Source of the DNA: a virus
Direction: 5' to 3' (one strand)
Virus record (IMG/VR): IMGVR_UViG_3300010883_010460
Location: 1-58,233 of that record
Length of the DNA: 58,233 nt
Shown here one piece after another: positions 1 to 58,233 of this stretch. Position numbers and translations under genes: made by a program. Below the pieces are notes generated by a model. It was given only the letters and a program-made list of their open reading frames with translations. It did not search any database and was not told where the DNA came from. Within the stretch, counting starts at the first letter, position 1; the number at the start of each line of letters is the position of its first letter.

Positions 1-974
1 TTCTCCCAGTCGGAGCCGCCAGGATTCTTCACCGTCTCCAGCAAGGTGACCGTTACGCTCTTAGGGTTGACCTTCACGACCTTGCCCTTGCCCTTGAACC
101 CATCCCAGTACACGTCGATGGTGTCGCCGCGTTTGATGTCGCGGAGCCACTTCTCCAACTCGTCGGAGGTCATGGACTTCGATGCCTGCTTGCCCCCACC
201 ATCTTCCTCGTCATCCTTGATGGCATTGAACATCACCATGAAGTCAGCCGTGGACATGCCCTCCATGCGCTTCTTGGTCTCGGGCTTGCAGTGCTTTAGG
301 AACTCAGCCTTGAGCCACGCTGGACCCTTCATCTGGCCCTTCGCCTTATCCATCTTGTGCCGGAACTTCTTGGTGTCGTCTGCGTCCTCTTCATGGAGCT
401 TGAGCTTCTCCATGACCCCATGAACCTTAGGGTGCGGGTGCGCTGGGTGGAGAGGGTGTCGATTCCCGGCATGGGCGGCGTGCGAGTGAGCGCGGTTGTG
501 GGCATCTTGCTCAGAGACCTTCATGTTTTTGAACATGTGCATACCCTTGTTGCGGTCGCCTCCGCCGATGCTCCGAAAGCGGGAATCAACACACTTATCG
601 TGATGCTCCTGGAACCCATCGGACTGGCCGTGGTTTCCCTGGTGGTCATGCACCTCGTAGGCGGCGTTCTTGGCGTCTTTGTGGTGGTCATACGACTCAC
701 CGTGGGCCTTCGCCACGTTCAGGTGTGCCTTGTGCAGAGGGGAGCCTTTAGGGTGCTGCGCCGCATCGTGGTTGTGGGCGTAAGATTCCATCAGCGTCTT
801 GCGACCCTTCGTTTCGAGATTGTCGGCGTGCTGCATGGATTGCTTACGTCCGTGCCCTGGTGGGTGCGGGCTGTCGTGGTAAGCCTCCCAAGCGCCCTTG
901 GACATCGCACCGCCCTTGGCACTGCTGTCTTTGTGCCGCTGGACATACTGTTTGTAAGTGCCTTTGCTACTCAT
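1..974 (-). CDS. His/Lys-rich hypothetical protein (3' end outside window)
   Basis: The minus-strand frame stays open from an ATG at 974 to the window edge, giving at least 324 residues. The product is very polar, with many His, Lys and Asp and repeated His-containing turns in its first 180 residues, followed by a Lys/Asp/Glu-rich part. I see no catalytic motif and do not recognise the family. The ATG overlaps the stop of the upstream 723-residue gene (ATGAGTAG), so the two are probably translationally coupled. Its company (long polar proteins and a beta-helix protein) suggests a virion-associated role, which is inference. Confidence 0.75.
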   Translation of the reverse strand, partial: MSSKGTYKQYVQRHKDSSAKGGAMSKGAWEAYHDSPHPPGHGRKQSMQHADNLETKGRKTLMESYAHNHDAAQHPKGSPLHKAHLNVAKAHGESYDHHKDAKNAAYEVHDHQGNHGQSDGFQEHHDKCVDSRFRSIGGGDRNKGMHMFKNMKVSEQDAHNRAHSHAAHAGNRHPLHPAHPHPKVHGVMEKLKLHEEDADDTKKFRHKMDKAKGQMKGPAWLKAEFLKHCKPETKKRMEGMSTADFMVMFNAIKDDEEDGGGKQASKSMTSDELEKWLRDIKRGDTIDVYWDGFKGKGKVVKVNPKSVTVTLLETVKNPGGSDWE

Positions 975-3138
975 CGTCGTCTCCCAGGAGCAGACCGCCG
1001 AATACCAAACCAGCGAGTTGCTCGCTGTCCGGGGTCTCGTCGAAGTTGATGTTGGTCATGTTCTCGTTGCCGAGGCTGTATTCCTCAGAGTTCCAGTTGG
1101 CCGTAAACAGCGACGCAGTGACCTCAGCATCTGAGGCGTTGTACTGTCGCAGCGCGAGACGCTGGTACTCCTTGGGGTCCTCAACAGGAGGACGGTCAAC
1201 CAGGATCTTGTTGTACTTCTGGCAGACCTCTTCTCCACTCGGCAGCGTACTGGCGAACTTGCAGGTCCCACATCGAGGCATACACAGCGCGAACTTCAAG
1301 GCGTTGGCCCTGTGGACGTTCGCGCCCTTGTCGCACCCGTTGGTCCCAGTAGGTGAAGAGTAGGCTTCAGTGTCTGTGTAGACATGCCCAGAGAGGCCCT
1401 CGTGCGTGCCACGAAGGTCACCCATCAGACTCTTGGCGGCCTTCAGCAGTCGATTCGAGAAGCGGGCACTCAGGATCAGGTCCAGGTCAGTGCCAGCGAG
1501 GCCCTCAGACATCTGCTGGCGTGCCCAACGGATGAGGCTCCTGAACTCCTTGGCTTTGATGCCGGAGGTCTTCGAGGCTTCCAGGATACGAAGGTCATGG
1601 GCACTACGCTTGACGACCTTCTTGGTTGCCACTGCCCGAGTGAACTCAGGACCGTCGTACTGTTTCGCAACTGTGTCCCCAGTTACGGCGAGCTGTCCGG
1701 CCTGGCGTGCCATCTCCGCAGGTGAGATCCCGGATTCCAGGATCCTGGCCGCTTGGCCAGTTGTAATAAGACCGCGTTCAACCAGGTCAGTGATCTGCCT
1801 CTCAGCCCGGATGAGCTGAGAGGCCAGAACGTCACCGCTTGATGTTGACGATTTATGCGTAGAACGGTGCTCTGACGCGCCCACACCTGTTCCGGCGTAG
1901 GTCTCCGTTCTTGCCTTACCGAGTTCCTGGGTCACCGCATCAAGAATGCTCTTGTTGGAATCCCCAGAAAGGAGCAAACCCCTCCCAAACTCTGCACTGA
2001 CTCGCCCCTTCTCAACCAACGTGTTGACATACATTGCAACACGTTGGGTTAGGACATCTCGCTGACCAGGGTGCGAGAACACCTCTCGAACGGTCTGGTG
2101 TTCAGCGAAAGCCTGTTCGGCTTTAGTCAGACTCATGGTCTCTGCCTGGTGGGTCGGCAACGAAGCCGTGCGATCCTTGCGACCAGACGAGGGACCCTTG
2201 ATAAATGCTTGCTTGAGGACCTCACGAGGGTCCCCACTACCGAGCTTCACACCCGAAGCGACAAGGCGGGGCTTGTACATCTCCAGTGCCCGCTTCCACG
2301 GAACCTCCTGGACCACCTTCTTGCCAAGGTAGTTCTCCCGAGCCGCCATCTTGCTGCCCTTGGCAGCCACGATGAACGCTGCGGTCCTGCAACGCCGCTT
2401 GATGGTCTTGTCCCACTTGCCGTTGATCATGCCGGGGAAAGCGGCTGCCCGGATGAACACACGCCCTGCCAGCCCGTGCTCTTCAGCAACGAATCGGCCT
2501 GCGGTGTCCTTACCAAGCTCAGAGAGCACATCCCGCAAGGGCTCCCCATAGGAGCTACGCCTCATGGCACGGCAAACGGCAGCCTTCCGCCAGTCCACGT
2601 CCTTGTCAGTGCCAGGGAGGAGGGATGTCTTCCCTGGGTCTCGGACGCTGTTCTGGTAGTCCACGATCTCCTTGTCCCGATTCGGAACAAGGGAGACGCC
2701 ATCTGTGCGACGATTTACACCCCAGGCTTCCGTGAGTTCCTCGATGCCCTTGTCCACTGGGTTCACAGGCAGACGGTCTTCGTCCTGACTCATGGTGGGG
2801 TCAAGCCAGTCGATGTCTGCGAGGTTGCCTGCATTACGGAGGTCTTCCTCCGAAGCCATGTTCGACATGCCCCACGGGTTCGCCATCATGTCACTCAAAG
2901 GAGCCTTGACCTGAACGACGCCAGCCTCGTGGTCCTCATCTGGGTCAGGCACCAAACCATCAGGGAGGTCCGAGAGACCATAGGCTTCAGGTAGACGCGC
3001 TGCGTCCTCAACCCCATCGCCGTAATCCATATCGAAATCGAACCCATCGAGTCCGTAGTTCCAACCATTCGTTGGGACAAAGCCCCCATCTGGGAGATTG
3101 GAATCAGAGACCAGGTCGGCCTTCTTCTTCTTGCTCAT
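967..3138 (-). CDS. large hypothetical protein, probable virion-associated
   Basis: A 723-residue acidic, polar protein starting with a Lys run and an Asp/Gly-rich N-terminus. A basic central part (about residues 190-330) precedes Glu/Ser-rich segments. Near the C-terminus, at roughly residues 600-650, Cys residues including CMPRCGTC could form a metal site. I do not recognise the family. The ATG follows AGGAGGGG and overlaps the upstream stop as ATGA, so it lies in an operon with both neighbours. A structural or internal virion protein is a guess from size, composition and neighbours. Confidence 0.8.
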   Translation of the reverse strand: MSKKKKADLVSDSNLPDGGFVPTNGWNYGLDGFDFDMDYGDGVEDAARLPEAYGLSDLPDGLVPDPDEDHEAGVVQVKAPLSDMMANPWGMSNMASEEDLRNAGNLADIDWLDPTMSQDEDRLPVNPVDKGIEELTEAWGVNRRTDGVSLVPNRDKEIVDYQNSVRDPGKTSLLPGTDKDVDWRKAAVCRAMRRSSYGEPLRDVLSELGKDTAGRFVAEEHGLAGRVFIRAAAFPGMINGKWDKTIKRRCRTAAFIVAAKGSKMAARENYLGKKVVQEVPWKRALEMYKPRLVASGVKLGSGDPREVLKQAFIKGPSSGRKDRTASLPTHQAETMSLTKAEQAFAEHQTVREVFSHPGQRDVLTQRVAMYVNTLVEKGRVSAEFGRGLLLSGDSNKSILDAVTQELGKARTETYAGTGVGASEHRSTHKSSTSSGDVLASQLIRAERQITDLVERGLITTGQAARILESGISPAEMARQAGQLAVTGDTVAKQYDGPEFTRAVATKKVVKRSAHDLRILEASKTSGIKAKEFRSLIRWARQQMSEGLAGTDLDLILSARFSNRLLKAAKSLMGDLRGTHEGLSGHVYTDTEAYSSPTGTNGCDKGANVHRANALKFALCMPRCGTCKFASTLPSGEEVCQKYNKILVDRPPVEDPKEYQRLALRQYNASDAEVTASLFTANWNSEEYSLGNENMTNINFDETPDSEQLAGLVFGGLLLGDDDE

Positions 3139-3755
3139 CGTCCCCTCCTAATATGTCTGCGAGCCACCCTTTTGGTGGAAGCGGTCTTGGCGTGTCCGGG
3201 CTCTTTCTCCCACTTTTCTTCCATCTCGTCAGCAGCCTCTTCTGGGTTCTCGCGGATCTCATCCACGTCATCCATGATGTCGGCGACATCATCACGAGTC
3301 CGACTGTTGGAACTCTCGTCGCCTGCCAGGGCTGCCCAATGGGGAGCGTTGATCTCGTCATAGATGGTGTCGGACAGAGCCGAGAGGGCCTCGGACACGT
3401 TCATGTACTGGCGACGCATGTCAGTGATGCGCTGGATGTAGCCCTTACCACCCAGGTTCCCGTCAGGGGAGATGATGGCAGACTTGAGCTTGGTGAAGTC
3501 GTGGTAAGCGCCTTGGGCGTGACCCAGACTCATGAGGGTCGCCCGCAGGCACTTGGCGAGCGGCTTGAGCTTCGCTGGATCAAACTCGAACCCGTTGATG
3601 ATTTCACGTTCGCTTGGACCCTGTTGAGCCCACCCGAAGTTCTTCTCATCTCCACCACGGTCCTTGATGAAGCGGACCTCGCCCGCTGTCTTGGACATGG
3701 GGGTCCCCAATGCCCGCTGGGCAACTCTTTTGGGGTCAGGTTGTCGTTCACTCAT
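3135..3755 (-). CDS. hypothetical protein
   Basis: 206 residues if translation begins at the ATG at 3755, which follows GAGG at a good distance. An in-frame ATG at 3791 would add 12 residues but has a weaker site. The protein is mostly alpha-helical in appearance, ends in a highly basic tail (RRHIRRGR) and has an acidic stretch before it. Its stop overlaps the start of the 723-residue gene. No family recognised; the operon position suggests it serves the same process as its large neighbour, possibly particle assembly. Confidence 0.75.
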   Translation of the reverse strand: MSERQPDPKRVAQRALGTPMSKTAGEVRFIKDRGGDEKNFGWAQQGPSEREIINGFEFDPAKLKPLAKCLRATLMSLGHAQGAYHDFTKLKSAIISPDGNLGGKGYIQRITDMRRQYMNVSEALSALSDTIYDEINAPHWAALAGDESSNSRTRDDVADIMDDVDEIRENPEEAADEMEEKWEKEPGHAKTASTKRVARRHIRRGR

Positions 3756-3800
3756 AGTTACCTCGTCTACCTTCTTCAGTGGTATAGACAACCCACCGTC

Positions 3801-4325
3801 CTACGGCTCCAATGGGCCTTGGGTGTCGTCAAACAGCCGTTCAATGATCCAGGACTCTCCGTCTTCCTTCATGGACCACATGTCTTTGGTGCTCTTGTGG
3901 ACAAGCTCCCCGGACTTATCATCCCCAGTCACCTGCATGAACTCCGTGAGGTCTCCAAGGCTGGACACGCGCATACGCGCCACGCGCAGATGACGCCTAT
4001 CAATGGTCATGAGGCGCTCGTCATCCCACTTCACGAAGACCATGTCTCCCATCGAAGTGGAATCCCCTACTGGGGTCCGAACAGTGACCACCGTGCCCAA
4101 GATCCCAGGCGGCGGCGGGTCTGGATACGTCAGCACTGAGCCGATGTTGGTCTCGAAGCTCACCCGAGTTCCTTCCGAAACCGGAGTAAGCAAAGCCAGG
4201 TTCCAACGGCCCTTATCAGTAAGGGTCCGCATGGACGTGTCCTGCGCCTCCTTCAAGTGCTCGTCGATAGCTGTCGTTGTGGTGTTGACATACCCGTTGG
4301 TTAGGTCGTTCCAAAAATCACTCAT
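3801..4325 (-). CDS. hypothetical protein with small beta-barrel-like segment
   Basis: 174 residues from the ATG at 4325, which overlaps the upstream stop as TAATG and follows GAGGGG. The middle (about residues 45-115) alternates hydrophobic strands with Gly/Pro turns and looks like an SH3/KOW-type barrel; the rest is acidic. This fold guess rests on pattern only. No catalytic motif seen. It is the downstream partner of the beta-helix protein gene. Confidence 0.72.
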   Translation of the reverse strand: MSDFWNDLTNGYVNTTTTAIDEHLKEAQDTSMRTLTDKGRWNLALLTPVSEGTRVSFETNIGSVLTYPDPPPPGILGTVVTVRTPVGDSTSMGDMVFVKWDDERLMTIDRRHLRVARMRVSSLGDLTEFMQVTGDDKSGELVHKSTKDMWSMKEDGESWIIERLFDDTQGPLEP

Positions 4326-5518
4326 TACACACCCCTCGTCACGGACCAAAAGACCGTAGTGGTTTGGGCTCCAGTCAGGTCAATGTCGAACCCAGAGACT
4401 TGTTTACTGCTGATACCAGCCGGAGCGCCTGCCGGGGGATACTCCACCGATACGACATAGCTGGTGTCCGGCTGCTCGACTTCGAATGCCACGGTTGCTG
4501 AGGTGGCAGCCGTGAAGTCCACCGACCCAGTGAGTACAGGTTCCGACAAGGTTCCTGCACCTGCTGCAACCCCACGGGAACAACCCACGAGTGAAGCGGC
4601 AGTTGAGTTATTGAGATCCAAGTCCCCGATATTGCAGGAGTTTATGCTCAAAGTCCGATCCCCGGAGATGGTAACATCTCCGACGGATCCGCAGTTCGAG
4701 AGGGTCAAAGATCCTACGGTCAGCAGGGTTGCCTGAACATCGCCGACCTCTCCGGCCCCAGAGACCACGAACTTTGAAGTCGCATCAAACGGAGTATCTC
4801 CGCCGTGCTTATCGTTATCCATCTGAAGCAGCGGTAGGCGAGACTGTCCGTGAAGCTGAACACTCGCGCAGTCGGTAACCCTCACAGATGTGGTGGCCTG
4901 GCCTTCTCCCCAGTCGCCGCCTTGGGCAATCAGGTAGTTGATGGAGTCGGCTTTTAGGGCGTAGCCTCCGGCACCCAGGGACACCAGGTCGCAATCAACG
5001 ACTCGCCCTCGGGTTCCCAGAACCTCGGAACCCACCCCTCCAGTAATCTGGATACAGGCTTTGGTGCCCTCCTGGACTTCCACTCGGAACCCACGAATCT
5101 CGAAACTCTCCGGGGTCGTACTCACGGCTGCCGTTACGGTCAGCACATCTCCAGTCGTCGCCGTAAGCACTGGGCGGCCAAGGCCAACAAGAACCACGCC
5201 GTCCTTCTCAACCGTCAGGGTCTCGGTGTAGACCCCAGGGAGCACCAGCACCAAGTAAGGGTTTGTGGGGCTGGCGTCCGCCGGAACGGCGTCCAAGGCG
5301 TCCTGGACTGCGGTGTACGCAGCACCAGCACCAGCCTTCCCAACCACCAGAACCTGAGTGACAGAGCCGAGCCCTGCCAGCTCAGTTAGGGTGGCCCCGC
5401 TCGACAGCACTGCATCAACGAACAACAGACTCCCGTCATCATCACGGGTGATAGTCAGGGTGTCGCCTGAACCAGGCTCAATCTGAAGGGCATCTATTTG
5501 GAAAGGGGCTTGAGCCAC
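4325..5518 (-). CDS. pectin-lyase-fold (right-handed beta-helix) protein, probable structural
   Basis: 397 residues with a GTG start at 5518 preceded by GGAGG. The region around residues 65-125 has the usual opening of phage beta-helix proteins: an AVQDALDAVPA helix, LVLVLPGVYTE and a strand-rich continuation, followed by repeated short strands rich in Val, Ile, Gly and Asn to about residue 310. The last 80 residues look like a separate beta domain. Phage proteins of this fold are commonly tail spikes, fibres or decoration proteins, often binding or cutting surface glycans. No active-site residues can be assigned, so binding versus cleavage is open. Confidence 0.8.
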   Translation of the reverse strand: MAQAPFQIDALQIEPGSGDTLTITRDDDGSLLFVDAVLSSGATLTELAGLGSVTQVLVVGKAGAGAAYTAVQDALDAVPADASPTNPYLVLVLPGVYTETLTVEKDGVVLVGLGRPVLTATTGDVLTVTAAVSTTPESFEIRGFRVEVQEGTKACIQITGGVGSEVLGTRGRVVDCDLVSLGAGGYALKADSINYLIAQGGDWGEGQATTSVRVTDCASVQLHGQSRLPLLQMDNDKHGGDTPFDATSKFVVSGAGEVGDVQATLLTVGSLTLSNCGSVGDVTISGDRTLSINSCNIGDLDLNNSTAASLVGCSRGVAAGAGTLSEPVLTGSVDFTAATSATVAFEVEQPDTSYVVSVEYPPAGAPAGISSKQVSGFDIDLTGAQTTTVFWSVTRGV

Positions 5519-5527
5519 GGAGTCCTC

Positions 5528-5959
5528 CTATACGAACACGTCAAAGCCGATGCTACCCGTGTAGGTGGAACCAACCTCGACCGTGAACCCGGCAGTTGTC
5601 TTGTTGACCACCCGGATAGGAATGAAGTCCCCTTGGCTAAGAACCACCCGGTAGGTAGCTGTCTCCATCGAGGTGTCGAACTCAACCGCCTTCGAAGTTT
5701 CAGTGTCAAAGTCCAGGGTGCCATTGACGGCTCCAGATGCAGCCATGATTGTCTCCAGTTCAGCAATCGCCGTGTTGATGTCCCCAGTCACCGTACCGGG
5801 CAGGATGCCGTTCGCATCCACGAGGTGACCATTAGGTGTGCGGATGTCCCGAACAGAGAAGGCCCCGGATAGGTCTTGAATCACAGTGAAGTAGTAGTCA
5901 TCCCCATACGTCGAGTACGACTTGTAGTGCATCTCTGTCTTGACTCTCTCCAGCGACAT
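5528..5959 (-). CDS. hypothetical protein, probable structural
   Basis: 143 residues from the ATG at 5959, which follows GGGGAG. An ATG 51 bp further upstream would run into the preceding gene and lacks a comparable site. The sequence is strand-rich with a short helix (about residues 60-72) and ends in a Gly/Val/Phe-rich beta segment, as in small phage structural proteins. Family not recognised. It lies immediately upstream of the beta-helix protein gene, with which it may act. Confidence 0.72.
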   Translation of the reverse strand: MSLERVKTEMHYKSYSTYGDDYYFTVIQDLSGAFSVRDIRTPNGHLVDANGILPGTVTGDINTAIAELETIMAASGAVNGTLDFDTETSKAVEFDTSMETATYRVVLSQGDFIPIRVVNKTTAGFTVEVGSTYTGSIGFDVFV

Positions 5960-5967
5960 ATTCTCCC

Positions 5968-6258
5968 CTACCAGATGCCTGTGGTCTCGTAACCACGAAC
6001 CGTAAGCCACTCATCGAGGGCCACGAGATCGCCGTGGTTAGAGGACCAGATTGTCAGGGAGCCCGCGAGTTCCCCCTCATCAATACCCAAGTCGCTGATA
6101 GGCTCCACACCACGAAGGTATGCTTTGCCATCGCGAAAGGAGCGAAGGAGGTTGGCCAGTTTACGGGTGGGCTTAGACGGACCCATCTCATGAACCGTAA
6201 GGCGATATTCCGGCGTAGCTGCTTCACGCAACCACCGGGAAGCCACCTTCTTGGCCAT
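5968..6258 (-). CDS. small hypothetical protein
   Basis: 96 residues from the ATG at 6258, preceded by GAGGG; an ATG at 6288 is an alternative. The N-terminus (MAKKVASRWLREA) is a basic amphipathic helix of a kind common at the front of small phage structural proteins. The rest is mixed alpha/beta. No function can be assigned. It is first in the structural-looking block, separated from the sigma-like gene by about 110 bp in which I see no clear promoter. Confidence 0.65.
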   Translation of the reverse strand: MAKKVASRWLREAATPEYRLTVHEMGPSKPTRKLANLLRSFRDGKAYLRGVEPISDLGIDEGELAGSLTIWSSNHGDLVALDEWLTVRGYETTGIW

Positions 6259-6370
6259 CACGACCCTCTTCTTACAAGGCTTATCCATCCGAGTTTACAA
6301 TCCTCCATGCTCCTCTCAGGACCATTCCCCTAAAGAGAGAGATAGGAAAGGAACCGAATACCCACACTGC

Positions 6371-6970
6371 TCAATCCACCGTGAAAATGGGCTTGTCTTC
6401 CCTTGGAATACGGCGAATCTCACGGAGGATGGATAGGTTCTCGGAGATGGTCTGGAAGAGTTCCGCGTAGGGAACCATCGTAGGAACCGCCGCCAAACGG
6501 TCGATAGTCCTGATAAACCTGTGCCGGACGAAACCCTGGGAGACCCCCAGCCTCTTGGCCACAGAGCTTTGACAGGTAGTCTCGTACATCAGACACATCA
6601 CATCTACATCTACGGGGTCCGCCAGGAACCCCGCCAGGTCCTTGCGGAGCGTGTCCGTTTCAACCTCTGGCATCTCCAGGAGGAACCGGATTCGAGCGGT
6701 CGCTCGCTGGAGGCGATAGCAAACAGTGGGTTGGGACACCTTGAAGATTTGAGCGATGTCGGTCTGCTTCATGTGCCTGAAAAAGTACAACTCGACGAAG
6801 TCAGCCTCCCGAGGGGGCAGCTTTGAGAGCACCTTCTCAACCTCAGCTATCTGCTCCAGGTCCTCTTCGGTGGGCTCAGTGAAGATGCTGTCCATGTAGG
6901 CCAGCGAATCCTCTGTGGAGAAGCGAGTCTCGATGTCAACTGGGTCCACCATGTAGCCATACCATGCCAT
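6371..6970 (-). CDS. RNA polymerase sigma-70 region 4-like protein
   Basis: 199 residues. Residues about 45-100 have the pattern of sigma-70 region 4: a LPPREADFVELYFF helix, then the helix-turn-helix KQTDIAQIFKVSQPTVCYRL and a basic helix. A second possible helix-turn-helix (about 133-155, SSVAKRLGVSQGFVRHRF) follows. I see no convincing region 2, so it may be a partial sigma factor or a DNA-binding regulator that uses the sigma fold. Late-gene sigma factors of phages are known precedents. The GGGGGG upstream of the ATG is a plausible ribosome site. It sits between the structural-looking block and the NusG-like gene. Confidence 0.75.
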   Translation of the reverse strand: MAWYGYMVDPVDIETRFSTEDSLAYMDSIFTEPTEEDLEQIAEVEKVLSKLPPREADFVELYFFRHMKQTDIAQIFKVSQPTVCYRLQRATARIRFLLEMPEVETDTLRKDLAGFLADPVDVDVMCLMYETTCQSSVAKRLGVSQGFVRHRFIRTIDRLAAVPTMVPYAELFQTISENLSILREIRRIPREDKPIFTVD

Positions 6971-7026
6971 TCAAACCCCCCCATCAAACGGCGAGGATTG
7001 CCACCGAGTGCTTATAGTCCATCTAT

Positions 7027-7569
7027 TCAGACACACACTTCATCCGCTTCTACCTCAAGGAACACTTGAGGTATTTTAGTTATGACGGCCAATGACCGCA
7101 TCTCTATCTTGAGGATTGCGTAGTCCTTCTCCAGGTCAAGAACTCGACCCTCCAGACCCCGATAGGTGCCGTCTGTGATGGATACGCAGGCCCCTATCGC
7201 AACATCGCCGATAATGAGGGTCCTGAGCTGATCCTGCATACGCTGGATCTCATGTTGAGGAAGGGTGTGTGGAACTCGAATCCCTGAAGGCGAGGCACTG
7301 GACATGACCGACTTGACATCGGGCTTGTGCTCAAGACTGAAGTATTCCGTCTCATTGAGCCCCGCTGAGACGAAAGCGTAGCCCTCCATGAGGTGAATCG
7401 TAACCGTTCTGCCACCTTTCTTGTAGGTGGCAGCGGGGACGAATACCTCAACGTCTTCGGATCTTAGTTGACGGCGAATAGCGTGAGCAAGGGAGCCGTC
7501 TTCCGACTTCTGCTCCCCTGAACGCGACAGTTCAAGAATCACCCATGTTGTCTTGTCCCTTTGGTCCAT
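7027..7569 (-). CDS. NusG-like transcription elongation factor
   Basis: 180 residues arranged like NusG: an N-terminal domain with TWVILELSRSGEQKSE, a strand pattern and GYAFVSAGL, a linker, and a C-terminal KOW domain at about residues 125-160 (VSITDGTYRGLEGRV and following strands). NusG/RfaH proteins bind the RNA polymerase clamp to promote processive elongation or antitermination. A phage copy could redirect host polymerase. The start overlaps the end of the DnaX gene by 38 bp and has GGGGGGAG upstream. Confidence 0.72.
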   Translation of the reverse strand: MDQRDKTTWVILELSRSGEQKSEDGSLAHAIRRQLRSEDVEVFVPAATYKKGGRTVTIHLMEGYAFVSAGLNETEYFSLEHKPDVKSVMSSASPSGIRVPHTLPQHEIQRMQDQLRTLIIGDVAIGACVSITDGTYRGLEGRVLDLEKDYAILKIEMRSLAVITKIPQVFLEVEADEVCV

Positions 7570-8920
7570 TCTCCCCCCTCAGTTCCAGCAGACGCTGAGA
7601 AACGAGGTCAGAGAAAGCACTTGGGGATAGACGATCCAGGCTCCTGACTGTTGTTGCTGTTGCTGTTCTATCTGCCTCACTACACCCAACCTTCGACTTG
7701 TTCACCCCTCGGGGATCAAGGTAAGAACCAGACACCACTACGGGTGATGTTTGGAACTCCACTGGCTTGTAGATCCTACCGTCGGAGTCACCCTTCTTTG
7801 TGGGGCCTACGCGGGGGGTTTGAACTTGAGGAACAGCCGTAATCGTCGAGATCGGTTGAAGAACTTCTTGAGTGGAGGTCGCCACGTCACATAGAAAGGT
7901 CGCGTTACTGACTCGACCTGGACGCGCCGCAAATCGACGGGCTATGCCCACCAGCAGCGTCCCAAGGACGGAAACCTGTTGTACCTGCTCTGTGTTCCAC
8001 CAAGAGGGAATCTTAGTAGCGCCCAGTCCAATCGAGTACAACGTCATCGCGGCCTTGGACACACGCTCGTAGAGCACAGCAGGGCTGTGAATCTTGAGAA
8101 GCTCTGTGGCAAAGCTGTTGGAACCCACAGGGTCCCCTGAGGCTATGGAGGCCAGCATCTGCATAACAACCGTAGAGGTGTCCAAGCGGAGATAGCAGAG
8201 CACATTCTCTTGGGTCACCCCACCCAGCATCGAGACACCCTCCACAGTCTTCAAGGCATCTCGAATGTGTGCTTCGCTGTACTCCGCAATCAGTTCAAGC
8301 GCGTCGTAGTCGTAAGTAAGCCCTTCCTGCTCGCAAACGTAATCGAGCCTGTCAGCGATTTCGCTCGCAGGTGCGTGTCGGATGATGAACGCGGGGGCAC
8401 AACGGCTGACAACAGTAGACCGCATCTTCTCTGGCTCAGTCGTACAGAAGATGCAGACGAGACGCTTCTCCAAGCTCCCTGGAATGTTGTCTTCCATCGG
8501 CTTGAGGAGAGCATCCAGGGCGTCGCGACTGAGTTGGTGAGCCTCATCAAACAAGTAGATCCTCCGCTTGCCGGAGAACGAACTGTATTGAATCTGCTCA
8601 ATGATCCGCCTGATGTGCTCCTTGCCGCTGTTGGTAGCAGCGTCCACTTCAATGAAGTCAACAGAGGAGCCGGAGTTCAGGACAGCCAGACAAGAGGGGC
8701 ACTGGTCACAGGGCGCACCGTGGGAGGTCTTGTCGCATAAAAGAGCACGGGAGAGGATTCTCCCAAGGGTCGTCTTGCCGGAACCGAAGGGGCCACAGAA
8801 CAGGTACGACTGATGGAACCCAGCCCCGGAATGGACGAACTCACGAAGGATGCGAATGGTAGCTTCTTGGCCAAGGACCTCCTCAAAGCGGGTTGGTCGG
8901 TATTTGGTGTCAAGTGCCAT
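7532..8920 (-). CDS. dnaX: DNA polymerase III gamma/tau subunit-like clamp loader ATPase
   Basis: 462 residues with the hallmarks of DnaX: Walker A GPFGSGKT (43-50), a four-Cys zinc site (Cys62, 71, 74, 77), Walker B/DEAH (125-128), sensor 1 TT (160-161) and the SRC arginine-finger motif (172-174). Domain III follows; the C-terminal 100 residues are low-complexity and shorter than the tau tail of E. coli. It is the motor that opens the sliding clamp encoded at 12.5-13.7 kb, with delta and delta' subunits encoded at 26.3-27.9 kb. GAGGAG precedes the ATG and a copy of the phage promoter motif lies 20 bp upstream. Confidence 0.93.
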   Translation of the reverse strand: MALDTKYRPTRFEEVLGQEATIRILREFVHSGAGFHQSYLFCGPFGSGKTTLGRILSRALLCDKTSHGAPCDQCPSCLAVLNSGSSVDFIEVDAATNSGKEHIRRIIEQIQYSSFSGKRRIYLFDEAHQLSRDALDALLKPMEDNIPGSLEKRLVCIFCTTEPEKMRSTVVSRCAPAFIIRHAPASEIADRLDYVCEQEGLTYDYDALELIAEYSEAHIRDALKTVEGVSMLGGVTQENVLCYLRLDTSTVVMQMLASIASGDPVGSNSFATELLKIHSPAVLYERVSKAAMTLYSIGLGATKIPSWWNTEQVQQVSVLGTLLVGIARRFAARPGRVSNATFLCDVATSTQEVLQPISTITAVPQVQTPRVGPTKKGDSDGRIYKPVEFQTSPVVVSGSYLDPRGVNKSKVGCSEADRTATATTVRSLDRLSPSAFSDLVSQRLLELRGENGPKGQDNMGDS

Positions 8921-8939
8921 GCAGTTCTCCTCTCACTCT

Positions 8940-8968
8940 TCTACGGTGAGAGGACCCCCCAAGAACCC
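8940..8968 (-). promoter_or_regulatory. phage promoter motif P1 (dnaX)
   Basis: GGGTTCTT replaces the usual GGGTGCG, and CCGTAGA begins exactly 22 bp after it, the spacing of the other copies. It faces the DnaX start 20 bp away. This is the most diverged upstream half of the set. Confidence 0.5.
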
Positions 8969-9448
8969 TCAGTTTTCAACAGCTTCAGCAAGATTGGAGC
9001 CGAACATCTCCAAAACATCCCCTCGCTCTTCATCTCCAGGGCGCGGTCGCCAGTCGCCGTGGCGGTCCAACTCGTCCCAGAAAAATGCGACATCGGGAGT
9101 CCGAATGAAGCAACGCATGTTGCCTGTGTTGGGGTTCTCCTCGACTCCGCAGGTGCAGAGAAGGTGGTCCACCAGGGCAAGCTGCTGTTTGCTTGTCAGG
9201 TCGCCCCACTCGTCAGCGGCAATCTCCAGGATGAACTTGTAGTCCGTCTCACCCAGAACCCCGATCATCGCGGGGGCCTTCTTCGAGTTCCCCAGCACGA
9301 CCTTGCCGCCCTTCTTGGCGGCCTTCTCTCGGAACACCACAGCGATCTCATCCTCGACGAGGACGAGGTCCGGGTGGTGGGCCAAAAGAGTGGTCAACAT
9401 CTTCGGGATTCCGCTATCTTTATCAGCTTTCCAATAGTCAACTGCCAT
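8969..9448 (-). CDS. phage metallopeptidase-like domain protein (active site altered)
   Basis: 159 residues resembling the putative phage metallopeptidase family: a conserved KKGGKVVLGNSKKAPAM segment, a FILEIAADEW strand-helix and the helix where the zinc motif DHELCH is expected. Here that helix reads DHLLCTC, so the catalytic Glu and the last His are absent. Either the protein is non-catalytic or the family tolerates this form; family details are from memory. A GGAG site precedes the ATG. It lies between the primase and DnaX genes. Confidence 0.6.
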   Translation of the reverse strand: MAVDYWKADKDSGIPKMLTTLLAHHPDLVLVEDEIAVVFREKAAKKGGKVVLGNSKKAPAMIGVLGETDYKFILEIAADEWGDLTSKQQLALVDHLLCTCGVEENPNTGNMRCFIRTPDVAFFWDELDRHGDWRPRPGDEERGDVLEMFGSNLAEAVEN

Positions 9449-9465
9449 GTCTTCATCTCCTTAGA

Positions 9466-10167
9466 TTAGTATGCTCCGAAGGCCCGCATGAGCCCCCGAT
9501 CTCCTTTACTCAACCAAATCTCACCAGGGTCTTTCCCAATGTAGGTACATCGAGTGACATGGAGACCTGCGCGTTCCATGTGGTCAACGGCCCCGAACCG
9601 ACGCCGTCCTCCGTCCTGGTATCCAACTGCTGCCCTTCGCCCAGTCTCATCGTTGTCATAGGCGATGATCACACCGCCCTTGCAGAACCTACGAAGATGC
9701 TCGACCTGTACTTGATTGATGCCCGCTCGAAGGGTGGCAATAACGACATCCTGAGCAGACGCAACCCTCATGATGGCCACCAAGTCGAAAAAGCCTTCTA
9801 CGATCCAGGCTCGGCCCTGGCCCCAGAGCGCCTCCATCGGGTTCGTGGTGGTGACCCAATGAGGAGCCCACTTCGTCCCAGGAACCCGATACCCTGTGAG
9901 GTCCTTCTCCAGGGACCTCGCCTCTATGCCGAGAATCTCACCTCGGGGAGAAAACAAAGGCAGCACTACACGGTCGGCGATCTTCTCGCCCTTTGGTCCG
10001 CAACGGCCCCAGAAGCTCTGGTCTGGTGCGGGGGTGTCTGGAGGAACCCACATCCCAACATCAAGGCGCTCTCGGACCTCCGAGGTGACGCCCCTCTTCT
10101 CAAGGTAATCCAACACACGCCCCTCAGGAGCCTGGACACCGGATGCCAACCACTCAGCCATCCGCAT
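9466..10167 (-). CDS. DnaG-type primase, polymerase and Toprim part only
   Basis: 233 residues from the ATG at 10167. The order matches the DnaG RNA polymerase domain: YLEKRGV, a FPI-like VVLPLFSPRGEILGIEAR, YRVPGTKW, then Toprim with VEGFFD, a glycine-rich LRAGI turn, and the DxDxxG site AYDNDETG, ending at KDPGEIW. The zinc-binding CHC2 domain and the C-terminal helicase-binding domain are absent. It would make replication primers. The ATG lies inside the end of the upstream gene; another ATG at 10161 is possible. Confidence 0.85.
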   Translation of the reverse strand: MRMAEWLASGVQAPEGRVLDYLEKRGVTSEVRERLDVGMWVPPDTPAPDQSFWGRCGPKGEKIADRVVLPLFSPRGEILGIEARSLEKDLTGYRVPGTKWAPHWVTTTNPMEALWGQGRAWIVEGFFDLVAIMRVASAQDVVIATLRAGINQVQVEHLRRFCKGGVIIAYDNDETGRRAAVGYQDGGRRRFGAVDHMERAGLHVTRCTYIGKDPGEIWLSKGDRGLMRAFGAY

Positions 10168-10699
10168 GACGAACCGCCACGGCGAGACCCCGACTGGGGT
10201 TATGAACAACTGAGAGGTAAGAGCCGTTGGGGATGTCAGCCACGAAGCCGAGATAGTCACGGTTCTTGGGAACCACCACAGCCATGTTCTCAGGAACCCA
10301 AGGTGTTGGGGTGATGGTCACCCCAACCTGCAAACCGAAGGGCAACCCAGCCGGGCTGGCAAGGACCTCGATGTCATTGATGTCGTAATAGCGGAGATGG
10401 TCGATAGCGTCAGTTAGACCCGACTCAGTGAAATCATGGACGTTGCCCCACTTGTTCTTCCTGCCACACAAGGAGACCTCTTGGATGATGTCCAGAAAGA
10501 GATTTTCACGACCCTCGGTGCGAAAGGCTGCTCGCACGCGACCGTTACGGGACTTGGTCAGCCAGATGAACTTGCTCTTCCCGGCAGCGGTCACCAGATA
10601 GGGGGATAGGTCCTTGTTGACCTGGAACTCCATCACGAGAGGGGCCTTGCCTTTGAAGGCTTTCGGCCCAACAGGCATCACGGCCAGCAGCTCATCCAT
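10154..10699 (-). CDS. hypothetical protein in primase operon
   Basis: 181 residues from the ATG at 10699, which overlaps the upstream stop (ATGGATGA). An open frame extends further upstream, but that part is the antisense-like shadow of the Cys-rich gene and is not counted. The protein is mixed alpha/beta with a Lys/Arg-rich middle and Pro/Val-rich C-terminal strands. No motif recognised. Being fused by overlap to the primase gene, it may be a primase accessory factor, which is inference only. Confidence 0.7.
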   Translation of the reverse strand: MDELLAVMPVGPKAFKGKAPLVMEFQVNKDLSPYLVTAAGKSKFIWLTKSRNGRVRAAFRTEGRENLFLDIIQEVSLCGRKNKWGNVHDFTESGLTDAIDHLRYYDINDIEVLASPAGLPFGLQVGVTITPTPWVPENMAVVVPKNRDYLGFVADIPNGSYLSVVHNPSRGLAVAVRHADG

Positions 10700-11234
10700 T
10701 GAAGATCCCCTGGACCCAGACTCTGAAACGGGACCACAAGGACTCTCGGACCAGCGGGACCATCTCAGCCTTGGCCTCAGCCATCTGCTCTTCCAACTGA
10801 ATCTGCTCCACCTCAGGGAGGATCTCATCGTCTGGGATGACGGTCTCCAGGGAAGGGTGGTCACCCAAGGCCCACAGGAGCGCCGCAATGTCGGGGAAGT
10901 GGAACGCGACCTCTCCTTGGTTGGCGGACTGGAGAAACCCGTCGAAGTCCCGTCGGATGTCACCTGCATCCCTGGCGGGGTCGAACTCTGGACAGGTTGA
11001 AGCCCGGTTCTTGCCACCGAAGCAGTCGTCGCAGACGCCCCTGGGGCCTCCGCCTGGCTTGACCCCATACATACACACGCCCACACGAGGCGAGTCCGGC
11101 TTGTTCCCTTGGCCCAGCTTGGCGTTGTAGACACAGTTCTCGGGCTTGCGCGAAAGACCTGTGCGAAGTGCCTTCTTCAGGTGCCGGAACCGCACCTGGA
11201 CCAGCTTCTTCTCGATGTCTTTCTCCGATTTCAC
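10692..11234 (-). CDS. Cys-rich hypothetical protein
   Basis: 180 residues with a GTG start at 11234 and GGAG upstream. After a basic N-terminal helix, residues 34-81 contain CVYN, VGVCMYG, GVCDDCFGG and STCPEF, enough Cys for a zinc or iron-sulfur site. The C-terminal half is acidic and helical. The spacing does not match the CHC2 zinc domain of primases, although the gene lies two genes upstream of a primase that lacks one. Function unknown. Confidence 0.72.
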   Translation of the reverse strand: MKSEKDIEKKLVQVRFRHLKKALRTGLSRKPENCVYNAKLGQGNKPDSPRVGVCMYGVKPGGGPRGVCDDCFGGKNRASTCPEFDPARDAGDIRRDFDGFLQSANQGEVAFHFPDIAALLWALGDHPSLETVIPDDEILPEVEQIQLEEQMAEAKAEMVPLVRESLWSRFRVWVQGIFNG

Positions 11235-11277
11235 TCTCTACTCCCTTAGTTTTGTCCCCGTGGACCATACCCATTGG

Positions 11278-11649
11278 TCACTTGATGAAGGTGGCCTTCA
11301 TGCCGCCCTTGCTGACCTTCGCGTTGCTCTGCCTGGTGTTGAAGAACCCCTCAAGCTCGGGCTCCTTCTTCATCAACAGACGGGCATAGTACGGCGTATA
11401 GTTGTTGTTCAGCTTGAAGTCATCTTCAGTGGTTTCCAAAGCCCGATGCCAACGAAGCACATTGAACAGACCCCAGATGGAATACCTCTCACGGCCAGTG
11501 CGACGCATCTTCAACGCAAGACCCCGAAGCTGCGTGTAGACGAGGGGGTTAGCCTCGTGGAAGTCTTGGAACTTCTCAGCCAAGGGGTCGGAAGGCGCAG
11601 GAGGGGGCGGTTGCCCAAACCCCAACATATCAAGCAGTCCCTCAGCCAC
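11278..11649 (-). CDS. conserved phage-type hypothetical protein
   Basis: 123 residues, GTG start at 11649 after GGAG. A Pro-rich N-terminus is followed by a compact helical domain with RRTGRERYSIWGLFNVLRWH, LNNNYTPYYARLLM and GFFNTR. I recognise this pattern from phage and bacterial proteins of unknown function, possibly a winged-helix domain, but cannot name a role. The start overlaps the upstream 71-residue gene. Confidence 0.75.
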   Translation of the reverse strand: MAEGLLDMLGFGQPPPPAPSDPLAEKFQDFHEANPLVYTQLRGLALKMRRTGRERYSIWGLFNVLRWHRALETTEDDFKLNNNYTPYYARLLMKKEPELEGFFNTRQSNAKVSKGGMKATFIK

Positions 11650-11857
11650 GATTCATACTCCAGGCAATGCGCTCAGACGCCTCTCTGGATACTCCTTCCT
11701 TGGAGACCCACTTGGCCTGCTCGTTGTCCCAATGGACCTCAGAGATATTCCCTGCGGTGTCCGTCACGACGATCTTGTATCGAGCCCCACCGTCTTCAAG
11801 ATTCTGATCGGTGAACAATCGACTCAACTCGGTTCCTAAAACGACTGCTTCTTGCAT
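11642..11857 (-). CDS. small hypothetical protein
   Basis: 71 residues with GAGGAG before the ATG. Acidic, with a two-strand segment (KIVVTDTAG and ISEVHWD) and a helical C-terminus. Nothing identifiable. It lies between the SbcC-like C-terminal half and the conserved 123-residue protein and overlaps the latter by 8 bp. Confidence 0.65.
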   Translation of the reverse strand: MQEAVVLGTELSRLFTDQNLEDGGARYKIVVTDTAGNISEVHWDNEQAKWVSKEGVSREASERIAWSMNRG

Positions 11858-11876
11858 CTGATGCTCCTCAGGCGGC

Positions 11877-12530
11877 TCAGTTGTGAGTCACTTCATCGAA
11901 TCTGGCTCCATTGGCTGTCCGACGGATGCGGTATGCTTTGTGAGCCGCATCTACGAGAGCCGTGTTGTGTGTCACCAGCAGGATGTCAGCACCCAGCCGT
12001 TCACACAGGAGCCTCAAGAACTTACCCATCGAGTCCACATAGTTGGAATCGAAGGCAGGCAAGGTTTCGTCCAGCAACAAAAGAGGTCGCAGGCCACGCC
12101 GCAGAACGACCGTGAGCCTTAGCAAGATCGACTGGACCGTCGTGACCGCCCCACCGAACGCATCGTTGGTAGCGCCCTCGGTGATGGTGCCATCTTCTTG
12201 GACCTGCTGAGTAATGAGGTCCACGTTGACCTTACCGGACTTGACCGAGACCTCGGACCTAACCGAAATCTCCTGGTCATTGAAGACTGCACTCAGACCC
12301 TCCGTAAGGAGACTCTCCACAGCCTTCACCCCTTCCCCTACCTCGGCATCAATGAGTTGCCGAAACAGCTCACAGACGAGGTCACAGAGGGCCTGCTCGT
12401 TGTCCAGAGCGGCGATCTCCACCTTGGTCGCAGCGATGCGATCCTCCAAGGCGGAACGACGCCCGACCGCCTGGTCGAGAGTCGAACGCACAGCGGACAA
12501 ATCAGGTACGGGATGCAAAGCCTCAATCAT
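11877..12530 (-). CDS. Rad50/SbcC-like ATPase, C-terminal half
   Basis: 217 residues containing only the second half of an SMC/Rad50-type head: a short coiled coil (10-60), an ABC-signature-like segment with FGGA (125-128), Walker B LLLLDE (150-155) and the switch histidine in THN (187-189). There is no Walker A. The matching half with Walker A, coiled coil and zinc hook is encoded at 15942-17054. The two probably assemble into one ATPase head with the SbcD-like nuclease. The start overlaps the sliding clamp stop as ATGA. Confidence 0.82.
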   Translation of the reverse strand: MIEALHPVPDLSAVRSTLDQAVGRRSALEDRIAATKVEIAALDNEQALCDLVCELFRQLIDAEVGEGVKAVESLLTEGLSAVFNDQEISVRSEVSVKSGKVNVDLITQQVQEDGTITEGATNDAFGGAVTTVQSILLRLTVVLRRGLRPLLLLDETLPAFDSNYVDSMGKFLRLLCERLGADILLVTHNTALVDAAHKAYRIRRTANGARFDEVTHN

Positions 12531-13666
12531 GGGGTAGCCGCCGTTACGGGACGCAAGTAGGACAAAACCGTGACCCGCTTATAGCCCGGATCGGTCTCTT
12601 CCGAAACCAGCATCCAACCGCCCTTGTTCATCGTCTTACAACGCATCTCGACCTTATCAAGGTGACACAGGTTGAGCAGCCGAAGGAGGTGGTCCTGGCT
12701 CACGAAGAAGCCGTAAGCCTCCTCTGTGGGAACCTCGGGAGACAAGTCTGCATCAACAGGCTGAACAAGCGTCTTGCCCGACGTGGACGACATCGAGAAG
12801 ACTACCTCCCCATCACCGCTCCGCTCGATGCCCAAACGGTTATCGTCCCAAGACGCACCGGAGGCGAGAAACCGGATGGCCGTAGCGACTTCATCCGTAG
12901 GCATCTGCCATGCCTCGTGGAAGTCTTCCTCGTCAATCCGAAGCTCGGGGAAGGCGTCCTTGGGTCGAGCCTCACCGAAGACCGCACCGCTGGCGTGGAC
13001 AAAGAACTGAGCCTTGTCGCATTCCATGATGGCCACCTCAGTGGAGTCCAACTGCGAAAGGAAGCTCATTGCGGATGAGATGTCCTTGCCGTGAATCCTA
13101 ATCTTGGAGTTCTCCAGACCAGGGACCTCTACGAAGGTGGCTCCTGTCGTGTCAGTCGCGTAGATACGCCCCTCTCGGGCTTCCACGACACAGAGGTGAG
13201 GCATCTGATGCTCCTCACCACACACGAAGGCGCGAGAGTGCTGGAGTGCCCCGTGCAGATGGTCTGCCCGGACCTTTCCTGTCTCGGAGGTCGAAGCGAG
13301 CAGCTTGTCCCACCAGGGGAAGGTCGTGGGGTCCAGACTCTGAAAGATGTTCTTCCCACGAGGAGCCATTGCCACAACCTCCATCGAATCCTTCAGATGG
13401 AGTTGGATTTCAACCTCGTTGGACAAGGTCTTCAACCACAAGTCGAGACGCTTGGCTTCGACTGTAAAGGGTGCCCCAGAGGTAACCGTGGCACCCTCAA
13501 GAGGGGCACTGGCAAACGTCTTACCGGAGAAGCCGTGAACCGAGACGACATCGTCTATCTCTCGGAAGACGTAGTGAGAGGTGATGTCTCCGCCGGAGCC
13601 GGAAACGCAGGATCGGACGAAGTTCAAACTCGTCCTTAGGTCTTCAATCGCAATCGAAACATTCAT
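12527..13666 (-). CDS. dnaN: DNA polymerase III beta sliding clamp-like protein
   Basis: 379 residues, close to the 366 of E. coli beta. Three repeated strand-rich domains can be seen (about 1-125, 126-250, 251-379). The C-terminus, KRVTVLSYLRPV, resembles the end of beta clamps where partner peptides dock, but continues for a few residues. Sequence similarity is low, so this rests on architecture, length and context with DnaX, delta, delta', primase and DnaQ genes. A strong AAGGAGATATACA precedes the ATG. It would tether the replicative polymerase, which is not encoded in the window. Confidence 0.75.
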   Translation of the reverse strand: MNVSIAIEDLRTSLNFVRSCVSGSGGDITSHYVFREIDDVVSVHGFSGKTFASAPLEGATVTSGAPFTVEAKRLDLWLKTLSNEVEIQLHLKDSMEVVAMAPRGKNIFQSLDPTTFPWWDKLLASTSETGKVRADHLHGALQHSRAFVCGEEHQMPHLCVVEAREGRIYATDTTGATFVEVPGLENSKIRIHGKDISSAMSFLSQLDSTEVAIMECDKAQFFVHASGAVFGEARPKDAFPELRIDEEDFHEAWQMPTDEVATAIRFLASGASWDDNRLGIERSGDGEVVFSMSSTSGKTLVQPVDADLSPEVPTEEAYGFFVSQDHLLRLLNLCHLDKVEMRCKTMNKGGWMLVSEETDPGYKRVTVLSYLRPVTAATP

Positions 13667-13687
13667 GTTGTATATCTCCTTGATGGG

Positions 13688-13960
13688 CTAAGCCTCGAAG
13701 GGGCCGAGGGACTCTTGTACATTGGTTAGGCTGGTTTCCAGAACGGCAACTGCCGTGTCGTACTTCGACCGGAGTTGATCCACTGCCTCGTCAATGTGGG
13801 CCGGATCTATATCCCGACTCCGGCACTGTTCCTCGACAGATTCCAGGTTGGATTGGGCTTCCTGCAAGCGTCCCTTGAGCCGCTCGATCTGGGAAGCCAA
13901 GGCATCCCGCTTCTTCACCGCGCCTTGCAAGCGCGTAGTTATCTCAGTTGTCTTTGGCAT
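13688..13960 (-). CDS. small coiled-coil protein
   Basis: 90 residues, almost entirely predicted coiled coil (heptads from residue 10 to 75). GGAGG precedes the ATG. No known family. Its start lies inside the end of the nuclease gene, and a copy of the phage promoter motif precedes it within that coding sequence, so it may head its own transcript reading into the sliding clamp gene. Confidence 0.68.
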   Translation of the reverse strand: MPKTTEITTRLQGAVKKRDALASQIERLKGRLQEAQSNLESVEEQCRSRDIDPAHIDEAVDQLRSKYDTAVAVLETSLTNVQESLGPFEA

Positions 13961-14939
13961 GTGGGTCCTCCGTCATTATCTCTTGTACGGCGGGAGAGGC
14001 GGGGAGCGACCCCCCAAACCCCAAATCCACTGCCCCTTCTGTTCCTTCGGGGATGACATCGGGCTTTTTCCGCCTACGACCACGGGCGTTCTCCGCTCTC
14101 TGGGCTTGGCGTGCGTCACAGCAGCTCTCGTAGTCACAGAGCTTGCACATCTTAGGCACTGGGGTGGGTTCGAACTTCTTCTTCCACAACCCCTTACCTG
14201 CCTCCTTGGCCCGCTGGGCCAGACCCTTGATGTCCTCCTCCGTGAAAGGGACATCGACCACACCTGTCCAGGTCTCTGCGTCGTAGCCTTCCGGGGGCTG
14301 CTCCCAGGGGAACCGCATGTAGATGAACCCCAGCTTGTCGGGCATCTTGTGATACGCCAGGTAGAAGCACAGAGCGTAGAACCTGAGTTGGTCCGGGTCG
14401 GTGTACTTGCCAGCGTACTTCGAGTTCTTGAAGTCGTAGATAGCCGTACCTGAATCGGTACGACGGATGATGAGGTCGGCGCGGCCTCCGATGGGGTTCC
14501 ACTTATCAACGTGGGTTCTCAGGTCCACTTCCGACCTGGCATACTCCCCAAGGAGCTTGTTGTGCTTCATCGTGCGGAGGTAGTCGAGAACACCGTCGAG
14601 ACAGATGGTGAGCATCTCCTCCCGGCTGGTCTCGTTCCAGTCAATGTGCCTGTACGGCTTGGCAAGCTCCGACTCGAACGTGAGCTTGGTTAGCTCAATG
14701 AGTCGTTCCCGCAGGGTGGAGGGGTCACGCCACAGTTCATCGTTGTACAGGTGCTCCAAGGTGTCACCAATGACAATGCCCATGACCAGATGGTGCTCGG
14801 ACTTGCGTTGGGGTACGGGCTTAGACTTCCCCACCCCACCGCCGCAATCAATGCCAGGGTAGCCGCGCTTCCACAGACACTGCTGTGGGCACTGCTCATA
14901 GAGTTTCAAGGTGCTCCAATACAGAGGCTTCTGGCTCAT
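13944..14939 (-). CDS. Cas4/RecB-like PD-(D/E)XK nuclease with Fe-S cysteines
   Basis: 331 residues. The nuclease core is visible at about 150-175: GGRADLII, then YDFKNSKY, giving the acidic residue and D-x-K of the PD-(D/E)XK fold, followed by a Gln-containing helix (DPDQLRFYALCFYLAY). Cys residues at the N-terminus (CPQQC) and C-terminus (MCKLCDYESCC) match the split iron-sulfur site of Cas4, AddB and RecB-type exonucleases. A role in DNA end processing with the SbcCD genes fits. The Shine-Dalgarno GGGAGG forms one arm of a perfect palindrome just before the ATG. Confidence 0.88.
   Translation of the reverse strand: MSQKPLYWSTLKLYEQCPQQCLWKRGYPGIDCGGGVGKSKPVPQRKSEHHLVMGIVIGDTLEHLYNDELWRDPSTLRERLIELTKLTFESELAKPYRHIDWNETSREEMLTICLDGVLDYLRTMKHNKLLGEYARSEVDLRTHVDKWNPIGGRADLIIRRTDSGTAIYDFKNSKYAGKYTDPDQLRFYALCFYLAYHKMPDKLGFIYMRFPWEQPPEGYDAETWTGVVDVPFTEEDIKGLAQRAKEAGKGLWKKKFEPTPVPKMCKLCDYESCCDARQAQRAENARGRRRKKPDVIPEGTEGAVDLGFGGSLPASPAVQEIMTEDPHAKDN
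13984..14012 (-). promoter_or_regulatory. phage promoter motif P2 (coiled-coil protein and clamp)
   Basis: GGGTCGCT, then CCGTACA after exactly 22 bp from the first G. It lies inside the 3' end of the nuclease gene and faces the 90-residue gene and dnaN. It shares the TCGCT form with P5 and P6. Confidence 0.6.
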
Positions 14940-14944
14940 GGGTC

Positions 14945-14961
14945 CTCCCGTTCAACGGGAG
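14945..14961 (-). promoter_or_regulatory. palindrome covering the ribosome site of the nuclease gene
   Basis: A perfect inverted repeat with 8-bp arms (CTCCCGTT, one base, AACGGGAG). On the minus-strand mRNA the right arm contains the GGGAG of the Shine-Dalgarno sequence, so a folded hairpin would hide it. It could be an RNA switch or a protein-binding operator. The core recurs at 47791-47803. Confidence 0.55.
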
Positions 14962-14973
14962 ATACTACCCCGC

Positions 14974-15945
14974 TCACGCTTGCTCCAAATACGAGAGCGC
15001 CCGTTCGCGAACTATGTCAGGGACTTCCGAAGCCCGAACCACATCGTCGAGGCTCTGCCCCTCCTGGTCGAGATTCAAGGTCTTGGAGAGAGAAGCTACG
15101 AAACTCTCCATGACTGTCTCGCGCATCTCGGCCTTCTGGCGACCATCGAGGTCGAAAATGTCTTCTACTTCAGGGAGTTCCAGGTCATGGCGAACAATCT
15201 CGATACCATCCGCTGAGAACCCAAGCTCCACAGCGCAGGGCTTGCGGTCCAGGTCGTCTTGGATCAAGGCCCCTCTGGACAGACTCCCTACGTTGACCAC
15301 CCACTTACCGGGGGCGATCTCAGTGATGCCTTGGTCCTTGTGCCAGTGTCCGAACAACCAGACATCGACATCGGGGGCCAGCTTGAGGAGGTCCTCGTAC
15401 TTCACGATGTCCTCGTTCTCGAACATCGTGCCGCCCCTGGGGCTGGCGAGTACATGGCAGGCTGCTACGAGGTAGGCTTCGTCGCCCTTGACGATCTTGA
15501 AGCGGTCCATGTCGTACTTGGTGCCGTGATAAGGGACGCCCACCACCCGCACATCATGCTTGCCGTTGAAGTCCCGCTTGAAGACGATCTCGTGCTCGTC
15601 GTGCAGACGTTTGAACACGCCCGTAGCGAATAAGACCCCCAACGGCTGCTGGGGAAGGTACTCGATGTCCCCGTACACGCAGTCATGGTTGCCCACGTTG
15701 GCGTAAACAGGACAAGGGTAGTCCGAATGGAGGTCCGCAACCTCCCGCACGAGGTTGTGAGAGTTACGGCCTGGGCTCTTGATGTCGAAGAAGTCGCCGC
15801 CATCAATGACAGCAGCAGCACCAATGTCCTTGGCGATCTCCCCAACCTGCCGGAGCTTGGCCAGGATGGACTCTCTCCAGTTGTCTGTGCGTGAGCGAGG
15901 GGTGTGGTCAGACAGATGTACGTCTGTTCTCCAGAGAAGTTTCAT
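14974..15945 (-). CDS. sbcD: SbcD/Mre11-like exonuclease
   Basis: 323 residues from the ATG at 15945, with GGAGG upstream and ATGA overlap with the SbcC-like gene. Metallophosphoesterase motifs occur in order: DVH (8-10), GGDFFD, GNHD, a His in AACHVLASPRGG, and GHWHKD. SbcD is about 400 residues in E. coli, so this is a compact version such as T4 gp47. Together with the two ATPase halves it should form a DNA end-processing nuclease. Confidence 0.9.
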   Translation of the reverse strand: MKLLWRTDVHLSDHTPRSRTDNWRESILAKLRQVGEIAKDIGAAAVIDGGDFFDIKSPGRNSHNLVREVADLHSDYPCPVYANVGNHDCVYGDIEYLPQQPLGVLFATGVFKRLHDEHEIVFKRDFNGKHDVRVVGVPYHGTKYDMDRFKIVKGDEAYLVAACHVLASPRGGTMFENEDIVKYEDLLKLAPDVDVWLFGHWHKDQGITEIAPGKWVVNVGSLSRGALIQDDLDRKPCAVELGFSADGIEIVRHDLELPEVEDIFDLDGRQKAEMRETVMESFVASLSKTLNLDQEGQSLDDVVRASEVPDIVRERALSYLEQA

Positions 15946-17054
15946 GGTGATGCCTCCGAATGATGATGGGCCTTGCCTGTGACAACCGATCCGCAAGTTG
16001 GGCACTGGCCCAACCCGTCCAGGATCTCAGCCGCTTGTCCGGCCACCTCCAAGTGTTCCGCCATCAAGGCACCCAGTTCTGTCTCCAAGTCTGTAAGGTT
16101 CTGACGAGTACGGGCGCACTCATCTCGTAGGGTCTCCTTGTCGGCAAGGTCTGTGGCCAAACCCTCTGCAAGGTGCTCCAGAGACGCGAAGTCCCCTGGT
16201 ACGGTGTCAAGAGCCTCTGCGATACCCGCAGAGGCTTGTAGGGCCTCCTGGGCCTCTTGCAGAGCCTCTTGCAGCACCTCTGCTGCACGACATTCCTGGC
16301 CCAGCACACCAACAGTCTTGACCTCATCACGGGCCATGACTTCGATCACGTCCACCCCGTCCAGGGACTGGACGACAGCCTTTGCTTTCTTGAGACGGTC
16401 TCCCAAGTCTGACAGGCCGCGTATAGCACGCCCAATCTTCGAGGTTCTGTCTGCATCCTGTTCGAGCTTCTCGACCAAGGCACCCACCTCACCGAGCCCC
16501 TCGAAGGACTCCAGTTGAGTCAGGTCGGTCACAAGGTCCGCCTTGCGAACCTTGGCGGTGTTGTTCGCCGAACGCTTGTCAGACTCCGCCGCCTTCAAAG
16601 CTCGGTTGAGCTTGCCCACTCGCTCCACATCGGCCACAGCCTCGGCCAAAGCCGAACCCTGCTTATCGACCAGGAACACCTGGCCTGTGAACTGGGGAGC
16701 GATCTGGGGCCACACATCTCCAGCGGGACCTGCCTTGATGGGCCTCACGCCCAAGGCACTGACCTCATCGGGGATGGTCTTGCCTGGGTTGATGACCTTG
16801 CCCTCTATCTCATAAGTTGGCTTGCCCTTGCCCTTCTCCCAGGCAAATGACCCGTCCTCAAACTCGATTTCAACCCGGCATCTGTCTTCACCGTGTCGGA
16901 CGAAGGCGGTGCCTGGGGTGTTCTGAAAGGCTCCCTTGATGGCTCTCATCAGAGCTGTCTTGCCGGAGTTGTTAGCCCCGGTGATGACCGTAAAGCCTTT
17001 GACCTCGATCTCAGCCTTCTTGATGGATTGAAAGTTCTCTACCGTGACCTTCAT
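15942..17054 (-). CDS. sbcC: Rad50/SbcC-like ATPase, N-terminal half ending after the zinc hook
   Basis: 370 residues from the ATG at 17054 (GGAGG upstream). It opens like Rad50: NFQSIKKAEI, Walker A GANNSGKT (26-33), a strand-rich lobe to about residue 120, then coiled coil to about 345 and the hook CPTC (351-354), ending 16 residues later. No returning coiled coil, signature or Walker B is present; these lie in the 217-residue protein at 11877-12530. I see no frameshift that would join them, and two replication genes lie between, so this looks like a true gene split. Confidence 0.85.
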   Translation of the reverse strand: MKVTVENFQSIKKAEIEVKGFTVITGANNSGKTALMRAIKGAFQNTPGTAFVRHGEDRCRVEIEFEDGSFAWEKGKGKPTYEIEGKVINPGKTIPDEVSALGVRPIKAGPAGDVWPQIAPQFTGQVFLVDKQGSALAEAVADVERVGKLNRALKAAESDKRSANNTAKVRKADLVTDLTQLESFEGLGEVGALVEKLEQDADRTSKIGRAIRGLSDLGDRLKKAKAVVQSLDGVDVIEVMARDEVKTVGVLGQECRAAEVLQEALQEAQEALQASAGIAEALDTVPGDFASLEHLAEGLATDLADKETLRDECARTRQNLTDLETELGALMAEHLEVAGQAAEILDGLGQCPTCGSVVTGKAHHHSEASP

Positions 17055-17073
17055 ATTGGCCCTCCTGTTCCTT

Positions 17074-17102
17074 GGTACGGCGAGACACACCCTCACGCAC
17101 CT
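17074..17102 (-). promoter_or_regulatory. phage promoter motif P3 (sbcC-like)
   Basis: AGGTGCG, then CCGTACC after exactly 22 bp, placed 20 bp before the SbcC-like start in the short gap after recA. Confidence 0.62.
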
Positions 17103-17109
17103 CTATTGT

Positions 17110-18309
17110 TTAGAGGTCGAGACCTTCGAGGATGCTGGGCTCTTCTTCCTCTTCAACCTCCAAAGCCTGGGACGACTCCTTCATTGAAGCTGACAACCGA
17201 GGCTCGACCTGATTGAAAATCTCGGTGAACGAACCCTCTCGGTCACTGAGCATCTTACGGAAGCCACTCATCCCCTGGCCCTTGACGAGGGTCCCGTCAC
17301 TGGCAGTCCATGAGTACCAAGCGCCGCCCTTCTTGACGATGTTGTAGGCGATGGCGATCTCAATGATCGTGCGTTCGTCATCAATGCCATAGTCACTCTT
17401 GAGATAGAAGTCCTGCTCGTGGCCAAAGGCACCGGAGACCTTGCACTTGTCGAGCTTGGCTCGAACCTTCGTGCCCGTGATCTGCTCGGTGCCCTTACCA
17501 GTAAGGTGGTTGAACACCTTCTCCTTCTCCTTGGAATAGACGCGCAGGCCCATCCGGGTACAGGAGTAGAACGTCCACGCCTTGCCGCCCTGAGCGTGTT
17601 GAGAGGGTCCCATAGAACGTCCGGTGCTGATCTTCGACCGGAGCTGTGAGATCCCCAGTATGGCAGTATTCGAACGCTTGGTAACCACCTTCAACTGAGG
17701 AAGGAACTTACTCCACATCGACGCAACCAGACCCACCCGACCTTGCTCACCCTTCTCCGAAGACTTGAACCAAACCTCCGGTACACCAGCGCCCACAGAG
17801 TCAACCACGATAAGGTCAACCCCAGACTTGGCCATCGCGAACATGATGTTGAAGCCTTCTTCAAGCGTGGAGGGCTGGAGCAGAACGAACTTGCTGGGGT
17901 CAGTGACAGGGACCCCCAGGATCTCAGCGTACCGAGGCTCCACTTCATTCTCGAAGTCGATGTAGGCGACGGTTCCGCCCAAAGCGCAAGTGCTGGCTGA
18001 GGCGGTGAGGGCCAAGGTGGTCTTCCCAGCACCGGGCTCACCATACAGATTCATGATCTTGCCACGAGGGATACCAGGACACGGCCTTACGCCGTAGTGG
18101 TTCGGGATGCCGCCAATGAGATAGTCAATCACCAGACTCCCGGTAGGGATATGAGGTGCCGCCTCCCTGAGAGTCTTCGTGTCCAGATGGGCAACAATGT
18201 CGTCCATCGGCAACGCCTTCTTCAAGCCCGCCATAGCGACATCGAGCTTGCTGTTGGACTTCGTGGCCTTCTTCGTGGCCTTCGTGGTCGTGGTCTTCTT
18301 AGCTGCCAT
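17110..18309 (-). CDS. recA: RecA-family recombinase
   Basis: 399 residues. A basic Lys/Thr-rich N-terminus precedes the ATPase core: Walker A GEPGAGKT (90-97), AYIDFENE, Walker B LIVVDSV, an ILGISQLRSK strand with loop region, and GGKAWTFYS. The C-terminus is acidic (EEEEEP). The core order matches RecA/UvsX. It would catalyse strand exchange in recombination-dependent replication and repair alongside the SSB candidate, RuvC-like and SbcCD-like proteins. Its stop lies just before promoter motif P3. Confidence 0.92.
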   Translation of the reverse strand: MAAKKTTTTKATKKATKSNSKLDVAMAGLKKALPMDDIVAHLDTKTLREAAPHIPTGSLVIDYLIGGIPNHYGVRPCPGIPRGKIMNLYGEPGAGKTTLALTASASTCALGGTVAYIDFENEVEPRYAEILGVPVTDPSKFVLLQPSTLEEGFNIMFAMAKSGVDLIVVDSVGAGVPEVWFKSSEKGEQGRVGLVASMWSKFLPQLKVVTKRSNTAILGISQLRSKISTGRSMGPSQHAQGGKAWTFYSCTRMGLRVYSKEKEKVFNHLTGKGTEQITGTKVRAKLDKCKVSGAFGHEQDFYLKSDYGIDDERTIIEIAIAYNIVKKGGAWYSWTASDGTLVKGQGMSGFRKMLSDREGSFTEIFNQVEPRLSASMKESSQALEVEEEEEPSILEGLDL

Positions 18310-18964
18310 TGGTCTCTCCCTGCTGAAGCTCTGACCACCGAAAGAACCTCTCGGACTCCCTAAACAGGATGCCCCTCCGCTCTGTCCGTCCGGCCTTCTT
18401 GCCTCGTTGATAAGTATGGATTGTCATGAACTGCTTCTTCTCTGGAACCGTGAGGTCTTCCTCGTCAATCAGCCCCTCGTAAAGCCGCCAGAAGCGAGCC
18501 GACACCCGAGCCACCAAGTAGGCATCCGCCTCGTTGTGGTTCCAGCGCCCTCCGCCTCCTGTGTCAGCCTTGGCCGCGTCACACATATCGGCCTTCCGCA
18601 TCTTCCACCCCTTGGGGCGCTCAGCGATCAAGCGGGCGTGAACCTTGACCTGCATCGGAGAGAAGAACACAACGTCTGCGCCTTCCAACCTCAGGGCCTC
18701 GCAGGAGTACAGGAACAGCCCGTACATCCCCTCTGACCAAAGGTCATTGAACACCGGATACTCAATGCCGATCCGGTCAGGCTTGTGTGTTTGAATCAGG
18801 TCGCGAAGGCTGTCACGCATGTGGACATATCGGTCGATGAAGACCTGCTTGGAGGGTGTTTGGAAGCGGCCCCTCGCAGGGCAACGACCCTTCCCAACAA
18901 ACTCATCATCATGCAGAGCCCAACCGAAGTTGGTCAGACTCGGGTCCAGTCCAAGTACAAGCAA
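18299..18964 (-). CDS. RuvC-like Holliday junction resolvase
   Basis: 221 residues from a TTG at 18964, preceded by GAGGGGG. This start places the catalytic Asp at residue 7, as in RuvC; the frame continues up to a TTG at 19021 with no ribosome site. Visible residues are GLDPSLTNFGWA, GIEYPVF and HNEADAYLV, giving the Asp, Glu and Asp of the RNase H-fold site. A basic C-terminal tail follows. It overlaps recA by 11 bp. It would resolve branched DNA before packaging. Confidence 0.82.
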   Translation of the reverse strand: MLVLGLDPSLTNFGWALHDDEFVGKGRCPARGRFQTPSKQVFIDRYVHMRDSLRDLIQTHKPDRIGIEYPVFNDLWSEGMYGLFLYSCEALRLEGADVVFFSPMQVKVHARLIAERPKGWKMRKADMCDAAKADTGGGGRWNHNEADAYLVARVSARFWRLYEGLIDEEDLTVPEKKQFMTIHTYQRGKKAGRTERRGILFRESERFFRWSELQQGETNGS

Positions 18965-19021
18965 GAGAGCCCCCTCGACGACACGAGTCAGCGAGGCCAA
19001 TGACCTCGCTGACTCAGTCAA

Positions 19022-19741
19022 TCAGTCGTCGAGAAGGTCAGAGAGCATGTCGTCCACGTCCCCAACAGAGCCGTTATCATCGACAGGAGTTGTCGTAGCA
19101 CCACCCATCTTCTCGCGGATCTGGTCCAGGGTCATGTCACGGGCGATCTCACCCGTAATGTTGCCAACAAGGCCCTGCACGTCACTCATGAGGTCCGCGC
19201 CACGGCCCTGCATCTTCTTGGCGAACTTGCCTTCGACCACCTCACGGAACAGGTTGTCCGGGGCCGAGACGAAGCTCATCTTCTGGTACTGCGAGTCAGT
19301 ACAGGTGATGATGAGATCGTTGGTGCCGAACGGGTGCTGAACGTGGTTGGGTTCGATCTGCTTGTACTTGTCCACGCCGAAGACCCAGGTCATCACCTGA
19401 CCGCCGTCCCGCTTGAACAGGTCAGCATCGAGCTTACCGTTGGACAAGGTCGGCCAGACGATGACCGCCGTAGCGATAGCCGTGCGGCTTCCGTCCTTGC
19501 TGAAACGGGCGTACTCGGGACCCTTGTCGAAGATGTATCCCACACCGGGGATGTAGATGCGCTTGCCGCCCTTGAACTTGGGGGTCTCGGCTTCGAAGTT
19601 GGGCGTACCCTCTTCGACACCAGGCCACCAAGCAAAGCTGATGCGGTAACGCTGATTTGCTTCAGCCTTGAAGCGAGTAGAGCGACCCGTGAAGTTACGG
19701 TCTCCATCGCCGAAGCCAAAGTCTGAGGTCATATCGGACAT
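19022..19741 (-). CDS. candidate single-stranded DNA-binding protein
   Basis: 239 residues with a strand-rich, aromatic body (FAWWPGVEEG, VIVWPTL, MTWVFGVDKYK) and an acidic C-terminal tail (GDVDDMLSDLLDD). An OB-like body with a charged tail of this type is the pattern of SSB and gp32 proteins, whose tails recruit partners. It lies directly upstream of the resolvase and recA. No sequence family was recognised, so the call is by composition and context. AAGGAG precedes the ATG and a promoter motif lies about 80 bp upstream. Confidence 0.6.
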   Translation of the reverse strand: MSDMTSDFGFGDGDRNFTGRSTRFKAEANQRYRISFAWWPGVEEGTPNFEAETPKFKGGKRIYIPGVGYIFDKGPEYARFSKDGSRTAIATAVIVWPTLSNGKLDADLFKRDGGQVMTWVFGVDKYKQIEPNHVQHPFGTNDLIITCTDSQYQKMSFVSAPDNLFREVVEGKFAKKMQGRGADLMSDVQGLVGNITGEIARDMTLDQIREKMGGATTTPVDDNGSVGDVDDMLSDLLDD

Positions 19742-19818
19742 GTTGTTCTCCTTTTGGGTGTTTCACCCGGTTTACGAGCGTGACGGAGTCGCTGGGGACA
19801 GTGTCTTGCTCATTACCT

Positions 19819-19847
19819 GTTACGGGGAGAGTACCCATGAGGCACCC
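19819..19847 (-). promoter_or_regulatory. phage promoter motif P4 (SSB candidate, resolvase, recA)
   Basis: GGGTGCC, then CCGTAAC after 22 bp. It faces the SSB candidate across an untranslated leader of about 75 nt. The spacer half ATGGGTACTCT is shared in part with P7. Confidence 0.65.
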
Positions 19848-19858
19848 CCAAAAAATCG

Positions 19859-20749
19859 TTAGGACCAATCTCCATCAATGAGAGCATCAAGATCGGCCCC
19901 AGATAGAGCCTCATTCGAAAGCCCAGATGCGTCCATCGCTATCTTCTCATTGGGGGAGGGCTCTTCTGGGATCTCGCCCAGCAAAGCGTCCAGCACGTCC
20001 TGAGCCTCATCAGACTCCGGGGCTGTCTTGCCGTTGGTAGGTTCAACTTCCTCGTCTGCCACCAACTCAAGGACGGGGGCCTTTGGCTCCTCAGCCACGG
20101 CTTCCTCCACGGCTTCCTCCAGATGGTCATCCATCACGGCGCTGACATCGTCGATGAGCACCTCAACGGCATTCTTGCCCTCTTTGGAATAGGCTTCGGC
20201 CTCCCTGGGAAGGCTGACCCTGAGTCCTGGTGGAGGGGCCGTGCCCCATGCACTCCCCAGAGCAATCTCCTCTTGAATCAGACGAACCTGATCCCTGAGT
20301 CTGCCCTGGGTGTCCTTCAAGTCGGTCTTCTTGGCCTTCAAGATCGAGATGGCGTTCTTGATCTCCTCCACGGCATCGGTAACGACACGCGCCCAGGCAA
20401 GCTCATCACGGAGCTTCGTATTGGCAATCGCCTCCCGGTCTCGAACTGACCTACCTGCCCGTACCTCCGGGTCAGACGCCAGAAGGTCCTGCATGAGCAA
20501 CTCAAGCTCAGTCTCAGCGACCCTCTGTTTCCGCAGAATCTTGGCGCAGATGGTCGAGAGGTTGATCTCGATCTCCGTGCATCGGGAGACGAGGCGTTTG
20601 CACCCCGCCACCTTGGCGTTCAGACGCTTGGGTCCGAAACGGATGGGATCATCATCGAGATCCATCTGCATATCGGCCAACTCAGTGAACACCAGATCGA
20701 TCTCCTGACGGAGACGAGTGGTGTCATAATCACCAATCAGAATAGTCAT
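19859..20749 (-). CDS. coiled-coil hypothetical protein in recombination operon
   Basis: 296 residues. Residues 1-165 are helical with long heptad stretches, followed by a Pro/Gly hinge and a strongly acidic C-terminal third. The helix-rich N-terminus with an acidic tail could fit a recombination mediator or scaffold, but no family is recognised. It starts one base after the upstream stop and is the last gene before promoter P4. Confidence 0.7.
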   Translation of the reverse strand: MTILIGDYDTTRLRQEIDLVFTELADMQMDLDDDPIRFGPKRLNAKVAGCKRLVSRCTEIEINLSTICAKILRKQRVAETELELLMQDLLASDPEVRAGRSVRDREAIANTKLRDELAWARVVTDAVEEIKNAISILKAKKTDLKDTQGRLRDQVRLIQEEIALGSAWGTAPPPGLRVSLPREAEAYSKEGKNAVEVLIDDVSAVMDDHLEEAVEEAVAEEPKAPVLELVADEEVEPTNGKTAPESDEAQDVLDALLGEIPEEPSPNEKIAMDASGLSNEALSGADLDALIDGDWS

Positions 20750-21193
20750 CTAAACCCCCATGATGTCCATGATCAAGCGTCCGAAGTTGCCCTTGATGCG
20801 CTTGACCTCGTCGTTGCGCTGACCCTGCTTCAAGTCGCCGCCAGCGTGGGCGTGCTCAATCGCACAGATGTCAGCCTGCATCTGGACCAGAGCAGCCGCC
20901 AACCGGGCCTCCTTGAGGCTCAGGGACCCGACAGGGATAGCACCTTCGCCACTGGCAGTCTCACCAACGAGATCCTCACCGGGGCCGGAGCCGTCGTCTT
21001 GAACGCTTTCATACTGGGCCGAGAAGCCCACGAAGTGGTCCCCACGAGGCGACTTCACGCTCCGAGTGGCAGTAACCTTGGTGATGCGGATGCCGTTCTT
21101 GATACGGTTCAGGATCTTCTTGACCTGCGCTGTATCCAACGTGCCTGCATCCTGCTCTTCGGCAGGTGGTTGTGACTCTGTATTCTTTCCCAT
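20750..21193 (-). CDS. hypothetical protein
   Basis: 147 residues: a polar N-terminus, a basic segment (KKILNRIKNGIRITKVTATRSVKSPRG) and a C-terminal helix with Cys and His (QADICAIEHAHAGG). No family recognised. The start codon has a GGAGG nearby in a 75-bp leader that carries a promoter motif, so this gene heads its transcript and is followed at once by the coiled-coil gene. Confidence 0.7.
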   Translation of the reverse strand: MGKNTESQPPAEEQDAGTLDTAQVKKILNRIKNGIRITKVTATRSVKSPRGDHFVGFSAQYESVQDDGSGPGEDLVGETASGEGAIPVGSLSLKEARLAAALVQMQADICAIEHAHAGGDLKQGQRNDEVKRIKGNFGRLIMDIMGV

Positions 21194-21233
21194 GTTGTCC
21201 TCCGATTGAACGGGGTTGTCGTTCTCTTGGGTC

Positions 21234-21262
21234 TATACGGCGAGGAAGTCGAAGAGCGACCC
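21234..21262 (-). promoter_or_regulatory. phage promoter motif P5
   Basis: GGGTCGCT, then CCGTATA after 22 bp, about 40 bp before the ATG at 21193. An imperfect copy of the CCCGTT/AACGGG palindrome follows at about 21203-21215. Confidence 0.65.
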
Positions 21263-21268
21263 CTTGGT

Positions 21269-23563
21269 TCACTCAGAAAGCTGCAACCGTGCCATCAGAC
21301 CCGAGTTGCGTTTACCCTCAAAGTCATTGAACACAGCCCTTTGCAGAGCCGTAGACGTACCCACAAGGATTACCTTCTTCTTCGCCCGTGTGATGGCCGT
21401 GTAGAGAAGGTTCCGTTGAAGCTGGATAGAAAAGGAGTCCAGCAGAGGCATAACGATCACGTCGTACTCCTGGCCTTGACTCTTGTGAACGGTCTGCGCG
21501 TAGGCGAGGCGCAACAAGCGAACTGCGGTGACTGGCTTCATGGGGATGCGGCGCGACATAGCCCCGTGAATCTTCACCTCGATGCTCTTCTTGCTCAGGT
21601 TGATGGACGTGACCTTGCCCACGTCACCGTTGAACACCTCAAGGTCATAGTCGTTCTGCACAATCATCACACGGTCGCCCTCACGGACGTAGCCGGAAGC
21701 GATGCGAAGCTGGTTCGCGCTCCTGCCGCTTGGGTTGAACATCTCCCGCAGCTCTTCGTTCAAGTTCGTGACACCCACATCTCCCGCATGGCGCGGAGAC
21801 AACACCTGGAAGTTCATCGAGTCATCGAAGAGTCTCTGGGAAACCCTCTTGACCAAAGTCAGGGCCTCGCGCTCCGTACCTGCCTTCACCAACCTGAAGT
21901 CTCCCTTGATGTCCGGGATCTCGCCTGCATGGATGGAGTGAGCAGCCGACACAATGTCGGAGGTCTCCTCTTGGCGGAAAATCTCACTGAGATGCACTGT
22001 GGGGAACATCTTGGAAGCCACAAGGTCCCTCAGCACATTGCCAGGACCTACTGATGGAAGCTGGGCCGCATCTCCCATGAACACGAGGTGTGAGGACTCA
22101 TCGACCCCTTCCAGAATCCGGTAGAGCATGTCCAGGTCAACCATGCTGGACTCGTCAACCACCACGAAGCTCGCGGGGTGCTTGTTGTCATCCCCATAGG
22201 ACCACTGTGACGCACCCCAGCTTTCCGCCTTGGAGCCGCCCTTCTTGATGCCCGTATAGTTCCCGGCCTTCTGTCGGGTGTCCTGGTCGGGCTTTCCGCC
22301 CAACCCTCGGTGAACGGTGAACGCGGAGATCCCGGTCACAGAAGCCATCCGCTTCGCTGCGATTCCTGTGGGGGCCATCAACAGGACCTGAGGGATGTCG
22401 TCCACATCCACGGCGTTGATCCCTGCCTCTTGAAGGGCACGGACGAGAACCCGCAGTGAGGTAGTCTTCCCAGTGCCAGGAAGCCCCGTGATGACACTCA
22501 CAGGATTCATGAGAGCGTTCGCAACCCCTTGAGCTTGAGCCTCTGAGAGCCTCAAACCCAGGTCACTCGCCGTGATTTCCACCAGGGAAACCGCGTGTGT
22601 CTTCAGTTGCTTGCGGCTCTTTGGGTTCTTCACCTTCATCGCCTTAGAAAAGACAAGCTCCTTAGGGTCCACCTTCAGACGACGCAGCAGAGACTCCACG
22701 CATCGGGCCTCGCTCTTGTGGAGATCGGATGGGTAGACCAAGGTTCCCAGGTCCTCCAGAGTGCGTTCGAGACTCAACCGCTTCAGGTCCGCAGCATCCT
22801 TGAGGGCCAAGGCGATGTCCGAGTTGGTGGCCTCTGGCACCAATATCCGAGCCTGGCCAATCAACTCACCGAGTGTGTAGTAGGTGTGCCCAGACTTCCG
22901 ACCGGAGCGCACAGCCTGCACACAGGCACCACGCAACCGCGCAGGAGAGGAGAAGCCTACTTGCAGTATGGTCGCCAAGCGGTCTCCCGCTTTGAAGTCG
23001 AAGCCAGGGATCTCCGTGAGAGCCCACGGATCTGAAGTCAGGATCTCAACGGAGTCTGTGCCCCACTTCGAGAAAATCTTGTTCACATCCCGAGACTCGA
23101 ACCCCATCGCGCCCAGGGCGGGGATGGCCTCGAAGAACGCTCGAACTCGAATCCAGGCCCGAGAGATAGCCGCAGCGTCAAACTCTGAGAGCCCATCCAG
23201 GCCCGCCAGCTTTGCTTCATCTGCCAAGGTAGCAACCAACTCCGCACCCAACTCGCGCCGCAGCTTGCGAATCGTCAAGCTACCAATGCCTTGGTTGGCG
23301 AGCGCCTTACTCGCCGACTCTTCATTCCACACCCCGCGCATGACAGGCGCACAAGAGATGCGGAACTGACGGCCATACTTGGGGTCTTCAACCCACTGCC
23401 CCTCTGCCCCGAGCCAGTCCCCTTCTGAGGGAGGGCTGCCGATGACCGGGCCACGCATGGTGACGGTGTCACCTTCGTCGCCCGCTATCCTTAGGATGTA
23501 GAAGGGCTGAGACTCATCGGAGAAAACTACTGTATGTACGGTGCCTGACGCATACTCAAGCAT
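21269..23563 (-). CDS. RecD2-like DNA helicase (superfamily 1B)
   Basis: 764 residues from the ATG at 23563, which overlaps the upstream stop (ATGCTTGA). Order matches RecD2: an N-terminal OB-like domain (TVVFSDESQPFYILRI), helix-hairpin-helix part (about 80-220), then helicase motifs: Walker A GLPGTGKT near residue 370, APTGIAAKRM, Walker B VVVDESSMVD, GDAAQLPSVG, and motif VI AYAQTVHKSQGQEYD with LYTAITRAKKKVILVG. It would unwind DNA 5'-3' during replication or recombination, comparable in role to T4 Dda. Confidence 0.93.
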   Translation of the reverse strand: MLEYASGTVHTVVFSDESQPFYILRIAGDEGDTVTMRGPVIGSPPSEGDWLGAEGQWVEDPKYGRQFRISCAPVMRGVWNEESASKALANQGIGSLTIRKLRRELGAELVATLADEAKLAGLDGLSEFDAAAISRAWIRVRAFFEAIPALGAMGFESRDVNKIFSKWGTDSVEILTSDPWALTEIPGFDFKAGDRLATILQVGFSSPARLRGACVQAVRSGRKSGHTYYTLGELIGQARILVPEATNSDIALALKDAADLKRLSLERTLEDLGTLVYPSDLHKSEARCVESLLRRLKVDPKELVFSKAMKVKNPKSRKQLKTHAVSLVEITASDLGLRLSEAQAQGVANALMNPVSVITGLPGTGKTTSLRVLVRALQEAGINAVDVDDIPQVLLMAPTGIAAKRMASVTGISAFTVHRGLGGKPDQDTRQKAGNYTGIKKGGSKAESWGASQWSYGDDNKHPASFVVVDESSMVDLDMLYRILEGVDESSHLVFMGDAAQLPSVGPGNVLRDLVASKMFPTVHLSEIFRQEETSDIVSAAHSIHAGEIPDIKGDFRLVKAGTEREALTLVKRVSQRLFDDSMNFQVLSPRHAGDVGVTNLNEELREMFNPSGRSANQLRIASGYVREGDRVMIVQNDYDLEVFNGDVGKVTSINLSKKSIEVKIHGAMSRRIPMKPVTAVRLLRLAYAQTVHKSQGQEYDVIVMPLLDSFSIQLQRNLLYTAITRAKKKVILVGTSTALQRAVFNDFEGKRNSGLMARLQLSE

Positions 23564-24089
23564 CCCTGTCTCCACCCTTCTTGGCTTCATCAAGAATGGA
23601 GGACAATCCGCTCATGATTCCTTGGAGCTTGTTCAACCGCTGGGACAGGGCCTCGGGGTCAACATCCTGAAGGTCCATGTCCATCAGACTCTCCGTTAGT
23701 TCGACAGGCGGCTCTGTGAGGGTGATGACCAGTCGAGACTTGTGCCCCTCCAGGGGGTCAAACTCCAATCGGGTCAAACCAACATACCAGTCAGGCCCTT
23801 CACGCCGGAGGACGCCCTCCATGCGGAGATGGTACATCTTGTTGGGGTCGTGGTGGTGGCCGTAAGGGCACTGGCCCGTAGGCTCCCACATGCAGCACCC
23901 GGCACCCCAATGCTGAACATCCGGGGGATCGGGTGGGGTGTGGTGAAGGCTAACGAGGACCGCCTTATCCTTGAACCCTGCCAGACAAGCAGCCACAGAG
24001 CTTTCATGCCCCGGCACAAACAGCTCTCCCTGCTCTCGGTAGAACACGCCCTCCAAGATTTCAGCAATAGGTCCTATTTTTTCGTTCAT
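23556..24089 (-). CDS. hypothetical protein with Cys/His cluster
   Basis: 177 residues. The centre has a Cys/His cluster (GAGCCMWEPTGQCPYGHHH) that may bind metal, flanked by strands (AVLVSLHHTPP and SRLVITLTEPP). The C-terminus is an acidic helix. The CPYGHHH segment with surrounding Pro suggests a binding module rather than an enzyme; no family recognised. GAGG precedes the ATG, promoter motif P6 lies 30 bp upstream, and its stop overlaps the RecD2-like start. Confidence 0.7.
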   Translation of the reverse strand: MNEKIGPIAEILEGVFYREQGELFVPGHESSVAACLAGFKDKAVLVSLHHTPPDPPDVQHWGAGCCMWEPTGQCPYGHHHDPNKMYHLRMEGVLRREGPDWYVGLTRLEFDPLEGHKSRLVITLTEPPVELTESLMDMDLQDVDPEALSQRLNKLQGIMSGLSSILDEAKKGGDRDA

Positions 24090-24118
24090 CTCAACCTCAA
24101 CTAAGGGGCACTGGAGTA

Positions 24119-24147
24119 AATACGGGAGGAAAGCTCCTGAGCGACCC
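24119..24147 (-). promoter_or_regulatory. phage promoter motif P6 (RecD2 operon)
   Basis: GGGTCGCT, then CCGTATT after 22 bp, in the gap after the RNR gene and 30 bp before the ATG at 24089. Confidence 0.65.
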
Positions 24148-24148
24148 C

Positions 24149-26248
24149 CTATGAGGTGCTTTTCTCCGGCCTCAACTCACACTTGTCCCCATCACAGAAG
24201 CGTTCGATCACCTCGTTCTGGGCGTTGGAAAGGTCCAACTCCTCAATACCACAAGACATCTCGTCGTACTGGTCCTTGGTAATAGTCTCATACGGAGCCT
24301 GGGCATAACCATGCGCCGACAAAGGCAACAACGAAACTGACTTCAACCGATCTTCAAAGACCTCAAGACAGGTCTTGATGCTGGAAGCCTCGCTCTCCTT
24401 GAAGGTCACAGTGATGGAGACCTGGTTGTCTGCCCACCATCGCTGGAGGTCTGCCGCATTAGCGAACTGCTCCCAAATGGTCACGTCATCCTTGCCCTTC
24501 GTGAAGTGCTCCTCGTGAATCGGGAAGGAGACCACCATCGTGCGAGGAGAATAGACATCCTTCTCCACGGGGTAGCCTGCACGCCTGCACGACTCAACCA
24601 GAGGTGAGCCCTCCTGAATCCGAATCCGTCGGATGTAATACTCCGAGTGGGGGTAATGGATACCAGGGGTAGCCCCACAGAGCAGGGACACCGTACCGGA
24701 GGGCTTCACGCTGGTCGTCTTCTTGGACGCGGGGACGCACAACCACTCAGAGTAGATAGTATCCAGATCCTGGATGAAGCCGTAACCCTCGTCACACCAC
24801 CGTAGGTACTCACGCCGCCCGAGCTTGTTCATCGCCTGGACGATCCCACTCTGGGAACAACCGATGCGCTTGTTCCGCATCATCACGGCATTCGTCTTGG
24901 GGTCGTGGGTCGGAACGAGGGTGACGGTTTTTGCGTACAAATAGGCGAACTTGAGCGTGCGCTTGTAGTCCTCGATGTCCTCATGGTGCGCTGGGAAGGT
25001 CTCGACAAGACAGCACAGCTCGAACGACTCCAGACTCTGCTCTGAGCAGGGGTTGCTACCCATCACTCGCATGTCCTTATCGTTACGGGGGTCAACGAGC
25101 CTGCCGTACCCGCGCATCGTGTCCAAGTAGATAACACCGGGTTCACCGTTGGCAGCGATGCTGTCAGCCATCTGCGTGTAGTCCATCCCGATCTCACCGA
25201 ACACGCTGTTGTTGCTGGCCCAACGATGAGTCCGAAGCGGATGCTCCTCGATCTTCTTCCTGAGGCGCTTGGCTTCCTTAGAGTCTTCTTTCCCCTTGGC
25301 CTCCAGGTTCCCAAGCTCCGCCCGCCACTTATTCAGTTTGGTGGGGTCCTTGAGAGCCAGGAACTTCGCATCGTCCGGGTCCCCGAACATGATCTCTGCT
25401 GTGCGCCGGACACCTCCGGCCACGACACAGCGGCCAATCATGTTGAAGATGTCTACGATGTGGGTTGAAGTGATCTTGTAAGGCTGGTCGCCTTTGGGCA
25501 TCAGGAGCTTCGTTACAGAGCCCACCAGGTCCTTGAGGGGGCCGGGTCCAGAAGCTGTGCCTCCGAAGCCTTTGATGGGAGAGCCCGCAGGCCGAACCTG
25601 AGACCAGTCTATGACGCTGGGGTAGTAACCCTTGCCCACAAACGAGTTCAAGACTGTCCTCATCACCTCCACCCAACCCTCACGGGAATCCCCGACGATA
25701 TAGGGTTCATCCGTGCGGCGAGGGGTTTGGATCTTGACCTTGTCTGCCCCCTTGCAGTCACCACCGACGCCAACACCCAACATGCTCATGTCCATGAGGA
25801 AGGTGAACGGTGCGGCGAAGTCGGTGTCGATGTCTTTGGTGGAGACGAAAGCGCAGTTGTTGAGACAGGCGGACCCCTTCGTGTAGACGAGGTCTGTGCC
25901 CATCGTCCAGAGACCACGACCGGGAGGCAACCACTTCATGTAGAACATACGCCCGTACATCTCCTCAGCGGACTTACGAGCCTTGGGCTCATCCCACGGA
26001 AGCGAGAACTTGCGACAGTGAATCTTCTGGATGTTGTAGACACCCTCAACGACTCGGCGACAAGTCTCCCACCAGTTCTCGGACGTGCCGTCCGGTTTGG
26101 TGCGGGCGTAGGTTCGCTTGTAGGTGAGATAGCCTACGGCCCCCCAATCCGGTTGCTGACCCCTGTACTCATCAAGAAAGGTATCAGTAAGACTAAAAAC
26201 ACGGACTTTTCGCCCCTGTCCATCGGTTGGGAAAAACTCGAATCGCAT
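24149..26248 (-). CDS. class II (adenosylcobalamin-dependent) ribonucleotide reductase
   Basis: 699 residues, like the monomeric Lactobacillus leichmannii type. Visible are SACLNNCAFV near the first redox Cys, the active-site NPCSEQ (near residue 400) with the Cys that forms the thiyl radical and the Glu, the phosphate-binding KPSGTVSLLCGATPGIHYPH, and C-terminal Cys in CDGDKCELRP that would pass electrons from thioredoxin. It reduces ribonucleotides without oxygen and needs host B12. A thioredoxin encoded at 36.5 kb could be the donor. Together with thymidine kinase it supplies dNTPs for the phage. Confidence 0.93.
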   Translation of the reverse strand: MRFEFFPTDGQGRKVRVFSLTDTFLDEYRGQQPDWGAVGYLTYKRTYARTKPDGTSENWWETCRRVVEGVYNIQKIHCRKFSLPWDEPKARKSAEEMYGRMFYMKWLPPGRGLWTMGTDLVYTKGSACLNNCAFVSTKDIDTDFAAPFTFLMDMSMLGVGVGGDCKGADKVKIQTPRRTDEPYIVGDSREGWVEVMRTVLNSFVGKGYYPSVIDWSQVRPAGSPIKGFGGTASGPGPLKDLVGSVTKLLMPKGDQPYKITSTHIVDIFNMIGRCVVAGGVRRTAEIMFGDPDDAKFLALKDPTKLNKWRAELGNLEAKGKEDSKEAKRLRKKIEEHPLRTHRWASNNSVFGEIGMDYTQMADSIAANGEPGVIYLDTMRGYGRLVDPRNDKDMRVMGSNPCSEQSLESFELCCLVETFPAHHEDIEDYKRTLKFAYLYAKTVTLVPTHDPKTNAVMMRNKRIGCSQSGIVQAMNKLGRREYLRWCDEGYGFIQDLDTIYSEWLCVPASKKTTSVKPSGTVSLLCGATPGIHYPHSEYYIRRIRIQEGSPLVESCRRAGYPVEKDVYSPRTMVVSFPIHEEHFTKGKDDVTIWEQFANAADLQRWWADNQVSITVTFKESEASSIKTCLEVFEDRLKSVSLLPLSAHGYAQAPYETITKDQYDEMSCGIEELDLSNAQNEVIERFCDGDKCELRPEKSTS

Positions 26249-26345
26249 CTATCTCTCCATCTGTCTTAGTCGTTCCGTATGTTCATTCGTGGTCCCTAAG
26301 AGCCCGATTACTTCTGCCTATCAACCAGCTACCGAGCGAAGGACG

Positions 26346-27320
26346 TTACCCAGGAACCCGAACCTGCTCAGAAAGCCCACCAACGAGCAGAATCCAAGGT
26401 GACTGTGCTCCCGAAACCACCGCCTGCTCGGCATCAGAGAGGACCCCCAAGAGCGAACAACAATCTTGAAAAACCCAACGCTTACAAGCAGGGAGAGTGA
26501 CATTCTCAACCTTCCACTTCGTCTCCCCGAGGCGTTTGGCAATAAGAGCCGGAGGGGTGCCTGTCTCCGCAAGGCTCGAAGCAACTGCCCAAGAAAGAAT
26601 CGAGGGGGACAACCAACCGACCACCCACTTCACCAAGTTACCCTCCGAGCCGGACGCACTGCGTCGAAACTGCTCTGCCGCAACCAGGAACCTCTTTTCG
26701 CTCCGGGCAGACAACGCATCGAGCAGCAAAGAGGGTTGAAGCGATGCAATCGGAGCCATCGACCTCTTGAGGTGAGCGGCCTCAATACAAGGAGCGTTCT
26801 CAGTCTTGGCCAAGAGGACCGCCTTCTTGATCTCCCAATAGAGCGTGCCCAGGTCGGTGCCGACCCTCGCGACAAGCTGGCTACACAATCGGGGGTCGAG
26901 CTTCCATCCCAGACTGGTCACCTGCTCAGTCACGAACTCCGAGGCGAACTCCTGCATCTTCCAGGGTCGGGTCTCTTCATTGAAGGACTCAGTCCGAAGG
27001 CTTGGGAAGGCTTTCTTCAAGACGCCCCGGTTCGTAGTGGACCCCTTCGTGTAGACATGGACAAGGAACACAGCGAGTGTCTGGTCCGTCATCTCCAAGG
27101 CCCGCTGGACAGCTTCGAGGTCCTTCGCAGGGTCCCAGACAAAGACGGCCAGGGGCTTTCCAAAGAACAGGTTCCCGGCGACCGCTGTTTCGACTGAGCC
27201 TTTGACTGAGCCTTGTACCTGCACCACATCCCAGTCCATCTGACGCATCCCGCTCTCCAAAGCGTTGACGCGCTGACGAACCAGGAACGGGCTGTTGCCC
27301 TCTATGAGACCACCGTTCAT
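26346..27320 (-). CDS. holA: DNA polymerase III delta subunit-like clamp loader protein
   Basis: 324 residues from the ATG at 27320 (GGGAGG upstream, ATGA overlap with the delta' gene). The family resemblance is structural: an N-terminal Rossmann-like part without Walker motifs (FLVRQRVNAL, LAVFVWDP, LAVFLVHV) and the helical signature RVGTDLGTLYWEIKKAVLLA typical of HolA domain II-III. Delta is the wrench that opens the clamp. The pairing with a delta'-like gene strengthens the call. Confidence 0.8.
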   Translation of the reverse strand: MNGGLIEGNSPFLVRQRVNALESGMRQMDWDVVQVQGSVKGSVETAVAGNLFFGKPLAVFVWDPAKDLEAVQRALEMTDQTLAVFLVHVYTKGSTTNRGVLKKAFPSLRTESFNEETRPWKMQEFASEFVTEQVTSLGWKLDPRLCSQLVARVGTDLGTLYWEIKKAVLLAKTENAPCIEAAHLKRSMAPIASLQPSLLLDALSARSEKRFLVAAEQFRRSASGSEGNLVKWVVGWLSPSILSWAVASSLAETGTPPALIAKRLGETKWKVENVTLPACKRWVFQDCCSLLGVLSDAEQAVVSGAQSPWILLVGGLSEQVRVPG

Positions 27321-27931
27321 TGACGCCTCCCGAGGAGAGCACTTGCTACTCCAGTGGGGGTCTCCCGTCCGAGGAGCGGACGGAGCCGGAGCCACAGTTC
27401 GAGACGAGCTTGGTTGAGAGGCTTGGTTGAGATGTATTGCGTCACCCGCTCGGCGAGTTCAGCCGGACTGTAATCCCCTTTGATGAGATCCCGGATCGCC
27501 ACCGGATCTCCCCGAACTGCATCCTTGAGCGTATCCGTCACAGTCGCCAAAACAGTCGCACTCCCTGGGGCGTAGAACGTCAGGCATCGAGATCGAATCG
27601 TCGGGCTCACAGAACCCAGGTCATGAGCCCACAGGAAGGGCCGTGCAAGTGGATTGGGTTCCTCGACCATCTTCAGTAACGAGTCTGAGGCAGCAGACGT
27701 GGCTTTATCCATTGGACCAATCACGAGAGCGCCGGGACGGTCATAGACCGGAGGGTTCAAGTGGACGCTGATGGCACCCCTGGAGTCCTCCTTCAAGAGC
27801 TTCTCCCCTCCAACGGTGAGTAGAACCCGTCCATAGAAGGCTGAGGCGTCCTGGGTCTGTGCCAAGGCGTCTGGTCCGTGAAACAGCATCGCTGAAGAGG
27901 TCCCTGTAATGATGCTGTTGATGTCGGCCAT
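27317..27931 (-). CDS. holB: DNA polymerase III delta' subunit-like protein
   Basis: 204 residues, shorter than the 334 of E. coli. Typical delta' features: no P-loop (GPDALAQTQD in its place), DKATSAASDSLLKMVEEP, then SPTIRSRCLTFYA, which matches the TIRSRC arginine-finger segment. With DnaX and delta it makes the pentameric clamp loader. The shortened C-terminus lacks most of the collar domain. AGGAGAGG precedes the ATG and promoter motif P7 lies about 25 bp upstream. Confidence 0.85.
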   Translation of the reverse strand: MADINSIITGTSSAMLFHGPDALAQTQDASAFYGRVLLTVGGEKLLKEDSRGAISVHLNPPVYDRPGALVIGPMDKATSAASDSLLKMVEEPNPLARPFLWAHDLGSVSPTIRSRCLTFYAPGSATVLATVTDTLKDAVRGDPVAIRDLIKGDYSPAELAERVTQYISTKPLNQARLELWLRLRPLLGRETPTGVASALLGRRQ

Positions 27932-27953
27932 TCACCTCTCCTGACGCACATGA

Positions 27954-27982
27954 AGTACGGGGAGAGTACCCTCGAAGCACCC
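27954..27982 (-). promoter_or_regulatory. phage promoter motif P7 (clamp loader delta' and delta)
   Basis: GGGTGCTT, then CCGTACT after 22 bp, just downstream of a terminator and facing the delta' gene. Confidence 0.66.
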
Positions 27983-27995
27983 CTTGCAAATGAGA

Positions 27996-28023
27996 AAAGG
28001 GCGGAGCCGAAGCCCCGCCCTTT
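27996..28023 (-). terminator. rho-independent terminator of phosphoesterase gene
   Basis: A 12-bp stem (one mismatch) with AAAGGGCGG arms; on the minus strand the loop is TTCG and the stem is followed by TTTTCTC. It ends the phosphoesterase transcript just before promoter P7. Confidence 0.8.
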
Positions 28024-28031
28024 GTTAGAGG

Positions 28032-28679
28032 TTAGATGGTGTGGACGATGGCCTTGCCAGCTCCGTTGGCAAACTGGATTCCCATCTCCTCGACGACCTG
28101 CCCACCGAACTCGTGGATGTGGCCGAAGAAGTGAGCCTTGACCTCGTGAGCTTGGTAGCACAGAGCAGTCATGAGAGCAGCGATACCACCACCGTGGTCA
28201 GGACAAGTGTCCAGAACACCAGCCGGGGGCGCGTGGGTCACCAAGACATCCGGCTGAGCCTGGAACGTCGCGTCCACGATCTCATTGAAAGCGTGGGTCT
28301 CGCCGTTCCACTCGCCAGCCATCCAGGGAACTTCACTGAAACCAGCGAAGGTCAGACCGTTGATGGTCACAGGGCCTTCGGTCAGGTCATGGGCGTTACC
28401 ACCAGCCGCCTTCACCAAGCTGGCGAGGCTGACGTAGTCGTGGTTGCCACCAACGCTGATGAGGGTCTTGCCGTCGAGAGCCTTGACGATCCTTGCGGCC
28501 AGGTCTTTCCAAGCCATCCACTTGGTCTGAAACGCAGGCTCGATGGCCCAGTCGCCTCTGGTCTTGTTGGGGAAGAAGTCACCAGAGTCAATCCACAGGT
28601 CGAACCCACCAGCCTCAAGAGCCGCCAGAGCCTTCTTGTAGTTGCCGTGAAGGTCTGAAGTGTGAAGGATGTTCGTCAT
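28032..28679 (-). CDS. calcineurin-like metallophosphoesterase
   Basis: 215 residues with the full metal-binding set: SDLHG (8-12), DSGDFF, GGNHDY, VTHAPPAG and GHIHEFG. The order and spacing fit the small phosphodiesterase or phosphatase group (class III nucleotide or protein phosphatases) rather than SbcD. Substrate unknown; phage members act as protein phosphatases or nucleotide phosphodiesterases. It stands alone between promoter P8 and a terminator, so it is a single-gene transcript. Confidence 0.87.
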   Translation of the reverse strand: MTNILHTSDLHGNYKKALAALEAGGFDLWIDSGDFFPNKTRGDWAIEPAFQTKWMAWKDLAARIVKALDGKTLISVGGNHDYVSLASLVKAAGGNAHDLTEGPVTINGLTFAGFSEVPWMAGEWNGETHAFNEIVDATFQAQPDVLVTHAPPAGVLDTCPDHGGGIAALMTALCYQAHEVKAHFFGHIHEFGGQVVEEMGIQFANGAGKAIVHTI

Positions 28680-28702
28680 CGTCTGCTCCCTGGTTCACCT
28701 AC

Positions 28703-28730
28703 TCTACGGGTGAGCCACAGAAGCGCACCC
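28703..28730 (-). promoter_or_regulatory. phage promoter motif P8 (phosphoesterase)
   Basis: GGGTGCG, then CCGTAGA after 21 bp, 24 bp before the ATG at 28679. The upstream G run forms a small inverted repeat (CACCCC/GGGGTG). Confidence 0.72.
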
Positions 28731-28756
28731 CTTAGGGGTGGGTGTTTATGGCGGGT

Positions 28757-29176
28757 TTATCGGCGAGCAGCCACCCGCCCACGCCAACGTGGGTTCATGT
28801 TGGGGTTGTACTGCGGTGCCTCAGTAGCGATGCGGTCGTAGAAGCCGGGATACTGGTTGAAGACGCCTTCCCAATGCAGGAGGCCGTCGGCCCAGGTGCC
28901 CGTCCAACCGAGGGTGCGCTTGAAGTGCTTGCGGTCACGGGCCTTCTTGTTGAGGCAACGACCGTTGATGCGGCTCACGAGGCTCAGGTTCATCGAGGCT
29001 TGGCCTCGGCCCATCGCGTCATCGCGGGAACCGATGGTGGACGACAGCTTGATCGCCACGTTGTTGGAGACGTGAACGAGATACACGCCAGCGGTGTCGC
29101 CGCTGCGGCTCCATGAGAAAGGACTGCGAGTGAGCCATGCTTCCAGTTCGTCTCGGGTGATGGGTGCGTAAGACAT
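28757..29176 (-). CDS. hypothetical protein
   Basis: 139 residues, basic. A strand pair (GVYLVHVSNNVAIKLSSTIG) precedes a basic helix-rich part (RINGRCLNKKARDRKHFKR) and a Trp-rich segment (TLGWTGTWADGLLHWEG). I have no firm family; many RNA- or DNA-binding small phage proteins look like this. It is cotranscribed with the 63-residue gene upstream. Confidence 0.68.
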   Translation of the reverse strand: MSYAPITRDELEAWLTRSPFSWSRSGDTAGVYLVHVSNNVAIKLSSTIGSRDDAMGRGQASMNLSLVSRINGRCLNKKARDRKHFKRTLGWTGTWADGLLHWEGVFNQYPGFYDRIATEAPQYNPNMNPRWRGRVAARR

Positions 29177-29187
29177 GCGTTCTCCCT

Positions 29188-29379
29188 TTAGTCAAAGATG
29201 GGGTAGTTGGCCCAGAAGGACTTGGTGTCCCTCACGAGGCGGAAGGTTGATTCGTCGATTTGAAGCGTTGAGCTAATCGCGTTGCCGATCTTGCGGGCCT
29301 CGCGCTTGGAGTTGGCGTAGCACTGGTTGTAGCCGCCGCCGATCCAGTTCCAGGTGTAGAGCTTCTTGGTGTTGTTCAT
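29188..29379 (-). CDS. small hypothetical protein
   Basis: 63 residues from the ATG at 29379, preceded by AAGGAG. Opens with KLYTWNWIGGGYNQCYANSKREARK, a pattern I associate with short conserved phage proteins of unknown role. Promoter motif P9 lies 26 bp upstream; the divergent P10 drives the HD hydrolase gene on the other strand. Confidence 0.65.
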   Translation of the reverse strand: MNNTKKLYTWNWIGGGYNQCYANSKREARKIGNAISSTLQIDESTFRLVRDTKSFWANYPIFD

Positions 29380-29404
29380 GTCGTCCTGTCTCCTTGTCAC
29401 CTTC

Positions 29405-29432
29405 TCTACGGGTGACTCCCCGGACTGCACCC
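29405..29432 (-). promoter_or_regulatory. phage promoter motif P9 (minus-strand side of divergent pair)
   Basis: GGGTGCA, then CCGTAGA after 21 bp. Its upstream half lies 5 bp from that of P10 on the other strand. Confidence 0.72.
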
Positions 29433-29437
29433 CCCTT

Positions 29438-29466
29438 GGGTGCGAACTTCCTCTCCCGCCCGTAGA
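29438..29466 (+). promoter_or_regulatory. phage promoter motif P10 (plus-strand side of divergent pair)
   Basis: GGGTGCG, then CCGTAGA after 22 bp, facing the HD-domain gene 57 bp away. Confidence 0.72.
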
Positions 29467-29522
29467 CACGGTGATCGCTGAATAGAAACTCCTATATGTA
29501 GGACAGGCTTAGGGAACGGGAC

Positions 29523-30020
29523 ATGATTGAACGAGCACGCCAGTACGCGACCAAAGCACACGGTGATCAGATGTATGGGGAGAACCCGTACACCTACCAC
29601 CTGGGTAAGGTTGTGGAAGTGCTCGAACGGTTCAAAGTGACAGACCCCGACATCCTGGCTGCGGGCTGGCTACACGACATACTTGAAGACACACCCACCA
29701 CAGTCGAAGACCTCTGGGACGAGTTCGGTTTCTCCGTCTCTGCTCTTGTAGATGCCGTAACGGATGGAGAGGGCGGCTCGCGCAAAGAACGCAAGGCTCG
29801 CCCCTACGCTCTAATCCCTCGCATCCCAGGTGCCATATTCCTCAAGCTCGCCGACCGTATCGCCAACCTCGAAGCCTCTCTGGATGAAGGCCACGACCGT
29901 CTTCGCAAGATGTACACCAAGGAGCACCCAGGCTTTCGGGAGGCTCTCTATGATGGTGAAACTGCTCTCAAAATGTGGGAGCATCTGGACAGAATCTTCG
30001 ACCCTGTGGGGGTGCGGTAA
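29523..30020 (+). CDS. HD-domain phosphohydrolase (SpoT/RelA-hydrolase-like)
   Basis: 165 residues. The HD site is complete: His26 in TYHLGK, His51-Asp52 in LHDILEDT, and Asp in KLADRIANL. The arrangement, with AGWLHDILEDT and a later LADRIANLE, matches the (p)ppGpp hydrolase domain of SpoT and small MESH1-like enzymes. It may degrade alarmone to keep the host from a stringent response, or cleave another nucleotide. GGAAC/GGGA lies before the ATG. Confidence 0.8.
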   Translation: MIERARQYATKAHGDQMYGENPYTYHLGKVVEVLERFKVTDPDILAAGWLHDILEDTPTTVEDLWDEFGFSVSALVDAVTDGEGGSRKERKARPYALIPRIPGAIFLKLADRIANLEASLDEGHDRLRKMYTKEHPGFREALYDGETALKMWEHLDRIFDPVGVR

Positions 30021-30037
30021 TGTCTCCCCACCGTATA
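30010..30037 (+). promoter_or_regulatory. phage promoter motif P11 (membrane protein)
   Basis: GGGTGCG, then CCGTATA after 21 bp. It straddles the stop of the HD gene and faces the 77-residue membrane protein 18 bp away. Confidence 0.65.
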
Positions 30038-30055
30038 GGGGATGGAGGTAACACC

Positions 30056-30289
30056 ATGCAGGACCGTATAGATCAGATAGCTGCCGTAATCCTGGGACTG
30101 TCCGTATTCGTAGGACTGGTCTACTGGATAGGCTTTTGGATGCCCGCCCGTGACGCTTACTTGTTTGCAACAAATGACTGTTACATCGAGCGTGGATGTC
30201 AGGATTTCACAAGCCGCCCAGACCATGAAGAGTGCTGGGAGACGTGCGGAGACTCCGTAAGAGCCATGTTGGTGAGGGGGAACCAATGA
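30056..30289 (+). CDS. small membrane protein
   Basis: 77 residues from the ATG at 30056 (GGAGG upstream). One transmembrane helix at about residues 6-27 is followed by a Cys-containing soluble tail (four Cys: NDCYIERGC, EECWETCG) that could form disulfides if exported. No family recognised. It overlaps the next start as ATGA. Confidence 0.65.
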   Translation: MQDRIDQIAAVILGLSVFVGLVYWIGFWMPARDAYLFATNDCYIERGCQDFTSRPDHEECWETCGDSVRAMLVRGNQ

Positions 30290-30516
30290 GGAAACGTCAC
30301 GAACAACAGCTTCTCAACGTGACGCCTATGGAAGGTCTGCGGGTCAATGCGATGTGTCTCTTCGCGGCCCTGACCTGCCCCTCGGACGAGGACTGGGTTC
30401 GACTCCTAACGGATGTCCTCGAAGTCAAAGCGGGGACCCCGGTTCAGGAGGTCAGTGCATGTCCTCTATTCGACGTGGTTCTGATGCACATGGCTGACCA
30501 TGTGGCTGAGGCGTAA
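30286..30516 (+). CDS. small hypothetical protein
   Basis: 76 residues, starting at the ATG that overlaps the previous stop, with GAGGGGG upstream. A basic N-terminus precedes mostly helical sequence. Its last 65 bp overlap the end of the opposite-strand gene, so the two transcripts converge. Function unknown. Confidence 0.58.
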   Translation: MRKRHEQQLLNVTPMEGLRVNAMCLFAALTCPSDEDWVRLLTDVLEVKAGTPVQEVSACPLFDVVLMHMADHVAEA

Positions 30517-30793
30517 GCTCCAGGGACATAGCCCGAACCACTTCGTACCCTTCCAAGTAAGCCCTCAGCACCTGAGGCAGTCCATACAAGACCTCTCCGT
30601 GCGCTCCGAGAACCACCGGGACACTCATATCCGCATGGATGACCCGCATGAGAGTCCCCACAATGGTCTCAGGAGATGTCTCATCTTCCATCCAGATGGA
30701 CACGGTGTTGATGATCGCTTGAAAGGACTCCACAGGAACCTCCTCAATGAGGCCGTGGTGAGGCGCGTCTTTCCATGCGATTGAGTAGCCCAT
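30452..30793 (-). CDS. hypothetical protein
   Basis: 113 residues from the ATG at 30793, coupled to the lipoprotein gene stop (TGATG). Mixed alpha/beta with a Val/Leu-rich centre. Last gene of a three-gene minus-strand operon; it converges on the plus-strand 76-residue gene. No family recognised. Confidence 0.6.
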   Translation of the reverse strand: MGYSIAWKDAPHHGLIEEVPVESFQAIINTVSIWMEDETSPETIVGTLMRVIHADMSVPVVLGAHGEVLYGLPQVLRAYLEGYEVVRAMSLELTPQPHGQPCASEPRRIEDMH

Positions 30794-31143
30794 CAGTTCA
30801 CCGGAACCAAAGGGTTTAGGGGGTCGTCGTCTGTGCCCGCAACGGTGTAGTTGATCCACCAGCGGCCTTCCTCATCCTGGAAGCACTGACAAGCAGCCCC
30901 AGGGCAGAACCGACAGAACTCCTCGTTATCATCCCCTCCATCCCAGAGGTCCTCGTCATCGAGGTCCTCGTCGATCTGGACACAACACTCCGGGGTCCGG
31001 GCACAGTGGTCTGAGATGTAACGCTCGCCCCAATGGGTCTCTTCTTCCCACATGATCTCCCCAGCGGAATCCACAAGCGTATCCATCGGGTCTCCCACGC
31101 AGGAGAGCGCCAGGACCACAGTGAACAGGGAGAGGAGCTTCAT
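30793..31143 (-). CDS. small lipoprotein
   Basis: 116 residues beginning with a lipoprotein signal peptide: basic MK, hydrophobic LLSLFTVVLA and lipobox LALSC, with Cys15 the predicted lipidated residue. The mature part is very acidic and Cys-rich (ECCVQ, FCRFCPGAACQC). Phage lipoproteins may act in lysis (spanins), superinfection exclusion or surface masking. It has no coiled coil, which argues against an o-spanin. It overlaps the gene before it. Confidence 0.75.
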   Translation of the reverse strand: MKLLSLFTVVLALSCVGDPMDTLVDSAGEIMWEEETHWGERYISDHCARTPECCVQIDEDLDDEDLWDGGDDNEEFCRFCPGAACQCFQDEEGRWWINYTVAGTDDDPLNPLVPVN

Positions 31144-31364
31144 CGAGCCCTCAGCAGGAGGAACAACTCTTTGTGGTCCTCTTCGATGGTGGAGGTCTTG
31201 CCATCGTCCGGGAGGCTGGAGAACTCATTCAGGAGGTTGGCAGCAAGCTCAACCGAGCCGCCCATCTCTTCAATCTGACCTATCGGGAGGCCCAGGTCCT
31301 TGGCCAACTCGTTAGCCAAGTGCTGAAGCCTCAGCTTATCCTTGAGGTCTATGATCTGGCCCAT
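31140..31364 (-). CDS. small hypothetical protein
   Basis: 74 residues from the ATG at 31364 (GAAGGAG upstream), helical and rather acidic. The first gene of the lipoprotein operon, whose probable promoter lies at about 31502-31535. Nothing identifiable. Confidence 0.62.
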   Translation of the reverse strand: MGQIIDLKDKLRLQHLANELAKDLGLPIGQIEEMGGSVELAANLLNEFSSLPDDGKTSTIEEDHKELFLLLRAR

Positions 31365-31501
31365 GCCCCTGCTCCTTCTTAGGTTGATCAGCCCAATCGA
31401 ACAGGTCAAGCTGCACGCCTTCAAGCGGGAACAGCGTGAGTTGTTTCGGGAGGGTCTGTTTTTTCTTTGTTTGCACAGTCATCTCTGTACCACCTTTGAA
31501 C

Positions 31502-31516
31502 CTACAAACAGAGTAC
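31502..31516 (-). promoter_or_regulatory. variant promoter-like element of lipoprotein operon
   Basis: GTACTCTGTTTGTAG on the minus strand, almost identical to the element upstream of Lon (54144-54158). The bases before it (ATGGG) also match the spacer of motif P4, but the GGGTGCG half is missing. Confidence 0.4.
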
Positions 31517-32041
31517 CCATCAGGTGCGGGCTCCCGATCCTTGAAGAAAGCTCTTCAAGGAAGTTGCAGAACAGGACGACCTACGGTAATGGGTGGGCAG
31601 CTCTTTTTCGTTGGAGCCCCCCAGTCACCCCCGATTGAGGGTTCCCTCCAAGACCGAAAGGTTAGCGGTTTAGCCTACCGCTCAGAGTGCTCTGCACCAG
31701 AGACAAGTAAAGGCCGTTGGGTCCCTAAGGTCGGTAAGACTAAGGGGTTGGAGAAGAGCATCCTGCTCTTCTCATTACGTCCTCCTCCCCAGGGGTTTCA
31801 GAAGGGAGACCGTAAAGGTGTTCTTACTACTTGTAGTAGTGGAACACGAAGGACGTAGTCCTGAGGGTTCAACGAAGATGAAGAAGAAACGAATCGAACA
31901 ACAACACCAACTACGACACCAACACCTACGCCTACGACTGATACTACGATAGAAGCGGATACTCGAAATCGAGACACCCCACAAAAACATGCGATACCCA
32001 GGGTTGGGGTTGGGGAAGCTGTAACCACTGATGAACTTTGG

Positions 32042-32083
32042 GCTCACTTGTTTCGATAAAGTGAGCACTTGTTTCGATAAAGT
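32042..32083 (+). repeat. direct repeat pair with overlapping palindrome
   Basis: CACTTGTTTCGATAAAGT occurs at 32045-32062 and again at 32066-32083 (21-bp period). The first copy lies within GCTCACTT-N9-AAGTGAGC (32042-32066). It looks like a tandem protein-binding site, 55 bp before the next gene. Confidence 0.7.
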
Positions 32084-32137
32084 ATCGAGCCATTAGATGG
32101 TCTGCCTATGGGACCCTCCTGCTGAGGAGGTGAGTCT

Positions 32138-32536
32138 ATGGACCCCGTAGCCAAAGAAAATCATGCCGCACGAGCGATCCTGTATGTAGCCAAGGGGATC
32201 TGTCGCTGTGAGTTCCCTACGTCTCATGTGGCGGCATACTCCAAGCGAGTCATGATCACTCAAAATGCCTCTCCTGTTACTGTGAACGGTCAACCTGTGG
32301 TCTTCACTGACACCTACTTTGACGCTGAACTCTGGCATCTGATAGCACCCAGTCTCCCCACTCTGGGTGCGATGCCCTTCAAATCTGAAGAAGACCTTCT
32401 GCCCGTTGCCGTTGCGGTTCTTCGAGATGCCCTTGAAGAGTACAGGACCCCTAACCACCTGGTCGAGTCCCCGGAACACCCCGCAGGTCGCAGGACTCCT
32501 GGCTGGGAAGCTAAGAACGACCCTTTCGATCCTTGA
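32138..32536 (+). CDS. hypothetical protein
   Basis: 132 residues with GAGGAGGTG before the ATG. Mixed alpha/beta with a Pro/Arg-rich C-terminal tail. No motif recognised. It is the first plus-strand gene after the structured gap, and the direct repeats just upstream probably control it. Confidence 0.7.
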   Translation: MDPVAKENHAARAILYVAKGICRCEFPTSHVAAYSKRVMITQNASPVTVNGQPVVFTDTYFDAELWHLIAPSLPTLGAMPFKSEEDLLPVAVAVLRDALEEYRTPNHLVESPEHPAGRRTPGWEAKNDPFDP

Positions 32537-32538
32537 GG

Positions 32539-32567
32539 GGGTGCGCTCCTGGCAGCCTATCCGTATA
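32539..32567 (+). promoter_or_regulatory. phage promoter motif P12 (P-loop kinase)
   Basis: GGGTGCG, then CCGTATA after 22 bp, beginning just after the previous stop and 28 bp before the next ATG. Confidence 0.7.
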
Positions 32568-32594
32568 GGTTTCATTGCCTAAGGAGGGCTGCTC

Positions 32595-33023
32595 ATGACC
32601 GACCGACTCACACTCTATCTTGTTCGAGGACTCCCAGGGTCCGGCAAGACCTCGCTCGCTGAGAAGCTGGCCCCCGGTCACGTCTACTCGGCTGACGACT
32701 TCTTCTACCGTCTGGGTGAGGGCAAGTATGCCTTCGATGCGGACAGGCTCTCTGAGGCCCACCAAGACTGCCAGGAGACCGTGGAGGAGGCCCTGCGCCA
32801 GAAGGTCCCGTCCGTGGCAGTAGCCAACACCTTCTCCAAAGCGTGGGAGGCTGCGCCCTATTACAAGCTGGCTGATCAGCACGGGTACAGCGTGTTCGTT
32901 ATCGAGTGCCAGTCACAGTTCGGTAATGTGCATGACGTACCTGCGGAATCCATCCGCCGGATGATCGCCAGGTGGGAACCACTGCGGAGGCCCGATGAAG
33001 AAAGACGAGACAGCCAAGGATGA
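32595..33023 (+). CDS. P-loop kinase, polynucleotide kinase/N4BP2-like
   Basis: 142 residues. Walker A GLPGSGKT (12-19), SADDFFY with the acidic pair following strand 2, an HQDCQ helix, VANTFSKAWE and a final RR(M)IARWE arginine helix match the small AAA_33 / N4BP2-like kinase group related to the kinase part of T4 Pnk and zeta toxins. It may phosphorylate 5' ends of nucleic acid or a small molecule. AAGGAGG precedes the ATG. Confidence 0.78.
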   Translation: MTDRLTLYLVRGLPGSGKTSLAEKLAPGHVYSADDFFYRLGEGKYAFDADRLSEAHQDCQETVEEALRQKVPSVAVANTFSKAWEAAPYYKLADQHGYSVFVIECQSQFGNVHDVPAESIRRMIARWEPLRRPDEERRDSQG

Positions 33024-33195
33024 GAAGAAGCGCATCGTGTGGATCACCTGTCGTTCCACCCGCCCGTGCGGAGGCACTACGGCTGAGGTCTCGCGCACCT
33101 GGAAACGCAAGGTCGGAAGCCTGGAACCAGGACCGTCTCGGACCACCCGCTACAAGTGTACGAAGTGCGGCAGCGTGTTCATGATCTCCGTATAG
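32995..33195 (+). CDS. small zinc-ribbon-like protein
   Basis: 66 residues with GGAGG before the ATG, overlapping the kinase gene by 29 bp. Two Cys early (VWITCRSTRPCGG) and CTKCGSVF near the end could ligate one zinc; the rest is basic. The Lys-rich N-terminus and ribbon suggest nucleic acid or protein contact. Specific function unknown. Confidence 0.62.
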   Translation: MKKDETAKDEKKRIVWITCRSTRPCGGTTAEVSRTWKRKVGSLEPGPSRTTRYKCTKCGSVFMISV

Positions 33196-33223
33196 GGTGC
33201 GTGCGTGCGTACTTCCCCGTACA
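33195..33223 (+). promoter_or_regulatory. phage promoter motif P13
   Basis: GGGTGCG, then CCGTACA after 22 bp, starting at the stop of the zinc-ribbon gene and 23 bp before the next ATG. Confidence 0.68.
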
Positions 33224-33245
33224 GGTGAAAAGAGGAGAGAACCCT

Positions 33246-33539
33246 ATGATGAACTACCAAGTGACCGCAATACTCTGCAACGCCAAACGCATGACTGGAG
33301 TCGAGTTCGAGTTCGACTCTGACCTCGCTCCCGGTGAGTTTAGGATGGAGGGCGAAGACGAAGAGAACATCGAGAAGTTCCTCATCAGCCCCGTCGAGCC
33401 CTTCGGCATGGTGGTGTTCCTCGTGAGCATGGGGAGGGTTTGTGAGAGCAGACCCCTGAGTATGCTGATGAACATCCCCTTCGTGCGTAGGGTCGTGATG
33501 TTTTTCGTAGGCCGTAACGTAGCGAAATCGTTGGTCTAA
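33246..33539 (+). CDS. small hypothetical protein
   Basis: 97 residues from the ATG at 33246 (GAGGAG upstream). An acidic first half of strand character and a hydrophobic, basic C-terminal part (VVFLVSM, RVVMFFVG) that might touch the membrane. No family recognised. Single-gene transcript between motifs P13 and P14. Confidence 0.65.
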   Translation: MMNYQVTAILCNAKRMTGVEFEFDSDLAPGEFRMEGEDEENIEKFLISPVEPFGMVVFLVSMGRVCESRPLSMLMNIPFVRRVVMFFVGRNVAKSLV

Positions 33540-33559
33540 AAAGAAAAGGTGCAGAAAGG

Positions 33560-33587
33560 GGGTGCGCTTTCTAAGCCCACCCGTAGA
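33560..33587 (+). promoter_or_regulatory. phage promoter motif P14 (WGR protein)
   Basis: GGGTGCG, then CCGTAGA after 21 bp; leader of about 45 nt before the ATG at 33636. Confidence 0.72.
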
Positions 33588-33635
33588 GAAGGTGAACATC
33601 AACTGAGAAGCATTGAGCTTCCAAGGAGACCTAAA

Positions 33636-33905
33636 ATGAACGTCCGCCAAGCACTTCGCAGCCCGAGTAACTTCAACATCCGCCTTGAGTACAGCGGCAA
33701 GAACTACGAGAACGTGAGCAACCGCTCGAACAAGTTCTGGGCCTGCCGCAGCAACGGCGACGGCACCGTGACCGTGACCTGGGGCCGTATGCGCTCCGAG
33801 GGCACCAGCATCGTGAAGCCTTTCAGCTACTTCGTGAAGAAGGTCAGCGAGAAGCTCAACAAGGGCTACGTCGATACCGCGAACCCCTACGGCTTCGCCC
33901 GGTAA
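33636..33905 (+). CDS. WGR-domain protein (short)
   Basis: 89 residues from the ATG at 33636 (AAGGAG upstream), essentially one WGR domain: an N-terminal strand (RLEYSGKNYENVSNRSNKFW), the signature VTVTWGRMRSEG and a final helix (YFVKKVSEKLNKGY). WGR domains occur in PARPs and bacterial regulators and bind DNA ends or nucleic acid. A free-standing WGR protein could be a DNA-end binding or host-interaction factor. A second WGR protein is encoded at 47.8 kb. Confidence 0.78.
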   Translation: MNVRQALRSPSNFNIRLEYSGKNYENVSNRSNKFWACRSNGDGTVTVTWGRMRSEGTSIVKPFSYFVKKVSEKLNKGYVDTANPYGFAR

Positions 33906-33924
33906 GGCAAAATCGAACGGAGGG

Positions 33925-33953
33925 GGGTGCGCTTTAGCACCCCCACCCGTAGA
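33925..33953 (+). promoter_or_regulatory. phage promoter motif P15
   Basis: GGGTGCG, then CCGTAGA after 22 bp. The spacer completes a hairpin (GGGGGTGC / GCACCCCC). Leader of about 60 nt to the ATG at 34018. Confidence 0.73.
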
Positions 33954-34017
33954 TACAGTGAACCAAGGCGAAAGCCACTGACCCAGAGTCGCATTGAGCG
34001 ACCAAGGAGAAACAGAC

Positions 34018-34806
34018 ATGAGCACCAACGGAACCCCAACTCGACTCGCACTGGCCCTCTCGGACCAGGACCAGCTTCTCAACCGCCTCATGAGCGTCAG
34101 CGTTCAGAAGGTCGGCGTTGAGCGCGGCCCCAAGGGCAGCAAGACCCGCTTCGGTGACGACCACGTCCTGAGCGTGTTGCTCCCCACGAGCTACACCAAC
34201 CTCAAGACCCGTGACCAGGACTCTCTGGTAGACGCCCTCGCGGCTGACGCCAACCTGTTCGCCACTCTGGAAGCCAAGGCTGACGCCAAGGGAATCCAGG
34301 CGTGGGACGGTCGTGGCAAGAACGCCACCCAGGTCGCTATCACGGCTGCGGACTTCGAAGCTGCTTACGACAAGATGCTCGTCAGCATCGGCAAGACCCT
34401 CGCTGGTACGAACACCTCGACTTCCGAGCACGTCTACGAGCCCCTCGCTGTGGACGGTCAGAACGTCCCTTGTGCGAAGGTCTACGTCGGCGGTGGCAAC
34501 CCTGATGACAAGCGGACCCCAGTGGTCGGTGCCATCTACCTCAGTGGCGTCCAGGTCGCTTCGCACCTCATCGAGGCTGCGGTCAACGGCCCCGTCCCCG
34601 CCAGCAAGTCTGGTGGAGAAGCGGTCGCCAAGCGGCTCATCACCTCCTGGCTCAAGCTGCCCAGCCGTCGCTGGCGTCAGTTCCGCCTCCAGGCTGACGA
34701 GTCCTGGCGCATCAAGGTCGGCGGCGACGCTGCCCTGGTGTGTGACTCTCACAACGTCACCGTCTCTGACGAGGACGTTCGGGAGGTCTTCGGCCTCGTA
34801 GCCTAA
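34018..34806 (+). CDS. hypothetical protein, single-gene transcript
   Basis: 262 residues from the ATG at 34018 (AAGGAG upstream). Soluble, alpha/beta, rich in Ala, Val and Asp, with a C-terminal basic segment (KLPSRRWRQFRLQ). No family recognised. It has its own promoter motif and a good terminator, and codon use is even and GC-rich, as expected for a strongly expressed gene. A long antisense frame on the minus strand is not credible. Confidence 0.75.
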   Translation: MSTNGTPTRLALALSDQDQLLNRLMSVSVQKVGVERGPKGSKTRFGDDHVLSVLLPTSYTNLKTRDQDSLVDALAADANLFATLEAKADAKGIQAWDGRGKNATQVAITAADFEAAYDKMLVSIGKTLAGTNTSTSEHVYEPLAVDGQNVPCAKVYVGGGNPDDKRTPVVGAIYLSGVQVASHLIEAAVNGPVPASKSGGEAVAKRLITSWLKLPSRRWRQFRLQADESWRIKVGGDAALVCDSHNVTVSDEDVREVFGLVA

Positions 34807-34827
34807 ACCCCAACCCTTTACTCCAAC

Positions 34828-34872
34828 TGCCCCTGGTAGAGAGACCTTCTCCCTGCCAGGGGCATTTCCTTT
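34828..34872 (+). terminator. rho-independent terminator
   Basis: TGCCCCTGG at 34828-34836 pairs with CCAGGGGCA at 34856-34864, with extra pairing in between, followed by TTTCCTTT. It ends the 262-residue gene transcript. Confidence 0.8.
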
Positions 34873-34882
34873 AGGACCTGAA

Positions 34883-35332
34883 ATGCTGAACCGGATGACA
34901 GATGAAGAGTTGAGACAGTTTGTGGCCGATGCGCTGGCGAACCGTATCTTCTCGTCCGGCCAGCTTCGCCCCCACGAAGACCCAGGCATGGTCTTCTTCC
35001 CCATCAAGTTCGGGTGCCTGATACCTGACATCCCCGAGGTCCCTGAGCCGCCTGAGACGATCCCTGACGACTGGACCGTTGAGCAGTTCGAGGAGTACCC
35101 AGAGAAGTACGAGAAGCTCGCGGCAGAGCGCGAGGCCATCAGCAAGAAGCTCTACGAAGCGACCCTCGACCAGATCGGCTGCTTCTGGGAGTACATGGAC
35201 AAGGCTCTGCCCCGCAGCATCAACGGCCTCCCCTGCTTCATGTCTGTGCAAATCATGCACAAGGACGATTGGGACCGTGCTCTCAAGGCTATCGTGCGAG
35301 AGCAAGACCGCATGAAGGAACTCGAAGTGTGA
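34883..35332 (+). CDS. hypothetical protein
   Basis: 149 residues; the ATG follows AGGACCT directly after the terminator. A Pro-rich linker (IPEVPEPPETIPDD) separates a short N-terminal part from a helical region with charged residues. No family recognised. No promoter motif is visible upstream, so it may depend on read-through past the terminator. Confidence 0.68.
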   Translation: MLNRMTDEELRQFVADALANRIFSSGQLRPHEDPGMVFFPIKFGCLIPDIPEVPEPPETIPDDWTVEQFEEYPEKYEKLAAEREAISKKLYEATLDQIGCFWEYMDKALPRSINGLPCFMSVQIMHKDDWDRALKAIVREQDRMKELEV

Positions 35333-35366
35333 AGCGCGGTAGCTCCTCGATGCCTGCCAGTGGTAG

Positions 35367-35394
35367 GGGTGCGTTTCCGCGCCTCACCCGTAGA
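35367..35394 (+). promoter_or_regulatory. phage promoter motif P16 (DnaQ-like exonuclease)
   Basis: GGGTGCG, then CCGTAGA after 21 bp, 21 bp before the ATG at 35415. Confidence 0.72.
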
Positions 35395-35414
35395 TAAGGC
35401 AGGAGGCCCGACGC

Positions 35415-35996
35415 ATGAGCCGACATTGCTACATGGACACCGAGACCACCGGGCTCTCCTCACGGAAGCACGAGGTCATCGAGATCGCCATCATCACCGA
35501 ACACGAAGACGGCACCATCGAGCGATGGGAGTCGAAGATCAAGCCGCGCCGTATCGAGGCCGCGCATCCCAAGGCCCTTGAGATCAACGGGTACACTCCC
35601 GAAGCATGGGCCGACGCCCCAGACATGGAGGAGGTCATAGAGACCATCGCGATGAAGCTCAAAGGAGCCGTCGTCGTAGGTCACAACATCGCCTTCGACA
35701 TCAAGTTTGTGGAAGCCATGCTTTCAGAGGCCAAGATTGACCAGAAGATCAACCACCGGGCCACACTCGACACCATCACCCTTGTCCGTGAACACCTTAT
35801 CCCCACGGGCCTCAAGAGTGCGTCGTTAGACAACACTCGACGGTGGCTTGGATGGTCCCTGGAGGGCGCACACACGGCCCTACAAGACGCCGAGGACTGT
35901 ATGAGGCTCCGACACATCTTGGAGCGTTCAACACGCTTCCAGAGGTTCGTATGGTCCCTCAGAGGCCCACGGAACATGGAACGTACTCGGCGGTAG
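35415..35996 (+). CDS. DnaQ-like 3'-5' exonuclease
   Basis: 193 residues with all exonuclease motifs of the DEDDh group: ExoI DTETTG (8-13), ExoII VGHNIAFDIKF, and ExoIII HTALQDAED, where His and Asp complete the metal site. It could proofread for the replicative polymerase like Pol III epsilon, or recycle nucleic acid. GGAGG lies before the ATG. Confidence 0.88.
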   Translation: MSRHCYMDTETTGLSSRKHEVIEIAIITEHEDGTIERWESKIKPRRIEAAHPKALEINGYTPEAWADAPDMEEVIETIAMKLKGAVVVGHNIAFDIKFVEAMLSEAKIDQKINHRATLDTITLVREHLIPTGLKSASLDNTRRWLGWSLEGAHTALQDAEDCMRLRHILERSTRFQRFVWSLRGPRNMERTRR

Positions 35997-36044
35997 GAAT
36001 CCTATCAATCGCCCCAAGTTGAGGGCAGTCTATTGGAGATGAGA

Positions 36045-36524
36045 ATGGCAACGGATCTGGACAAGGGCTACGGCGGATACAGCACGTTCAAACCCATGCG
36101 ACATGGCGAGGGCGACGAGGACGAGAATACCAGTGCTGGAACGCAGTACCGCAAGATCAGTGATGCTGCTGAAGTGACTGGGAACCCAGGCTACGCAGGA
36201 CGAGGTTCCAAGATTTGGTACTGGAAGTCCTCCGCAGGGAGAGACTTCCTTGGCGGCTCCCGCTGGCTTGAGAAGAAAGGCATCATGCCCACCCTCCAGA
36301 CCCTCTCTCAGACCCACGTTCTGATTGGGGAGATTGGGGAGAAGGTCTTCAACAAAGTCTTTTCGATGATGCAGGACGAGGCGTGGTCCCCCAAGGGGGA
36401 AGCTCGCAGCATCATCTCGAAGTCAGGCTCTGGGCATACGTCGATGAGTGTGGGGGACATCATCATGCAAGGTGGGAAACTTCACATGGTGGACAGCCAC
36501 GGGTTCAAGAAGCTGGAGCCTTAG
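36045..36524 (+). CDS. hypothetical protein with YodL-like C-terminus
   Basis: 159 residues from the ATG at 36045 (GGAG upstream). The C-terminal 30 residues, with HTSMSVGDII and a following MVDSHGFKKL, resemble the YodL-type S(L/M)SVxDxI...VDSxGF motif seen in short proteins of phages and mobile elements; this is from memory. The N-terminal part is polar. Coupled to the thioredoxin gene by 1 bp spacing. Confidence 0.62.
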   Translation: MATDLDKGYGGYSTFKPMRHGEGDEDENTSAGTQYRKISDAAEVTGNPGYAGRGSKIWYWKSSAGRDFLGGSRWLEKKGIMPTLQTLSQTHVLIGEIGEKVFNKVFSMMQDEAWSPKGEARSIISKSGSGHTSMSVGDIIMQGGKLHMVDSHGFKKLEP

Positions 36525-36525
36525 T

Positions 36526-36855
36526 ATGAATCCGATGCCCCTTGCCGCATTGCTCCGCATCACTGAGGTTCCGGTCCTGGTGAAGTTCGGCGCAGTTTGG
36601 TGCAGCCCCTGCAAGGCGATCTCTCCCATCTTGGAACAGATCGCCGAAGATTGGGAAGGCGACATTGACGTGTGGGAACTGGACGTTGATGAAGACCCTG
36701 AGTCTGCATCCCAGTGGACCATCCGCTCCATCCCTACACTCATACTCATAGACTCAGACGGGACGGAACTTGAACGTCTGTCGGGTAATCAAAGCAAAGT
36801 CTCTATTGAAAGGATGCTTTATCGCTTCTTTGAAGACGGGGAGGAGGTTAGTTGA
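36526..36855 (+). CDS. thioredoxin
   Basis: 109 residues from the ATG at 36526 (GGAG upstream). Thioredoxin fold with active site WCSPC (25-29) in place of WCGPC, strand WELDVDED and cis-proline in RSIPTLILI. The CSPC pair would be redox active. It may reduce the phage class II ribonucleotide reductase. T7 uses host thioredoxin as a polymerase factor, so a DNA polymerase role cannot be excluded. Confidence 0.87.
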   Translation: MNPMPLAALLRITEVPVLVKFGAVWCSPCKAISPILEQIAEDWEGDIDVWELDVDEDPESASQWTIRSIPTLILIDSDGTELERLSGNQSKVSIERMLYRFFEDGEEVS

Positions 36856-37175
36856 TGTTGCACCCTTTGTACCGAGTTCTGTTGGAAGGGGGCGTCAAAG
36901 CTCCCAAGACAGCAGCCCAACCACAGATGTTTCTCCGGGCTGTCGTTTCCGAACTGTGTAGCACTGATGCGGAGATCCTGGCCCATGCCCGTTGGAACCG
37001 AGTCCTGGTCTACTTCGATGAAGCTCATGTCGCGAACGTCTTGATTGACGATGACGGGGTTGGTTTCGAATACGAACAGGGCGGGGTGCTTGAACAAGAC
37101 CCGAGGTCCAACGTCATGGTCCATTCGGTGATCAAGGTCCTCAGCGACTTCGGGGACTCCCAGCCAGACGACTGA
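36855..37175 (+). CDS. hypothetical protein
   Basis: 106 residues from an ATG that overlaps the thioredoxin stop (TGATG) after GAGGAGG. Alpha/beta with a strand pair (RVLVYFDEAHVANVLIDDDG). No family recognised. It ends two bases before the end of the opposite-strand Nudix gene. Confidence 0.65.
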   Translation: MLHPLYRVLLEGGVKAPKTAAQPQMFLRAVVSELCSTDAEILAHARWNRVLVYFDEAHVANVLIDDDGVGFEYEQGGVLEQDPRSNVMVHSVIKVLSDFGDSQPDD

Positions 37176-37177
37176 GC

Positions 37178-37639
37178 TTACTCAAGGAAGTACGGCGCAG
37201 CCTTCTCAAGAGTCTCTCGAAACCCGTCGTGCAAGAGATACTTCCCGGACTGGACTTCTTCCGGTGACGCCCAACGCCATTGGGAGTGCTCTTTCTTATC
37301 GAGCTTGGATGGGCGGAACTCAATAGGACAAGAGACAACCCAGGTGATGTACAGGGTCCCACGCCAATGGAGCTTCACCATCTGGAGCAGCTTCAGGTAG
37401 CGAGGGAGCTTACCAAGCTCCTCCATAGACTCCCGGACAGCCGTCTGCATCGGAGCCTCGCCTGGCTCCATCCACCCACCAGCACTGCCCCAGCGCCCGG
37501 ACCAGTCACTCCCCCCTGCCCGCTTGAGCAGGAGCATCTTCCCCTTGCTACTCAGGAAGAGGAACCCCGCAGCGTCTGCGAACTTGGGTCCTTGGTACTT
37601 GCCATGTAGGAATGGGTGGTTGGCAGGTTCTTTGGCCAC
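37178..37639 (-). CDS. Nudix hydrolase
   Basis: 153 residues, GTG start at 37639 after GGGAG. The Nudix box is complete, G55 to G76, with GGWMEPGEAP and RESMEELG (Ser at one usually hydrophobic position). Upstream FLFLSSKGKMLLLKR and downstream strands fit the fold. It could clean up oxidised or deaminated nucleotides, alarmones or NAD-type compounds. It lies downstream of the 398-residue gene, with which it is probably transcribed. Confidence 0.86.
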   Translation of the reverse strand: MAKEPANHPFLHGKYQGPKFADAAGFLFLSSKGKMLLLKRAGGSDWSGRWGSAGGWMEPGEAPMQTAVRESMEELGKLPRYLKLLQMVKLHWRGTLYITWVVSCPIEFRPSKLDKKEHSQWRWASPEEVQSGKYLLHDGFRETLEKAAPYFLE

Positions 37640-37642
37640 GAG

Positions 37643-38839
37643 CTACTCCCAGAGGCCAGCGACTCCGACGAACATCTTGAAGCGGTTCGAGCTTCCAACT
37701 CGCGAGGCGCTCCAGGTGTGGGCCAGGTTCTCATTGACCACGAGGTCTCGAATCGAAGCGTGCGCCAACTCCCAGTGGTGAGCGTTCACCGCCAGTTCGA
37801 TGTCGCCTGCCACAGCTCGGAGGATTCCATTCAGGGTCCTTGGGCTGCCTGCGAGGATCGTTCGTGGGTCTACGCCAGGATCCTGGGATGCGATGCGAGG
37901 GCCGTCCAGGAAGAAGTCCAGCTCGATGACCGCGCTCCATCCGAAGTCCACCCCGGACGCGACCTTCTGGACCTCAATGGCGTTGAGCTTCAATGACGCC
38001 GCCTTGAGTTCGTGGGAGACATCCATGAGCTTCTCCTGGAACTGCTTGTCGCTCTTTACCCGCCCGGACAGTTGCTTGATGGCTTTGTCCCAGGTCTTCT
38101 TGATGTTCTGGCGGGAGATCGTGTTGTTGAACTTGTCCTTGGCGACCGAACTCCACATCCGGTCGAAGTTCCCCGAGGGGTTCTCGTTCATCCACTCGAC
38201 GATCTTGGTCATCACCTCGACCTGGTTGGGGCTGTTGAGGTTCCTGAGATTCGCTTCGAGCCACTTACGGAACCACTTGCCCTCACGGGAGTTGCTGAAC
38301 AGGTGTTTGGCGATCAGCTCAGGCCAGTCTCTCGCCCAACCTCCAGGCAGGGACTGTTGGCTACGCATCTCGTCTTCATAGATAGGGGCGTGCTCCCGCT
38401 CAATCTCGCGACGGCGGTTCTCCCCTCGTTGAATGTCTTTGACCATCTGGGTGAGCTTGCGGCTGACGAACTTGCCGAACTTGTTGAGGTCGAACTGACC
38501 GTTCATGATGGCTCGGGCGTTTCCCTTTCCTGTCGAGTAGGCCCAGTCGGAGCCGTAGAGGCCCATCACCAGGTCCATCGGGTCCTTGCCATAGGTGGCC
38601 AGGGACCGCTCAACCTTACCGAGTGCAGGCCCGTAGAGGGGTGTCCCTTTCCCATCTACCAGGGACTGGTGAACACTGGCGAGTTCCGGGTCGTCAGGTG
38701 GCGTCGCCTTTCGGGACCAAGTCCCCTTGCTCTTCCCAGTCGCCCCTTCCAGGAGTTGGTTGACCAGGTATTGCCCGAACATCGCCTCATAACCAGCCGC
38801 TCTCTTCACGAGTCTCTGGATCATCTTTTCCATGTTCAT
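37643..38839 (-). CDS. hypothetical protein, possible virion-associated
   Basis: 398 residues with GAGG before the ATG. Begins with an amphipathic helix (KMIQRLVKRAAGYEAMFGQYLVNQLLEG). Helical throughout, with a few strand-rich segments near residue 300. The N-terminal helix style resembles the other large unknown proteins in this window. No motif recognised. Confidence 0.7.
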   Translation of the reverse strand: MNMEKMIQRLVKRAAGYEAMFGQYLVNQLLEGATGKSKGTWSRKATPPDDPELASVHQSLVDGKGTPLYGPALGKVERSLATYGKDPMDLVMGLYGSDWAYSTGKGNARAIMNGQFDLNKFGKFVSRKLTQMVKDIQRGENRRREIEREHAPIYEDEMRSQQSLPGGWARDWPELIAKHLFSNSREGKWFRKWLEANLRNLNSPNQVEVMTKIVEWMNENPSGNFDRMWSSVAKDKFNNTISRQNIKKTWDKAIKQLSGRVKSDKQFQEKLMDVSHELKAASLKLNAIEVQKVASGVDFGWSAVIELDFFLDGPRIASQDPGVDPRTILAGSPRTLNGILRAVAGDIELAVNAHHWELAHASIRDLVVNENLAHTWSASRVGSSNRFKMFVGVAGLWE

Positions 38840-38953
38840 GTGTCAGATACCTCGCTCTTCGTCCGTCTAAGGGTGTGATGACCCGCAACGCTGACCTACT
38901 GTACCGCTCATATAGGCGGCCAATCGCTGCCCAAACTTTTTCAACCCTGGGGG

Positions 38954-38982
38954 GGGTGCGTCTCGGGCAGTCTCCCCGTAGA
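38954..38982 (+). promoter_or_regulatory. phage promoter motif P17 (second sigma-like gene)
   Basis: GGGTGCG, then CCGTAGA after 22 bp. It faces the sigma-like gene across an unusually long leader of about 160 nt that contains a GCTTG/CAAGC hairpin. Confidence 0.72.
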
Positions 38983-39148
38983 GTATTTGAAGGGGCGATC
39001 TGGACTCTCTGGGCTTGCTTGACAAGCGAGCCTGAGATATGGGATGTTCAATCAAGCAAAGCCATAGACCCGCTCGGTAAGAGCATACGTCAAAAGGCCC
39101 AGCAAAAAAGACACTTACCCAAAGGCCACAGGCCAAAGGATGCTGCCC

Positions 39149-39916
39149 ATGTCAAAGTCGATCAATCCCCTCATTGCCGAATGGTTCGCCACCAACCCCA
39201 AGAAAGTCCAGAAGCTCACTGAAGCTGCTGTTGACCATTTCATCTCGCAGGGGAAGCCCGAAGCCACGGCCCAAGACGCAGTTCAGGACGCCTTCACGAC
39301 GATCCTGACGAAGCCTGCTCACGAGAGGTCCTTCGAACGAGAAGGTAGTATCTCCAAGAGCCGAGTGGTGAAGCTCACTACACACGCTCTCCGCGACATG
39401 CTCGACCACGCTGGTCGTGACGCGCTCGGTCGAGCGATGGGTGCCCGTACCCGTGAAGAGGTCAAGCACCGCGCCCTCAAGCTCTCCATCCCCTCCGATG
39501 AACACGCGGACCTTGATGCTCCGTTGACGGCTTCGGCCTACCAGTTCAATCAGGAGTCCGCCTCCGCAGTCTCCACGTTCGAATCCGTGGACGGCTTCAG
39601 TGAACCGCAGCATTCGGGGTACGATTTCACCGACACTCGTCAGCCCTCGGCTGAGGAGGTTCTCATCGCCCGTTCGATGTTCGATGAGATGGAGGCCCTG
39701 GTCTACAAGACCTACCGCCAACCCGAACGCATCATGTTCCTGATTGACCGGATGTTGGAAGGTGTTGGCCGCAACGATCTCGCCGACATGGACGGTATCT
39801 CCAAGAACACGATGGCAGGCAAGCAGACGAACCTGCGGAAGCTGATGCGGAAGATCCCCAGCCTCTCCCAGGATGATTGTGAGCAAGCCCTTGAACTCAT
39901 CGCCGCAACAGGCTGA
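39149..39916 (+). CDS. RNA polymerase sigma factor-like protein
   Basis: 255 residues from the ATG at 39149 (AAGGA upstream). An N-terminal segment (ATAQDAVQDAFTTILTKP) resembles the region 2 helices of ECF sigma factors; after a long linker the C-terminus has a region 4-like helix-turn-helix (NDLADMDGISKNTMAGKQTNLRKLM). Similarity is weak but the order is right. It is preceded by its own copy of the phage promoter motif, whose form (upstream element, 15 bp, CCGTA) recalls ECF promoters, so it may read that motif. Confidence 0.65.
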   Translation: MSKSINPLIAEWFATNPKKVQKLTEAAVDHFISQGKPEATAQDAVQDAFTTILTKPAHERSFEREGSISKSRVVKLTTHALRDMLDHAGRDALGRAMGARTREEVKHRALKLSIPSDEHADLDAPLTASAYQFNQESASAVSTFESVDGFSEPQHSGYDFTDTRQPSAEEVLIARSMFDEMEALVYKTYRQPERIMFLIDRMLEGVGRNDLADMDGISKNTMAGKQTNLRKLMRKIPSLSQDDCEQALELIAATG

Positions 39917-39994
39917 TCAATAGGTCTTCTATGACCTCCCTTAGAGAGACCCCCCGTCCGTAGGGCGGGGTGGACAACACGCAGGGAGATACAC

Positions 39995-40285
39995 ATGATC
40001 GAGCTTGAACCAACCATCCCAATCCCAGATGACGTAGAGAAGATTCTTGAGCAGACGAGAGTCGCCGTTCGAGAGCTTCTCGTAGACTTCGCCAAGGTGC
40101 CGGAGCCAGAAGCCCTGGCCTACACTCACGGCTTCTATCGTGGGTGGTGTGGGGATGACATCCTGGCCAACGGCAGGAGCGCCAAACACGGCTTCTCAGA
40201 CCGATACCTGGAGGGCTACAAGCTCGGCCAGGGGGTCAGGGCTGGGACGGCAGAGATGCCGCCCTGGGCAGACGAGGCTGATTAG
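39995..40285 (+). CDS. small hypothetical protein
   Basis: 96 residues with GGGAG before the ATG. Helical N-terminal half, Gly/Trp/Asp-rich C-terminal half. No motif recognised. The 80 bp before it hold inverted repeats (AGGTC/GACCT and CCCCGTCC/GGCGGGG) but no clear terminator or promoter motif. Confidence 0.65.
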   Translation: MIELEPTIPIPDDVEKILEQTRVAVRELLVDFAKVPEPEALAYTHGFYRGWCGDDILANGRSAKHGFSDRYLEGYKLGQGVRAGTAEMPPWADEAD

Positions 40286-43200
40286 CCTTGCAGCCAGATG
40301 AGGTCCCCCTCCTCCAGTTCAACCATCTTCAAGCGGGCCTTCTTCTCGACCTTGCCTGGATTGAAGCCGCTCTCGGAGGGCTTACCGGGAGCCTGGTCTT
40401 CGACCTCTCCTGGGCTGTAACCCTTCGCTTCAGGTTGGGCAGCATCGCTCTCCTCATCGTTGGGGAGGGTTGAGCCAGTTGCTTCTTCGTCCGCTGCAAG
40501 GATGTACTTGGCAATCTGAGCAGCCAGAGCCTGAATCGCAGTCTTATTCTGCTTACGCTTCCGGTCGGTCTGACCGGGGTCGTAACCGTGTTGGCTCATG
40601 TCCGGCTGGTTCGCCTCGGACTCCTCAGCGCCAGGGAACGAACTCTTGGGGTCGCCCTTGGGATCTGGGGTCGGATACTCAGAGGCAGCTTGCTTCGCCG
40701 CCATGCGAGCAGTCAGGCGGGAGCGGCTCGCGCCCTTAGCCATCGACCCCCCCAAACCCTTGGCGATCTCATCCTTACTTAGTTCCCCATCACCGTTGGT
40801 GTCGAGCGCGTCGAAGACTGCCTTGGACCCGCCCCACTCTTCACGACTCAGGACGCCGTCCTTGTTGGTGTCGTAAAGGTCGAACATGGTGTGAGCCTCG
40901 ACCTCGGTCAGGTCTGCGAGGACATCCCCGGCCTTCTTCGAGCCCTTCTTCTTGGCCTTGAACTTCTCAAGGAGGTCGGCGGGCATCTTGCCATCGTCCT
41001 TCTTCGAGTCCTTCTTGTCGTCGGCCTTATCGTCGGACTTGTCGTCGTCCTTCTTGTCGTCCTTCTTGGCCTTACCCTTACCGGGCTTCTTACCAGCCTT
41101 CATGTCCTCGCAGTTCTGGACCATCGCCGGGTTGGGCATGTTCTCGCAGCCAGCGGCCTTGTCGTCCGCAGTCATGATCTGGTCAACGTCCGGGTAGCTG
41201 GAGAGCAGCAGACGAGCGTAGAGACAACGCTCGGTCTTGCCGTGAGTCCCCAGGAAGCCCGTGATGCGGGCGTGGCGTGACGCCTTGCGCGAGTGCAGGC
41301 CATAAGCCAGACCACCGAGCACTTCCCGAACATCGAGGCAGGCATCAAGAGCCCGACGACCTGTCTTGGCATTGAGGCCATACATCCCGAGAGCAGCAGT
41401 CTTCGGAGCGGGCTCCTCAAGCTGGGCTGCGATCTTGGGTCCCAAGGTCTTCATGCAGCTCACCAGGATGCGAGCCGGGATGCTGTTGGAACGCTTGGCG
41501 TGGGTTCCCAGGAACTGCGCGGTGCGCTCGTCCTTCTTGTAGAGAGCCTTGGCGATACGAGTCGCCTGGCGGGTGGCCTTGCGAATGGTGGCCTCAACTG
41601 TGCGCTGGGTTCCCAGGTTGTATCCGTACAGCCCCTTACCGGAGTGCTTCTTGACTTCGAGGGCAGCAACCAAAAGCCGCTCGATGTCGGAACCCTTCTT
41701 GGCAACCTGTCCGTGGTGAGCTTCCCACTTCTTCTTGTCCTCTTCGGACATGCCCTCGGTGATCTCTTCCTGGGAGAGGCTCTTGCCCTTCTCGTGTTTG
41801 GCCTCCTTCTCCTCATCACCGTCGGCCTTCTTGCCCTGGTTCTTCGTCTTGGCGAGACCCTTGGTTCCGGTCTGTCGTTCGATCTCTTCGTCCATGTCCT
41901 TGATCTCAACCCCCTCAGACTCCTCTACGGACTCGTAGGGCTTGCTGAAGAGCTTGGAGACATCGGTGTCCGACGCACGTTGCGAGTTCGCGAGACGAGC
42001 CGCGAACTCCATAGTCTCCAGGGGCTCAATCCCGTCCGGGCTGCCGATGAGGGCTTTCTTCATGTCACTTAGGTCCATCATTTGGTTGCTCTCCTTAGGG
42101 GCTGCTCCGTAGTCACGCCTACTGCGTAAGGGCTGAGTGAGACTACTACCCTCAGTATCTGTATAGGCGGTCGAACGGGAATCTGTCTCGGACTCTTTGT
42201 CCCACTTGTTCTTGCGGTTGTACCGCTTCTTGCTTCTGTGGGGACCGTCGTTTCGACGGTGCTTGGATGTATCGGCAAACGGGTTCTTATCGCTCGCTTT
42301 GGAGGGGTCCAGCTTGAACCGCATAGGCCCGTTCTTGTCCTTCTTGGGGTTGATGCTCTGCGGCTTCTTACCCCTCTTCTTGGCATCTCTGTCCATCGTG
42401 GTCTCTTCTGTCGCAGTCTTCTTGTGCTTGAAGACCTGGGCTTGCGGCTTCATCCGGTTGCGGTAGAGGGTTTGGCGAATCGCGCTGAGCTGCTTCTCAG
42501 AAAGGGCTCTGCCCCTGCCGATCTCGTCCCTCATCTGCTGCATGAACCTGTTGGGCCTCTGAGCCAGCAACCCATCGAGAACCTGCAACTGCTCTTTGAC
42601 CTGGGCGGGGGTGAACGAGGGCTTGGGGGGTGCAGACACATGAGGCTGCATGGGGAAGTGTTCGGGCTCGTCCTCTGGCACGTCGCGAGGCTTATCGTTG
42701 AGCGGCTTGACGTAGTACCTGTCTTCGTACTTGTCGTGCGGGGCCAACCACGCCAATCGGTCAAGCTGCTTCTTAGCCCGGTCAGCCTTCACGAAGACTA
42801 CCAGCTTGTCGTTGCTGCTTCTTCCGGTGTACCAGGTGCTCATCCCAGGAGTTGGGATCTTGCCCAGGAACCTCTGGTGACGCTTGAGTAGAGAGGTGAA
42901 CCAGTTGAGCTGCTTCTCCGTCAACTCCGTCGAGTAGAGCTTGTCGCTAACGAACTTGAAGCCTCTACTGTCCCCAGCAAGCCATAAGGCCATCTGGAGC
43001 TTCTGCGAGTCCTCTTTGTAGTTGCCGGGGACTGGATACCGAGTCTTGCGTGGGCGAGAGTAGGAGTCCTCGATGTCCTCGAACCGCTTGAGGCAGTCCT
43101 GGTACTCCTGCCAGGACAAGGTTCCACCCTTGTAGTCCTTGTAGCAGTCGTGGCCTTCAGCGGTCTTGGTGGAGGACTGCTTGGACAAGCCAACCCCAGC

Positions 43201-43725
43201 CACGACTTGTCGTCCCTCAGGAGTCACTTCGATTTCGATGGCCATTGCGACCCGCCTTACTAAGTAGTTGTCCCACTTCTCTGCCCAAGACCCATAGAAC
43301 TCGTCTTCAGACTGTACCCGGACAGTCTTCGCTGGGTTGGGCTGGTTGGGGTCTGCGATGTGAACCATCAAGGTTCCTGCGTCGTCCTCTGTTACATCGA
43401 ACACGACCGATGCGTGGGACCAATCTCGTTTCTCTGGGTTCCAGGAGATCATCACTGGCGTTCCCTTGTCGGTCCAATCCTTCAATGATTGCACTGTACA
43501 AGGAGTTACCAACGTCGCCCGACAGCCGTAATGCTGTGCCGCCGCTGCGGCCTCCTCCCAACGAGCACCCTTCATGGGCCTCGCCCCCATGACCTTATTT
43601 ACCTCGTCCTCTGAAGTCTTCAGACCCAGGGCCTTCAGACACATGCTCAGACTGGTGGCCATGCAGGTAAACTGTGTTCTCTGGCGCACAGGAGTCACAT
43701 TCGCTCGGGCTTTTTTTCTGGTCAT
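40282..43725 (-). CDS. giant multidomain protein: C39 peptidase-like, low complexity, EF-hand pair
   Basis: 1147 residues. Residues 1-165 resemble a C39/papain-like peptidase: Cys21 in QFTCMATSL, His104 in WSHASVV and Asp125 in ADPNQP. A Lys/Arg/Asp-rich linker follows. A module with YG-N ... FLGTH ... AR(I/L)L is repeated at about 695-755 and 770-840. Two EF-hands, DTNKDGVLSREE and DTNGDGELSKDE, lie at about 948-980 with full calcium ligands. The Lys/Asp tract between is very low in complexity. Virion polyprotein or internal protein with an entry-stage peptidase is plausible, but inferred. Confidence 0.82.
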   Translation of the reverse strand: MTRKKARANVTPVRQRTQFTCMATSLSMCLKALGLKTSEDEVNKVMGARPMKGARWEEAAAAAQHYGCRATLVTPCTVQSLKDWTDKGTPVMISWNPEKRDWSHASVVFDVTEDDAGTLMVHIADPNQPNPAKTVRVQSEDEFYGSWAEKWDNYLVRRVAMAIEIEVTPEGRQVVAGVGLSKQSSTKTAEGHDCYKDYKGGTLSWQEYQDCLKRFEDIEDSYSRPRKTRYPVPGNYKEDSQKLQMALWLAGDSRGFKFVSDKLYSTELTEKQLNWFTSLLKRHQRFLGKIPTPGMSTWYTGRSSNDKLVVFVKADRAKKQLDRLAWLAPHDKYEDRYYVKPLNDKPRDVPEDEPEHFPMQPHVSAPPKPSFTPAQVKEQLQVLDGLLAQRPNRFMQQMRDEIGRGRALSEKQLSAIRQTLYRNRMKPQAQVFKHKKTATEETTMDRDAKKRGKKPQSINPKKDKNGPMRFKLDPSKASDKNPFADTSKHRRNDGPHRSKKRYNRKNKWDKESETDSRSTAYTDTEGSSLTQPLRSRRDYGAAPKESNQMMDLSDMKKALIGSPDGIEPLETMEFAARLANSQRASDTDVSKLFSKPYESVEESEGVEIKDMDEEIERQTGTKGLAKTKNQGKKADGDEEKEAKHEKGKSLSQEEITEGMSEEDKKKWEAHHGQVAKKGSDIERLLVAALEVKKHSGKGLYGYNLGTQRTVEATIRKATRQATRIAKALYKKDERTAQFLGTHAKRSNSIPARILVSCMKTLGPKIAAQLEEPAPKTAALGMYGLNAKTGRRALDACLDVREVLGGLAYGLHSRKASRHARITGFLGTHGKTERCLYARLLLSSYPDVDQIMTADDKAAGCENMPNPAMVQNCEDMKAGKKPGKGKAKKDDKKDDDKSDDKADDKKDSKKDDGKMPADLLEKFKAKKKGSKKAGDVLADLTEVEAHTMFDLYDTNKDGVLSREEWGGSKAVFDALDTNGDGELSKDEIAKGLGGSMAKGASRSRLTARMAAKQAASEYPTPDPKGDPKSSFPGAEESEANQPDMSQHGYDPGQTDRKRKQNKTAIQALAAQIAKYILAADEEATGSTLPNDEESDAAQPEAKGYSPGEVEDQAPGKPSESGFNPGKVEKKARLKMVELEEGDLIWLQG

Positions 43726-43760
43726 GTGCCTTCGTCCTCCATCAACAAACCCCTTTCGAG

Positions 43761-43802
43761 GGTAGGCCCTACTACCAATGGCTCGGTATTGAACTAATAC
43801 CG
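43761..43802. promoter_or_regulatory. two inverted repeats between divergent genes
   Basis: GGTAG/CTACC at 43761-43776 and the perfect CGGTATT/AATACCG at 43784-43802 lie between the giant protein gene and the HU-like gene. They look like operator sites. A CTTAGTAGT element follows at 43806-43814 and recurs near 57095. Confidence 0.5.
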
Positions 43803-43868
43803 CCCCTTAGTAGTAGGAGGGGTTTTCGGACCACTCAGGCCCCGCAGTTGAACAAGGACGGCACGAGC

Positions 43869-44129
43869 ATGAAATATGACGAACTCTGCAAGCTGATCGA
43901 GGAAGAGTCCACAGTCTCTTTCGATACTGTGAAGTCTGTCCTCAGTGCTCTCCCCCATGCGCTGAGCCAGCTTGATGAAAGAGAACAAGTGAGAACCCCA
44001 TGTGGGACCTTCGCCGCTTGGCCCAAAGAGGCCAAAGAGATTCTCCTGCCCACAGGAGAGAAAGTAAACCGTAAGTCAGAGGTGGTGGTGCGTCTTCGAC
44101 CTGGCAAGGCACTGAAGAGAAGCCGTTGA
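43869..44129 (+). CDS. HU/IHF-like DNA-binding protein
   Basis: 86 residues from the ATG at 43869 (AAGGAC upstream). Fits the HU pattern: a helix pair with SFDTVKSVLSALPHAL, the turn VRTPCGTFAAW where HU has the L-GFGTF segment, and a C-terminal EVVVRLRPGKALKRS. The DNA-clasping arms are shorter than in HU. It could package or bend phage DNA. It lies 10 bp from the patatin gene. Confidence 0.75.
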   Translation: MKYDELCKLIEEESTVSFDTVKSVLSALPHALSQLDEREQVRTPCGTFAAWPKEAKEILLPTGEKVNRKSEVVVRLRPGKALKRSR

Positions 44130-44139
44130 GAGGATAGAG

Positions 44140-45120
44140 GTGAATCAACCTGTTGGCATTCTGTATGCAACCGCCGGAGGGCGATACCCTTTTATGGCGG
44201 GTGTAGCGGACGCCTTGGAAGCCCACCTTGCAACCCTCGGATACAGCGTCGCCTTTAGAATCGGAGCCTCAGGTGGTTCGATTGTGGCTTCCATGAAAGC
44301 CAGCGGAGTCAACTTCCTCGACTGGCTCTCCGAAGCCGCAACCCCCACGAACATGAAGGCTGTGAAGATTGGCGGCACGAGGTCCCTACACAACATCAAG
44401 ACCTACATCCAGGGGCGAGGCTTCATCGACTCTAACGACCTTGTCGATCTCCTCCAGCGAACGCTTCCAGACTCCCCGAACATCCAACCCTGCTACTCGG
44501 TCTCCTGGTGCGTGTCCTCTGAGCAGCCTGTCGTCTTCCGACTAACCCCGGAGAACAGAGCGAGTCGCGTCGCAGCGAGCTGTGCTCTTCCGGTTGGGTT
44601 GACCTCGGTGAAGATCCGCAATGGAGACCTGGAGTCTCGCATCCAGAGGCAGCTCAAACTCGAAGAGGACCCGGACGGGTTCTCGGCCTTCCGGGACGGA
44701 GGTCTGTGTCCTGGGTTCCCACTCGACCTGGTCGAGGGCATCAAGCACATCCCAGTAGTGGTGGTAACCATCGACATTCGGGATCCTGGCACCAAGGAGA
44801 AGCCGATCTCGATCTTCCAGTCGCTCCTGGCACGCCAGGTCCGCGTCAAGATCCTCGACAACCTCAACGAGATTCGTAGCCGGAGGTCTCTCTCCGTGCT
44901 GTGCGTCCCAGCCCCCTCGTACATCAACTCAAAGTTCTCGGCCCGGTTCGACATCACGGAAGCTGAGGGGCGCAGCATGTACGACACAGGGCACACGTTG
45001 GCGAGAACCCACCTCTTCCTCCACCCCATCTACCTGCCCATCGCAGTGGAGGTCCCAACACCGGAGCCCATCGCAGTGGAGGTCCCTGCCGAAGCAGGCA
45101 GTGAACAGTGCGTGCAATAG
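44140..45120 (+). CDS. patatin-like phospholipase
   Basis: 326 residues with a GTG start after GAGG. The catalytic dyad is present: Ser44 in GASGG and Asp186 in DGG; the oxyanion motif is ATAGGRYPF at 10-18. The C-terminus carries a short repeated unit PIAVEVP. Patatins release fatty acids from phospholipids. The fatty-acid hydroxylase-like gene overlaps its stop, so the two may act on the same lipids, for example to remodel or permeabilise the host membrane. Confidence 0.87.
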   Translation: MNQPVGILYATAGGRYPFMAGVADALEAHLATLGYSVAFRIGASGGSIVASMKASGVNFLDWLSEAATPTNMKAVKIGGTRSLHNIKTYIQGRGFIDSNDLVDLLQRTLPDSPNIQPCYSVSWCVSSEQPVVFRLTPENRASRVAASCALPVGLTSVKIRNGDLESRIQRQLKLEEDPDGFSAFRDGGLCPGFPLDLVEGIKHIPVVVVTIDIRDPGTKEKPISIFQSLLARQVRVKILDNLNEIRSRRSLSVLCVPAPSYINSKFSARFDITEAEGRSMYDTGHTLARTHLFLHPIYLPIAVEVPTPEPIAVEVPAEAGSEQCVQ

Positions 45121-45704
45121 CACTGATCTTGGGCTCTTGGCTCTTGGCCGAGTTCTATGGGTACTGGCTCCACGTCCTCCTCCACAGTGACCGCTGGCGG
45201 TGGCTCTCCCAACGCCACATGAACCATCACCTGTTGAGCTACCATCCCGGTGGGGGGATGCGGTCAGACACCTACGTCCAGGAGACCGGAGACCACCTCC
45301 TCATCGCCGGACTGGGTGCGGAGTGGTTCGCTCCGGCTGCGGGCCTGATTGCATTGACCGCGTTGGGCGAGTGGGCCATCGGTCTCACCTGGCTGGAGAT
45401 CCTCGCGTCGGAAGCCATGCTCCTCTCGTACTCCATCTTCCTGTTCTGGTACTTACATGACCGGATGCACCTCAAGGACATCTGGCTTCTTCGGAACCCG
45501 CTACTCAGGAAGTGGTTCCTCAAGACCCGGAGGAACCACGACGTACACCACCATCACATCACCGATGACGGCCTGATGCAGAAGAACTTCGGCATCGCCT
45601 TCCCACTCTTCGACCACGTCTTCAGGACCTATCAGCCCCGGCTGGAAATACTGAACAGACGGGGTATTGAAGCCGCTTACGACCGCTACGACATCCCTCG
45701 CTGA
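45108..45704 (+). CDS. fatty acid hydroxylase/sterol desaturase superfamily protein
   Basis: 198 residues, GTG start at 45108 overlapping the patatin gene end. The four His clusters of the family are visible: HVLLH (22-26), HMNHH (37-41), HDRMH (117-121) and HDVHHHH (144-150), with hydrophobic helices between. Such proteins are di-iron membrane enzymes that hydroxylate or desaturate lipid chains. Finding one in a phage is rare. No promoter motif lies between this gene and patatin. Confidence 0.83.
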   Translation: MRAIALILGSWLLAEFYGYWLHVLLHSDRWRWLSQRHMNHHLLSYHPGGGMRSDTYVQETGDHLLIAGLGAEWFAPAAGLIALTALGEWAIGLTWLEILASEAMLLSYSIFLFWYLHDRMHLKDIWLLRNPLLRKWFLKTRRNHDVHHHHITDDGLMQKNFGIAFPLFDHVFRTYQPRLEILNRRGIEAAYDRYDIPR

Positions 45705-45723
45705 GAACTTTCTTGAGAGCAGG

Positions 45724-45752
45724 GGGTGCGCTTTTCGACCCCCACCCGTAGA
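45724..45752 (+). promoter_or_regulatory. phage promoter motif P18 (large non-coding RNA)
   Basis: GGGTGCG, then CCGTAGA after 22 bp, immediately before the large RNA. GGGGGT/ACCCCC pairs across the spacer. Confidence 0.75.
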
Positions 45753-45801
45753 GGGGATAGAAGCGAGTTGCTCTTTCAAAACACGATTTGATTTACTGGA
45801 T

Positions 45802-45944
45802 GGTTCGGGTTCGACCCCCGGCAGCGTACATTTTGGGTGCGCTGAGAGTTGGAACACCGAAGGTGATATGACAACAGAGTGGGAACAGGGTTCGGGTTCG
45901 ACCCCCGGCAAGTCCGTCACCAAGGGCTTGAGAGTTGGAACACC
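45802..45944 (+). repeat. tandem repeat inside the large RNA
   Basis: Two units about 87 bp apart. Each has GGTTCGGGTTCGACCCCC (from 45802 and 45889), which folds as a tRNA T-arm-like hairpin, and then TGAGAGTTGGAACACC (45843-45858 and 45929-45944). The segment between them differs. Confidence 0.8.
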
Positions 45945-46640
45945 CCCCACACTGAAACCAGACGCTCTTTCATATTCCAGTTTGCGACCCCCGGTGCTTG
46001 CACTGAGGGAAGCGGATGACCCTGCTGTCGGGTCACAAAACCTTCGTACCCCTGCCGGGTCGTCGGCCTCCTTCGGGAGGATAGCCAGAACCCCGATTGG
46101 GAAGGTGGTCTTCGCAGGCCATGCCGCCCAATCTGTGAGGGGGGATGAGTTATGCGGCGTGGAAACCGCGAGAATCATCCAGTGTCCCAGCGCGTGAGCC
46201 GACATTCCACTGTCGGAGTGCTGCAAAGGGAAGTCCCGTACTTGCTGATTCAACGGGGCAACGGTTGCAGGGCATAACCAAAACGAAAGTCTTGGGAAGT
46301 GGCGTCGGTCACAGAATCGGACTGCTGGGTGCAGAAGCCTCTCTGGTCATTGGAGCAATCTGGTGATCGTCCCGAAAGGGGGTAGCAGGAGTTCTTCCCA
46401 AGAGAACGAATGTTGCCGTGTGGAGGAAGGGAGAAGTGTACAGCTTACCCTCCGATACACAGAATGCAGGTCAGCAGTATCGCGTGCTGTTCCGTCCTTG
46501 GAAACAGGGAAGAACAGGGAGGAACGCCGTGAACAGTCTTACTGGCTGGTGTTCACACTCCTAACCCGCAAGGGGACAGGCTCAAAAGGCTTGGAGGTCA
46601 CGGTTGGAGGCAAGCCAATGTGTGCTTGTTTGTCTCTTCT

Positions 46641-46680
46641 GGGCGGGTCATCCCTAAAGGGTGGCCCGCCCTCTTTTTTT
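46641..46680 (+). terminator. rho-independent terminator of the large RNA
   Basis: GGGCGGG at 46641-46647 pairs with CCCGCCC at 46665-46671, with an inner CCCT-AAA-GGG hairpin, followed by T at seven consecutive positions. It is the strongest terminator in the window. Confidence 0.92.
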
Positions 46681-46690
46681 GGGCTGAGGT

Positions 46691-46766
46691 TGGCTGGGGC
46701 GACAAGACTCGAACTTGTATCTCCGGGGTAACAACCCGGCAGGTTGCCAGTTGACCCTACACCCCA
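46691..46766 (-). tRNA. tRNA-Asn (GTT)
   Basis: 76 nt read on the minus strand with encoded CCA. Acceptor stem TGGGGTG pairs with CGCCCCA (one T-G pair), discriminator G. The anticodon arm is CCGGG-TTGTTAC-CCCGG, anticodon GTT, which reads AAC/AAU. The T-arm is ACAAG-TTCGAGT-CTTGT and the D-stem GGGT/ACCT. It lies 11 bp past the RNA terminator on the opposite strand, and would be transcribed after the 72-residue gene. Confidence 0.93.
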
Positions 46767-46861
46767 CCAACCAAATACCAAACTTAGTCACCGGAGACCC
46801 GCGTTAGGGTTCATGGTGGATGATCCTCGCAATAAGCAGCGGGACCTCCGGCGACCGTTGT

Positions 46862-47080
46862 TTACTTGTTCGTAGAGACGAACTTGTTCAGCTTCGCAGC
46901 CGTCTCGATCACCTCATCGGTGGTGAAGAACGACTTGCGGTCCTTTGCCTTGTCCTCACGCGCCATGTGCGCGTTCTGCTCAAGGATCTCCTTGGCCAGA
47001 TGGAGAAGGTCGAACCTCATCTCGTAGGGGTTACGCGCTTCATTGGTGACGGTCATGCCGTCGGGGGTTTGAGAAGCCAT
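46862..47080 (-). CDS. small conserved phage protein
   Basis: 72 residues with AAGGAGGA before the ATG. The NPYEMRFDLLHLAKEILEQN segment resembles short helical proteins common in T4-like and cyanophages, of unknown function. It precedes tRNA-Asn in the same direction. A TATAAT at 47149-47154 (minus strand) may be a host-type promoter -10 for both; no good -35 is seen. Confidence 0.72.
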   Translation of the reverse strand: MASQTPDGMTVTNEARNPYEMRFDLLHLAKEILEQNAHMAREDKAKDRKSFFTTDEVIETAAKLNKFVSTNK

Positions 47081-47148
47081 TGCTTCCTCCTTGTGTGTAC
47101 CTGCAAGCAGGCGTGTGTGTGTACGCCAGCCACGATGACTGACGAGGG

Positions 47149-47154
47149 ATTATA
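47149..47154 (-). promoter_or_regulatory. possible sigma-70 -10 box for the tRNA operon
   Basis: A perfect TATAAT on the minus strand, about 70 bp before the 72-residue gene. The region 17 bp upstream (TAAAAG) is a poor -35, so activation or an extended -10 would be needed. Confidence 0.35.
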
Positions 47155-47185
47155 CCCCTGGAAATCAAAGTCTTTTACGAAAGGT

Positions 47186-47214
47186 AGGTGCGTTACCGCA
47201 GGCCCACTCGTAGA
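47186..47214 (+). promoter_or_regulatory. phage promoter motif P19
   Basis: AGGTGCG, then TCGTAGA after 22 bp, 35 bp before the ATG at 47249. One base differs from the usual CCGTA. Confidence 0.62.
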
Positions 47215-47248
47215 TACAGTACACAGAGCGGTGCCCACAGGCACCTGA

Positions 47249-47488
47249 ATGGTTGAGAGCAGCGTGAAGAAAGCAAGTTGGTGGATTGAGAACGGAGAAG
47301 TCTTCGTCGCTAAAGAGAAGTCCGATTGGCGGCGACACCGCTGGTTGCTCTTTCAACAAGATGCGTGGGGGCACGACCAATGGAGGATGATTACAGCCAC
47401 CTCAAGGACCAAGTGGTCCTTGTCTATTGCCTCGCTTGGCGACGGTAACCGTGAGTGGAACCGCCGTTGCCGACTCACATGGAGATGA
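47249..47488 (+). CDS. small hypothetical protein
   Basis: 79 residues, rich in Trp and Arg, with a strand-like pattern. The ribosome site is weak at the ATG (AGG only); a GTG five codons later is an alternative. The promoter motif upstream supports expression. No family recognised. Confidence 0.6.
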   Translation: MVESSVKKASWWIENGEVFVAKEKSDWRRHRWLLFQQDAWGHDQWRMITATSRTKWSLSIASLGDGNREWNRRCRLTWR

Positions 47489-47494
47489 CCAAGC

Positions 47495-47707
47495 TCAATC
47501 CTTGCAGTAGCACTTGAAGACGGTCGCTGACCGGACCTTCCCTTCGCCACACGCACGGACACACGCATCCGCAGACTCGTATCCCACGGTCATGTTGATG
47601 ATGAACACAACCAGGACCACAGCGAGGGCTATCGCTGTCACGATGAGCGTGGCTGCTTTCCAGCCCCCCATTCGACCACTCTTGTGTGAACACATGTTGT
47701 ATGACAC
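47495..47707 (-). CDS. small membrane protein with Cys-rich tail
   Basis: 70 residues, probably from a GTG at 47707 (AAGG upstream); an ATG four codons later is possible. One transmembrane helix at about 20-40 (AATLIVTAIALAVVLVVFII), then a tail with four Cys (CVRACG, CYC) that may form disulfides outside the cytoplasm. Superinfection exclusion or holin-type roles are possible but unsupported. Confidence 0.68.
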   Translation of the reverse strand: MSYNMCSHKSGRMGGWKAATLIVTAIALAVVLVVFIINMTVGYESADACVRACGEGKVRSATVFKCYCKD

Positions 47708-47790
47708 GACCCTGCCTTCTCCCGTTCGACGGTAGGTACTCTACCTACCAACACCCGGTAGCTTGCTTATAGGCATGTAGTCCATGTAGG

Positions 47791-47803
47791 CCCGTTCAAC
47801 GGG
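47791..47803 (+). promoter_or_regulatory. palindrome like that before the nuclease gene
   Basis: CCCGTT-C-AACGGG, the same core as at 14945-14961, 22 bp before the ATG of the WGR protein. Here the ribosome site (GGGAG at 47813-47817) is just outside the arms. A partial copy (CCCGTTCGACGG at 47721-47732) lies upstream of the divergent membrane protein. Confidence 0.5.
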
Positions 47804-47824
47804 GAGACCACATGGGAGACCAAC

Positions 47825-48499
47825 ATGAACGACCGACAGCTTCGTACAAGCCTCATCAAGATCGCTCACAAGCACCCTGAGAGCCGAGCGCAGATCCTTC
47901 AAGTTCTCAAGAAGGCCCACGGGCCTGTGGTCATCAAGAACCCCGATGTCATGCTCTACGCCATCGACAAGGCCAAGAACCAATCGAAGTTCTACGAGAT
48001 GCAGGTCGTGCAGGCACGACAGGCACCCAGGGCTCAGAAGGACGACAAGAAGAACCCCGATGGCGATTGGTGCGTAGTGCGGCGGTGGGGTCGGCTCACA
48101 GACAAAGGCGGTCTCACAGGGACCCCCGCCTCGATGAATAGCTACTTCTACTCACAGCGCGAGGCTGAGGCGTGGATGAAGAAGTTCGCGCAGTCGAAGG
48201 AGAGGGGCAGCAGCAAGTACACGGACGTGTCCCGGTCGAGGGAGTATCCGATTGGGCTCGGTGGAGCCGCCTTCTGGGGTGACGGTCAAGCAGCCTGCCA
48301 GGTCCAGCCTGAGCTTCGGAACCTACTCCAGCAGATGAGCAAGGCCCAGGAAGACCTCAACGCAGGTCTCAAGATGATTACCCCCATCTCCAGGCAAGAC
48401 TCCTCGATGGCCAAGAAGCTCCAAGGTCAGATGAACAAGGCCCTCAGTGAGGTCGCATCCATCACAAAGTACCTGGGTGACCAGCTCAGCGCCTGCTAA
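47825..48499 (+). CDS. WGR-domain protein
   Basis: 224 residues with GGGAG before the ATG. A helical N-terminus (residues 1-35) is followed by a WGR domain at about 45-130: KFYEMQVVQ, DWCVVRRWGRLTDKGG, and a helix with REAEAWMKKFAQSKE. The C-terminal third is helical with coiled-coil character. Bacterial WGR proteins are little studied; in PARPs the domain binds DNA breaks. It is the second WGR protein of this phage and may bind DNA ends or mark phage DNA. Confidence 0.78.
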   Translation: MNDRQLRTSLIKIAHKHPESRAQILQVLKKAHGPVVIKNPDVMLYAIDKAKNQSKFYEMQVVQARQAPRAQKDDKKNPDGDWCVVRRWGRLTDKGGLTGTPASMNSYFYSQREAEAWMKKFAQSKERGSSKYTDVSRSREYPIGLGGAAFWGDGQAACQVQPELRNLLQQMSKAQEDLNAGLKMITPISRQDSSMAKKLQGQMNKALSEVASITKYLGDQLSAC

Positions 48500-48605
48500 G
48501 TTTCTCCCCCTCCAACGGCCAGAACCCATAGAAACCTCCGGGGAACCCCCTCGTTTTCTACCCAATATATCCCCACAGGTGTGAGAAACACCGGAAGGTT
48601 GGGTC

Positions 48606-48941
48606 ATGTATTGGGTTTACGTCGTAGAGAGCAGGGGTCAGAGGTTCCGCACGAGCGGGGTCGGCGGGCCTTTCTACGTCGGCCTGTCAAGGAACCCCAC
48701 CCTTAGTTTGATGGAGCACAACGGAGAGGTCCCTGGCAACCAGAGCTTCTTCATCGCTCTGCGCCCTTGGGAGCCTCGGGCTCTCTATGGACCCTTTCCC
48801 TCTCAGGCCGAGGCCGAGGCCGCCACTGAAGAGATCAAGAAGCTCAAGCGTCAAGCAAGGGCTCACTGGCGGGCTGGCAAGGGCGTGGGTGCTGACCACC
48901 CCTGGGTCTTCAATCCTTTGATGAAGCTCGGCGGGGTTTAG
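48606..48941 (+). CDS. GIY-YIG domain protein, possibly inactive
   Basis: 111 residues. YWVYVVES and FYVGLS mark the two halves of the GIY-YIG motif, followed by MEHN. The helix between (NPTLSLMEHN) lacks the Arg that its neighbour has (DPARRLNEHN), so catalysis is doubtful. It shares YWVYV, RPWE, RAL-GP and HPWV with the 134-residue protein encoded on the opposite strand, with which its 3' end overlaps by 32 bp. They are diverged duplicates. Confidence 0.8.
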   Translation: MYWVYVVESRGQRFRTSGVGGPFYVGLSRNPTLSLMEHNGEVPGNQSFFIALRPWEPRALYGPFPSQAEAEAATEEIKKLKRQARAHWRAGKGVGADHPWVFNPLMKLGGV

Positions 48942-49314
48942 GCGGTGGCTCCCAACCATAGGGGTCTTTTACCCACGGGTGCTCCGGTCCAGCGCCTCGA
49001 CACATAGGGCTGTCCTTCGCTGACCACTTCAGGCGACCCTCCCCACGCTTCTGGCGCTTGAGCTTGTACTCAGCTTTGAGTGCCTCTCCACGGTTGTCGT
49101 AGGGTCCGTGCAGAGCACGAGCCTCCCACGGCCTGAGCTTGGAGGTGTACTTGCCTCCGCCCTTCTTGTGGCCGTTGTGCTCGTTGAGCCGCCTCGCCGG
49201 GTCCGTGGTCATGCCCACATAGAAGAACCCAGGAAGCGGGTCCCCCTTGTCGTTGAATCGGGGCTTCAGGCTCTGGATCACATAGACCCAATAGTATCGT
49301 TTTGAGGCTGCCAT
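48910..49314 (-). CDS. GIY-YIG endonuclease-like protein
   Basis: 134 residues from the ATG at 49314 (GGAGAG upstream). Core motif: YYWVYVIQS, FFYVGMT, Arg in DPARRLNEHN and a Glu in a following helix (EALKAEYKLKRQKR), as in UvrC-type GIY-YIG nucleases. The C-terminus is Pro-rich. Compact single-domain members occur in phages as free-standing endonucleases or homing-type genes. It is convergent with its paralogue. Confidence 0.83.
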   Translation of the reverse strand: MAASKRYYWVYVIQSLKPRFNDKGDPLPGFFYVGMTTDPARRLNEHNGHKKGGGKYTSKLRPWEARALHGPYDNRGEALKAEYKLKRQKRGEGRLKWSAKDSPMCRGAGPEHPWVKDPYGWEPPPKPRRASSKD

Positions 49315-49496
49315 CAACTCTCCAGGAACCCCACTCTCACGCCCGTGGGGAGGGCCAAAACTAAACCCAAGAAATCACTCTTTTTGCCTGTTTTGTAAGC
49401 TGTTGAAATCATTGAGGTTTTTGGGGCCTAAAATAAGTTCGAGGAAAACTGTCAGAAAACAGCTCCTGGATCCGGTGGCCTGGCGCGGTTCACACG
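49315..49496. other. AT-rich intergenic block
   Basis: 180 bp with a marked drop in GC at about 49360-49460 and a short CTGT/ACAG hairpin followed by TTTT on the minus strand (about 49449-49462), a weak terminator candidate for the membrane protein gene. No gene seen. Confidence 0.4.
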
Positions 49497-49724
49497 TCAA
49501 TCCCCGCCCCCTGGGTTCCCATCTGGGTTCCTGGGATTCCACATGAAGACGTGTTTGACTGCGTCCGCCTTTTCGGCTTGGGTTTTCTCTCGCTCGGTCA
49601 CCTCTGAGCCGAGCCGAGCCATCTTCTGCATCAGCTTGAACAGAACCCACAGAAGCAAGAGGGCTCCGAAGACGGTTCCGGCGATGAACCCTCCCAAGAA
49701 GGGGATTAGGAACTGGGCATCCAC
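49497..49724 (-). CDS. small membrane protein with coiled-coil tail
   Basis: 75 residues, GTG start with GGAG 8 bp upstream. A hydrophobic helix (about 8-32) with Gly near its start precedes a charged helix (KMARLGSEVTEREKTQAEK). Such a one-span protein could be a holin or spanin-type lysis factor. It overlaps the thymidine kinase end by 19 bp. Confidence 0.62.
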   Translation of the reverse strand: MDAQFLIPFLGGFIAGTVFGALLLLWVLFKLMQKMARLGSEVTEREKTQAEKADAVKHVFMWNPRNPDGNPGGGD

Positions 49725-50314
49725 TGTGTTCTCTCCTCCTCCACCTCATCGGCGTGCGGTGGGTTGAAGTGCTCTCGGCATCGGGCGTCGTACTTTTCAC
49801 CAGACCCGATGTCTACCAGGTCCTCGCTGTCTGTCAGACGTTGGGTCCGGCAGGCATCCTCGCCGCATACGGTGCATACGGCCTGGAGCTTTGTAACACT
49901 CTCGGCGATGGCCAGGAAGTTGGGCATGGGTCCGAAGGGGTTCCCAAGGTAATCCAGGTCGAGTCCTGCGATGATGATCCGCTTGCCGCTGTCGGCAAGC
50001 TCTTGGACAACTCCGACAGAGATTTCATCCAGGAACTGAGCCTCGTCGATGGCCACAATGTCCACAGCGTCGAGATCCTTGACTCCCGCGATCTGGAACC
50101 CAGAGAGGATGGAGTAAGCCTCCATCTCATTCCCAGCGTGCGTTGCAACTCCCCCGTTGGTTCGCGTGTCTTGGACAGGTTTGCAGAGCAGGTACTCCAG
50201 CCCTGCGATGTCCGCTCGCCTTAGCCGCCTCAGGAGTTCCTCGGTCTTCCCCGAGAACATGCACCCGCAGATGACTTCTATGCGCCCCACACAACCTAAA
50301 ACCTTTGATCTCAC
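49706..50314 (-). CDS. tdk: thymidine kinase (type II)
   Basis: 202 residues from the GTG at 50314, chosen because GGAGGG precedes it and it gives a typical length. P-loop GCMFSGKT (17-24), AIDEAQFL, AGLDLDYLGNPFG with the lasso region, and zinc-site Cys in CTVCGEDACRTQRL and ARCREH are all present. It phosphorylates thymidine, feeding dTTP synthesis with the phage RNR. An in-frame frame continues upstream to 50434, but without a ribosome site. Confidence 0.93.
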   Translation of the reverse strand: MRSKVLGCVGRIEVICGCMFSGKTEELLRRLRRADIAGLEYLLCKPVQDTRTNGGVATHAGNEMEAYSILSGFQIAGVKDLDAVDIVAIDEAQFLDEISVGVVQELADSGKRIIIAGLDLDYLGNPFGPMPNFLAIAESVTKLQAVCTVCGEDACRTQRLTDSEDLVDIGSGEKYDARCREHFNPPHADEVEEERTQWMPSS

Positions 50315-50347
50315 TGGACCCTCCGCCCTACGGGGTACTGTTTCCCC

Positions 50348-50722
50348 ATGTCCGCTCGCCAGAAACTCATCACGTCCTACGAAGCCTTGGCCGAGATGAC
50401 TAAACCCAAGTGTGACTCCTGCACATGTGAACAACGATTAGCACCATACCGATGCTGTCATGGGTGGGCGTGTGAGTTGGCGATTGCTCTCGCTGAGTGG
50501 AGGTGGGGCGTCGAGTTGACGCCTACGGGACACCCAGACCTCCCCCTCATGGGGCCTGACGGCTGTACAGCCCCGCCCCACCTTCGCCCAGCGTGTTCAG
50601 GTCACCTGTGTGACGAAACAGCTCAGAAGATGGGTCCCGAATACCTGGAACTGAAAGCAGCAATCTCGCATACAGAGGTAGAGGCTTGGGCTGCCCCACC
50701 GAGTCCACCGGAAGAACCTTAG
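50348..50722 (+). CDS. Cys-rich protein, possible metal-cluster binding
   Basis: 124 residues with several Cys: CDSCTCEQ, YRCCHGWAC, GPDGC, RPACSGHLC. The YRCC...C arrangement recalls small iron-sulfur or zinc proteins of the YkgJ type, but I cannot confirm it. The ribosome site is weak (GGGG 12 bp upstream). It is divergent from thymidine kinase. Confidence 0.62.
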   Translation: MSARQKLITSYEALAEMTKPKCDSCTCEQRLAPYRCCHGWACELAIALAEWRWGVELTPTGHPDLPLMGPDGCTAPPHLRPACSGHLCDETAQKMGPEYLELKAAISHTEVEAWAAPPSPPEEP

Positions 50723-50726
50723 GGGT

Positions 50727-51044
50727 CTACTCGGGTCTGTCACGTTCGAGGCGATCACGGAGACGCTCCTCAGCGTATTTCTCACGCATGTCCCGCAAAC
50801 CTTCGTTGATCTTGCCGAGACTGAGGTCCAGCTTGTGGGAGACCTCTTTCAACTCATCGACAATCTCACTGTGGATGCGCTCGCGCATCTCCAAGAAGTC
50901 CTTCATCTGCTCGACGTGGCGTTCTTCCAACTTGTCGAGTTGGGATTGGTGTCGCTTCTCCGTGGTTCGTTCTCTCCACATAAGAGAGAATGTCCACAGA
51001 CCGAGCACTCCGTACTCGAACATTTTTGGCAGCATTTCTTCCAT
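50727..51044 (-). CDS. holin-like membrane protein with coiled-coil tail
   Basis: 105 residues. A short hydrophobic N-terminus (about 8-24, FEYGVLGLWTFSLMW) leads into a long charged coiled coil. This layout resembles BhlA/UviB-type holins and regulators. A textbook Shine-Dalgarno (AAGGAGGTGA) precedes the ATG, the best ribosome site in the window. Lysis function is inference. Confidence 0.65.
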   Translation of the reverse strand: MEEMLPKMFEYGVLGLWTFSLMWRERTTEKRHQSQLDKLEERHVEQMKDFLEMRERIHSEIVDELKEVSHKLDLSLGKINEGLRDMREKYAEERLRDRLERDRPE

Positions 51045-51126
51045 GTGACATCACCTCCTTCAGGCAGTAGGTGCTGGTGATAGAGGGCTCACCGGGGCGA
51101 AAATATACTGCTGCGGTGCGACGGGG

Positions 51127-51735
51127 TCAGTCTTTCGTGGCCTTCAAAATGAAGGCCGGGGGGACGTTCTTCCAAACGGGTCCGAGGAGGGTCACCTTGG
51201 GGAACCTCTTCTTGAGCGCCCGAACGAATCTCCAGAAGGCAGGTAGGCAAACGCTGTGGACGTACACGATGGAGGAGAACCCCCCTTGGGCCGCCAGCAC
51301 GTCATCGACCATGTCCAGGATCTCTGCCTGCTCGTCTGCACTGAGCATGGTGAACGGAATGGCCGCGACAACACTGTCTACCTGGTGATGCCCCCGCTCC
51401 GCCAGGAACCTGCGGGCGTCACGGGCGTCACCAGTAACGACATCACATCTGGACCCGAAGTGGATCCTGGGTTGATGCTGGTTTCGGATGATCGCTGCGA
51501 GTTCCGGGTCTCGCTCAACTGACACGAGCCGAGCCTGTGGAGCGAGTTCCAGGATGGCTTCAGTTACTGGCCCTGTACCCGCACCAACCTCCAGCACGAG
51601 CCGAGCGTCTTCCACCCCAGCCGCACGAGCCAGAGCCCAGGAAGCAGCCCGCCCTGTTGGGACCAGAGCCCCTACCGCAGCAGGAGACCGAACACAGGCT
51701 CTTAGGAAAGCCCACCATTGACTCTGTTGGCCCAT
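51127..51735 (-). CDS. phospholipid N-methyltransferase-like SAM methyltransferase
   Basis: 202 residues. The opening FLRACVRSPAAVGALVPTGRAAS, SAM-binding VLEVGAGTG (47-55), and SVERDPEL match the PmtA-type phospholipid N-methyltransferase family, as does the C-terminal VPPAFIL segment. The related rRNA adenine dimethylases lack this N-terminus. It would methylate phosphatidylethanolamine head groups. It starts 8 bp after the Lon stop. With patatin and the fatty-acid hydroxylase it is the third lipid gene. Confidence 0.75.
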   Translation of the reverse strand: MGQQSQWWAFLRACVRSPAAVGALVPTGRAASWALARAAGVEDARLVLEVGAGTGPVTEAILELAPQARLVSVERDPELAAIIRNQHQPRIHFGSRCDVVTGDARDARRFLAERGHHQVDSVVAAIPFTMLSADEQAEILDMVDDVLAAQGGFSSIVYVHSVCLPAFWRFVRALKKRFPKVTLLGPVWKNVPPAFILKATKD

Positions 51736-51743
51736 ACCACTCC

Positions 51744-54092
51744 CTAATCTTCAAGGGCGTGAGAGAGGACCTCCTCAAGGGTTTTCACGAAGATGATCTC
51801 AAGCTCTGCCTTCACCACGTCAGGCACATCCGGTAGGTCTTTTCGGTTCCTCTCGGGCAGCAGTACCGTCTTGATCCCTGCTCGGTGAGCCGCCATCGTC
51901 TTCTCTTTCACGCCACCGATAGGGAGCACCGTCCCCCGCAAACAGGTCTCTCCGGTCATCGCCAGGTCACAGCGGACCTTCTTGTCCAGTAGACAGGACA
52001 GGATGGCTGTGACGATGGCTGCTCCGGCGGAAGGCCCATCCTTTGGAACTGCCCCTGATGGGAAGTGAACGTGGATGTCGTTCTCCTTGAAGAACTCTTT
52101 GTCGATGTCGAAGTCAGGTGCCAGTGCTCGGACCACAGTGGCGGCGACCTGAACGGACTCCTTCATCACGTCTCCAAGACGGCCTGTGATCTTGACCTTG
52201 CCCTCTCCAGGAACCTTGGTGGCTTCGACGAAAAGGACATCTCCTCCTGCCGCCGTCCACGCCAGTCCACACACCACGCCAGGTCGAGGCTCCTGCTCAG
52301 CAAGGTCATTGAAGAACTTGATGGGTCCACGGATGTCTTCGATACGGACGGGGTCCATGAGCTGTTTCGAGGAGAAGTTCTCAGTGGCTACATCACGAGC
52401 GACACGACGGAAAAGTGCGCCTACCTCTCGTTGCAATCCACGAACACCTGCTTCACGAGTGTAGCTCTCAACCAGGAACCGGAGCCCGTCATCAGGAACC
52501 ACAACGTGGTCGTGGGTGATGCCGTGTTCTTCAAGCTGCTTTGGAATGATGAACTCACGGGCGATGTGGAGCTTGTCCTCCATCGTGTAGCCTCCGAGTT
52601 CGATAATCTCCATGCGGTCTTGTAGGGGTGTGGGGATCGTGTTGGTGGTGTTTGCTGTTGCGATGAACAGCACCTTCGACAGGTCGAAGGCAACGTCGAG
52701 GTAGTGGTCCTCGAACTTGTCGTTCTGTTCAGGGTCCAGGACCTCCAGAAGCGCAGACGAAGGGTCCCCGCGATGGTCCATGCCCAGCTTGTCGATCTCA
52801 TCGAGGACGATGACGGGGTTGTTGGTGCCGCCCTTCTTGATCCCCTTGATGAACCGTCCAGGGAGAGCGCCGATGTAGGTTCGGCGATGGCCCCGAATGT
52901 CGGCCTCATCACGCACGCCACCCAAGGCAATGCGAACGAGCTTCCGACCCAAGGCATCTGCAACGCTCTGGGCCAACGAAGTCTTACCTACGCCAGGAGG
53001 TCCGACCAGGCAGAGGATAGGCCCCTTCATGTCGTCCTTGAGCTTGCGAACGGCGAGGTACTCCAGGATCCGGTCCTTGACCTTCTCCAGGCCGTAGTGG
53101 TCCTCCTCGAACCGCTGGGCCACATTCTCGATGTCGAGGTTGTCTTCGGAAGATGTGTCCCACGGGAGGTCGATGAGCCAGTCGATGTAAGTTCGACTCA
53201 CGGTCCACTCACTGGACTGAGGGTTCATCTTGTTCAGACGCCGCAGCTCCTTCATGGCCTCCTTCTGGATGTCCTCAGGCATCTTTGCGGACATGACCCT
53301 TTCCTTGAGGGTCAAGAAGTCATCGGGGTCTTCGTCTTCGTCTCCGTCGCCCAACTCCTTGCGGATCGCCTTGAGCTGTTCACGCAGGAAGTATTCACGG
53401 TGGTTCTTCTCGATCTCGCCCTTGGTCTCCGACTCGATCTTGACCGAGAGTTCCAGAGAGGTCAGTTCCCGTTCGAGGAACGAACTCACCAGTGCGATGC
53501 GAGACTCCGCATCAAAGGCTTCGAGTACAGCCTGCTTCTCCAGCGTCTGAAGAGGGAGGTTGGTGGTGATTACATCCGCCAGAACTGCGGGGTTGTTGAT
53601 GGCCCGAATCAGGAAGTCTGCTTCCTGGGGGACGCCGGGGTTCAGGTGGATGAGCTTGTGGGTGAGCCGTTTGAGGTTCTTGGTCTCTTCAACCAAGACA
53701 TCTCCAAGATCATCCGGGTCACTAAACACATCGACATTGGCCGTCAGACAAGGCTCCGTAGTGAGCCACTCGGTTGCCATGATCCGAGAGATACCCTGGA
53801 TGATGACATGGAACTTGTTCTCTGTACGAGCAACGACTTTGATGACCCGGACCAGGGTGCCAACTTGATGGAGGCCCTGCCTCGGATCCGGGCTGTCTGC
53901 TCTGGAGTCCTTCTGGGTGAAAATGCCCAGTAGGAAGTTGTTACCCTGCGCTGCTTCAAGGGCCTTGAGTGAACGCGGCCTACCGACGTTGATGGGTGTC
54001 GCGAGTGTCGGGAACACAACGGTGTTCCTGATCGCCAGCACTGGGACCTCCATTGAGGAAGGCAGTTCATTCTTCTGGGTGTCGTCGCTCAT
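51744..54092 (-). CDS. lon: Lon protease
   Basis: 782 residues, full length. It has the N-terminal substrate-binding domain (1-210), a coiled region, an AAA+ module with Walker A GPPGVGKT near residue 367, and a C-terminal Ser-Lys protease with PSAG (Ser near 687) and a Lys near 729 within the [10 protein letters not shown] segment. Lon degrades misfolded or regulatory proteins. A phage copy could remove host factors. AGGAG precedes the ATG; a variant promoter element lies at 54144-54158. Confidence 0.95.
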
Positions 54093-54143
54093 GCAGCGTC
54101 TCTCCTACGTTGGGCAAAACCTCTCCCTACATAGAAGTGGGTG

Positions 54144-54158
54144 CTATAAACAGAGTAC
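54144..54158 (-). promoter_or_regulatory. variant promoter-like element of lon
   Basis: GTACTCTGTTTATAG on the minus strand, 14 of 15 bases shared with the element before the lipoprotein operon. CCGTACT lies in it, but no GGGTGCG is found at 21-22 bp. Confidence 0.42.
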
Positions 54159-54174
54159 GGAGGGACGAAGAACG

Positions 54175-54193
54175 GCCCCTCCGTCAGAGGGGC
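54175..54193 (-). terminator. weak terminator-like hairpin
   Basis: GCCCCTC-N5-GAGGGGC, followed on the minus strand by CGTTCTTCG, which has too few T for a strong terminator. It could separate the chaperonin operon from the lon promoter. Confidence 0.4.
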
Positions 54194-54266
54194 GGTAACT
54201 CTTGTCACTTTTCTTTGATGCGTGAATATGAACAAACCCCAGCCCCTGCGAGTCCGCGCTGAGCAC

Positions 54267-54284
54267 TGAGGTTGACTAACCTCA
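54267..54284. other. inverted repeat in the leader of lon
   Basis: TGAGGTT-GACT-AACCTCA, a 7-bp perfect inverted repeat between the 111-residue gene and lon. No T run follows; it may be an operator or an RNA hairpin. Confidence 0.4.
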
Positions 54285-54313
54285 CTCGCTATGGAGTTCG
54301 GAGGATAGGAAGC

Positions 54314-54649
54314 CTACCGCTTTCCCCCTGGGATGACCGTGAAGATGCCCTTGACTGAGTGGGATAGAGGCTCAGACTCCGATTCCGTTTCGCCGAAGGT
54401 GCCGTTCCATTCGGAGATGTGTCGGCCATGTTCTTGGGGTGCGCGACCTTGGAATACATCAGCCTGGTTGTCATCAGCCTGGTTTTGACGCTCATTTTCA
54501 GCGAGCTTCTGACTCTGGAGAATCAGATGGTTCCCAGCGAGCTTGCAGCCTGTGCCTACGGCCCACCAGATGAAAGCCCATTTGATGATAAACCAAAGGA
54601 CTGAGCCGATGATGGCGAGAGCGCCGAGTATGATCCAAAATGTTTCCAT
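54314..54649 (-). CDS. membrane protein
   Basis: 111 residues with GGAG before the ATG. One or two hydrophobic helices within residues 5-38 (ILGALAIIGSVLWFIIKWAF and following) precede a polar tail rich in Gln, Asp and Glu. Function unknown. It has its own promoter motif (P20), which lies inside the end of the chaperonin gene. Confidence 0.65.
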   Translation of the reverse strand: METFWIILGALAIIGSVLWFIIKWAFIWWAVGTGCKLAGNHLILQSQKLAENERQNQADDNQADVFQGRAPQEHGRHISEWNGTFGETESESEPLSHSVKGIFTVIPGGKR

Positions 54650-54664
54650 GTGTCTCCTACCCTT

Positions 54665-54693
54665 TATACGGGTGAGCCATCAGGAGCGCACCC
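54665..54693 (-). promoter_or_regulatory. phage promoter motif P20 (membrane protein)
   Basis: GGGTGCG, then CCGTATA after 22 bp, overlapping the last codons of the GroEL-like gene and 16 bp before the ATG at 54649. Confidence 0.72.
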
Positions 54694-56269
54694 CCACCAA
54701 GGCGGCCTCCGCTGTCAGTAGGGTTCCAGCCACAGAAATGGCGGCGGATGTTGCACTTATAGCCATCCGAGTGGGGTCTATCAGGGTCGGGGAGTCCATG
54801 AGGTTTCGGGTCTCTTGCGCGACAGGGTCCCAGCCTTCAAAATCCCACAGGTCTACCGCTTCAGTGTGTAGCTCGGCAACTGCGCCGTGAACGTCCCCTT
54901 TCTCTGCCAGAACCTTGAAGGGGGCCTTGAGAGCCTCTGCTACGATCTCCCACCCCTTTCTGCCGTTAGCATCCATAGCCACGATCTGGCCCGCTACCAG
55001 CAAACCATTTCCGGCCCCTGGGACCACACCGTCTTCTATGGCCCCCCTAACAGCCCCCAGGGCGTCTTCGATCCTCCCCCGACGTTCCTTCATAGCGCCC
55101 TCCGTGACCCCACCAACCCGTAGGATTACAAGCCCTCCATCCAAAGCGGCTCTGTTCTCTGAGTATCGGTCGCGGTCGTAATCGGAGGTCGAGCCCTCCA
55201 ACAAGGCTGTCAGCTCTTGGACTCGTTCAGTGATGCCTTCTCCGGCTTCGTCAAAGGACTCAAGCACCGTCTTCTTGGAGGTAACAACAGCCTTCTTTAC
55301 GGAGCCAAACCACTCTGCGTTGAAGGACCCCTGGAAGGTCATCCCAGCGGCTTCATCTACGATGGTGGCCCCGGAGATGGCGGCGATGTCCTTCATGTAC
55401 TCCAGTTTCCAGTTGTGCATACCAGGGACGTTCACGGCGCAGCTTTGGACCACACCCTTCTTGTGATTCATCACCATTGTGACCTTGGCCTGTCCCTCGA
55501 CATAGGGGCTGAACAACAACAGGTGATTGTTGGGCCATTGTGAGGCTTCTTCGAGGATAGCCTGAACGTCCTCGACCCGTTCGAGGCCCTTGTTGATGAT
55601 AGCGACGAGAGGCGAGTCGATTACCCGTTCGAGGCCATCCGAAGCGAAGCTGTCCGAGACGAACCCGCTCTGAATCTCCAGGCCCTCCTTCGTTTCAATC
55701 TCGATCCCTGTTGAAACCCCGTCTTCCACGGATACGGTGCCGTTGGACCCCGCAGCCATACAGCCTTTAGCAAGGGCTGCTGCAACCTCTTCATCCCCAT
55801 TGGAAGCAATGAAGGCCACCCGTCTTACCATGTCCTCAGAAGTCACTGGGCGGGATAGCTCCCTTAGAATCGCAAGGGCGCAGTCCCTCGCTTCGTCCAT
55901 CTCCCGCTTCAACTCGACTGGGCAGAAGCCAGCGGCGACCATCTTGTTTCCAAGCTGGAGGGCTCGAAAGGCCATGATTGCCGTGGTCGTCGTACCATCC
56001 CCGGCCTCCTCTTCGACTTTCAGACAAGCCTCACGAACCATGTGTGCTCCGAGGGAGGCCAGCGTCCCTGCCCCTGGTTGCACCTCGCGGGCCACCGTAA
56101 CACCATCGGAGGTCGCAGCGATATTCCCGAAGGCTTTCTCCAAGAGGACGAGCCCACCCTGGGGACCGAAGGTCGCACCGATGGCCCTTGCCGCAAGCTC
56201 AGCACCCGCAGCCATCCCTTGTCGGGCGGCAGCCCCGAACACTATGTGGACAGGATTCTTCTTTTCCAT
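54680..56269 (-). CDS. GroEL-like chaperonin (Hsp60)
   Basis: 529 residues from the ATG at 56269 (AAGGAG upstream); a GTG at 56296 is an alternative. Group I chaperonin features: DGVTVAREV, ATP-binding GDGTTTT (90-96), and IEDALGAVRGAIEDGVVPGAGNG where the catalytic Asp of the GroEL VEDAL segment sits. Some phages carry such chaperonins that act without a co-chaperonin. No GroES gene is seen in this window. It probably folds virion or replication proteins. Confidence 0.92.
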   Translation of the reverse strand: MEKKNPVHIVFGAAARQGMAAGAELAARAIGATFGPQGGLVLLEKAFGNIAATSDGVTVAREVQPGAGTLASLGAHMVREACLKVEEEAGDGTTTTAIMAFRALQLGNKMVAAGFCPVELKREMDEARDCALAILRELSRPVTSEDMVRRVAFIASNGDEEVAAALAKGCMAAGSNGTVSVEDGVSTGIEIETKEGLEIQSGFVSDSFASDGLERVIDSPLVAIINKGLERVEDVQAILEEASQWPNNHLLLFSPYVEGQAKVTMVMNHKKGVVQSCAVNVPGMHNWKLEYMKDIAAISGATIVDEAAGMTFQGSFNAEWFGSVKKAVVTSKKTVLESFDEAGEGITERVQELTALLEGSTSDYDRDRYSENRAALDGGLVILRVGGVTEGAMKERRGRIEDALGAVRGAIEDGVVPGAGNGLLVAGQIVAMDANGRKGWEIVAEALKAPFKVLAEKGDVHGAVAELHTEAVDLWDFEGWDPVAQETRNLMDSPTLIDPTRMAISATSAAISVAGTLLTAEAALVGVRS

Positions 56270-56345
56270 TGCCTGGTGCTCCTTGCTGTGACCCACTTAC
56301 AGTACCCATCGGGTAGAGTAAACGGTCGCAAATGAGGAGTGGTCC

Positions 56346-56903
56346 GTGGGGAAGAACAAAAAGAACCAAGTTCAACGTCGTCAGCGTAAGGCTCAGAAGC
56401 GTAAGGCTCAGCAAAAGAAGGACAGGGGCCTTCGTATTCAGGCCGCTCAAAACAAAGGGTCGGCATTGAAGGTCGGCCAGGCGGAGCTGGACCGATGGAA
56501 GCAGGATCCCAAAGGCTTTGGGTTCTGGGCGACTCACGGAATCAACTACATCTCCTCCGACTACGAACAAGGGCACTGGGACCCTGTCTTCCCAGGACTC
56601 TATGAGGGGGACTTACCAGAGGCCAACTTGGTTGAGTCCTATATCTCTGAGCACATCAACCCAGACCACAAACAGTTCACTCGTATCGGACGCACCTTGT
56701 TAGGTTGGTGGTTCTCTGGGGAAGCTGGAATGTACGCCCTCGCAAAAGAGGCCATCAGGAGAGCGAAGGTGGCGGGAGAGGACCCTCTTGGTCCTGCCCA
56801 AGGGTCAGTCTGGGAGATGTTCTCCGAACTCCACCAAGGAGTTACTGACAAGATGGGAGACCAACACCTCTTGGAAGAGGAGCGAGCCGATGTACCTGGA
56901 TAA
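56346..56903 (+). CDS. hypothetical protein
   Basis: 185 residues, GTG start after GAGGAG. A highly basic N-terminus (about 1-40, many Lys, Arg and Gln) leads to a helical domain with aromatic residues and a Trp pair (LLGWWFSGE). No motif recognised; the basic N-terminus may bind nucleic acid. It is divergent from the chaperonin gene. Confidence 0.7.
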   Translation: MGKNKKNQVQRRQRKAQKRKAQQKKDRGLRIQAAQNKGSALKVGQAELDRWKQDPKGFGFWATHGINYISSDYEQGHWDPVFPGLYEGDLPEANLVESYISEHINPDHKQFTRIGRTLLGWWFSGEAGMYALAKEAIRRAKVAGEDPLGPAQGSVWEMFSELHQGVTDKMGDQHLLEEERADVPG

Positions 56904-57057
56904 GCAGACCGCCAAGGAACAAGCGGAAGCGGTTCTGTGGTGGTGCAGCAAGATGGCGACAGGTTGGAACGCGACCTTCGGAAAGCTGTTCGGTTGGAGG
57001 TGGGAAGAAGCTCCAGCAGAACCTTCAGAGAACCAGGCCCCCTCCGACGGCAAGTAG
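56890..57057 (+). CDS. small hypothetical protein
   Basis: 55 residues from the ATG at 56890 (GAGGAG upstream), overlapping the previous gene by 14 bp. Contains a Trp-rich segment (VLWWCSKM, FGWRWEE) and a polar tail. No family recognised. Confidence 0.55.
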   Translation: MYLDKQTAKEQAEAVLWWCSKMATGWNATFGKLFGWRWEEAPAEPSENQAPSDGK

Positions 57058-57132
57058 CTTCTCTACCCCCATTATCGCCTCAATACCCCTCTCTTAGTAG
57101 TGGGGCACTGTCAGCCCTTATAGGAGATTCGT

Positions 57133-57315
57133 ATGATCGACCAGTTGGAGCATCTGAAGCGATTGCGTAGGGAACAACAACTGGACCATCGTCCGCGACT
57201 CTACCTTCGTCTCCCGGAGCCTGCCTTGCAGGAACCTGAGGACGAAGGTCGAGGTGAAGTCATTATCGGCAATGACGACACTGAGGACGAAGGGATCATC
57301 ATCATTAGCCTCTAA
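57133..57315 (+). CDS. small hypothetical protein
   Basis: 60 residues with AGGAG before the ATG. Highly charged, basic first half and acidic second half ending in IIIISL. No motif recognised. A CTTAGTAGT element like that in the divergent region at 43.8 kb lies about 40 bp upstream. Confidence 0.55.
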   Translation: MIDQLEHLKRLRREQQLDHRPRLYLRLPEPALQEPEDEGRGEVIIGNDDTEDEGIIIISL

Positions 57316-57352
57316 GGTTCAGGCAGCGGCTCCTCTGTGCAGGGAGGGTTCC

Positions 57353-57910
57353 GTGAAGGATGACGATAATAAAGGGATACAGGTAGCCAGTGATCTGTCT
57401 GAGGTCTTCCGTGAGAAGGTCCGACGGATTGCAATGGAGCGCGGACTCTCACATGGGAGCGCGGACTACCTTACGAAGGTCTTGGTGCAGAAGAGCCGCA
57501 ACGTGGCTCTTCCCTCGACCCTCTTCGACCTCTACAAGAAGGCAGTCGAAAGTGAGGGGTCCACAGCAGCCCTCCATTACCGGAGGTTGGGCGACCAGGC
57601 TCTCTTCGTCCTTGGGGTGTTCCCTGAGTATCTGACCCGCAAAGCCGTTGGACCAAGCTACTACCAGGCAATGGGTCGCTCGGCTTACAGCTCAGCGGCT
57701 GGGATCCTGAAGCAGCGCATCTACATGGAGCTGTCCGAAGACTTCGGTGCCGCCACCTGGACCTTGAAGGATGTCTTCGAGGAGTTCCACCTGGAGAACG
57801 AAACCGACATCCTGAAGCTCCACGAGCAATGGCTGTCTACTGGGTCGCTCCGTGTCCTTCGAAAGCTCGAAGAGTTGGGTCTCATCATCGACCTGGGACG
57901 AGTCAGATGA
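57353..57910 (+). CDS. hypothetical protein
   Basis: 185 residues from the GTG at 57353, preceded by GGAGGG. Helical throughout, with a region like a winged helix (residues 125-185, EFHLENETDILKLHEQWLSTGSLRV and following) that may bind DNA. An open frame extends 33 codons further upstream without a ribosome site. Its stop overlaps the next start as ATGA. Confidence 0.68.
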   Translation: MKDDDNKGIQVASDLSEVFREKVRRIAMERGLSHGSADYLTKVLVQKSRNVALPSTLFDLYKKAVESEGSTAALHYRRLGDQALFVLGVFPEYLTRKAVGPSYYQAMGRSAYSSAAGILKQRIYMELSEDFGAATWTLKDVFEEFHLENETDILKLHEQWLSTGSLRVLRKLEELGLIIDLGRVR

Positions 57911-58233
57911 TCCCCGTCAATAAGGCCATCCAAACCTACAAGCGTCAGCAGAGCTTGGTGCATCCCAGGCCAAGAGAGTACGCAGGACAAGCTCAGGTCG
58001 TGGAGGTCGTTGAGGCTCCCAGGTTCGAGGTCGTCAGCAGCGAAGGCCCCCAAGGTCTAATCCGCGAGACCTACGTCCTCGAACGAGAGAAGGAGTTCCA
58101 CTACTACTACGGGCAGGGGCAAGAAGAGAAACCTGCACCCAAGATCAACTCACGCGCCGACCAGGATGCCCAACTCCTCTTGTCGATCATCTGTGGGTTC
58201 GTTGGGATGGCTGGTTTCTGGGTCCTCATGCAA
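57907..58233 (+). CDS. hypothetical membrane protein, 3' end outside window
   Basis: At least 109 residues from an ATG overlapping the previous stop. A polar N-terminal part with a Tyr/Gln/Glu-rich segment is followed, at the window edge, by a hydrophobic stretch (LLLSIICGFVGMAGFWVLMQ) that looks like a transmembrane helix. It continues past the window. Function unknown. Confidence 0.7.
   Translation, partial: MIPVNKAIQTYKRQQSLVHPRPREYAGQAQVVEVVEAPRFEVVSSEGPQGLIRETYVLEREKEFHYYYGQGQEEKPAPKINSRADQDAQLLLSIICGFVGMAGFWVLMQ

Follow-up and report, generated by a model that had tools for sequence, protein, structure and literature searches.

A non-coding gap at positions 31483-32137 of the window, by which we mean the whole 58-kb fragment analyzed here (positions 1-58,233 of IMG/VR virus record IMGVR_UViG_3300010883_010460), appears to be the place of a module that related huge phages carry as a structured RNA, a low-complexity tract, short repeats and a conserved uncharacterized protein termed X. 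Since in several genomes this module coincides with a switch in strand composition, it probably serves as the phage's origin of replication, and our preferred explanation, held tentatively at a little under an even chance, is that the gap both represents this module and is the origin, or lies directly at it.

The gap lies between divergent genes in a variable segment

From our own reading of its open reading frames we take the window to encode a polymerase III-like set (clamp, tau, delta and delta'), together with presumed RecD, RecA-like, RuvC-like, class II ribonucleotide reductase, GroEL and Lon proteins. Queries with ribonucleotide reductase, RecA and RecD retrieved a large group of huge phages, and the comparison was based on ~80 related huge-phage loci. 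The gap DNA or the flanking proteins alone gave no matches in phages or IMG/VR. The gene order of the core at 1-28 kb of the window is kept in these relatives, and the 28-40 kb region is a variable segment with delta' on one side and, at 40.3 kb, a large conserved gene on the other. The ribonucleotide reductase matches in L016, L029, L032, L034 and other loci are ~1 kb longer than the query, which suggests inteins or introns in these relatives.

As the first-pass annotation had stated, genes diverge from the gap, with two minus strand genes (31336-31482 and 31140-31364) on one side and a plus strand gene (32138-32536) on the other. The first gene of the leftward operon codes for an uncharacterized 48-aa protein that has no family match and has a Shine-Dalgarno (SD) sequence, GGTGG, 5' of its ATG, while the second has homologs beside the equivalent site, hereafter called the slot, in L159 and L160 (tblastn 46-49%). 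The gap is assigned to the slot by synteny with gene X, and its codon scores are near or below zero in all six frames. An open frame at 31865-32059 is without a start codon, and a split gene at this location, considered for its Thr/Pro-rich look, was rejected on the missing start and the non-coding codon scores. A coding gene conserved in relatives, which the annotation had named as evidence that would count against its reading, did not appear, as none of the relatives examined has coding sequence in the slot.

A repeated promoter-like element, GGGGGTGCGCTTT-N5/6-CYCACCCGTAGAG, lies directly 5' of many gene starts in the window, with copies at 28732(-), 29434(-), 30008(+), 32537(+), 33558(+), 33923(+), 35365(+), 38952(+), 45722(+), 47184(+) and 54695(-). 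This element is absent within 31483-32137, and its use as a probe found no relatives that contain it. A variant motif, GGGTACTCTCCCCGTA, occurs on the minus strand at 19821, 27956 and 31511 of the window, and a weaker copy, GGGTACTCTGTTTGTA, precedes the leftward operon at 31.5 kb. A second non-coding stretch of ~930 nt (45722-46680) runs from a copy of the promoter element to a strong intrinsic terminator, contains a T-arm-like 22-mer twice (45802 and 45889), has no Rfam match but the neighboring tRNA-Asn, and is possibly a large phage ncRNA. The gap has zero similarity to the 45.7-47.5 kb RNA region of the window.

Hairpins, a U-poor tract and direct repeats in the gap

A stem scan bore out the strong hairpins that had been claimed for the gap by detecting two perfect 10-bp hairpins on the plus strand (31538-31561 and 31751-31773), where the frequency of such stems across the window predicts 0.1 in 655 nt. 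The fold of 31500-31960 has a z of -2.8 on the plus strand (0/100 shuffles) and of -2.2 on the minus strand, and in 150-nt windows the structure of the gap is moderate (z ~-2), with stronger spots present elsewhere in the window. Also read from the sequence on the plus strand are a GNRA hairpin (GACC-GAAA-GGTT, 31652-31663), which may correspond to the GNRA hairpin seen in relatives, and, directly 3' of it, a second hairpin (AGCGGT/ACCGCT, 31664-31682). A CTACG-rich low-complexity tract is present on the plus strand at 31875-31955, close to where it had been described (~31.88-31.95 kb), and is also found in L159, L200 and L211. With a T content of 11% in 81 nt it is better called T(U)-poor than "purine-poor", as it had been termed.

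The 18-bp direct repeat and overlapping palindrome reported at 32042-32083 are both present. Specifically, a repeat search located two 100% identical copies of the iteron-like sequence CACTTGTTTCGATAAAGT at 32045-32062 and 32066-32083, a spacing of 21 bp, and the stem scan located an 8-bp palindrome/hairpin (GCTCACTT/AAGTGAGC) at 32042-32066. Among 1000 shuffles of 31871-32137 the longest repeat was 12 versus 18 in the real sequence, and a window-wide search that tolerated up to 3 mismatches found no further copies of the 18-bp repeat. The repeat, the palindrome and the two 10-bp hairpins are beyond chance. Covariance models of Rfam families, including group I intron, GOLLD, ROOL and tmRNA, gave no match to the gap. 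A group I intron was considered for its R/S-like motifs (GACTA...TAGTCC) but rejected given the absence of an Rfam match at E<=10, and a 16-mer with an S-like motif elsewhere, weighed for the same possibility, turned out to be coding.

A covarying RNA adjoins gene X in related huge phages

Within the variable segment of G001, G002, G004, L155 and G003 a ~400-nt structured RNA is located beside short repeats and a low-complexity tract, and among relatives this RNA measures about 350-450 nt. Model R1 exhibits double changes at 17 of its 27 pairs (0/500 shuffles), which is far above slid controls, and the R2 alignment has 94% of cells paired with 92 double-change cells (again 0/500 shuffles). A covariance model remade on the correct strand found further members, and R3, a second RNA subtype, matched 13 loci, several of which were outside of its training set with E values of 6e-11 to 1.3e-6. 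The RNA is absent from Rfam. On this comparative evidence, the predicted RNA next to X is previously undescribed, with two subtypes and strong covariation, and the suggestion of a second ncRNA at this site is strongly supported as far as the relatives are concerned.

The RNA is located 5' of X and on the strand of X in 24/24 relatives where both were found, with the RNA match starting 296-867 nt upstream of X (24 loci), and it turns together with X where the module is inverted. Scans of whole records placed the only strong RNA match of each genome at the slot, and an additional hit in G004 (E=0.005) probably arose by chance. Between the RNA and X there is a low-complexity tract and, in many relatives, short repeats, such as GAGAATC eight times in G001, 32-bp units in G013 and a 20-bp-spaced 16-mer in L160. 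Repeats in the slots of L155, L193 and L184 are not beyond those of shuffled sequence. A 485-kb phage (L157, LR745208) has two GTGGATTGAAAC-type repeats ~110 bp apart in non-coding DNA upstream of delta' (12677-12816), a pair that may be CRISPR-like or iteron-like.

Our first reading put the RNA on the minus strand, which was overturned by three observations. The conserved loops are GNRA in 10/10 cases on the X strand versus UUAC/UUUC/UCAC on the opposite strand, of 47 slots (near-duplicates included) 27 have a C-GNA-G hairpin on the X strand versus 4 on the other, and fold energies favor the X strand in most members. The RNA is therefore placed on the X strand. G-U counts over all pairs favor the other strand, mostly through helix ends, and are even for internal pairs.

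The window carries gene X and small motifs of the module

An HMM of X that was built without the window identified 32138-32536, directly 3' of the slot, at E=1.1e-6 with the next ORF at 0.58, and an earlier four-sequence seed had identified the same gene at E=0.026. By this profile similarity 32138-32536 is a diverged member of the X family that is located 3' of the RNA. The window X has no match in Pfam or PHROG, and its AF2 model (pLDDT 84, residues 1-100 confident) has a predicted alpha-beta-alpha topology that has no match in the PDB, RNA-binding folds included. The SD of gene X is directly 3' of the 18-bp repeats. Relative to RecD, the window has the unit with X in inverted orientation, as do L198, L200, L202, L209, L211, L217, L227 and L229, and the X-bearing segment at 29.4-33 kb of the window is inverted versus L159/L160.

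The candidate structured RNA of the window extends approximately over 31490-31872 on the plus strand, as judged from the relatives, gene X and the fold, with 31491-31880 folding at z -4.3 on the plus strand versus -3.65 on the minus strand. Covariance models R1, R2 and R3 gave nothing significant in the window, so the suggested second ncRNA did not hold up by model match for the window's own copy. With these models silent, we infer RNA homology here, and membership in the module rests on synteny, the 3' hairpin, the tract and the repeats. The 3' hairpin (C-GTA-G, AGGACGTAGTCCT, 31850-31862, plus strand) precedes the low-complexity tract and by position would correspond to a conserved 3' hairpin that 10/11 relatives have at the same place; the window's hairpin is the longest of six C-GNA-G hairpins on the plus strand of the 58 kb. 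The short repeats at 32045-32083 likewise fall between the tract and X. Among X-upstream regions, nhmmer matched the gap to L211 (2.4e-4) and L200 (2.7e-3), 5' of X and on the correct strand, and the CTACG tract of the window resembles that of L211. The L159 and L160 loci have flanking genes in common with the window and the same succession of elements, namely structure, tract (L159), repeats (L160) and X. These observations suggest that the gap is the place of the RNA-tract-repeat-X module of relatives, with its RNA copy recognized solely by position and small motifs.

Strand composition at the slot

Transcription and the orientation of the core operon both confound GC skew. We compared a gene-strand-stratified GC3-skew step at the slot with circular shifts in seven genomes, the window, G003, G004, G005, G014, G018 and G029; G015, G016, G020, G021 and G022 were left out of this test, and some slot coordinates are approximate. 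Circular shifts that beat the slot numbered 0/98 in G004, 0/97 in G014, 0/102 in G029 and 0/59 in the window, and the step was nearly best in G003 (2/106) and G005 (2/76). Thus, the slot ranks first or nearly first in 6/7 genomes, the window included, with G018 failing (21/106). The breakpoint of an unstratified search fell within 0.2 kb (G003) or 2 kb (G005) of the slot, was 11-19 kb off in G004, G018 and G021, and was non-significant in G014, G015, G016, G020, G022 and G029. Detrended cumulative GC skew reaches its minimum at the slot in the 536-kb G003 and in G005; in the circular, 402-kb G004 the minimum is close by and the maximum roughly opposite.

The origin reading of the first-pass annotation thus gains from the stratified step in the window and five relatives, accompanied by repeats, and is weakened by the failure of G018. 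No DnaA box (by eye) or AT-rich unwinding element was identified in the gap, and the GC content of 31001-32000 is 53.5%. Origin-like bidirectional GC skew is reported for ~30% of huge phages (PMC7162821).

Competing explanations

The main rival to an origin module, which we consider somewhat unlikely, is that the RNA is a long structured 5' leader in the X mRNA that controls X in cis and is perhaps bound by X, with the repeats as operators. The co-orientation, adjacency and joint flipping of RNA and X at 24/24 loci would suit such a leader, as would the position of the SD directly after the repeats and the alpha-beta-alpha topology of the predicted X model, but repeats and a variable tract lie within the 296-867 nt from the 5' end of the RNA to X, no RNA-binding fold matches that of X, and the GC-skew step is left unexplained.

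We think it very unlikely that the RNA stands on its own as a GOLLD/ROOL-like ncRNA with a structural or catalytic-scaffold function and is only incidentally near the skew switch. Covariation, absence from Rfam and one strong match per genome are all compatible with this, but the RNA is tightly linked to X and the slot, is apparently shorter than GOLLD/ROOL, and is not followed by a convincing terminator. An ordinary divergent promoter region, with chance hairpins, 18-bp repeats as repressor operators and an RNA that the window has lost, would agree with the missing R1/R2/R3 match, the only moderately stable fold and a 21-bp spacing suited to two operators, but is likewise improbable given the retained 3' hairpin, tract and synteny and the lack of the phage's own promoter element in the gap.

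A possible RNA-dependent replication origin

If the gap is an origin module, a transcript running rightward through 31.5-31.87 kb would fold, and the unstructured U-poor tract that follows (31.875-31.955) would either stay paired with the template or expose it beside the repeats (32045-32083). An initiator on these repeats, perhaps X, could then melt the duplex, after which bidirectional synthesis would be started by the polymerase III-type clamp and loader that the phage itself encodes. In the least certain step, the RNA may prime or license this synthesis, as RNAII does in ColE1. That the slot is an origin, that the RNA acts as a primer or licenses synthesis, and that X is the initiator are all conjectures from sequence comparison.

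ColE1-type plasmid origins are RNA-primed by RNAII, a transcript that is processed into the primer at the origin. The putative module would resemble RNAII in being a structured transcript that runs into a weakly structured tract at an origin. It differs in having no sequence relation to RNAII, in that no RNAI-like antisense is shown for the slot, and in that the phage has its own polymerase III-type clamp and loader; priming is proposed here by analogy. As portrayed in the accessible portions of PMC4980987 and PMC7466680, iteron origins (lambdoid O-protein iterons and iteron plasmids) share short direct repeats with 18-21 bp spacing and a small uncharacterized protein adjoining them, whereas the window has only two copies, the repeats vary by lineage, and X is outside the known initiator families. 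The phage-associated ncRNAs GOLLD and ROOL, as far as the available text of PMC12286853 describes them, are likewise large structured RNAs carried by phages, but the slot RNA has no Rfam match, is ~350-450 nt and is tied to one gene and a skew switch. The huge-phage GC-skew origins differ in that no linked RNA or gene is mentioned in the accessible part of PMC7162821.

A bolder extension, which we regard as quite unlikely, would see a new RNA-dependent class of origin here, in which the conserved structured RNA, the single-stranded tract, the iterons and X as a new dedicated protein together make up an invertible cassette that initiates replication throughout a broad huge-phage clade. With its covarying RNA and single conserved protein at a skew switch, the module offers a concrete candidate origin across dozens of uncultured phages, and its RNA adds a class that Rfam lacks.

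Follow-up and report, generated by a model that had tools for sequence, protein, structure and literature searches.

The window analysed here, the whole 58,233-bp stretch of phage DNA that makes up record IMGVR_UViG_3300010883_010460, contains at 45752-46680 (+) a unit made of a promoter motif, about 920 nt without coding capacity and a terminator-like hairpin. That this unit specifies a structured RNA is close to certain. Our preferred explanation, held with moderate confidence when the mechanism discussed below is included, is an independent phage unit for a large structured non-coding RNA of a new class, ~720-920 nt long and carried by some related jumbo-type phages. A sequence-only reading of the window had left open whether the RNA is a divergent GOLLD or ROOL or a new class of ornate RNA: the latter is now strongly supported by three full-length homologues, by doubly compensated base pairs and by the lack of a convincing Rfam match. 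To our knowledge, very few RNAs of comparable size and structural complexity have been described, and the phage-borne ones, GOLLD and ROOL, are cages of unknown purpose.

Full-length homologues in three uncultured phages

Blastn searches found no homologue of the RNA in the named/public phage collection or in plasmids, and none was retrieved with a T-arm pattern, among RNR-related contigs or with the Lon-like protein. The lineage of the window was identified via its replication block, where synteny with contigs of 60-536 kb extends over a RuvC-like protein (18302-19021, -) and the genes beside it. Alignment of the RuvC-like protein gave 80 loci, and a search of those records with the DNA sequence of the RNA returned one match, G057 (IMGVR_UViG_3300025141_000016, 297,104 bp), with 84% identity over window positions 46020-46667 (E = 1e-196). 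Patterns made from the blocks invariant between the window RNA and G057 retrieved G112 (IMGVR_UViG_3300007513_000007, 180,576 bp; 84% identity over 46018-46684) and G113 (IMGVR_UViG_3300007760_000001, 152,523 bp; 86% identity over 45991-46676); L139, a match of the first such pattern, was rejected as a chance coding match. All three homologues are full-length and come from uncultured phages in IMG/VR, and the RNA core is single-copy in each of the four genomes.

Two patterns found no RNA member in a collection of genome contigs, covariance models R1 and R2 recovered no member beyond the known ones from the related records searched (of which several are hundreds of kb long), and R2 gave no credible further member in 48 related records. 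Most of the related phage contigs searched are without the RNA, suggesting that, as far as fragments allow, it is dispensable in the lineage. Judged from these records, its distribution is patchy, most of them being fragments and exact-pattern scans missing divergent members.

Covariation reveals a structured, non-coding RNA

The + strand of the window unit folds better than dinucleotide shuffles (z = -5.1, versus -0.9 for the - strand), and in all four phages z lies between -4.7 and -6.6 on the + strand and between -1.4 and -2.8 on the - strand. From an alignment of the four sequences (A6), RNAalifold gave a consensus of 206 pairs in 32 helices, in which 98.5% of the 822 cells form standard pairs. 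A search of related phages for covarying stems, as the sequence-only reading had proposed, thus found them: pairing is kept through changes on both sides at 43 of the 206 pairs, in 20 helices, a count that is somewhat flattering (four sequences, a structure predicted on those sequences, and a program that rewards covariation) but stands apart from the controls by a very large gap. Slid-partner controls gave 1-7 doubly changed pairs with 40-48% of cells paired; shuffle controls gave 19.9 +/- 2.9 on average, and none of 500 reached 43. The picture was the same in a three-sequence alignment (39 doubly changed pairs).

The strand is fixed by the 127 G-U pairs among the 822 paired cells, which the opposite strand would turn into mismatches (83% paired). 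Protein coding is excluded: any two homologues are separated by 5-9 indels of lengths not divisible by three, and the three codon positions carry substitutions about equally (e.g. 42/42/45). The proposal of ~920 nt without coding capacity was right, in its coordinates as well.

Evidence for a separate unit behind a recurrent promoter-like element

The motif upstream of the RNA, taken in the sequence-only reading for a phage promoter, is real and recurrent: its exact bipartite form occurs three times in the window (0.00 expected), its strict form five times (0.1 in Markov shuffles), and a looser form (GGGGGTGCG[C/T]..N..CCGTAGA, or GTATA) in about ten places, mostly directly 5' of ORFs (Table 1). 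Judged by sequence motifs, these ORFs comprise scattered small ones, a metallophosphoesterase-like one and a DnaQ-like one. The suggestion that the RNA shares control with replication genes is only loosely true, and no copy of the element was seen before the main replication block at 4-27 kb of the window. The element reads GGGGGTTCC..CCGTAGA in G112 (~12 sites; strict form seven times, 0.1 expected) and GGGGGCT..TCGGTAGA in G113 (~3 sites), and in the window phage, G112 and G113 one copy lies directly 5' of the RNA, each in the dialect of its own phage; upstream of the G057 RNA there is weak likeness only (GGGGGGTCAAC..GAGTAAG). Promoter and core lie ~270 nt apart in the window, ~125 nt in G112, ~95 nt in G113 and ~70 nt in G057. 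These promoter-like elements, as sequence patterns, make a good case that the RNA forms a unit of its own, served by a promoter class that recurs across the phage.

At the 3' end, the hairpin at 46641-46671 (13 pairs, 10 of them G-C, followed by TCTTTTTTT) is by scan the strongest terminator-like site of the window, as had been claimed, the runner-up having 12 pairs. A good U tract is absent at three of the four terminal hairpins (G057, G112 and G113); in G057 a second terminator-like hairpin lies just 3' of the terminal one. The RNA had also been placed beside a tRNA gene: a tRNA-Asn gene does adjoin it in the window, on the opposite strand, and none is adjacent in the other phages, the nearest being ~2.9 kb away in G113 and ~27 kb in G112, while G057 is without tRNA.

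No neighbour gene is constant across the four loci. SWIM-like zinc-finger ORFs (L135:433-801 and G112:51653-52123 (-), assigned from sequence) lie upstream of the RNA in G057 and G112; no such ORF was seen next to the RNA in G113 or the window. Several other features of the window deserve mention in their own right. A 72-aa ORF adjoining the tRNA (46862-47080, -) has 77% nucleotide identity in G112 and 73% in G057, above most other genes. Adjacent patatin-like phospholipase and fatty-acid-hydroxylase-family genes (44140-45704, Pfam matches) are unusual phage lipid genes. Two convergent, overlapping and mutually similar ORFs with GIY-YIG-like N-termini (48606-48941, +; 48910-49317, -) both match one G057 ORF. 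Finally, a Lon-like ATPase lies near a phage GroEL chaperonin (51744-56296, -), and the fragment putatively derives from a jumbo phage.

Table 1. Features of the RNA unit and its surroundings, in window coordinates
Feature	Position	Strand	Description
Promoter-like element sites	28703(-), 29405(-), 30008, 32537, 33558, 33923, 35368, 38952, 45722, 54695(-)		bipartite GGGGGTGCG..CCGTAGA/GTATA
Promoter motif	45722-45752	+	GGGGGTGCGCTTTTCGACCCCCACCCGTAGA; transcription would start at ~45758
Variable 5' domain	45760-45990	+	~230 nt; absent from the other three phages; homology starts at 45991-46020
GCTCTTTCA copy 1	45770-45778	+	within the 19-nt direct repeat D2
T-arm-like module 1	45802-45858	+	UCGGG/CCCGG stem, UUCGACC loop, second hairpin, then UGAGAGUUGGAACACC; repeats D1, D3
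T-arm-like module 2	45889-45944	+	~87 nt downstream of module 1; D1, D3 identical
GCTCTTTCA copy 2	45964-45972	+	candidate pairing with GGGAGGAAC at 46517-46525 (helix 1: 96.9% of cells paired, no covariation)
Conserved structured core	45991-46680	+	~690 nt, 81-86% nucleotide identity; most of the 32 predicted helices; covariation
5' subdomain of core	46088-46276	+	helices 7-14; covarying hairpins 46143-46180 and 46199-46216, stem 46233-46259
Hairpin loop GUGG	46159-46162	+	invariant; 4-6 bp complementarity to loop UUCCAC 46205-46210
Strand CUUGGGA	46291-46297	+	complementary to the entire 7-nt loop UCCCAAG 46396-46402; identical in four phages
CCC-GAAA-GGG tetraloop hairpin	46371-46380	+	invariant; helix 20
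Hairpin GUUCU/AGAAC, loop UCCCAAG	46391-46407	+	helix 22; stem covaries (U-A to A-U)
Terminal hairpin and U tract (terminator)	46641-46680	+	helix 32; hairpin conserved, covarying; U tract strong in the window phage alone
tRNA-Asn(GUU) gene	46691-46766	-	convergent with the RNA; neighbour not conserved

The core is shared, the 5' domain is not

The proposed extent of the RNA (45760-46680) stands for the unit; its conserved part, by comparison, is the 3' ~690 nt, the first 230 nt being specific to the window phage. UUCG and GAAA loops are present in the core (46067-46080 and 46371-46380). Two candidate contacts emerge there from complementarity in the sequence. The strand CUUGGGA and the loop of helix 22 may form a pseudoknot or an intermolecular kissing contact, both segments being invariant and thus free of covariation, and the loop GUGG at 46159-46162 could kiss CCAC at 46207-46210, likewise with no covariation. 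A systematic search found no further complementarity of at least 5 bp between unpaired segments conserved in all four phages. Helix 15 of the consensus is unsupported (85.7% paired, no covariation), and its strand may instead leave CUUGGGA free for the loop at 46396-46402.

The variable domain contains a 22-nt and a 16-nt repeat, each in two copies 86-87 nt apart within the first 230 nt. As read from its pairing, the 22-mer holds an exact tRNA T-arm (UCGGG-UUCGACC-CCCGG), and in the two resulting modules the inner (second) hairpin differs in sequence with its pairing kept. Neither ARAGORN nor the tRNA model found a tRNA at these modules, and the tandem modules were found in no relative. This T-arm domain, flanked by the GCTCTTTCA copies at 45770 and 45964, accounts for the extra promoter-to-core length in the window; the other three phages have a single TTCTTTTACA in place of GCTCTTTCA.

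The RNA is more conserved than the proteins

The RNA core is 81-86% identical at the nucleotide level among the four phages, orthologous proteins of which average ~38-52% identity. At the DNA level, the best gene matches between the window and the others are mostly at ~67-73%, with short pieces up to 77-79%, versus 84-86% for the RNA. As the RNA is far more constant than the phage proteins, it very probably has an important, undescribed role.

The relationships among the RNAs do not follow those of the proteins: G057 and G112 are clearly the closest pair by proteins (47-52%), yet at 82% their RNAs do not stand out as closer than those of other pairs, and the G113 and G112 RNAs are 85.6% identical. 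Together with a block-wise mosaic of identity, this suggests that the RNA gene has recombined or been exchanged as well as being under strong constraint, two influences that cannot be separated with four sequences. Elsewhere in the genomes, a 359-nt segment is 97.5% identical between G057 (291995-292353) and G112 (89618-89976), phages with proteins ~50% identical, pointing to a recent transfer; DNA exchange between these phages thus occurs.

Discussion

We propose that, during lytic growth, the phage's own class of promoters would drive the RNA, which would act in trans as a folded object, not as an antisense regulator or a leader. The loop-strand and loop-loop contacts might then build a compact, possibly homo-oligomeric particle, by analogy with GOLLD and ROOL. 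It is tempting to speculate that such a particle displays or encloses the variable 5' domain, which in the window consists of two tRNA T-arm mimics, and that it serves infection by holding or sequestering something of the host or phage, perhaps part of the translation machinery. A self-assembling structural role is our best guess. A bolder version, which we put forward tentatively as an idea still well short of probable, is an independently evolved RNA-only homo-oligomer of jumbo phages, i.e. a further nanocage class besides GOLLD and ROOL, with a swappable 5' cargo domain carrying T-arm mimics, exchanged by recombination while the proteins diverged to ~40-50%.

The main competitor, somewhat unlikely in our view, is a ribonucleoprotein RNA or ribozyme: the core would bind a dedicated phage or host protein, or be catalytic, with no RNA-only assembly. 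Most large structured RNAs work with proteins, and extended purine-rich segments without variation, e.g. GAACAGGGAGGAAC and CUUGGAGGUCAC, could be binding sites. A constant neighbour gene is missing at the four loci, however, and the RNA does not resemble RNase P, tmRNA, a group I or II intron or any other catalytic RNA of Rfam; the group-II-D1D4-1 model (RF01998), run directly, gave no match at the RNA.

Less likely still is a decoy directed at ribosomes or tRNAs, in which invariant SD-like and anti-SD-like segments (GGAGG, CACUCCUAA) and the T-arm mimics would engage ribosomes or tRNA enzymes. The segments GGGAGGAACG, UUGGAGGUCAC and CACACUCCUAACCC are (nearly) invariant in the four phages, the 5' domain has two exact T-arm modules, and GOLLD was reported to bind ribosomes in pull-downs (PMC12286853). 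Against this, GGAG and CUCC may just be partners in a helix within the RNA (helix 26 of the three-sequence alignment), and the T-arm modules are confined to the window phage.

A divergent GOLLD or ROOL missed by the Rfam models is improbable. GOLLD is a 14-mer RNA nanocage near which tRNA genes or islands are frequent, though not obligatory, and a tRNA neighbourhood is a common setting of both GOLLD and ROOL. Length, phage location and the constant 3'/variable 5' organisation are indeed similar, and a tRNA gene is adjacent in the window phage alone. Yet GOLLD (RF02032) gave no match at E<=10 in the four genomes, nor at E<=5, its control genomes giving no more than sub-threshold matches, and ROOL (RF03087) gave none at E<=10 in the same genomes, in a search of unproven sensitivity, as its control matched nowhere; a cmscan of the loci with the full library was also silent at permissive thresholds. 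Since neither model matches and the tRNA setting is not conserved, the RNA should not be filed as GOLLD or ROOL. More broadly, the covariance-model search advised in the sequence-only reading (Rfam, 4227 families, including OLE) gave no convincing match, either for the whole window at the gathering threshold or for the RNA loci at permissive E; for 45760-46680 at E<=10, matches were limited to the neighbouring tRNA and chance terminator-like ones. A match of BjrC68 to two 3' hairpins, in G112 alone (24 bits, 39 needed), was dismissed as terminator-like similarity.

That the stretch acts as DNA (a replication origin or packaging site) or as a mobile element, its RNA fold being incidental, would fit conservation far above that of genes, the patchy distribution and the departure of RNA from protein closeness (suggesting recombination or transfer), but is very improbable given one copy per genome and the RNA signatures of compensatory changes with G-U on one strand, a promoter element 5' and a hairpin 3'.

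Comparison with known systems

The preferred reading, a large non-coding RNA of a new class, can be set beside four systems. The bacterial OLE RNA, a dimer in cryo-EM (PMC12286853), is likewise large and ornate; it differs in not being known as a phage RNA of this kind, and Rfam is silent here. Also comparable are the abundant ~800-nt transcript of vibriophage ICP1 (PMC7567579) and the lncRNAs of phage K (PMC9241854): both phages are lytic, and these large transcripts are orf-less and of unknown role. Blastn of the public phage collection found no homologue of the new RNA among them. ROOL is a phage-encoded ornate RNA of ~600-700 nt, in its own unit and without a known protein partner, and is set apart by a model that gives no match.

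GOLLD differs through its silent Rfam model and in that the new RNA is not tied to tRNA genes. It is alike in being a large non-coding phage RNA that varies more towards its 5' end: its 3' region is conserved, its 5' region less so and able to hold tRNA material, and examples come from marine metagenomes (PMC12286853). A hairpin loop and a joining strand form the intermolecular bridge in GOLLD (L20-J13/15) and in ROOL (L8-J6/8) (PMC12286853), and loop-to-joining-strand complementarity recurs in the new RNA, here as a sequence prediction. By this analogy, the new RNA may work like GOLLD and ROOL. If a class unrelated to these two shares their plan of a fixed core and a changeable 5' domain, phages would seem to have resorted repeatedly to giant structural RNAs as a strategy, and four divergent sequences with one architecture would offer a clean comparative system for asking about the function of such RNAs.
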